Positions 1 to 25,048 of a stretch of 25,048 nucleotides of DNA are shown here, piece by piece. The translations under genes were made by a program, and so were the position numbers. The first letter of the stretch is position 1, and the number at the start of each line of letters is the position of its first letter. The stretch is from a virus, in the IMG/VR virus record IMGVR_UViG_3300008217_001450, positions 1-25,048 of that record, one strand, 5' to 3'. The notes beneath the pieces are model-generated. The model did not search any database. It saw nothing but the letters and a program-made list of their open reading frames with translations, and was not told where the DNA came from.

Positions 1-969
1 GGTGCTACAACACTTACGCTCAACCAAGCTCTACTAGCCAATACACCGGAAGCCGATCAGTTACTAATTGATGAGGGATTCAATCCACAACAGATACAAT
101 TGCTCAAGCAAGAAGCTCGTAACACTTTGTCACAAGGAGCCTTTGATGAAATTCTCGCTGGTGGATTAGAGAATCCATTCCTTCGTGAAACAACTGGTAC
201 CCCTGAAGAGATTGAAACAGCTAGACAAGCACAAGAAGACGAGTTCCGTAAGGTTATTGCTGCTGGCATTGAGCGTAGGAATGTCGATCTTGGTCCTGAC
301 ATTACTGAGTCACAATTCCGCACAGTCTTTGATGATCCTAATCTTGGACAAGCCATACTTAGTGATGAAGAAGCTTTACGTAGGCAATCTTTTGGTCAAC
401 AGATCGGAGAAGCCTTTCCTGGTGATGCCTTTCAATCATTAGATGATAATATAATCAGTAGTATTGTAGAGGAGAGGCAAGGTCCAGCACAACAACAGAT
501 CAGTCGTTTTGGCGCTAGAGGTAATCTTAATCCTACAGGTGGACAGACAGCTAACTTATTTATAGAAGAACAAGTGCCTAGAGCACGGGAACGGGTTGAA
601 GACATTGGCGCTGGAGTTCTTGGAGGCTATGAGCGAGACATTGGCGAAATTCGTGGACGCGCTGAACAACAAGCCGGTGAGTACAGACTTGGTGAAGACT
701 TATTCGATGTGGCACCATTCAGCGAGGAACGAGGAAAACTTATAGAAGCGCGGCAAGGTACACTTGGTTCTGATGTTCGTAGTGCTATAGGTAGTGAGCC
801 ACTCTTTGATGTGTCAGGTGCCTTACGCGCTGGCGGCAGAGCGCAAGGCGTTGTATCAGGACGAGGACAGAACCAAGCCCTGTTAGATCAAATCGCTGCT
901 AGGGAACTTGGTTCCATTAGTACTCGTAACAGACGAGGTTTAGGTTCAAGAGGAAGTGGAGCATTCTAA
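1..969 (+). CDS. Virion-associated protein, 5'-truncated
   Basis: The reading frame is open from the first base of the window and ends at TAA 967-969, so at least 322 residues are present and the true start lies upstream. The protein is rich in Gln, Glu, Arg and Gly, with long helical, charged stretches and no Cys-rich or enzymatic motif. It ends in a Gly/Arg/Ser-rich tail (NRRGLGSRGSGAF). Short Gly-rich C-termini of this kind are common, from memory, in small virion or tail-associated proteins of aquatic podophages. The next gene starts at the overlapping TAATG, and three further virion-type genes follow, so a role in the particle (tail tube completion or ejected protein) is the likely reading. 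This is inferred from context and composition; no family is recognised with certainty. Confidence 0.75.
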   Translation, partial: GATTLTLNQALLANTPEADQLLIDEGFNPQQIQLLKQEARNTLSQGAFDEILAGGLENPFLRETTGTPEEIETARQAQEDEFRKVIAAGIERRNVDLGPDITESQFRTVFDDPNLGQAILSDEEALRRQSFGQQIGEAFPGDAFQSLDDNIISSIVEERQGPAQQQISRFGARGNLNPTGGQTANLFIEEQVPRARERVEDIGAGVLGGYERDIGEIRGRAEQQAGEYRLGEDLFDVAPFSEERGKLIEARQGTLGSDVRSAIGSEPLFDVSGALRAGGRAQGVVSGRGQNQALLDQIAARELGSISTRNRRGLGSRGSGAF

Positions 970-1793
970 TGGGATTAGGAAGTGTTTTAGGCGGTGCTGC
1001 TGGAGCTCTTGGTTTAGGGTTTTTAGGTGGGAAAACTGCCGCAGAGACCAACAGAGCAAACCTTGCTGCTAACCGTGAGAATATAGCAGCACAAGCGGCG
1101 AACCAAGCAAGGGCTACTGGTGCGCTAAATCTTACTACTCCATTTGGTAGTACGTTACAAGACCCAGACACTGGTGGATTTACTAGTACACAGCCCGGTG
1201 GACCTAGTGCCGCTAGAGCTAGAACAACACTTGCTACCGGAGACATTGACCGGGCACGTAGACTCAATGAACTTGGGTCAAGTTTTAATTATACTGTTCC
1301 TACGCTACCTGCTGCCCAAGGAATTATAGATAGAGGAAACGTATTACAACAAACTCTTTACGATAGAGGATTAAACCAGCTTCTAGCATCTAGGCAGCGA
1401 ACTGGTGAAGGGATTCAACCAGCTAACTCACCTTGGGAAGGTGCTACAGCCGATGCTATCGGTAGATTTGCTATACAAAATCGTCTAAGAAGCCCCGAGG
1501 ATGCTATTAACTTATTCCAGAGGGCTAGGACAGGTGACATTAATGCTTTGCAACAAGCACAGATTGCTAATCAACCACAAGCTGGATTTCCTGCGTTTAC
1601 CGCTGGTGGTCCTGGTGCTCAAGCTGCTAATGTAATTGCCCAAACTCCACCAAGAACCGTTGTACCAGATATTGGAGGTGTTATACCATTCCAAGCGGCT
1701 GGTGGTGTAGTTCAAGATGTATTGCGCCAAGAACAAGCTAGGGAAAGCAATAAAAACTTTCTTGAAGCTCTTCGACATCTGAGAAATGCGTGA
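969..1793 (+). CDS. Virion-type protein with glycine-rich hydrophobic N-terminus
   Basis: 274 residues. ATG 969 overlaps the upstream TAA (TAATG) and is preceded by GGAG with 7 nt spacing, so the start is well supported. Residues 1-24 form a Gly/Ala/Leu-rich hydrophobic segment (LGSVLGGAAGALGLGFLGG), followed by an Ala/Asn/Gln-rich helical stretch and then a Pro/Gly/Thr-rich remainder. Glycine-rich hydrophobic N-termini of this sort are seen in phage proteins that are ejected into or insert in the cell envelope. No catalytic motif was seen. The gene lies in a tight set of four plus-strand virion-type genes, so an internal or tail-associated virion protein is the most reasonable assignment. 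The exact role is unknown. Confidence 0.72.
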   Translation: MGLGSVLGGAAGALGLGFLGGKTAAETNRANLAANRENIAAQAANQARATGALNLTTPFGSTLQDPDTGGFTSTQPGGPSAARARTTLATGDIDRARRLNELGSSFNYTVPTLPAAQGIIDRGNVLQQTLYDRGLNQLLASRQRTGEGIQPANSPWEGATADAIGRFAIQNRLRSPEDAINLFQRARTGDINALQQAQIANQPQAGFPAFTAGGPGAQAANVIAQTPPRTVVPDIGGVIPFQAAGGVVQDVLRQEQARESNKNFLEALRHLRNA

Positions 1794-1810
1794 CGTATAA
1801 GGATAATGTG

Positions 1811-2497
1811 ATGGCTGAATACATTGATCCCATTAAAACACTTGGCCTAGCTTCCCAGTTCAAAACTCCTCTTCCTGATAACAAGGCGTTACAGGACTTG
1901 CAGACTAAAGGCGCATTGGCTAATCTCCAAAATCGTAGCTTGGAAGCAAGGACAAGACAGCAAGGTATAAACACACTTCGCAATACCGCTCTTACACAAG
2001 GCATCAATATGCCAGAAACAGGAGTACTCGGCCAGCCTGGAATGAGTAAATTAGAAGAGGAACGTCTGGCTAATCTATTTGGGAAACATGCTACGGGAAC
2101 ATCTCTTCTCAGAAGGGCAGGAATGACGCCTCAGTTACCTAAAAGTGGTGCCTTGCCTTCTGAAATGCCACAACAGAGGTATAAGGTAGGAGCTTTCCCA
2201 CTAGCTGCGGCTGAAGCGGTTAAGGCCAGGGTTCGAGCTGAAAAAGGCTCGTCTCTTAAGCAGAAATACTTCGACTTTGATGATAAGGGAAGGTTCTCTG
2301 AGTGGACCAAAGAAGAATATTTTAAACGTAAGGCCGAGAAAAAAGGTGGTAGTCCTGCCCTTATAGCAGAAGCACAGAAACTTATGGAAGACGCTAACTT
2401 AGCATACCCCGGCCAAGATATCCAAGTAAATAAAGACCCTTCTACAGGTGCATTGGTTCTTACTGTTAATGGTGTTCAGAAAGAACGAGATATCTAG
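1811..2497 (+). CDS. Virion-region protein of unknown function
   Basis: 228 residues from ATG 1811, chosen because AAGGA (1799-1803) lies 7 nt upstream. An in-frame GTG at 1790 would add seven residues and overlap the previous stop, but it has no comparable ribosome-binding site. The protein is hydrophilic and helical. Its first half is rich in Leu/Arg/Gln (about residues 10-75), and a lysine-rich central segment contains KQKYFDFDDKGRFSEWTKEE. The C-terminus has a beta-like DIQVNKDPSTGALVLTVNG. No enzymatic motif was recognised. Its stop TAG overlaps the GTG start of the 1409-residue virion gene, which suggests translational coupling and a shared role in the particle. The Trp/Tyr-rich middle could be a small assembly or cargo protein. 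Confidence 0.75.
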   Translation: MAEYIDPIKTLGLASQFKTPLPDNKALQDLQTKGALANLQNRSLEARTRQQGINTLRNTALTQGINMPETGVLGQPGMSKLEEERLANLFGKHATGTSLLRRAGMTPQLPKSGALPSEMPQQRYKVGAFPLAAAEAVKARVRAEKGSSLKQKYFDFDDKGRFSEWTKEEYFKRKAEKKGGSPALIAEAQKLMEDANLAYPGQDIQVNKDPSTGALVLTVNGVQKERDI

Positions 2498-5400
2498 TGG
2501 CTAATGATGTCCCAAAGTTTAGAGACGTAGTTTCAGAAGACATCCCAAAGTTTAGAGATGTTGCTACTGGAAAGCCTGAACGTGTTTCTGATCCTTTTAA
2601 ACAAGCTGTTGCTGGTATCTCTGATATAGCAACTGGCATCCCCGCTATATTAGGATTAGCTGGCTCTGGTCTTCAAGCTGGATATGGCCATCTAACTAGC
2701 GATGATGACAAACCATTTAAGCAACGGTTTGCCGAGGCTATGTCAGAAGGTACTGACAAGTCATTGCTTGATATTGGCCTTGGTGGGCGGGAATTTGTTA
2801 ATGAAGCTCTTGGTATAGCCGAACCTATATCTACAGAGGATCAAGCCGCTAGATTAATTGGTGGCTTCATTCCCATCCCAGGTATTGCTCTTGCTGCCAA
2901 TGCTAGTAGGTTGGCTAAGGCAGCTAACTTGGGAATTAATCTTCTTACTCCAGCAGTCAAACGTGGTCCAGGTTTTGCTAGACGTGGAGCACTTCAGCTT
3001 GGGTTAGGTACTGGCATCGAACAAGGTATTAGAGCCTTAACTGATGACCCTGATAAATACCCTCTTATATTCTCTGAGAGAGCTTTATCTGGTGGTGTAG
3101 CCCCTGAAGAACCTTCTTTACAAGGAGGGGCAGGCTTAGACCAATTAGACCAACCCCTCGAGGGAGTGACTGCAAAGTTAATGGCTGGCACTGATGCTAA
3201 AGTTGCAGGTTTCCGTGATGTAATACCAAAGTTCAGAGATGTTACAGACAAAAAACTTACTGAACAAGAGAAAGCTCTTATAGAACTTGACCGGCAGTTC
3301 GAGCGTAATGATGATTTAGATACAGTCAAGACTGTTGCTACTATTATTGGTGCTGTCCTTGTTGGTGGTGTTGGTATCAAGATGGTTCGTAGTCACGCTC
3401 TTAAGAAGCTAGATGCTAATGCTCCTTTTGGTGTTAATGTTCACGATAAATCAGAGCTTGCTGGTAGACTTAAGGAAGCTACTCCTAGTGAGATTCCTGG
3501 CATCATTAGTGATGCTCGTATACAGGGGCATCAATTTATGATAGAAGAAGGGGTTGACAAAGGACATGGGCTTGGTAATGCATTGAGAGAACAAGGACAT
3601 TCCGCTGATGATATTAATGCCGTTGTCTCTAATAGCCATGCTGACGTTCGTGGTGTTTCTAATGAAGCCGCTAGTACAGGCAACTTTAAGCAAGGTACTG
3701 GTATTAATACTCATTCCCTTGATGAACTTGATATACAATTTGAAGCTCTTGGCAAGCGGGGTAATGACACCTTTGAGTTTGATGGTGAGGTCTTCAATAA
3801 ACAGAAAGTCTTTGATGAAGCTATGGTCGCTGGTGCTGAAATCAATCGCGTTAGAAATACAAGTGGTAAACCAGCCTTATGGCGGCAAGGTATAACCAAT
3901 GCTCAATTGCAAAGAGCATTTGATGTTGGGCAATCTAATACAGAAGTAAAAGCTTTGATGAAGAAGTATGGTGATGTGTTTGATGCTCACTTAGATTACA
4001 GTGTCAAACTTAAGTTGCTTGACCAAACAACTGCTGACAATTTTAGAACGACATTTAAAAATGTTGATGGCACCAATGGCTATGTTCCATTGTATGATGC
4101 TAAACCTAGGAAATTCTTTGAAAACTTGAAGCGGTGGTTCGGTTTCTATTCTAATAAAGCCGACGAAATGGATATGATAGCTGAACATCATGCTAGAGAA
4201 GTAGGTGGGAAGATCAAGCCCCTTGGTGTTAGGGCAGCAGCTAGGACATACAGCGCACATAATATCGAACATGCTAATATCTCAGCATACCACAACCAAG
4301 CACTAGGCCATCTCTCTGCTACCAAGGTTTCAGCCGATGGGACAATCTCTCGGTCTAGAATTGTTCGTACCACCAACATGGCAGGTGAAGAAGTTAGAAC
4401 AATAGAGTTTGTTCCTTCTGGAAAATTGGCTAAGACAGGGCGAGAAACCAGACTCATTGGTGTTGGTAAGATTGGTGATGATGCTTCCAATGTGAAGATT
4501 AAATTAGTTGGCGATGATAAGACCATCTCTAAGATCTTTTCTAAAGAGGGACAAGCTGAGTTCTCTGTTCCTGAGTTAAAGAAATCTGCACCATTCGCTG
4601 ACGAGGTTTTCATAGTTCAGCAGGAAGGACAGCTTCGTGCCTATCATGTACCTGATGCTGTTGTTAGAGCCGCGTTAGATGTTAACCCACAGCTTAGTCC
4701 TACACTTAAGTTCTTTAACCACTATAAGAGGTTGTTTACTGCTAGCACTGTTGGCAAATATTCTGTCTTTGCTCCCATCGCTAATATATTCGCACAACAA
4801 CAAATTGCTCTCACCACATTTGCTAGGGAAGGTTTTGTGGCTGGGTGGAAAACGTTCCCACAGTCTATTAAGGGAACCTATGATGTCCTTATGACCAATG
4901 GTGCTAAAGAAGTAGCTGACTTCTTGGCTCAACGCCTTGCTACCAATACAGGTATAGGTAGAATAGCTCCTGAGTTGATGGCTGACTGGCAACAGCGTCT
5001 TGCTAAAAGATATACTAACTCCCTTGTTACTAAATTCCGTGGTGAGACAGGACGTATAGGTGGTAGTATCGGTGCTGAGACTTTCACCGGAAGTCTTAAT
5101 GAATTTAAGGCTGGAGTTGGTAATAACTTCAGTGATACATTTGGTGCCGACCAGATGGGCTTAGTTATACGTATGTGGAAGGGTTGGAATAATGCTATGC
5201 ACGAAGGACCAGCCTTTGGTGCTATGCAGAAGAGACTAGGGGAGATAATAATAGAATCAGGTGGGAAGACACCTACTCCTAGACAGTTTAGAGATTCCGC
5301 TGATTGGGCCAAAACAGTTGCAGGTGATATGAGGCGCATTGGCGCTAGTGAGATGGCAAAGCGATTTAATGCGGCTGTTCCATTCTCTGCTGCTATGGTG

Positions 5401-6726
5401 CAGTCGTGGAATGCATTAGGTACTGCTGCTAAACATGATTTTGGTAAGTTTATGGCTGGAGCAGCTACTCTTATAGGCTTACCTACTGTAACTGAAATGC
5501 TTCATGCCGAAGTGTTAGGCATGACTGGCGAAACTTGGAAGGATGATAAGGGGAAAGAGTGGACATATAATGATTATTACTGGAATGGTTATACGACACA
5601 ACAACGAGCAGATAATTTCATCTATATGATTCCCGGCAAACCACCTTGGGAAGCGATCATTATGCCAGTGTCTCCTGAGTGGGGCTTGTTCCGTGGTGCT
5701 GTAATGGACGGTCTTGATATGGTGCTTGGCTTGTCTGAAGTAGGTAACATAGCCCAAGCTGATAGAGGCAATGATAAGGTAAGTAGGGACCAATTCAAGT
5801 CTGCTTTTATACGGGCCGCGGATATACCTGTACCACCTCCTGTCGCTGCCGCTTTTGCTGCTATTGGTGTTGACTTGCGCTTTGGTTTTCAAATAGACAA
5901 GACACTAGATAACCCCGAAGACCCTGGCACAAAGTTATCGTTCTGGCGAGGAACTCCTTTAGGGCAAGGAGAACGTGTGTCACGTAGAGGAGTTACATCC
6001 AAGTTTGTTGGTGGGCATTTAAATACTCAAGCTGTTGCCGTCCTTAATGAAATCTTTGGTAGTGGTGGTGCTTTGTACGTTAAGGTACATGAAGCCTTTA
6101 ACTCTGGGATGAATTTGGGAGAAGACCCCAGTGTAGGTAAAGCGTTCTCTATGTCTGTCGAAGCTTTTGGACAAGGGCTTCTGACCTCACTACGTTGGAC
6201 GCAGCCTTTGTTTGGTAAGACACTTAGGCCTACAGCTAATGACGAGATTGCTAAGGAGTTATTCCTTCGTAGAAAGAATCTTGATGTATTGATTGCCGAT
6301 GGAGCTAATTACTTTGGTGGTGGATTAAAAAGCAAGTCTGGTCGTCCTAACGTTGGTGACTCTGTTGTATTAAAGGGTGATCCTATCCATAAGAAGTTGG
6401 TGGCTGATGCTAATAATGTTAAGAAACATATTAGTAATCTAGACAAAACCATTTCAGACTTACGTAGACGTATATCTATTATTGGCAGCAGTACTAACTT
6501 TCCAAGCCTTCGTGCTAGAGATGATAGAATAGATGCTATTACCCTAGAGATACAAGCACATAAAGCCAAGCAGATGGGACAGCTTAGTAACTATGAAGCA
6601 AGGGTAAGCAAAATCCTTTCGGATCGGTTCAAGAGAGAAATCAATATTGACTTATCAACACAGGTTGCTAGGCCTGGAGGTTTAGCTTCGCAAGTATTTC
6701 CGAAGTTACCCCAAACTTCTCGATAG
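2497..6726 (+). CDS. Very large internal/ejected virion protein, LPD38-like C-terminal half
   Basis: 1409 residues, GTG start at 2497 overlapping the preceding TAG by one base. The N-terminus carries a repeated short peptide, VPKFRDV/IPKFRDV, at about residues 5-11 and 16-22, and again near 242-248 next to the related AGFRDV. Hydrophobic Gly/Ala-rich segments lie near residues 38-62, 124-140 and 277-296. The central and C-terminal part (about residues 500-1150) resembles the large polyvalent protein-associated LPD38 type found in podophage internal virion proteins: a YVPLYD segment, a long helical stretch, VPFSAAMVQSW, then a Trp/Tyr-rich ending with WEAIIMPVSPEWG. The tail after residue 1250 is lysine-rich and coiled-coil-like. 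Size, hydrophobic segments and position fit a protein ejected with the DNA. The LPD38 link is by remembered pattern only. The last 59 bp overlap a convergent gene. Confidence 0.85.
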   Translation: MANDVPKFRDVVSEDIPKFRDVATGKPERVSDPFKQAVAGISDIATGIPAILGLAGSGLQAGYGHLTSDDDKPFKQRFAEAMSEGTDKSLLDIGLGGREFVNEALGIAEPISTEDQAARLIGGFIPIPGIALAANASRLAKAANLGINLLTPAVKRGPGFARRGALQLGLGTGIEQGIRALTDDPDKYPLIFSERALSGGVAPEEPSLQGGAGLDQLDQPLEGVTAKLMAGTDAKVAGFRDVIPKFRDVTDKKLTEQEKALIELDRQFERNDDLDTVKTVATIIGAVLVGGVGIKMVRSHALKKLDANAPFGVNVHDKSELAGRLKEATPSEIPGIISDARIQGHQFMIEEGVDKGHGLGNALREQGHSADDINAVVSNSHADVRGVSNEAASTGNFKQGTGINTHSLDELDIQFEALGKRGNDTFEFDGEVFNKQKVFDEAMVAGAEINRVRNTSGKPALWRQGITNAQLQRAFDVGQSNTEVKALMKKYGDVFDAHLDYSVKLKLLDQTTADNFRTTFKNVDGTNGYVPLYDAKPRKFFENLKRWFGFYSNKADEMDMIAEHHAREVGGKIKPLGVRAAARTYSAHNIEHANISAYHNQALGHLSATKVSADGTISRSRIVRTTNMAGEEVRTIEFVPSGKLAKTGRETRLIGVGKIGDDASNVKIKLVGDDKTISKIFSKEGQAEFSVPELKKSAPFADEVFIVQQEGQLRAYHVPDAVVRAALDVNPQLSPTLKFFNHYKRLFTASTVGKYSVFAPIANIFAQQQIALTTFAREGFVAGWKTFPQSIKGTYDVLMTNGAKEVADFLAQRLATNTGIGRIAPELMADWQQRLAKRYTNSLVTKFRGETGRIGGSIGAETFTGSLNEFKAGVGNNFSDTFGADQMGLVIRMWKGWNNAMHEGPAFGAMQKRLGEIIIESGGKTPTPRQFRDSADWAKTVAGDMRRIGASEMAKRFNAAVPFSAAMVQSWNALGTAAKHDFGKFMAGAATLIGLPTVTEMLHAEVLGMTGETWKDDKGKEWTYNDYYWNGYTTQQRADNFIYMIPGKPPWEAIIMPVSPEWGLFRGAVMDGLDMVLGLSEVGNIAQADRGNDKVSRDQFKSAFIRAADIPVPPPVAAAFAAIGVDLRFGFQIDKTLDNPEDPGTKLSFWRGTPLGQGERVSRRGVTSKFVGGHLNTQAVAVLNEIFGSGGALYVKVHEAFNSGMNLGEDPSVGKAFSMSVEAFGQGLLTSLRWTQPLFGKTLRPTANDEIAKELFLRRKNLDVLIADGANYFGGGLKSKSGRPNVGDSVVLKGDPIHKKLVADANNVKKHISNLDKTISDLRRRISIIGSSTNFPSLRARDDRIDAITLEIQAHKAKQMGQLSNYEARVSKILSDRFKREINIDLSTQVARPGGLASQVFPKLPQTSR

Positions 6727-7891
6727 CTTGGGTAGCCCTATACATTCGTCCTCTCTTTAACTCAAAAATTTGTATCATATTTGACTCATGCATGATGTCT
6801 ATGAGGACTCTTAATTCTTTGGCATCAATATGTCGTACTACTCGTCGTTGGAGATCGGAATGTTTGATTCCATCTGATCCTGCTTCGATGAGAATTTCTC
6901 GTACTCGTCCAACGGCTCCTGCCATTCTAGCCCTTGTATTGAATCCTGATCCAAACAACTTGTTGGCACGATCCTTAGCTTCAGCGATAATCTTAATTCC
7001 ATGGCTGATGTGCCGATCTTGGAGTTCAAGTATTCCATCGTTAATGGCAAGACACGCTGCTGCTCGTAGCACATGATCGTCTTCTCTAGCTTCAAATGAG
7101 GATTGGAAAGGATCTTGGTGAGCATCTCTGTTGTTGTACCACTTAGTGAATTTCTTAAGTCCTCCCTCTGAGATTTGGATTGCTCCAATTCCTCTTCCAG
7201 CTTCTGTCGTCTCCTCGTAGCTGCGAATGATGCATCTGAGTGAGGAGGGATCGCGCTCTTTAGGCCAAGCAATTGCTCGTTTTCTTCTATCTTCAACAAC
7301 AAAGATGACACGGCTTGTAAATCCTCCTTCGATGACGGATGGATTAATGGCTGTAACAAGCCAAGTTGGTGTCGAAGCCGATATAAAAGTGATATAGACA
7401 TTCTTATGTATTAACTCCCCTGACTTTATAGTACCAGGAACGTATCGTTCCGCAGGACTATCGTATAGATCAGTCAATAATCCTGGCATTGTACTCATGT
7501 ATCCTTCTCGTCCCAGTATTGTGACGAGTTCACTAACTGCGAAAGTCGCTCTAGCAGTTCCTTCTTTTCGTGTGCGTTCATGAAGCAGAATTTCAAGACC
7601 TTCTGGGCTTGTCTTTCCGGTAAGTAAGGGACTAGTCCCCCCAACAATAGTTGAAATGCTGCTAATAGCAGTAGACTTTCTTGTAGTACCTGCTTCAGCA
7701 GCCAAGATAATATACCAATTAAGATACACAGGACTATTAGGGCGATCCACATATACGTCACGGCCAACTCCTACTCCTATAGCCCACAAGGCACACCAGA
7801 AATCGTATACTTCTGGAGTCTCAAGCACAGACATGTACTCCATGTACTGTCCGATGAACGAATCAGAAGGGACTAGCTTCTTATAGTTCAT
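6668..7891 (-). CDS. DUF3987-like P-loop replicative helicase/primase-associated protein
   Basis: 407 residues. The segment AEAGTTRKST at about residues 65-74 occupies the Walker A position but has Arg where the classic GK(S/T) motif has Gly. Such variants occur in DUF3987-type ATPases. Further family-like features are SELVTILG as a Walker B/Glu region (near residue 120), the segment LLTDLYDSPAERY, and GGFTSRVIFV near residue 195 as an Arg-finger-like patch. The C-terminal 80 residues (VRHIDAKELRVLIDIM) look like a winged-helix domain. DUF3987 proteins often serve as helicases in phage replication modules. The ATG overlaps the upstream GIY-YIG stop (ATGA), and the gene is the last of the replication operon. 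Its 3' end runs 59 bp into the convergent virion gene. Confidence 0.8.
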   Translation of the reverse strand: MNYKKLVPSDSFIGQYMEYMSVLETPEVYDFWCALWAIGVGVGRDVYVDRPNSPVYLNWYIILAAEAGTTRKSTAISSISTIVGGTSPLLTGKTSPEGLEILLHERTRKEGTARATFAVSELVTILGREGYMSTMPGLLTDLYDSPAERYVPGTIKSGELIHKNVYITFISASTPTWLVTAINPSVIEGGFTSRVIFVVEDRRKRAIAWPKERDPSSLRCIIRSYEETTEAGRGIGAIQISEGGLKKFTKWYNNRDAHQDPFQSSFEAREDDHVLRAAACLAINDGILELQDRHISHGIKIIAEAKDRANKLFGSGFNTRARMAGAVGRVREILIEAGSDGIKHSDLQRRVVRHIDAKELRVLIDIMHESNMIQIFELKRGRMYRATQAIEKFGVTSEILAKLNLQA

Positions 7892-8529
7892 GCTCGGTCT
7901 ACATATGTATCATTTAGTCTTGGCTTATATTTATTAATATAACTTCGTTCTATAGAGTTCAAATCCCATTGAGGAACTTCAACATATGAGAAGGTATCCC
8001 AATTCGTAACATTGTGGGTATTGATGCGTCCCATAATATTAATAGACTGTCCGATATATACTAGTTCTTCTCCTTTGAATAGGAAGTATACCCCACTAAT
8101 CCTATGAATAGTTTGTCTGGTTGATTTGATTGTGCCTAGATTCAATAAGCCTCCCTTATCAAATCCAACTGAGACATCACCGAGGATGCCTTCTAGCTTA
8201 GCTATTCGCATACGGAGTGCAGCAAGTTCTGTATTAGTAGTGTCTGAATCATCTGAAGCTATCGTATATCCTGAGCGTGTTAAGTCTTCGTCACTTTTTG
8301 TCCACCACCCAAGAGCTAAGTCCTCTGTTACCCAATCCATTACAGCCTTTACTTTGTACTTCTTCCATACAGTTCCTTTTGTTCCCACAGGACGCTCAGA
8401 AAATGGGGCAGGAGGATTAGGCACTTCAGACAGAAGCTTGTGGACAGTGCCACGTTCAGTAATGATCTTGCTAAAGTATGTCTTGGACACTACAACATGC
8501 TCATTCATATCTCTTTCAATGTTGACCAT
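7888..8529 (-). CDS. GIY-YIG endonuclease with N-terminal DNA-binding-like region
   Basis: 213 residues from ATG 8529, supported by GGAG 7 nt upstream; a second ATG at 8508 would give an ATGA junction with the polymerase stop. The C-terminal 70 residues are a compact GIY-YIG nuclease domain: GVY (146-148), VYIG (157-160), Arg168, Glu194 in IERSYI, and Pro203/Asn206 in KPRLND. All expected catalytic positions are present. Residues 1-90 are Trp/Lys-rich and look like a small DNA-binding module, followed by a short coiled coil (100-117). It is squeezed between the polymerase (25-bp overlap) and the DUF3987-like helicase (4-bp overlap). Free-standing GIY-YIG enzymes beside a polymerase are often homing endonucleases; a dedicated phage nuclease (host DNA degradation) is the alternative. 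Confidence 0.9.
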   Translation of the reverse strand: MVNIERDMNEHVVVSKTYFSKIITERGTVHKLLSEVPNPPAPFSERPVGTKGTVWKKYKVKAVMDWVTEDLALGWWTKSDEDLTRSGYTIASDDSDTTNTELAALRMRIAKLEGILGDVSVGFDKGGLLNLGTIKSTRQTIHRISGVYFLFKGEELVYIGQSINIMGRINTHNVTNWDTFSYVEVPQWDLNSIERSYINKYKPRLNDTYVDRA

Positions 8530-10955
8530 CTATGTACTCCATCCTCTCCAGGGTGTGACTCTTTCAAGTCAGTGTAGATAACAACAGGCTCGCCGCGGAT
8601 CATAATGGGAGCCTCTGCATGTTTCTTCATAAGTCGTTGCACGATATCCTTATCGTTGGGTCGATGGATTGCGATGAGGGCATCGTGTATATTGAGTAAC
8701 ATACGAGCATCAGTCGGCCACTCCTTGTCTTCATGGCACATGTAAATAACAGATGAGACTTTGTCCCCGATAGTAGATTGGGGCACGAAGGCGATGACAC
8801 TGTCGAAGCTCTCCTCTGTTAATCGTTCAAGCCATATGAGTCGTCTTCCAAGAGGAGTGAATAGCATTCGTTCTTCTCGTACAGTCTTAATCGTGGCTTC
8901 CCATCCCTGTTGTATCTCAGGGAAAGCACGATGGTAGGATGCATAAGCTTCGAATCCCTGTTGAGTGGGGATGCCACAAACCTCTGCAAGTTTGGGTGCT
9001 TGCATTCTATAGTTAAGTCCGTGAACACACCGCTTTCCAAGATATCGTATAGTAGGTTTGAGATTCTCGTCCCAATCTCCTTCGGGAACATCGTTATAAT
9101 CGCACTTGAAAATTCTTCCAGCGTTTCCTCTGTGTACGTCGAATCCATCCTCTGTTTCCGCCCTCTTAAATGTTTCTAATAATCCTTCTACGTTCCAGAT
9201 ATGCGCTACGATCTTAGCTTCAGCTTGCTTCAGATCAAAGTAGCTGAACATGTATCCTTCGTCGCATATGAACATAGGATAAGCACGATGAGGTTGATTC
9301 TGTAGGTTCATGCCTGAACCCCACATCACCTTGCTACTACTTAATCTTCCCGGCGCACTCTGAGTCCCAAACTGTTTATATTCACAGCGAAGTCTATGGT
9401 CGGGATCGACCTTTTGAGTGGCATAGGTACTATAGAACTTATGTTCTCTGAGCCAGTCATCAATATGGATAAGAAGTTCCTTTTGTTCTGTAGTAGTACG
9501 AACATGTTCACGCATTCGGATACGGTTCTCTTTATTTGTGCTACTTCCTCGTCCGACCAATCCCAAGTAGTTGAAAAATAATTCACCAAGTTGTTTAGGA
9601 GATCTTGGATTAGGCTTAAAGTCTTCATCACCTGTGAGAGCAATAACCTTTGCATGGAACTCCCTGAGTTTCTCATCAAGTTCATGTTTTAATTCCTCCG
9701 TGATCTTGTCCTTCAATGTTTCATCTGCAAGTATACCTCCTACCTGCATCTTAATAAGGTGAGGTTGGAGTCTCATAACATGGTTGAAGAAGAAGTCATC
9801 TAGTCCTTGTGTACGTAGCTCTTTATATATTGCATCATGTACAGCCCAAGTGATGCAACAATCTTTAATGTTGTAGTCCCAGAAGTCATTGATGTTTCCA
9901 CCCTCACGCCAAGTCTTTCCTTCATCTTTATAATATGGATGGTCAGTGTATTGAGCGGTGAGATGTCCTAAGTTATGAGGCATCCGTGGATATAATGTAT
10001 GGTGAGCAAGAAGGGTATCAAACCAAACATGTGGGACATGAATCCTATCCTTATACCATAGCCAGCCACAGTCAAACGATCCATTCTGTGCTATGAATTT
10101 CTTTTCCGGATTCTGAAATAGTTGTTGTATTCTTCTACGGAGTATGAGTTCCTGCTGAAGCTCGTATCTATTAGATGTGCCATCTCTGAAGTTGATACAT
10201 ATTCCTGTGTGGGCGTTGTTTGCAAATCCAATGCAAGCTGTTTCGTTGGCAATGACTTCGATATCGAAAGCAATTGGTGCGTTATCTCTTCCAAGTTGCT
10301 CAAGGTAAGCATTAGCTTTGTCAAAACTTGGGTTAATGATTCCTGTAATATCATGTCGCTTGAAGTTTCCATCCATTACTCTCCTGAGTTTGGCTATGTC
10401 GAACTTATACATAGGCTCCATAGCTAAGTTACGAAGTATGTGAGCAGGGTTGTTGGTTACTATAACCTTTACTGTACGTTGAGTTCGTCCAACCTTACAG
10501 TCAAATACACTTCCTCTCCACTTGGTGATTCCAGTATCTCCAGTGAGAGCGTGAAGGGCGAAGTTACCGAGTGCCAAGATGTATGTGAGATTTGGGAGAT
10601 GATCAAGTTCCCAGTCGAGTAAGCCTTCCCAATGTTCCAACTCAGGCTTCTTAACAGGATTTCTAGCATCAGTCTTAGTAGACAACGCCACTTGTTTCTT
10701 GACCACGTTAGTAACATAACAGTCGGCTCTCCTTATATTGTGTGGACGTAGTACATCCCACAGCAATTTACCACTACCACCTACGAGTGGCATTTTCATG
10801 GCAACCTCACGTTCGCCAGGAGCTTCAGCGATGACACAGATTTTACTTTTAATATCTCCAGCGCCTAGACAATCTACTGTAAGATTACATGCCTTGGCAC
10901 GACGAGAGAACTCTCGGATTAGTTCTCCTTCAGTGGTGACTTTAGCATTCCCCAT
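8505..10955 (-). CDS. Family A DNA polymerase fused to N-terminal uracil-DNA-glycosylase-like domain
   Basis: 816 residues, the phage replicase. Residues 25-200 resemble family 4 UDG: AEAPGERE (43-50), GGSGKLL (59-65), ALGNFALHALTG (128-139) and NNPAHILR (168-175). The last motif normally begins with His, so uracil excision is doubtful. The 3'-5' exonuclease is complete: DIE (231-233), NGSFD (291-295), YNIKD (361-365). The polymerase domain has GRLSS and NLQNQP (536-555), motif A FDLKQAEAK (573-581), motif B R637, K641, Y649, and motif C HDA (757-759). His645 aligns with E. coli Pol I Phe762, and Ala759 replaces the usual Glu. SPO1-type phages also have a UDG-like domain on PolA. The gene overlaps the dNMP kinase by 37 bp and the GIY-YIG gene by 25 bp. 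Confidence 0.95.
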   Translation of the reverse strand: MGNAKVTTEGELIREFSRRAKACNLTVDCLGAGDIKSKICVIAEAPGEREVAMKMPLVGGSGKLLWDVLRPHNIRRADCYVTNVVKKQVALSTKTDARNPVKKPELEHWEGLLDWELDHLPNLTYILALGNFALHALTGDTGITKWRGSVFDCKVGRTQRTVKVIVTNNPAHILRNLAMEPMYKFDIAKLRRVMDGNFKRHDITGIINPSFDKANAYLEQLGRDNAPIAFDIEVIANETACIGFANNAHTGICINFRDGTSNRYELQQELILRRRIQQLFQNPEKKFIAQNGSFDCGWLWYKDRIHVPHVWFDTLLAHHTLYPRMPHNLGHLTAQYTDHPYYKDEGKTWREGGNINDFWDYNIKDCCITWAVHDAIYKELRTQGLDDFFFNHVMRLQPHLIKMQVGGILADETLKDKITEELKHELDEKLREFHAKVIALTGDEDFKPNPRSPKQLGELFFNYLGLVGRGSSTNKENRIRMREHVRTTTEQKELLIHIDDWLREHKFYSTYATQKVDPDHRLRCEYKQFGTQSAPGRLSSSKVMWGSGMNLQNQPHRAYPMFICDEGYMFSYFDLKQAEAKIVAHIWNVEGLLETFKRAETEDGFDVHRGNAGRIFKCDYNDVPEGDWDENLKPTIRYLGKRCVHGLNYRMQAPKLAEVCGIPTQQGFEAYASYHRAFPEIQQGWEATIKTVREERMLFTPLGRRLIWLERLTEESFDSVIAFVPQSTIGDKVSSVIYMCHEDKEWPTDARMLLNIHDALIAIHRPNDKDIVQRLMKKHAEAPIMIRGEPVVIYTDLKESHPGEDGVHRWSTLKEI

Positions 10956-11497
10956 GCAACAAGCACCTTTCTAATCTGGGCATGATACAATTCCAAGTCG
11001 TATTTGTTATTGATCTTTGCTGTGTAAGAGGAAATAAAGTATTTAGTATTTATCCATTCACGGATATCCTTATCAAATGAATACCCTGGACGCTCAATTT
11101 GTAGCAGAAAACATTTCTCTTTGCCAAATGTATGGACGAGATCTTGTACTTCACTATCTTTACCGCTATCTGAAATGATTATATACTGGGACAATAACTT
11201 TGGGATACGATTACATGCAATTGAACTAAGGATGTTTTCTCCTAGTTCTTCAGCCAACATGTTGTATAGAATAATCTGCATTTGACGAAACGTTTTATCA
11301 CCAAAGACTTCTTGTGGATCATCCTTGTTCTTCTCCATTTCAACAGGATTTTGAATATCAAATATAGATAGGATGCCTTGTTTCAAAGGACGCGACATCT
11401 TATATTCGGTACTCATTCTAACGGAAGATAAAATGAATCGTGCTGCGGTATCCTTACCACAACCAGGAGGGCCATTAAGGCAGATGATGGTACTCAC
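10919..11497 (-). CDS. Deoxynucleoside monophosphate kinase-like protein
   Basis: 192 residues with a GTG start overlapping the helicase stop (GTGA). A clear P-loop, GPPGCGKDT, lies at residues 9-17 directly after a beta strand, as in nucleoside/nucleotide kinases. Asp16 after the P-loop Lys is typical of the T4 gp1-like/adenylate-kinase-related dNMP kinases of phages. Other supporting segments are MSRPLKQGI (near 34-42), FRQMQIILYNMLAEELGENI, and a Walker B-like strand IIISDSGKDSEVQDL. The enzyme would phosphorylate dNMPs to feed the adjacent polymerase. It ends 37 bp inside the polymerase start, consistent with coordinated expression. Substrate preference cannot be read from the sequence. 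Confidence 0.8.
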   Translation of the reverse strand: MSTIICLNGPPGCGKDTAARFILSSVRMSTEYKMSRPLKQGILSIFDIQNPVEMEKNKDDPQEVFGDKTFRQMQIILYNMLAEELGENILSSIACNRIPKLLSQYIIISDSGKDSEVQDLVHTFGKEKCFLLQIERPGYSFDKDIREWINTKYFISSYTAKINNKYDLELYHAQIRKVLVAWGMLKSPLKEN

Positions 11498-12786
11498 TTG
11501 TCCCCCTTCTTGTACAAGCTAAGGTTAATGGACTTAGCATCTGTAATGATGGTAACCTTTTCCTTAGCACGGGTGATCCCGGTGTATAGATTCTTACGAT
11601 TGAGGAGAAAGGAACGAGAACGATTCATTACGTAGCATACTTTATTATACTCTGAACCTTGTGCCTTGTGGGTGGTAATGACATAGGCAAGATCCAAATC
11701 CTTCTGAGGATTTGTATAGTATGTGCCATGACGTCCTTCCATCTCAAGACTGACAGGAATTATAATTGACTTGTCACCAAAGTCTACTTCAATTCCACCA
11801 TCATCTAGGAACTTCGTGACGAGTCCTGTCTCTCCATTGAAAACCTCGAGAGGATAGTTATTAACAGTATAAATAACTTTGTCTCCAATGTAGATACGTT
11901 GTTCTTCTATCTTACTCCACTTATGCCTGGCAATTTCTATATAAGGTTTAGTCATTGGTTGGAGAAGCTGTTGGATGGCTGCGTTGAGGGCCTCTGTGCC
12001 TACCCAACCTACCTTCGTAGGAGAAATGATCTGATTATATATCGTTCCGTAATCTATATCTTCTGTAAGATTATCTTGGATAAAATCCAAGACTGCTTGT
12101 ACAGGTTCATCAGTGATCTTGAGTTCAAAATCCTCTTTCCTTAATGGCATTTGTCCAGATATAATCCGACGTCCATTTGCAATGATGTTACTTCCTTCAG
12201 CCTGACGATGAATTGTTTTAAGTCTGATTCCATCAAACTTATCTAGCATCTTAAGGAATGAAGATGGTTCAGCTTGTAGTCTTTTGTTTGTTTCAATGGG
12301 TTGTAGTTGGTCAGCGTCTCCAAACATACGGATGACACCACCATGAGGGAGAGCATCAAGTAAGTTACGATGAACTTCAACAGATAACATGTTGTATTCA
12401 TCAGCAAGAACTACTTTTGGTAATATAGGATTGATTCTATCACGTTTAGGATCAGTAGATATCAGAGTTTTTCCTGTGTTCTGATCTACTTCACCAGGAT
12501 GGGGATATTCAAGGAGGCGGTGGATTGTACACGCATCAATACCCGTCGCCTCTTTGATTCGTTTCGCTGCTTTGCCTGTAGGAGCGCAAAGTACCACTTG
12601 GCTACCATGCTTATAAAGAGTACGGAAGACGTGTTGTAGTATAGTAGTCTTACCGCTACCAGCAGGACCAGTAACGGGAACAACACGCCTATCGAGATCG
12701 CAACAGACTTCAATAGCCTGGCGCTGTTCGTTGTCAAGATTTAGTTCTCCTGGTTCTAGAGCGAACGTCTTGTCTGCAAGCATCAT
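11494..12786 (-). CDS. RecD/Dda-like superfamily 1B DNA helicase
   Basis: About 430 residues. ATG 12786 is preferred because GGGG lies 6 nt upstream; ATGs at 12783 and 12792 and a TTG at 12798 are also in frame. Helicase motifs appear in order: Walker A GPAGSGKT (about 40-47), motif Ia LCAPTGKAAKRI, Walker B DEYN (about 129-132), GDADQLQP (about 156-163), the C-terminal TTHKAQGSEY and motif VI YTGITRAKEKV. The TGKAA and QGSEY motifs are typical of RecD2/Dda 5'-3' helicases. The upstream region between the last two motifs carries an SH3-like beta segment (GDKVIYTVNNYPLEVFNGE), a common insertion in this family. It probably unwinds DNA for replication or recombination beside the polymerase. It overlaps the preceding RHH-like gene by 53 bp. 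Confidence 0.92.
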   Translation of the reverse strand: MMLADKTFALEPGELNLDNEQRQAIEVCCDLDRRVVPVTGPAGSGKTTILQHVFRTLYKHGSQVVLCAPTGKAAKRIKEATGIDACTIHRLLEYPHPGEVDQNTGKTLISTDPKRDRINPILPKVVLADEYNMLSVEVHRNLLDALPHGGVIRMFGDADQLQPIETNKRLQAEPSSFLKMLDKFDGIRLKTIHRQAEGSNIIANGRRIISGQMPLRKEDFELKITDEPVQAVLDFIQDNLTEDIDYGTIYNQIISPTKVGWVGTEALNAAIQQLLQPMTKPYIEIARHKWSKIEEQRIYIGDKVIYTVNNYPLEVFNGETGLVTKFLDDGGIEVDFGDKSIIIPVSLEMEGRHGTYYTNPQKDLDLAYVITTHKAQGSEYNKVCYVMNRSRSFLLNRKNLYTGITRAKEKVTIITDAKSINLSLYKKGDK

Positions 12787-13048
12787 AATCATCCCCAATA
12801 GATACGTCTGTAGATTGTGCTTCTCGGTGCTCCTTTAGCTTACTAGCTACATGAACCGCGCACCATCTACAGAAAGTTGCTAAAGTTATATTCAATCTTA
12901 ATGCTTCTGCACTTATGGCATCATACTCTGCATTTGTACAACGCACACGTAGATTGCCTCCTCTTTTTCCTGTAGAATTTGGCCCAAATCCATGGGGGAT
13001 TTCACTAGGAGTCGCTATTGCGATTCTTAAAGGAGGTTCGTATGCCAT
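12734..13048 (-). CDS. Ribbon-helix-helix-like DNA-binding protein
   Basis: 104 residues, ATG 13048 preceded by GGGG with 9 nt to the start, resembling the helicase ribosome-binding site. The core, residues about 29-65, reads as a short basic beta strand (GNLRVRCTNAEYDAISAEA) followed by two helices (LNITLATFCRWCAVHVASKL). This is the strand-helix-helix layout of Arc/MetJ/MobC-type ribbon-helix-helix proteins. The C-terminus is Arg/Asp-rich and disordered. It overlaps the upstream small Cys/His gene by 44 bp and the helicase by 53 bp, so it belongs to the replication operon. A transcriptional repressor or an accessory that binds the replication origin are both possible; no target is evident. 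The fold assignment is inference. Confidence 0.65.
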   Translation of the reverse strand: MAYEPPLRIAIATPSEIPHGFGPNSTGKRGGNLRVRCTNAEYDAISAEALRLNITLATFCRWCAVHVASKLKEHREAQSTDVSIGDDYDACRQDVRSRTRRTKS

Positions 13049-13217
13049 TTACTAATTCCCCAAGACGGTGTGATGATACGATGTGTGAAATTGCTGTGAT
13101 ATTTAATTCTCTGTGACATTTTTGTGGAGCATCTAGTTGATGTACTGCACTCATTCCACAGTGAATGCAGTAATTAGATAGTAAGTCCCATTCATGCTTG
13201 GGATTGATGTCATTCAT
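13005..13217 (-). CDS. Small Cys/His (zinc-ribbon-like) protein
   Basis: 70 residues from ATG 13217; in-frame TTG 13241 and ATG 13226 would add eight or three residues. The N-terminal half contains His8, then Cys17-x2-Cys20-Gly and Cys34, in the pattern HEWDLLSNYCIHCG...CHRE. This is the compact Cys/His arrangement of many tiny phage zinc-binding proteins. Nothing more specific can be said. The last 44 bp overlap the RHH-like gene. The start lies within a possible promoter (13213-13241), so either transcripts reach this gene from upstream or that promoter serves only the following genes; the 5' boundary is uncertain. Confidence 0.6.
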   Translation of the reverse strand: MNDINPKHEWDLLSNYCIHCGMSAVHQLDAPQKCHRELNITAISHIVSSHRLGELVNGIRTSFKNRNSDS

Positions 13218-13241
13218 AGCACACATTCCAGTGTGTGTCAA
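13213..13241 (-). promoter_or_regulatory. Possible sigma70-type promoter with internal dyad
   Basis: On the minus strand TTGACA (13236-13241) is followed after exactly 17 bp by TATGAA (13213-13218). The spacer contains the perfect dyad CACAC-N6-GTGTG, which could be an operator. It lies just downstream of a terminator (13268-13303). The -10 overlaps the ATG of the 70-aa gene, which weakens the case for that gene but not for the RHH/helicase/polymerase genes beyond it. Confidence 0.4.
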
Positions 13242-13267
13242 GAGGGAATTGGTGGATAGGATAGGGC

Positions 13268-13303
13268 AAAGGAAAGCCCCGAAGTAGGGGGCTACTTCGA
13301 GGC
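13268..13303 (-). terminator. Rho-independent terminator after the 71-aa gene
   Basis: A 12-bp stem (13276-13287 with 13292-13303, one mismatch) closes a GGGG (minus: CCCC) loop. Reading on the minus strand it is followed by TTTCCTTT. It lies 56 bp beyond the stop of the 71-aa gene and just before the next possible promoter. Confidence 0.75.
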
Positions 13304-13358
13304 TCCTTGATTGTTCTTGCCTACCCGATGCATACCGACTTACACGGGCGGTCGTAAT

Positions 13359-13574
13359 CTAGGCAAGAGCGATGCGCTTGTAAAAAGTTCCGGCAGGAAG
13401 TCCACCGCTGTCGAGCATATCCAAAAGCTCATCAGAATTTTTGTGCACCGAATGAATGGTGACACTTTCCTTGGTGATTCCCTGGATTTGCTTGCCGTCA
13501 CTGCCTGTAATGGACATCACGGCATAGACTGGTTTCACAGTACGCTTACCTTTCTGCTTCATTCCTTCAGCCAT
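13359..13574 (-). CDS. Small protein of unknown function on its own transcription unit
   Basis: 71 residues, Met-Ala-Glu start with AAGGAG and a second GAGG upstream of the ATG, a strong ribosome-binding site. The protein is basic at its N-terminus (MKQKGKRTVK), then shows alternating hydrophobic residues suggesting beta strands (YAVMSITGSDGKQIQG, VTIHSV). It ends in a short helix and a GTFYKRIAL segment, with no Cys and no recognisable family motif. The gene stands alone between a near-consensus promoter (13613-13641) and a terminator (13268-13303), so it should be abundantly made as a monocistronic message. Between the putative ssDNA-binding protein and the helicase operon, a small nucleic-acid-binding or host-modifying role is conceivable but not shown. 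Confidence 0.75.
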   Translation of the reverse strand: MAEGMKQKGKRTVKPVYAVMSITGSDGKQIQGITKESVTIHSVHKNSDELLDMLDSGGLPAGTFYKRIALA

Positions 13575-13612
13575 TTTATTCCTCTCCTTTTGAGTTGCTA
13601 TACAATATGGGA

Positions 13613-13641
13613 ATTATAAATGAAAGGGAGTGAGAGGTCAA
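13613..13641 (-). promoter_or_regulatory. Near-consensus sigma70-type promoter for the 71-aa gene
   Basis: On the minus strand TTGACC (13636-13641), a 17-bp spacer and a perfect TATAAT (13613-13618). The predicted transcript start is near 13606, about 30 bp before the ATG at 13574. The -35 box is part of one arm of an 11-bp inverted repeat (13634-13644 with 13662-13672). Confidence 0.8.
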
Positions 13642-13672
13642 GGGCAAATACCCATCAAAAACCCTTGACCTC
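13634..13672 (-). terminator. Inverted repeat: terminator or operator overlapping a promoter
   Basis: Perfect 11-bp arms, GAGGTCAAGGG and CCCTTGACCTC, around a 17-nt loop. It begins about 25 nt after the stop of the DUF669-like gene, as a terminator would, but has no clean T-run on the minus strand. Its distal arm includes the -35 box of the next promoter, so protein binding here could also block that promoter. Confidence 0.5.
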
Positions 13673-13696
13673 CCTCCCTACCTAATTCTGGGGTAC

Positions 13697-14113
13697 TTAG
13701 GCAGGGTGTACACGATCAACGACGGCACGAGTGACACCTTCAAAGGTATCATGGCCGATTTCAAGGGCGGCTTCTAGTCCTACCCATTCGGAGACATCGA
13801 ACTTCTTACTAAGTGGCGATCCAATTGCTTCCATGAAACGCTTAGTTCCATAGCGAGCTTGTGGATTATCTTCAAGTCCAACACGCCGATAGATGATTGT
13901 AGTCCCGTCGTCTGAACCATCTTTATAGTCGGCAGGATACTGTTCGGCGCCAATATGAAACGAAACTGCACAATACATTGTGCCACGCTGCGATTCACGA
14001 ACTTCGGCGTTACGAATGACACCAGTATACTTTCCAACAGGAAGTGGCTCTGGGGCTTCTTGGTTTTTGAGATTGATACTGAACTCGACAATGGAAGATA
14101 GTTGTTCAGCCAT
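13697..14113 (-). CDS. DUF669-like, putative single-stranded DNA-binding protein
   Basis: 138 residues; ATG 14113 has AAGGAG 7 nt upstream. Residues 23-38 (PLPVGKYTGVIRNAEV) match the opening of DUF669-type phage proteins: proline, then G-x-Y, then alternating hydrophobics and a small acidic turn. A beta-rich middle follows (YCAVSFHIG), then TTIIYRRVGLED and a C-terminal beta segment with GLEAALEIGHDTFEGVTRAVVDRV. Members of this group usually lie beside Sak4/RecA-like ATPases and are thought to act as SSB-like partners. Here the Sak4-like gene is directly upstream, which supports that reading. The acidic C-terminal tail of classical bacterial SSB is absent, so the SSB role is inference. Confidence 0.7.
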   Translation of the reverse strand: MAEQLSSIVEFSINLKNQEAPEPLPVGKYTGVIRNAEVRESQRGTMYCAVSFHIGAEQYPADYKDGSDDGTTIIYRRVGLEDNPQARYGTKRFMEAIGSPLSKKFDVSEWVGLEAALEIGHDTFEGVTRAVVDRVHPA

Positions 14114-14149
14114 AATTAGGCTCCTTGTGTAAGGTTTGTGGAACTGATC

Positions 14150-14237
14150 ATTATAGTGGTATTCTGCCTATTAGTACAGCCCCTTTATCTAGTAGGCAGT
14201 TCTTTATCGTGCTACTAAATGTAGGACACACGATAAA
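14150..14237 (-). promoter_or_regulatory. Hairpin-rich 133-bp gap with a perfect -10 box
   Basis: The minus strand has TATAAT at 14150-14155 but only a poor -35 (TGTACT, 14173-14178). Two inverted repeats fill the rest: 14164-14174 with 14189-14199 (11 bp, one G-T pair) and 14203-14211 with 14229-14237 (9 bp perfect). They could be a terminator/antiterminator pair, mRNA-stabilising stems, or an operator over a weak promoter for the DUF669-like gene. Confidence 0.4.
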
Positions 14238-14246
14238 ACTGTGGCT

Positions 14247-15065
14247 TCAGCGGGGAAGGGAGATCTTTTTGCCTTCATTTTCTGTCCACCGCTGAAACCA
14301 ATCTGCAATTCCTTCACCTTCCCATGACTCTGGATTGAACTCCCAAGTGAAGTCACTATCTCCACTCGTTAGAAACATCCGACTTTTCATTGGCTTGCGA
14401 AGGCGCGAAGAACGTATTGTGATCTTATGGTCCTTCCCTGTATCTTGCAGATGCCAAACTTCAGAAAGCTTAATTGGAATCTCTGACTGCATTTTACCAC
14501 CCACAAGGATGGAAACCATTACTGCTCCGGTTAGTTCGTCTTTCTGTGGCATGTCTTCATGTGCAATGAAGATAATGTGCTTGTTATACGCTCCTGTAGC
14601 ACGGACAACCGACATGATGCCTTGCATCGTATAACTGTTCCGTCTTCCATAACCTTGGAGAGTCGGCATCTCCATTGTTGCCCCTCGCACCTCTGAGACA
14701 CCATGTTTAAGTGCCATCTCATTAAACGAAGTAACACTGTCAAAGACGACCGTCTCAATTTCAGGATGATCCTCAAGTACTTGTTTGATACCACCAGCGT
14801 TTTCATGTTTGAATGTTACCACTTTGTTTGGATTTTCCATGCTGAAGTCAGCAATAAGAATGTCTTTCTGATCCATCAATGAACTTGTCCCGTCTGGATC
14901 AAAGTTAATCCACAATATAGGTCTTGGTGCTGTAGCAGCTAGTGTTGTTTTTCCTGAGCCAGAAGGCCCCCAAACAATCATAGACATGCGCCTGACTTGT
15001 GTCTTAGGCGTGGTTAATTCAAGACCTCCAAGCATGATCGCAGGTTCATCATTCTTCTTCGCCAT
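14247..15065 (-). CDS. Sak4-like RecA-fold ATPase (single-strand annealing/recombination)
   Basis: 272 residues; ATG 15065 with AAGGAG about 10 nt upstream. Walker A GPSGSGKT is at residues 33-40, preceded by a beta strand (MSMIVW). The Walker B strand is ETVVFDS (104-110), and sensor-like IIFIAHED follows near residue 172. The C-terminal KITIRSSRLRKPMKSR is basic. These features and the length fit the phage AAA_24/Sak4 group of short RecA-like recombinases, which pair with an SSB-like protein and an exonuclease. Both partners are adjacent: the DUF669-like gene downstream and the RecB/Cas4-type nuclease upstream. It overlaps the 67-aa gene by 17 bp. A replicative DnaB-type role is unlikely because of the short length. 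Confidence 0.85.
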   Translation of the reverse strand: MAKKNDEPAIMLGGLELTTPKTQVRRMSMIVWGPSGSGKTTLAATAPRPILWINFDPDGTSSLMDQKDILIADFSMENPNKVVTFKHENAGGIKQVLEDHPEIETVVFDSVTSFNEMALKHGVSEVRGATMEMPTLQGYGRRNSYTMQGIMSVVRATGAYNKHIIFIAHEDMPQKDELTGAVMVSILVGGKMQSEIPIKLSEVWHLQDTGKDHKITIRSSRLRKPMKSRMFLTSGDSDFTWEFNPESWEGEGIADWFQRWTENEGKKISLPR

Positions 15066-15252
15066 GAGTTATAATCTCCTTTGACATTTGAATGAATTCT
15101 CTTGTATCATTCGGAAAGTTTTTACCACCATAAGCAACTGCCTCATCATATGTGGCAAAAGGCCCATACAAAGTAATCCCTTGCACGATTCTTCCTCTAA
15201 ATATCACCCAAGAGATTTGGATGTCTATGCTTAGTCGTGTAGGGGACTCCAT
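15049..15252 (-). CDS. Small protein of unknown function
   Basis: 67 residues, overlapping the nuclease gene by 22 bp and the Sak4-like gene by 17 bp. GGAG lies about 10 nt before the ATG. The sequence has an N-terminal beta hairpin-like part (SIDIQISWVIFRGRIVQGI) and then GPFATYDEAVAYGGKNF, a layout common in tiny phage proteins in which a beta sheet is followed by a single helix packed on it. No catalytic or metal-binding residues were seen. The tight nesting between recombination genes argues that it is expressed and may be an accessory, but its function is unknown. Confidence 0.65.
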   Translation of the reverse strand: MESPTRLSIDIQISWVIFRGRIVQGITLYGPFATYDEAVAYGGKNFPNDTREFIQMSKEIITHGEEE

Positions 15253-16310
15253 TCGTCAAGCTCCATCTCTTCAATGATAGCAAGCTTCTCTACTTCTGTA
15301 TCAGAAGCACAGAAAGGCAAGAACGAGCATGTACGAAAGTACCTGTTACAACTATGTGTGTACATGGGTGCATTTAGAATGTTGTCAAACCATTTAGCTT
15401 CTTCTTCGACAGTCGTGATGAACCAATTCGCCCATTTAACCATATGCATATGTGATCGTGGGACTTGTTCTCGTCTGATCCCTTCCGATGGAATCTTACC
15501 AATAGGAATACGCATTCCACTGACTAATGCTTGTTGGCAAAGTAGTCCAGTGAAAGTTTGGGAGGCAAGACAATACCCAGTGATTTGGTGACTAAGTATC
15601 CATTGTGCTAGCCAACTATCACTGAGTACTGCTCCTGTCTTCTCTTCAATGATGATTAGATTGTCTCGATTCCAATGTAGTCCATCGAGTTTACCTATGA
15701 AGCGACAAATAAGTTCTCGAACTTCATTATTCATCTTGTAATGAATAGTTACGACAACATCGAATGCAATTTCAATGCCTACATCACTGTTTGGATCTTT
15801 ATTGTCTCGTACCCAGATAGGATAACGAGTCATGTCATAGGCATCGATATATGCTATGAGACTTTCAGAGATATTAGATATTGTTCTCTTTTTATCTACA
15901 ATGTCATCGTAGAAGTCACATGATTCAAGAGCTTCAATAGTGAAATTGATTGCATTGGTTCTATCTGTTGCAGTCTTAGACAAGGTACTGTGCATCCTGT
16001 CGAATCGTTCTTCTCCAAATAGCCTGATACCATGCTTTTCTGCAATAGCTTGTTGTACTTTTCCTTCCGTTTGGTATGTCTTTAGTTGATACCAACGTAC
16101 AGCCGCGAAGGCTTCATGCGAAGCTGACCCAGCTTCCAATGCCATTGCTCTAGCATTTCCAGGCATTCGTTTATGATGCGAATAGCGTAGAATGCCCCAT
16201 GTCGGACAAGTATTAATCGCTGAAAGTTTAGTATGATCGTGAGCTGGGAGATGCGCGTCTTCGTGATTTGCCATTCTTGTTTCAAGAGATAGAAGTTCAA
16301 ATTCACTCAT
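15231..16310 (-). CDS. PD-(D/E)XK nuclease of RecB/Cas4 type with probable Fe-S cluster
   Basis: 359 residues. The N-terminal LSAINTCPTWGILRY (29-43) is the usual opening of RecB/Cas4-type exonucleases. Catalytic positions are readable: His65 in SASHEAF, Asp209 in GKLDG, Glu222-x-Lys224 in IIEEKTG, and Gln242 with Tyr246 in HQITGY. Cys35 plus Cys321, Cys328 and Cys334 near the C-terminus match the four-cysteine Fe-S arrangement of AddB/Cas4 nucleases. It would resect DNA ends for the Sak4-like recombinase next door. The start overlaps the upstream 73-aa stop in TAATG. All key residues are present, so activity is expected. Confidence 0.88.
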   Translation of the reverse strand: MSEFELLSLETRMANHEDAHLPAHDHTKLSAINTCPTWGILRYSHHKRMPGNARAMALEAGSASHEAFAAVRWYQLKTYQTEGKVQQAIAEKHGIRLFGEERFDRMHSTLSKTATDRTNAINFTIEALESCDFYDDIVDKKRTISNISESLIAYIDAYDMTRYPIWVRDNKDPNSDVGIEIAFDVVVTIHYKMNNEVRELICRFIGKLDGLHWNRDNLIIIEEKTGAVLSDSWLAQWILSHQITGYCLASQTFTGLLCQQALVSGMRIPIGKIPSEGIRREQVPRSHMHMVKWANWFITTVEEEAKWFDNILNAPMYTHSCNRYFRTCSFLPFCASDTEVEKLAIIEEMELDEWSPLHD

Positions 16311-16531
16311 TAGCCTTCCCTTATCTTCTTTAATTCATCAACTGCATTGGCAGCAACTTCGATTGTACCACCCAAAGACATGATAAGATCAATTGTTCTA
16401 TTTTGGATCTCAGCTAGGGTTGATGTCTCTTGGCTTTGAGCACTGATATGTTCTCCTATTGCTTCAAGAACTACAAGTAATTCAGGCTCGACCTTTCCTT
16501 TTAGGCGTTCTCGAATCTCTCTTGCTTTCAT
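16310..16531 (-). CDS. Small helical protein of unknown function
   Basis: 73 residues; AGGA lies 11 nt before ATG 16531 and the stop overlaps the nuclease start (TAATG). The protein is almost wholly helical. It has a basic N-terminus (MKAREIRERLKGK), then a heptad-like stretch from residue 18 to 50 and a Gly-Gly break (MSLGGTIEV), and ends in a charged helix. This looks like a short coiled-coil or oligomerisation module. It may assist the nuclease with which it is coupled, but nothing in the sequence gives a function. Confidence 0.65.
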   Translation of the reverse strand: MKAREIRERLKGKVEPELLVVLEAIGEHISAQSQETSTLAEIQNRTIDLIMSLGGTIEVAANAVDELKKIREG

Positions 16532-16546
16532 TTGTTTGTAAGTCCT

Positions 16547-16798
16547 TTACTTTTGGGGAGGAACTTGTTTGCAGATTTTTTTATTGTTTATCAAATTCAT
16601 TGTTTTACATTTTCTTTTGGTAACTACACTTAGTGCTTTATCTCCCAATGTTTGTTCGTCTTCTAATATTTGTCTGACGTCATAGGTTGTGATAGTATAA
16701 TTTATATAACTTATTGGTCCAGGGAATGAGATGGGTAATATTGCACAATTGTTTACAAGTAGGAGGAGTATTATAAGTATAAAATTAGACTTTTTCAA
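16547..16798 (-). CDS. Small exported or lipoprotein-like protein
   Basis: 83 residues from a TTG start at 16798 (no ATG is available before the signal sequence; GAGG lies 11 nt upstream). The N-terminus MKKSNFILIILLLLVNNC is a classic signal peptide, with Cys18 where a lipobox Cys would be, although NN at -2/-1 is not canonical. The mature part has ITTYDVRQILEDEQTLGDKALSV, then two cysteines at KCKT and ICKQ that could form a disulfide. It resembles, from memory, short exported proteins of marine Alphaproteobacteria with a T-x-x-D-x-x-x-S and paired-Cys pattern. It is strongly AT-rich compared with its neighbours, suggesting separate acquisition. Envelope modification or superinfection exclusion are possible roles. 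Confidence 0.7.
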   Translation of the reverse strand: MKKSNFILIILLLLVNNCAILPISFPGPISYINYTITTYDVRQILEDEQTLGDKALSVVTKRKCKTMNLINNKKICKQVPPQK

Positions 16799-16801
16799 GG
16801 T

Positions 16802-17089
16802 CTAAATTGCCTCAATTTCTAGTTCAATAGCACGAAGCTTTGTGCTACGGTTCTCAAGTTTTTCTACTGCAAGGTCAGCTCTTTTAAGTTCCTTCTGGAA
16901 CATTTCGAGTGCCTTTTCCCATTGCTTTTCTAGATTTTCTTTTCTGGCTTCAGCTTGCATAAGTGAAAGTTCTTCGTAGACTTTGACAGGGGCAAGTCGT
17001 CTTTCACGAATGTTTACTAACAGTCCTTCTCGCTCTTCTGGGCTCATCTTGGTGAGATCAGCGAGAGCGATAGGACTGTCAGCTTTCAT
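16802..17089 (-). CDS. Coiled-coil protein of unknown function
   Basis: 95 residues. ATG 17089 overlaps the stop of the 158-aa gene (ATGA), so the two are translationally coupled. After a short N-terminal segment with MSPEEREGLLVNIRERR, residues about 38-93 form a long, highly charged helix rich in Glu, Lys and Leu with heptad-like spacing, a likely coiled coil. It has no enzymatic motif. The protein is probably an oligomer or a partner of the 158-aa protein before it, which also has a long helical part. The function is unknown. Confidence 0.72.
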   Translation of the reverse strand: MKADSPIALADLTKMSPEEREGLLVNIRERRLAPVKVYEELSLMQAEARKENLEKQWEKALEMFQKELKRADLAVEKLENRSTKLRAIELEIEAI

Positions 17090-17562
17090 TCTACGAGTTC
17101 CACTTCATAATATGTATTTCCACGTTTTGGTTTAGTAGCTTTCTTTAATGCTTTATCGACGACAGATTTTTCCACCCCCAGGCGAGCTAATTCCGTAGTT
17201 AAGTCAACGACAAGGGTAGAAGTACCATCTTGATTACGTTTCTTTACAAATCTGAACACGTCATTTTCGTGAATAGTGACTGTTGTACCGGCTAGACCTT
17301 CTGCGTCTAAGCCTAGTCCTTCTGCTGATTTATCAAGGGCCTTCTTAGCCTTATCGAATAGTTTCTTGTATTTAGAATGAAGAGCAGAGACAAGAATATA
17401 GTCTGTCATAGCTGCATGAGCAGTGAATTGCTTCTCTACTAGTTCATTCTCTTTGGATTGTGTTGTAAATAGTTTCTCGAAGGCGTCACGGACATATTCG
17501 ACAGGTGCAACCACCTTATCTTGCATATCAAGGAGTTCAATGCGTATTTGTTTGCTATTCAT
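17086..17562 (-). CDS. Conserved-looking phage protein of unknown function
   Basis: 158 residues. The start overlaps the previous stop by 8 bp (ATGAATAG). The first 100 residues are helical and lysine-rich, including KYKKLFDKAKKALDKS. The remainder has beta-type segments TTVTIHENDVFRFVKKRNQDGTSTLVVDL and ends with KPKRGNTYYEVELVE. The basic helix followed by a small beta region suggests a nucleic-acid-associated protein, but no family is recognised. Upstream is the DUF932-like gene and downstream the coiled-coil protein, so it belongs to the early recombination unit transcribed from 18828. Confidence 0.72.
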   Translation of the reverse strand: MNSKQIRIELLDMQDKVVAPVEYVRDAFEKLFTTQSKENELVEKQFTAHAAMTDYILVSALHSKYKKLFDKAKKALDKSAEGLGLDAEGLAGTTVTIHENDVFRFVKKRNQDGTSTLVVDLTTELARLGVEKSVVDKALKKATKPKRGNTYYEVELVE

Positions 17563-17851
17563 TGCGATTACCGGAGTTTTCTGCGTTGTAGAATGATATG
17601 GCTTTAACGGAATTCATTGCTTTCCAGCCATGACGACGCATGAATTCTTCGACAACCGCTTTGATGCTATTACCTTCGACTCTAACACTACTATATCGAC
17701 TATCCCCGATGGAATATTCGATATCAACACCTTCACCATTAGTGGTTCCAGAGATTCTAATGTTAAAGTCAAAGTAAGCGATTTCATCTATTTTTGATAG
17801 CTGTTCGCAGACATACTTCGACTGATCGATGATTGTATCATGGAATGTCAT
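17555..17851 (-). CDS. Small protein of unknown function
   Basis: 98 residues; ATG 17851 has AAGGGG 7 nt upstream. The sequence shows a helical N-terminus (TIIDQSKYVCEQLSKIDEI), a beta region (YFDFNIRISGTTNGEGVDIEYSI), a further strand and helix (SIKAVVEEFMRRHGW), and a final strand. It looks like a small alpha/beta domain; the acidic beta part and terminal helix do not match a family that I know. It lies just downstream of the DUF932-like gene and overlaps the 158-aa gene by 8 bp. Confidence 0.7.
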   Translation of the reverse strand: MTFHDTIIDQSKYVCEQLSKIDEIAYFDFNIRISGTTNGEGVDIEYSIGDSRYSSVRVEGNSIKAVVEEFMRRHGWKAMNSVKAISFYNAENSGNRNE

Positions 17852-17876
17852 TGTCTTTCCCCTTTATTGAGTAGAA

Positions 17877-18764
17877 TTAAGCCGCTAGCTTCTCAAACTC
17901 CTCTGTATTGAGCCACGAACGCACTTGTTGTTCTCTATTATGTAGTGTTGATGCTTGATGGTCTGTATCTGTTTGTCTAACGGAGAAATCTCCATCAGCA
18001 ACGGTGGCATAACTGGTAGCTGCGCTGTATAATGCCCATACAGTGCGTCCGTGGGTCTCACATTCTATTCTAAATCGTCGCATAAGTTGTTCAACGCGAC
18101 GTTCTGATACATTGGGCATTGCTTTGAAACAAATTTCGGCATCTTCATCACAGATAGTTTTTCCTACCCAATGTTTCCATTGATCTGCCTGTTTATAGAA
18201 GATATTGATGGACTTGCGAAGTTTATCTGTAAGTTTAGGAATCTGTAGTCCAGAAGTATGACGTAGTACTGTCATATCGTATACTCCTGACACCATTCCA
18301 TTTGTACAGAAGAAGTCGATAGCTCCGTGGTAAAACTTGAAAGATGATGTGCCATCATACCCATTAATAACGATAGCTCGAAAGGCGATATCGCTTCGTT
18401 TTGACCCGATATCTGCACGGATTGATGGGAAGACATAATCTCTGAAGCATGTACCTCCCAAGTATGAAATCCTGTCGGATCGTGAAACATCATTTAACTC
18501 CTCTGGTGTCAGAGTTTCCATGAATGTGTCTTCAATTCCTTCACACAATTCCTTATTGTGAAGTACTTTGTATTTTCTTCCGACAAGACCGATAGATTGT
18601 GGTGATCCATTCCACATACGAACTATGTGTTTATGGTTAGCATCTTCGTAGTAAGAGTCTTCCCCTTTAAAGAAGCAAGGTCGTTCCCATACGTCGAAGT
18701 ATAGGTCTGATTTGCTGTTAAAAGCTTTTGGTCTGTTGGGATGAAATGTAACGATGTTATTCAT
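17877..18764 (-). CDS. DUF932-like phage protein
   Basis: 295 residues; AAGGAG sits 6 nt before ATG 18764. The pattern of DUF932 phage/plasmid proteins is visible: an opening with VGRKYKVLHNKELCEGIED (about 61-79), RAIVINGYDGTSSFKFYHGAIDFFCTNGMV (128-157), then a helical part and LYSAATSYATV near residue 245. These proteins occur widely in phages and plasmids, often near recombination genes; some were called LGT_TIGR03299. Their biochemical role is not established. It is the first gene after the promoter at 18800-18828, so it is probably early and well expressed. The C-terminal RSWLNTEEFEKLA is a short helix typical of the group. Confidence 0.82.
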   Translation of the reverse strand: MNNIVTFHPNRPKAFNSKSDLYFDVWERPCFFKGEDSYYEDANHKHIVRMWNGSPQSIGLVGRKYKVLHNKELCEGIEDTFMETLTPEELNDVSRSDRISYLGGTCFRDYVFPSIRADIGSKRSDIAFRAIVINGYDGTSSFKFYHGAIDFFCTNGMVSGVYDMTVLRHTSGLQIPKLTDKLRKSINIFYKQADQWKHWVGKTICDEDAEICFKAMPNVSERRVEQLMRRFRIECETHGRTVWALYSAATSYATVADGDFSVRQTDTDHQASTLHNREQQVRSWLNTEEFEKLAA

Positions 18765-18799
18765 GTGTATCTCCTTAACCTTTATTGGCTAACAGCGAG

Positions 18800-18828
18800 A
18801 TTGTACCACCTGTTTTTATGTGTGTCAA
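18800..18828 (-). promoter_or_regulatory. Near-consensus sigma70-type promoter for the recombination unit
   Basis: On the minus strand TTGACA (18823-18828), a 17-bp spacer and TACAAT (18800-18805). The predicted start is near 18793, giving a leader of about 29 nt before ATG 18764, which includes AAGGAG. It directly follows a strong terminator. Confidence 0.85.
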
Positions 18829-18830
18829 GG

Positions 18831-18864
18831 CAAAAATGCCCCGGCATCGCTTGATACCGGGGCA
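18831..18864 (-). terminator. Rho-independent terminator after the HNH gene
   Basis: An 8-bp GC-rich stem (TGCCCCGG 18837-18844 with CCGGGGCA 18857-18864) with extra pairing in the loop is followed on the minus strand by TTTTTG. It ends the oxygenase/HNH unit and is only a few bases from the next -35 box. Confidence 0.88.
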
Positions 18865-18914
18865 AGGACAAACACAAGGAGGATGATTTATATTATTCCT
18901 TTCTTCCTGGGTTG

Positions 18915-19364
18915 TCAACCCCTGCTTTTGGAATGGTTTCTGCCTGTTGCAATTGCTGATATAGTTTCTCTCGAAACTCCATAAAGGATAGCAATTTCCT
19001 TTTGTGTTTTCCCTTCGTCAAGTAGTCTACGTATAGCGCGTACAACAATAATAGGAAGTCCATGACGGTCGCGCTCCTTCATATCATTCATATTGGCTTG
19101 ATGATCGCCCCAAGATAGATGATGAGGATTGCAGCAAATAAGATTGTCACAAGAGTGTAATACCATCTGGTCTTTTGTCTTTTTCTCCTCTTTAACCAAT
19201 GAAAGGACGTAGGCATACGCTGGATGGCGTTGCTTGTTGACAGTAAAGTAGGGGCGTCCATCTTTGGCGTTTGTCTTACTTGTCCAAGGCCAACAAACAT
19301 TTATGTCACCACCTTTCATGTCTATGTATTTGAATACATCAGTTGGTTTGTTTTCGCGTGGCAT
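18915..19364 (-). CDS. HNH endonuclease with C-terminal helix-turn-helix
   Basis: 149 residues. The HNH/zinc core is clear: CWPWTS at 24-29, then VLHSCDNLICCNPHHL (68-83), giving His70, Asn79 and His82 as the HNH residues with Cys24, Cys72 and Cys77/78 as zinc ligands, followed by NMNDMKERDRHG. Residues 118-140 (GKTQKEIAILYGVSRETIS) form a helix-turn-helix, typical of the DNA-recognition module of free-standing homing HNH enzymes. It overlaps the oxygenase gene by 26 bp and has only a weak AGAAG ribosome-binding site. Its position as the last gene before a terminator fits a mobile insertion. Confidence 0.9.
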   Translation of the reverse strand: MPRENKPTDVFKYIDMKGGDINVCWPWTSKTNAKDGRPYFTVNKQRHPAYAYVLSLVKEEKKTKDQMVLHSCDNLICCNPHHLSWGDHQANMNDMKERDRHGLPIIVVRAIRRLLDEGKTQKEIAILYGVSRETISAIATGRNHSKSRG

Positions 19365-19941
19365 CTTCTTCTATCATAACAAAGTTAACTGAAAAGCTGC
19401 GACGTTCCCCAGTTATCTTACCAATGGGATATACTTGATGTTGTAGATACCATGGAAAGACATAAAAGTCACCAACTTTTGGTGCGATAACATGTGGAAC
19501 ATGAGGATAACTTCCAGAATAGAACGATAACTTGCCTTTTACTTTGTCTTCTTCGGCATAGTTATCGGGTAGTTTTAAGAATCCAACCGATGACATGACA
19601 CATTCAGTGTGCCAATGCAATGGATTGAACTCATGAGGCTCTAACATGCGATTAAACCAAGCATTGGCAACTACAATCCGTGGTATGATGTGCTTGATCT
19701 CTGGTTTATTGCTTAAATCAGTTGCTAGATGCTCTTTAGCAGCATCAGTGAGGAATTTACCGTGCTTCTCGATTATTTCTACTTGGACTTTGTTTTGTTG
19801 ATCTATTCGACCGACTAAATGGGCACTATGATCTTCATTAGCAACCTCACAATTTTTATTGAAGTCGTTGAGTAGTTCATTGGGTAATTCAAAGCAACTG
19901 ATAAGTGTCCCAATACGTTGGTGGTATTTAAGACTATCCAT
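19339..19941 (-). CDS. 2-oxoglutarate/Fe(II)-dependent oxygenase-like protein
   Basis: 200 residues. The metal and substrate residues of phage 2OG-Fe(II) oxygenases are readable: FNPLHWHTE with His111-x-Glu113 (His109 nearby), followed by a VGFLKLPDN strand, then GDFYVFPWYLQHQVYP with distal His168 and ERRSFSVNF with Arg180/181 for 2-oxoglutarate. The HxE rather than HxD pair is seen in part of the family. Such genes are common in aquatic phages, where they may hydroxylate proteins or modified bases, but no substrate can be named here. It is transcribed with the 69-aa gene and overlaps the HNH gene by 26 bp. Confidence 0.85.
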   Translation of the reverse strand: MDSLKYHQRIGTLISCFELPNELLNDFNKNCEVANEDHSAHLVGRIDQQNKVQVEIIEKHGKFLTDAAKEHLATDLSNKPEIKHIIPRIVVANAWFNRMLEPHEFNPLHWHTECVMSSVGFLKLPDNYAEEDKVKGKLSFYSGSYPHVPHVIAPKVGDFYVFPWYLQHQVYPIGKITGERRSFSVNFVMIEEDATRKQTN

Positions 19942-19952
19942 TAGCTTTTTAC

Positions 19953-20162
19953 TTACTCCTTTATATCTAGTATGGATTCGGTGCCATCTTCATGCCATGT
20001 TACACGATTTATGGCACCATTGTCAAGTAATTGTATGAACGTTCCTAATGTGAAGTCCTTATTTGCCATGAGCCATAGACGCCAAGCTGGTTTTATGTAC
20101 TCAATACGTAGTTGCCGTGCTGGACTAGGCAATTCAAATCTTAGAGGAAATGGTCTTTCCAT
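19953..20162 (-). CDS. Small protein of unknown function
   Basis: 69 residues; GGA lies about 8 nt before ATG 20162, and the start overlaps the 57-aa gene by 22 bp. The N-terminus is proline/basic (MERPFPLRFELPSPARQLRIEY); the middle holds a Trp-rich segment (PAWRLWLMANKDFTLGTFIQLLDNG) and the end is beta-like (INRVTWHEDGTESILDI). No motif is recognised. It directly precedes the oxygenase gene and could be a partner of it. Confidence 0.62.
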   Translation of the reverse strand: MERPFPLRFELPSPARQLRIEYIKPAWRLWLMANKDFTLGTFIQLLDNGAINRVTWHEDGTESILDIKE

Positions 20163-20314
20163 TTTTTATTCCATTTCTTTTGGTCAAAGTTGTCAAAGTC
20201 ACGTTTGAGCCAAGTTCCGAGTGAGTAGAACATAGCAAGGCGAATTGACTCTGTTAAATCTGTGTCTTCGAGTATTGTATCTGTCAGATACTCGTAGTGT
20301 TGTTTTGTAAACAT
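20141..20314 (-). CDS. 57-aa basic helical protein coupled to a membrane microprotein
   Basis: 57 residues from ATG 20314, with GGAG 7 nt upstream. The ATG overlaps the stop of the 22-aa gene (TAATG) and the end overlaps the 69-aa gene by 22 bp. The protein opens MFTKQHYEYLTDTILEDT and then has RLAMFYSLGTWLKRDFDNF and a Lys/Trp-rich end (KKWNKKWKDHFL). It is helical and amphipathic, with no family recognised. The strong ribosome-binding site and stop-start coupling on both sides support expression. Confidence 0.65.
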   Translation of the reverse strand: MFTKQHYEYLTDTILEDTDLTESIRLAMFYSLGTWLKRDFDNFDQKKWNKKWKDHFL

Positions 20315-20382
20315 TAGTATACTCCAAATAGGGGGAATATTATTATATATATGATTGCTAATGCAATTAAACCTTCAACCAT
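20314..20382 (-). CDS. 22-aa single-span membrane microprotein
   Basis: The frame ATG 20382 to TAA 20314-20316 encodes MVEGLIALAIIYIIIFPLFG followed by VY. AGGA lies 7 nt before the ATG. The protein is essentially one transmembrane helix (residues 5-20), and its stop overlaps the next start as TAATG. Small size makes chance occurrence possible, but three independent signs (a good ribosome-binding site, a clean hydrophobic span and the stop-start overlap) point to a real gene. Functions of such phage peptides include membrane depolarisation, holin-like pores and inhibition of membrane enzymes; none can be chosen here. Confidence 0.55.
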   Translation of the reverse strand: MVEGLIALAIIYIIIFPLFGVY

Positions 20383-20427
20383 GATTAATTCCTATTTTCG
20401 CACAGACAAGGCTGGAAATACCAGTCG

Positions 20428-20482
20428 AAATAAAAATGGCAGTAGCCCTTGGGATTCAATACCCATAGGGTCTACTGCCATT
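20428..20482 (-). terminator. Strong rho-independent terminator after the NADAR/bL12 operon
   Basis: Perfect 11-bp arms (20435-20445 with 20472-20482) with further pairing inside the loop (CCCT with AGGG, and TGGG with CCCA). On the minus strand it is followed by a T-rich TTTTTATTTC run. It closes the 22378-20550 operon; nothing else is seen between 20383 and 20549 apart from a small CTGG-N5-CCAG dyad. Confidence 0.88.
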
Positions 20483-20549
20483 CCTTTGTGACTTGCGGTT
20501 CCCCAGTCCCGCGCCTTTGGCCTTACAGCGTGGAGAATTAGCGTCGTTG

Positions 20550-21059
20550 TTAGCCAGTTGCAGCTTTGGCTTTGGCTTGGCGATTCTGTTCCGCCCTAGC
20601 CTTGATTCCACCATACGTTAACTGATCGAGTATTTTACTTATATCATCATGTGCGCGTACCCGGGTAACAAATATAATTGCTGCTGTCCTCATGCGATTC
20701 TTGAGTCCATCAACAAAGTTTTGTTGATCCTCGAGTTGCTGGTCGAATGCTATTTCATCATTGATGTGTGGATCATCCGCGTTGGACGTTCCAAACCATG
20801 TATCTTGTGTGTATGACTCACCTATGACGCCTTTACTCGCCATACGTTGCAGCTTACGTTCTGCACTAGGCAGTAAATCCTCTCCAAGATAGATGAGCTG
20901 CCGTTCCATTGCTCCAGCACTTCCATAGTGCTCTCCTCTTGCGAGCCATGCGTCCTCGCAATTTAGTTCCGTGAGTATTACAATTTCTTTTGCTCTGACG
21001 AGCTTTTCATCATCTTCTTCGACGACTATATCAGTTAGGAATTGGTTCAGGTCAAACAT
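20550..21059 (-). CDS. Protein of unknown function
   Basis: 169 residues; AAGGAG is 6 nt before ATG 21059. The N-terminus is acidic (FLTDIVVEEDDEKLVRAKEI), followed by helices with LNCEDAWLARGEHYGSAGAMERQLIYLGEDLLPSAERKL. The C-terminal half, from about residue 110, is helical with GLKNRMRTAAIIFVTRVRAHDDISKIL, and the tail is Ala/Lys-rich (ARAEQNRQAKAKAATG). No family is recognised. It is the last gene of the NADAR/bL12-like operon and is followed by a strong terminator, so it probably belongs to the same functional set. Confidence 0.75.
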   Translation of the reverse strand: MFDLNQFLTDIVVEEDDEKLVRAKEIVILTELNCEDAWLARGEHYGSAGAMERQLIYLGEDLLPSAERKLQRMASKGVIGESYTQDTWFGTSNADDPHINDEIAFDQQLEDQQNFVDGLKNRMRTAAIIFVTRVRAHDDISKILDQLTYGGIKARAEQNRQAKAKAATG

Positions 21060-21075
21060 GTTGTGTCTCCTTGTG

Positions 21076-21348
21076 TTAAGTAAAGATTGTTAATGGTTGT
21101 TGTCTCATGTATTTGCCTTTTATGTCCTCGATTGTGAGTTCGTTGTGTAGTATTCTATGTTCTTTGGCATCTTTTTCTGCTTCCCACATTTCTAACTCAG
21201 TGGGTTCTCGCCTTGGAATTGGTAGATCACGACTTCTTATCTCATGTCGCAACCATTCCGGTAGTTCCTCAAATCCCAATTCGTCATACTCTGCTAGGTA
21301 AGACATAACTTCCTCCGTGCTTATGTAAGGGCAAAGCTTGTTTCCCAT
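21076..21348 (-). CDS. Acidic protein of unknown function
   Basis: 90 residues; AAGGAG with 8 nt to ATG 21348. The protein is acidic, helical and proline-containing (LGFEELPEWLRHEIRSRDLPIPRREPTELEMWEAEKDAKE) with one Cys at residue 6 and no transmembrane segment. The C-terminus, TIEDIKGKYMRQQPLTIF, is a helix and a strand. The sequence resembles no family that I know. Operon position between two other unknown genes suggests a shared role. Confidence 0.7.
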   Translation of the reverse strand: MGNKLCPYISTEEVMSYLAEYDELGFEELPEWLRHEIRSRDLPIPRREPTELEMWEAEKDAKEHRILHNELTIEDIKGKYMRQQPLTIFT

Positions 21349-21402
21349 GAGTCTGACTCCTTATAAACACCAAAAAGATTTTACCACCCACAACCGAGGA
21401 CA

Positions 21403-21624
21403 TTAGTCTCTCTCCTCATCAAGATGTACGGTGATCTTACGTGCTATGCTGCCTTCATCAGTGTATGTCTTAATCATGGCATCTACTCGTTGTCCTACAG
21501 TCATCTCTCCTCTGACAATAGGAGTATCATGCACTTTAACTACTTCAACTAAGACATTACCAATGATGTCCATTGGGCCGTCACGATTGTACTTAGGGCG
21601 AGTAACCTTGTCGAGCTTAACCAT
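21403..21624 (-). CDS. Small beta-rich protein of unknown function
   Basis: 73 residues; GGAG with 8 nt to ATG 21624. The sequence has a basic N-terminus (KLDKVTRPKYNRDGP), then beta-like stretches DIIGNVLVEVVKVHDTPIVRGEMTVGQRVDAMI, and it ends in an acidic tail (HLDEERD). The layout of alternating hydrophobics and short turns suggests a small OB- or SH3-like domain, without identifiable motif. It lies 29 bp downstream of the bL12-like gene in the same operon. Confidence 0.7.
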   Translation of the reverse strand: MVKLDKVTRPKYNRDGPMDIIGNVLVEVVKVHDTPIVRGEMTVGQRVDAMIKTYTDEGSIARKITVHLDEERD

Positions 21625-21653
21625 TACAACATCTCCATTATTACGTTTGTGTA

Positions 21654-21971
21654 TTACTTTAATCTATAATCCCTCATATCATAGATGTCCGATTGGTTGT
21701 CGATTAACTCAACCTTAAGGAATGAGAACAACCAATAGTCATCGCCGTACCTATCGACGAATCGTGAGTAGTAAGTCCAACGTCCAAACTGTTCGAACGT
21801 CATGTGCAACTCGATTTGCGACTGAATTGCTGCTTCGGCTATATCCTTGGCTTCCTTTAATCCTATGCCAAAGATGTCACGTATAAACCTAACAGTCTCC
21901 ACTTTGCCTCCTTCATTTCTTGGGTCTAAGCACTCGGGACATGTAAATCTAATCTTGAGATAACTATTCAT
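21654..21971 (-). CDS. Ribosomal protein bL12 C-terminal-like protein
   Basis: 105 residues. Residues 23-47 (KVETVRFIRDIFGIGLKEAK, then DIAEA) match the conserved factor-binding helices of bacterial L7/L12, where the E. coli sequence is [20 protein letters not shown]. A CPEC pair (Cys11, Cys14) precedes it, possibly with a metal site. The rest is Tyr/Trp-rich (RWTYYSRFVDRYGDDYWLF). The N-terminal dimerisation domain of cellular L12 is absent, so it cannot replace the ribosomal protein directly. bL12-like genes are known in aquatic phages. It could bind translation factors or the ribosome, or simply reuse the fold. The ATG overlaps the NADAR stop (ATGA). Confidence 0.75.
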   Translation of the reverse strand: MNSYLKIRFTCPECLDPRNEGGKVETVRFIRDIFGIGLKEAKDIAEAAIQSQIELHMTFEQFGRWTYYSRFVDRYGDDYWLFSFLKVELIDNQSDIYDMRDYRLK

Positions 21972-22378
21972 TTCGCTAACTCCTCTCTCACTTCCATTAA
22001 CATGATGCCAAGCTTGTTCTGGCCCTTACCATTACAGCGTCCCCAATAGGTATCACCCCAATGGTTATCTTCAATTAACTCGATGTTACCAGTATCAATT
22101 AACATACTGCCTAACATCTTGTCATCAAACTTAGCCATTAACACTTGCCACATCACGGCATCCTTAATCTCATTCCAACTCCGTGATAGTATTACATGGC
22201 GTCCTGCTTTCTTGGCTTGATATCCATCCATGTTGAGGAATCTCTTTCTCTCTTCTCTGTCCTCACATTTCATCATCTGGTAGATTGTTTCACTGCTCTT
22301 GTAAACCAATCCATCATCCCATGTCACTAAGCATGGGAACATATTACTTAGAAAGTGCCATTCACCTCTAAATTTCAT
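21968..22378 (-). CDS. NADAR-family protein (YbiA-like)
   Basis: 136 residues from ATG 22378, chosen because AGGAG is 7 nt upstream and the NADAR fold usually begins just here (FRGEWHFLSNMFP). Family motifs seen: SSETIYQMMK (28-37), AGRHVILSRSWNEIKDAVMW, a KF/Ll segment (LMAKFDDKML), then DNHWGDTYWG and GKGQNKLGIMLMEVR. NADAR proteins act on NAD/ADP-ribose derivatives; some bacterial members remove ADP-ribose from guanine in DNA, and YbiA-type enzymes act on riboflavin intermediates. An upstream in-frame ATG at 22549 would add 57 residues with a hydrophobic segment but has only AAGG as ribosome-binding site. Its stop overlaps the bL12-like start, so the two are coupled. Confidence 0.88.
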   Translation of the reverse strand: MKFRGEWHFLSNMFPCLVTWDDGLVYKSSETIYQMMKCEDREERKRFLNMDGYQAKKAGRHVILSRSWNEIKDAVMWQVLMAKFDDKMLGSMLIDTGNIELIEDNHWGDTYWGRCNGKGQNKLGIMLMEVREELAK

Positions 22379-22436
22379 CTCTTTACTCCTATTAAACCCA
22401 CAAAACACACACCAGCACACAGAAGCAGACAGCACC

Positions 22437-22531
22437 AAGCGTATCAGCCAGGGGCTTTTACCACCGCAATCAAGGCCCGAAGACAAGGACTCAGGCCAAA
22501 AACTGATGTCTGTGTTGAGGTTGATACGCTT
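22437..22531. repeat. Perfect 10-bp inverted repeat with 75-bp loop
   Basis: AAGCGTATCA (22437-22446) and TGATACGCTT (22522-22531). In a minus-strand transcript the arms would enclose further GGCC and GCGG/CCCC pairings and lie just upstream of the NADAR ribosome-binding site. It could be a structured mRNA leader or a protein-binding site. Confidence 0.55.
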
Positions 22532-22685
22532 ATACGTGATGTACCACATCTTGTACCTTGTTGATGTTGTTAGGGTTTATGTTGGGGATTAATAATAGCC
22601 ACTAACCCTCCTTATGTGACGTTAAAGTGTTGTTACTGGACAGTTTAGCGTTGTTAATGACACACAGGCTAAGACAAGGGTGCAA

Positions 22686-22730
22686 GTCCCACTGCTAAGT
22701 GCGAAGTGGGAGCGTTCTGCTCCCACTTAG
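22686..22730 (-). terminator. Overlapping alternative hairpins after the 91-aa gene
   Basis: The stem AAGTGGGAGC (22704-22713) with GCTCCCACTT (22719-22728), 10 bp perfect with a 5-nt loop, begins about 22 nt after the stop of the 91-aa gene. A second TCCCACT copy (22687-22693) can pair with the same AGTGGGA, so two exclusive folds exist. No T-run follows on the minus strand; it may act as a terminator, attenuator or RNA end protection. Confidence 0.45.
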
Positions 22731-22749
22731 CTGTTGGTTGCGAGGATTA

Positions 22750-23025
22750 CTAGATGGCGTTCGCATCTCCGACTTCGTGCCGGAAGTGGACGGTAACTTC
22801 ACCCGTCTCGGGGTTGGTAGTCTCCCAAGGGAGATCATTGCCCTCGCGGGTGAACTTGTCTCCGCAGATCTCGGTCACGCGCTTGACGAGGCTGACAGCT
22901 CCGTTCTTGGTCTTGAACGTCTTGGTGGAGACTGCCAAGTTGCCGTTGGAGAACTTGATGGCGGGGACGTAACCACCGTTGCGAGGGAAGATGGCGTGGG
23001 CGATGAGATTACTAAACGTGGTCAT
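22750..23025 (-). CDS. GC-rich small protein of unknown function
   Basis: 91 residues from ATG 23025, with AGGAG 8 nt upstream; an in-frame start at 23109 would add 28 residues but lacks such a site. The protein begins MTTFSNLIAHAIFPRNGG and has a beta-like layout: YVPAIKFSNGNLAVSTKTFKT, a helix AVSLVKRVTEICG, then TGEVTVHFRHEVGDA. No family is recognised. The gene is conspicuously richer in G and C, and in C/G-ending codons, than the genes around it. This suggests recent transfer or selection for high expression. Its single-gene unit lies between the divergent control region and a hairpin. Confidence 0.72.
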   Translation of the reverse strand: MTTFSNLIAHAIFPRNGGYVPAIKFSNGNLAVSTKTFKTKNGAVSLVKRVTEICGDKFTREGNDLPWETTNPETGEVTVHFRHEVGDANAI

Positions 23026-23131
23026 GATTGGAACTCCTAAAGTCCAGTGTGTTGTGCCCGTCTTTCTTTCTACGCGAACACACATAACATAGAAGCAAAC
23101 GAAGGGCATACGTGCAGCATGTAATGAAGGG

Positions 23132-23173
23132 AGGCGGGGAGTAACGTTGATGAGTTAAACTCCCCCGCCTTTT
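23132..23173 (+). terminator. Hairpin followed by a T-run, plus direction
   Basis: AGGCGGGGAG (23132-23141) pairs with CTCCCCCGCCT (23160-23170) with one bulged base, followed on the plus strand by TTTT and, a little further on, a T-rich tract. It would stop plus-strand (antisense) transcription before the virion promoter. Confidence 0.6.
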
Positions 23174-23354
23174 AAAAACATGGTCTTTTTTCTTTTTCGC
23201 CACAACATATAGTAAGATCTATCATCACCCCCTTTTACAAACGAGGGGGGCGCATAACGATTAGGGGAGGTAATATATATTTTTGTGTGCCAATAGAAAT
23301 AATTTAAAACAACATTACGCGATAGAGGATGCTGTCGGGCAACTGCGTTGCCCG

Positions 23355-23383
23355 TTGACAGGATATTAATAGTGGTGTAGAAT
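23355..23383 (+). promoter_or_regulatory. Near-consensus sigma70-type promoter for the virion genes
   Basis: TTGACA (23355-23360), 17-bp spacer, TAGAAT (23378-23383), predicted start near 23390 and a leader of about 87 nt before ATG 23477. A perfect 7-bp hairpin (CGGGCAA 23336-23342 with TTGCCCG 23348-23354) lies against the -35 box, and its outer pairing CTGT/ACAG extends over it, so it may be an operator. Confidence 0.82.
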
Positions 23384-23476
23384 CAATCGTCATCTAGGCG
23401 GGGAAACGATACTAATACATATAAGACACACAAACTGTATAGCCACTGACAAAACAACTGAGTGGAGACAAGAGTT

Positions 23477-23947
23477 ATGGCTACTAGCGCAGAGTTTTGG
23501 GAATCATCGTCCTATGGGCCTGGTGATTCTAATGCAACCTACGAATTCCTAAGTGGACGCTCTCCAAATCGTTATCATCTAATGCGCCTTCTTCGTAAGA
23601 AGGGAATGCGTGAAGTTGGTGAAATTCTATTCACCGCTCTTGCAGAGAATACTCCTAGTGACACAGCTAGTGTTACTATCAGCCAGTTGACGGCTGAAGC
23701 CGATACGACCGCCAATGTTCAAGGTGGTGTTCGTACAATTGCTGCTAAAGAAATCATGGGCCTCGTTCTTGATAGTGACAAGGATGATGCAACAGCAGAA
23801 ACTTCTCGTGCCGCTACTGCTGCCGATGTTAGTACTCTTAATGCAGAAGTTATCCCTAGTGGTGCAACTGCAAAGCGTGATCCTGCCTCATATCCTACTG
23901 ATGCTTCTGGCAACGGTGGTGGTGGCAAACATGATTCAGGGCGTTAG
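23477..23947 (+). CDS. Small virion-type protein
   Basis: 156 residues. ATG 23477 is preferred over GTG 23462 because GGAG (23464-23467) is 9 nt upstream. The protein has a helical N-terminus (ATYEFLSGRSPNRYHLMRLLRKKGMREVGEILFTALAEN), a Thr/Ala/Ser-rich middle (about residues 50-130), and a Gly-rich tail (SGNGGGGKHDSGR). Composition and position as the first gene after the plus-strand promoter suggest a structural or assembly protein, perhaps a small head or scaffolding component. No specific family is recognised. Confidence 0.78.
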   Translation: MATSAEFWESSSYGPGDSNATYEFLSGRSPNRYHLMRLLRKKGMREVGEILFTALAENTPSDTASVTISQLTAEADTTANVQGGVRTIAAKEIMGLVLDSDKDDATAETSRAATAADVSTLNAEVIPSGATAKRDPASYPTDASGNGGGGKHDSGR

Positions 23948-23950
23948 ATC

Positions 23951-25048
23951 ATGGCAAATGGATTGAATTATTCACTAGCGGACATTGAGGGAACCGCTGG
24001 AGGACTTCCAGGTGATTTGCCTGCTGAAGATTTAGCGGCTTTGAAGAAGTTCTTTGGATTTGGCAATAACAATATTGCCGCCCATGCAAATGCTCTTGCT
24101 GCTAGTCGTCCTGACATTACAGGACCAGCACCAGAAATAGATGTACTTCCTAATGAAGCTTTGCCGGTGGGTGGACCTATGCCAGTGGGTAGACGACGTC
24201 CTCCTCCTCCTCCTCTTACTCCTGGTATCCGAAAACCTTCCCCGTCAGGATTAGAAGTAGATCTAATGGGTCAGGGTGGAGCTAAAACTACACCTAGAGT
24301 CCAGAGACCAGAAGCATCACCAAGAGGAGCAACACCTAAAACACCACCAGAGATTGATCCTTCAACAGTACCAGACCTAATGAATCAAGATCAGGACAAC
24401 AGAGGTCTTACATCACTTGCTGCACAAGCTTACGAAGACTTTGGCAAATTGTTGGGTGGGGGTGTGTATGCAGCAGGTAGAGGAGCAAAAGAACATCTAG
24501 TGAACCCTCTTGTAAAAGAATCGCGCGACCCTCTTGCACAACAGATATTTCGTAGGGCCACATCCCTCAACCCAGATTATGTGAAGCGAATGGCCCCTAT
24601 TAAAGAAGATCTCACTAAAGGTTTCGAGGGGCTTCAGAATATAGCAACTGATCCGAGTGTAATAGCTCGGCTCATACAAATCTTAGGTGGCAGCTCGCCC
24701 CAAATCCCAGAAGAACGTGCAGCAATTCCTGAAGATGTCAGAGTTTCCCAAGCGATCCCTGACAGAGTTCCAACAACAATTGACTCTGCTGTAGATGACA
24801 TAGGACTACCTGTAACTCCATCTCCAGCTCAACAAGGCCCTGGAGCTGGAGCTGTTGATATAAATGTTGCAGAAAGCCCCGACCTTGGCCAAACAGGCAT
24901 TGATGCTATTATAGACCAACTTGGTTTATTAGGGATGGAAACGAGTAATGAAATCCTTAATGCCATAATAGGCATGCCGGAAGAGATAAGAGGACAGATC
25001 GTTGATAGAATAAACGAGATGAATGAAGCCGTTGGAGTAGGAGAAGGA
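23951..25048 (+). CDS. Proline-rich virion-type protein, 3'-truncated
   Basis: ATG 23951 opens a frame with no stop to the end of the window, at least 366 codons, four bases after the preceding stop. The N-terminus MANGLNYSLADIEGTAGGLP is followed by a proline-rich region including RRRPPPPPLTPG (about residues 83-94), then a helical segment with LTSLAAQAYEDFGKLLGGGVY, and a long Pro/Asp/Ala-rich remainder with repeated short IP/VP motifs. Such low-complexity, proline-rich chains are common in virion or injection proteins, but no catalytic domain is visible in the part seen. Its true length and any C-terminal enzyme domain are unknown. Confidence 0.8.
   Translation, partial: MANGLNYSLADIEGTAGGLPGDLPAEDLAALKKFFGFGNNNIAAHANALAASRPDITGPAPEIDVLPNEALPVGGPMPVGRRRPPPPPLTPGIRKPSPSGLEVDLMGQGGAKTTPRVQRPEASPRGATPKTPPEIDPSTVPDLMNQDQDNRGLTSLAAQAYEDFGKLLGGGVYAAGRGAKEHLVNPLVKESRDPLAQQIFRRATSLNPDYVKRMAPIKEDLTKGFEGLQNIATDPSVIARLIQILGGSSPQIPEERAAIPEDVRVSQAIPDRVPTTIDSAVDDIGLPVTPSPAQQGPGAGAVDINVAESPDLGQTGIDAIIDQLGLLGMETSNEILNAIIGMPEEIRGQIVDRINEMNEAVGVGEG

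Follow-up and report, generated by a model that had tools for sequence, protein, structure and literature searches.

Why would a phage carry a UDG-like domain on its DNA polymerase when that domain lacks the active-site His? This question is raised by a PolA gene on the minus strand of the window, as we call the whole 25,048-nt stretch of viral DNA analyzed here (positions 1 to 25,048 of IMG/VR record IMGVR_UViG_3300008217_001450). The gene occupies positions 8505..10955, as originally predicted, starts with ATG and runs for 816 codons, encoding an 816-aa protein with an N-terminal UDG-like domain, a 3'-5' exonuclease and a family-A polymerase. Pfam matches, each above its curated cut-off (UDG, residues 31–178, E 5.2e-17; DNA_pol_A_exo1, 218–380; DNA_pol_A, 418–780), and a full-length predicted model (pLDDT 92.1, pTM 0.89) place the three parts in that order within a single protein. 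The UDG-like domain covers residues 9–200 (10356..10931; this and the other PolA features below lie on the minus strand) according to Pfam, AlphaFold2 and structural matches, and Pfam places the exonuclease at about residues 215–385 (9801..10313) and the polymerase at residues 418–780 (8616..9704). Residues 200–815 of the full-length model matched Klenow-type polymerases with Z up to 35.7 among the PDB matches listed. The exonuclease residues D231, E233, D295, Y361 and D365 and the polymerase residues D574, R637, K641, Y649 and D758 are unchanged across 37 full-length rows, so the polymerase that carries the UDG part appears to be functional, proofreading included. The O-helix of the polymerase reads KRCVHGLNY, with His at residue 645 (9021–9023) where Pol I has Phe762; this His is common to the relatives of the window (the window clade) and to those sister phages that keep the motif-2 His (HGLNY/HGTNY), while another PolA-UDG lineage has NFGLLY/NFGFIY.

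The N-terminal domain of PolA is predicted to have the fold of a family-4 UDG. The original prediction had left room for the absence of a UDG fold; the AlphaFold2 model of residues 1–213 (58 sequences) reached a mean pLDDT of 89.6 and a pTM of 0.85, and its best structural matches were family-4 UDGs (4zbx, Z 23.3, rmsd 2.3 over 182 residues; 1ui0, Z 23.0; 1vk2, Z 22.7), followed by UdgX with Z of about 21–22. Profile comparison likewise matched the N-domain to the Thermotoga UDG TM0511 (E 2.4e-37) and to Thermus UDGa (Tth UDGa; E 8.5e-35). In the TM0511 alignment NNPAHILRN falls on FHPSYLLRN, and the catalytic His (H155 of Tth UDGa) therefore corresponds to Asn169 of the phage protein.

We scanned IMG/VR for related loci and obtained 78, whose N-domains make up the window clade (42–94% identity to the window domain) and its sister groups (about 26–41%). 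Hosts and prophages were also sought among bacterial and archaeal genome contigs, with no match. Within the clade the UDG-like domain is under purifying selection and is not decaying: its pairwise dN/dS is about 0.04–0.12, against medians of 0.10 for the exonuclease and 0.08 for the polymerase, and 41 of its positions are near-invariant. Four residues, W66, E105, W109 and W115, are invariant in the clade and missing from the sister rows.

The residues by which a family-4 enzyme recognizes uracil are kept. In Tth UDGa these are E41, E47 and N80, the last of which hydrogen-bonds uracil N3/O4 (PMC5387724); E47 excludes the 5-methyl group of thymine. Motif 1 of the window protein (AEAPGERE, residues 43–50; 10806..10829) provides E44 and E50 as counterparts of E41 and E47, each present in 37 of the 38 clade rows of alignment A2, and the TNVVK segment (residues 82–86; 10698..10712) provides N83 as counterpart of N80, which is found in all 38 rows, as is K86. 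By conservation within the clade N83 ranks 9th, E44 29th and E50 30th of 207 positions, and the altered sites 169, 57 and 92 rank 60th, 117th and 135th.

These altered sites are those of the chemistry and of base stacking. Motif 2 reads NNPAHILR (residues 168–175; 10431..10454), with N169 (codon AAC, 10449–10451) in place of the catalytic His. Among the 38 distinct clade rows that reach this site, 34 have Asn and four have Glu, whereas all 20 sister rows have His; the replacement, fixed down to 42% domain identity, is thus neither a sequencing slip nor chance, and the missing His-Pro motif of the original prediction was borne out. Asn is encoded by AAC or AAT, each a single base change away from His, and the Glu rows have GAA or GAG. 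S92 (10680..10682) replaces the Asn of motif 3 that is proposed to place the attacking water in Tth UDGa (N89; PMC5387724): position 92 is mostly Ser in the clade and Asn in none of its 38 rows, against Asn in 17 of the 20 sister rows. A broad 112-row alignment does not place N89 reliably, and these values were therefore taken from A2 and the Thermus profile alignment. L57 (10785..10787) stands where F54 of Tth UDGa stacks on uracil (PMC5387724), and the clade has Leu in 23 rows, Met in 13 and Phe in two, while Phe is found in 19 of the 20 sister rows (A2). The third residue of motif 1 is Ala45, so the position offers no catalytic Asp or Asn of the kind used by families 1 and 2, and Tth C84, the iron-sulphur Cys adjoining motif 3, is replaced by Lys or Arg in every clade row. 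The original prediction was therefore right that AEAPGERE and GGSGKLL (residues 59–65; 10761..10781) are present, but the pocket is less complete than these motifs imply, with F54, N89 and the iron-sulphur Cys all changed. A substitute catalytic His was also sought, but every candidate His position varies among the clade rows, the best being H201 (34/36 rows), H108 (33/38) and H135 (29/38).

Work on related enzymes indicates what such changes cost. The H155S mutation of Tth UDGa lowers k2 more than thousandfold with Km nearly unchanged, and F54A lowers k2/Km about 17-fold (PMC5387724); in UdgX, mutation of the corresponding His (H178A) leaves a protein that is folded yet inactive (PMC10776899). 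The domain is thus unlikely to be of use as a uracil glycosylase. UDG families 2 and 6, however, do not have the motif-2 His and still cleave some bases (PMC5387724), so that the missing His alone is no proof of inactivity.

To place the clade among other PolA-UDG proteins, a second scan was seeded with Lebethron-type polymerases and returned 79 further loci. In the joint table of both scans, the full set of family-4 residues is present in many PolA-UDG proteins. In SPO1, LysYB1, Lebethron and P744 the His remains and Ser, Gly or Pro replaces the uracil-specific Asn, and both the His and the recognition residues are lost in Huwbert, Cozz, L143, L144, L150, L155, L157 and L174. The last six of these, with L024 and L017, belong to an independent PolA-UDG group in which the His has become Ser or Ala, the recognition residues are gone and motif 1 is degenerate. 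The PolA of Desulfofustis phage LS06 (locus L019, 11779–12480), which is absent from the tree described below, has motif 1 GDNPSAHE, a TYAIK segment and motif 2 INPN; it is a further case of Asn at the place of the His, with Tyr for the uracil-specific Asn.

We built a quick tree of 77 rows, SPO1 not included, from the exonuclease and polymerase columns. Changes between His and not-His took six steps on this tree, five of them forced by fully supported branches; because the tree is unrooted and some branches are long, the step count is approximate and shows changes rather than strictly losses. The Asn/Glu rows of the window clade are set apart from all others by a fully supported branch, and the LysYB1 polymerase falls in a lineage other than that of the window. 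Several lineages outside the window clade thus also have no motif-2 His and still keep the domain. The persistence of the domain where catalysis is, by sequence, lost suggests that what phages gain from the fusion in the long run is a polymerase that binds DNA or a base through it.

Our preferred reading, to which we assign a probability of about 0.5, is that the domain is a family-4-type UDG which has lost its glycosylase chemistry but is retained to bind DNA without catalysis, on a family-A polymerase that is otherwise an ordinary proofreading enzyme. A single loss of the chemistry, in the common ancestor of the window clade, would be the simplest history. Without the His, a leaving uracil would not be usefully stabilized, while the pocket could still hold an unpaired uracil, a similar pyrimidine or the single-stranded template beside the polymerase; the domain would then act as a sensor of, or a grip on, the template and would make no abasic site in the DNA being copied. 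That E44, E50 and N83 stay when the chemistry is gone speaks for a pocket in which uracil or a similar pyrimidine is still bound but not excised, and the original proposal of a binding domain in place of a glycosylase fits the predicted fold and this residue pattern. Several points weigh against the preferred reading. Loss of the stacking Phe should weaken uracil binding; conservation of the recognition residues may be partly structural, given that N83 lies beside K86 and that K94 of UdgX is required for folding (PMC10776899); some clade members have other residues in place of the motif-1 PG, namely VN in L029–L032, L035 and L036 and IT in L007 (GEAITT); and the activity of families 2 and 6 counts here as well. 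A more specific form of the idea is a built-in uracil reader derived from a dead family-4 glycosylase, in which template uracil would be flipped out and held uncut so that synthesis pauses or the strand is marked. We regard this form as tentative and, as it stands, doubtful.

A pure scaffold, in which the domain grips DNA or contacts a replisome protein and the base pocket has no role, is a serious rival, since binding is expected to be weaker without the stacking Phe and since UDG folds are known to serve in replisomes; it is possible, though we do not favour it. The motif-2 His has changed state repeatedly on PolA, with at least five forced changes, while the domain has stayed. The Huwbert/Cozz group and its relatives have lost their recognition residues too, which indicates that the fusion can persist without the pocket, and the clade-specific W66, E105, W109 and W115 may form a new contact surface. 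Precedents exist in vaccinia D4, a UNG which has glycosylase activity and serves as a processivity factor (PMC10253040), and in the UNG of gamma-herpesviruses, which has a structural part in the replisome (PMC5934625). An idle pocket is, however, hard to square with E44, E50 and N83 being among the most conserved positions of the window clade, when other PolA-UDG groups have freely lost the equivalent of N83.

It is unlikely that the domain still cleaves a base, by a changed chemistry or from a changed substrate, with Asn169 or another residue taking part; families 2 and 6 are glycosylases that manage without the motif-2 His (PMC5387724). The recognition residues of the pocket are kept, which speaks for this alternative, but the third residue of motif 1 is Ala and not Asp or Asn, N89 is also gone, no His is constant across the clade, and one subclade has Glu at 169. 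That subclade (L029–L032, L035, L036 and L051) has NEPGH at the His site and EAVN in place of EAPG in motif 1. Two defined chemistries were rejected in turn: the family-2 (MUG/TDG) type because the position of the GxNP Asn, third in motif 1, is Ala45, and UdgX-type cross-linking because the motif-3 loop, TNVVKKQVALSTKTDARNPVKK, contains no His.

Far less probable is recognition of a modified or substituted base in the phage's own DNA, whether of hmU type, uracil or another. This alternative grew out of the original prediction, which noted correctly that SPO1 PolA bears a UDG-like domain and proposed by that route that base modification be sought here. SPO1, whose annotation includes a dUMP hydroxymethylase, has indeed a thymidylate-synthase-family gene, as have LysYB1, MW202455, Lebethron, P744, Huwbert, StAshley and, weakly, Cozz, together with 34 of 47 records of the second PolA-UDG lineage, although records from within a lineage cannot be counted as independent. 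In annotated members of this second lineage (L100–L178) the gene often lies beside dCMP deaminase, dUTPase and thymidylate kinase genes. No thymidylate synthase/hydroxymethylase family gene was found in the window, in the other window-clade records searched or in the sister records, and ThyX was likewise absent from the clade and sister records searched. Neither dUTPase nor dCMP deaminase was found in the window-clade records, with a single dUTPase match in sister record G018 and one dCMP deaminase in sister record G012. The window record, as a 25-kb fragment, proves little by such absences alone; clade records G002 (43.9 kb) and G003 (47.2 kb), however, are of full-genome length for phages of this kind, about as long as the complete Mel-JY34 and Desulfofustis phage (44.4 kb) genomes, which makes the absences informative. 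Pyrimidine modification through these enzymes was therefore rejected for the clade. The contrast between the window clade with its sisters and the lineage in which 34 of 47 records carry such a gene indicates that a UDG domain on PolA is itself no sign of modified DNA. The bridge from SPO1 to the window fails on both gene content and pocket: SPO1 keeps the His (IHPN) and has lost the uracil-specific Asn, the opposite of the pattern seen here. Retention of E50 does not favour a 5-substituted base either.

Two other genes of the window lend this alternative some colour. A dNMP-kinase-like gene (10919–11497) overlaps polA at its start; farther away, at 19339–19941, lies a putative 2OG-Fe(II) oxygenase (PF13759), with a related oxygenase in G002. 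A GIY-YIG gene (7888–8529) overlaps the end of polA. Counterparts of the kinase and the GIY-YIG gene were not found in the near-complete relative G002, so both look optional, and the kinase was rejected as a sign of base modification for this reason. An NADAR-domain protein is encoded at 21968–22549 of the window, and no counterpart of it was found in G002. The least probable alternative, a decaying remnant without function, could appeal to the several changed catalytic and stacking positions and to the eroded motif 1 of L007 and the VN group, but is dismissed on the dN/dS values near those of the exonuclease and polymerase, the 41 near-invariant positions and the fixation of Asn/Glu at 169.

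Fusions of a UDG domain to PolA are already known from SPO1, PaBG (PMC7412058) and phiLo (PDB 9qhs). A large clade in which catalysis is lost and recognition kept, as judged from its residues, appears to be new, and our search of the open-access literature turned up no description of a phage PolA whose UDG domain is inactive. Such domains have previously been read as a repair activity, as in PaBG, or tied by the original prediction to modified DNA, with SPO1 as the example. The proteins with and without the His, and with and without the uracil-specific Asn, provide a natural set for comparison on uracil templates.

Compared with the UDGa enzymes of Thermus (1ui0), Thermotoga (TM0511, 1vk2) and Sulfolobus (4zbx), the window domain shares the predicted fold across its whole length (Z 22–23), the EAPG of motif 1 with the equivalents of E41 and E47, and the equivalents of Asn80 and Lys83 in motif 3. 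It differs in having Asn or Glu for His155, no Asn89, usually Leu or Met for Phe54, no iron-sulphur Cys next to motif 3, and a fusion to PolA; because of the departures at His155, N89 and Phe54 we did not class it as a family-4 UDG. With UdgX of Mycobacterium smegmatis it shares the family-4-like fold (Z 21–22) and the motif-3 Asn and Lys, but has neither the cross-linking His of the motif-3 loop nor the motif-2 His. Vaccinia D4 and the gamma-herpesvirus UNG resemble the scaffold interpretation in using a UDG fold as part of a viral replisome, and differ in being UNG-type and encoded apart from the polymerase.

Further parallels are other phage polymerases. The sister phages Microcystis phage Mel-JY34 and Bacteriophage sp. 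MW202489 have the same domain order and polymerase lineage, and no thymidylate-synthase gene was found in them, but they keep the motif-2 His. SPO1 gp31 and the PolA of Lysinibacillus phage LysYB1 also bear an N-terminal UDG-like domain on an exonuclease-polymerase; unlike the window protein, they keep the motif-2 His, have Ser or Gly for the uracil-specific Asn and NP in motif 1, and come from genomes with a dUMP hydroxymethylase or thymidylate-synthase-family gene. Jumbo phage PaBG gp205 has the same fusion, and its authors, working from models, read its UDG domain as uracil-removing (PMC7412058). In the family-A polymerase of Thermus phage phiLo, the structure of which has been solved (9qhs, 'with modified template'), the UDG domain matches the window N-domain with Z 14.2 but keeps GEAPG and the motif-2 His (NHPS). 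Archaeal family-B polymerases have a read-ahead uracil pocket, and a PolA-borne uracil reader, if true, would be its bacterial-virus counterpart in a different fold.
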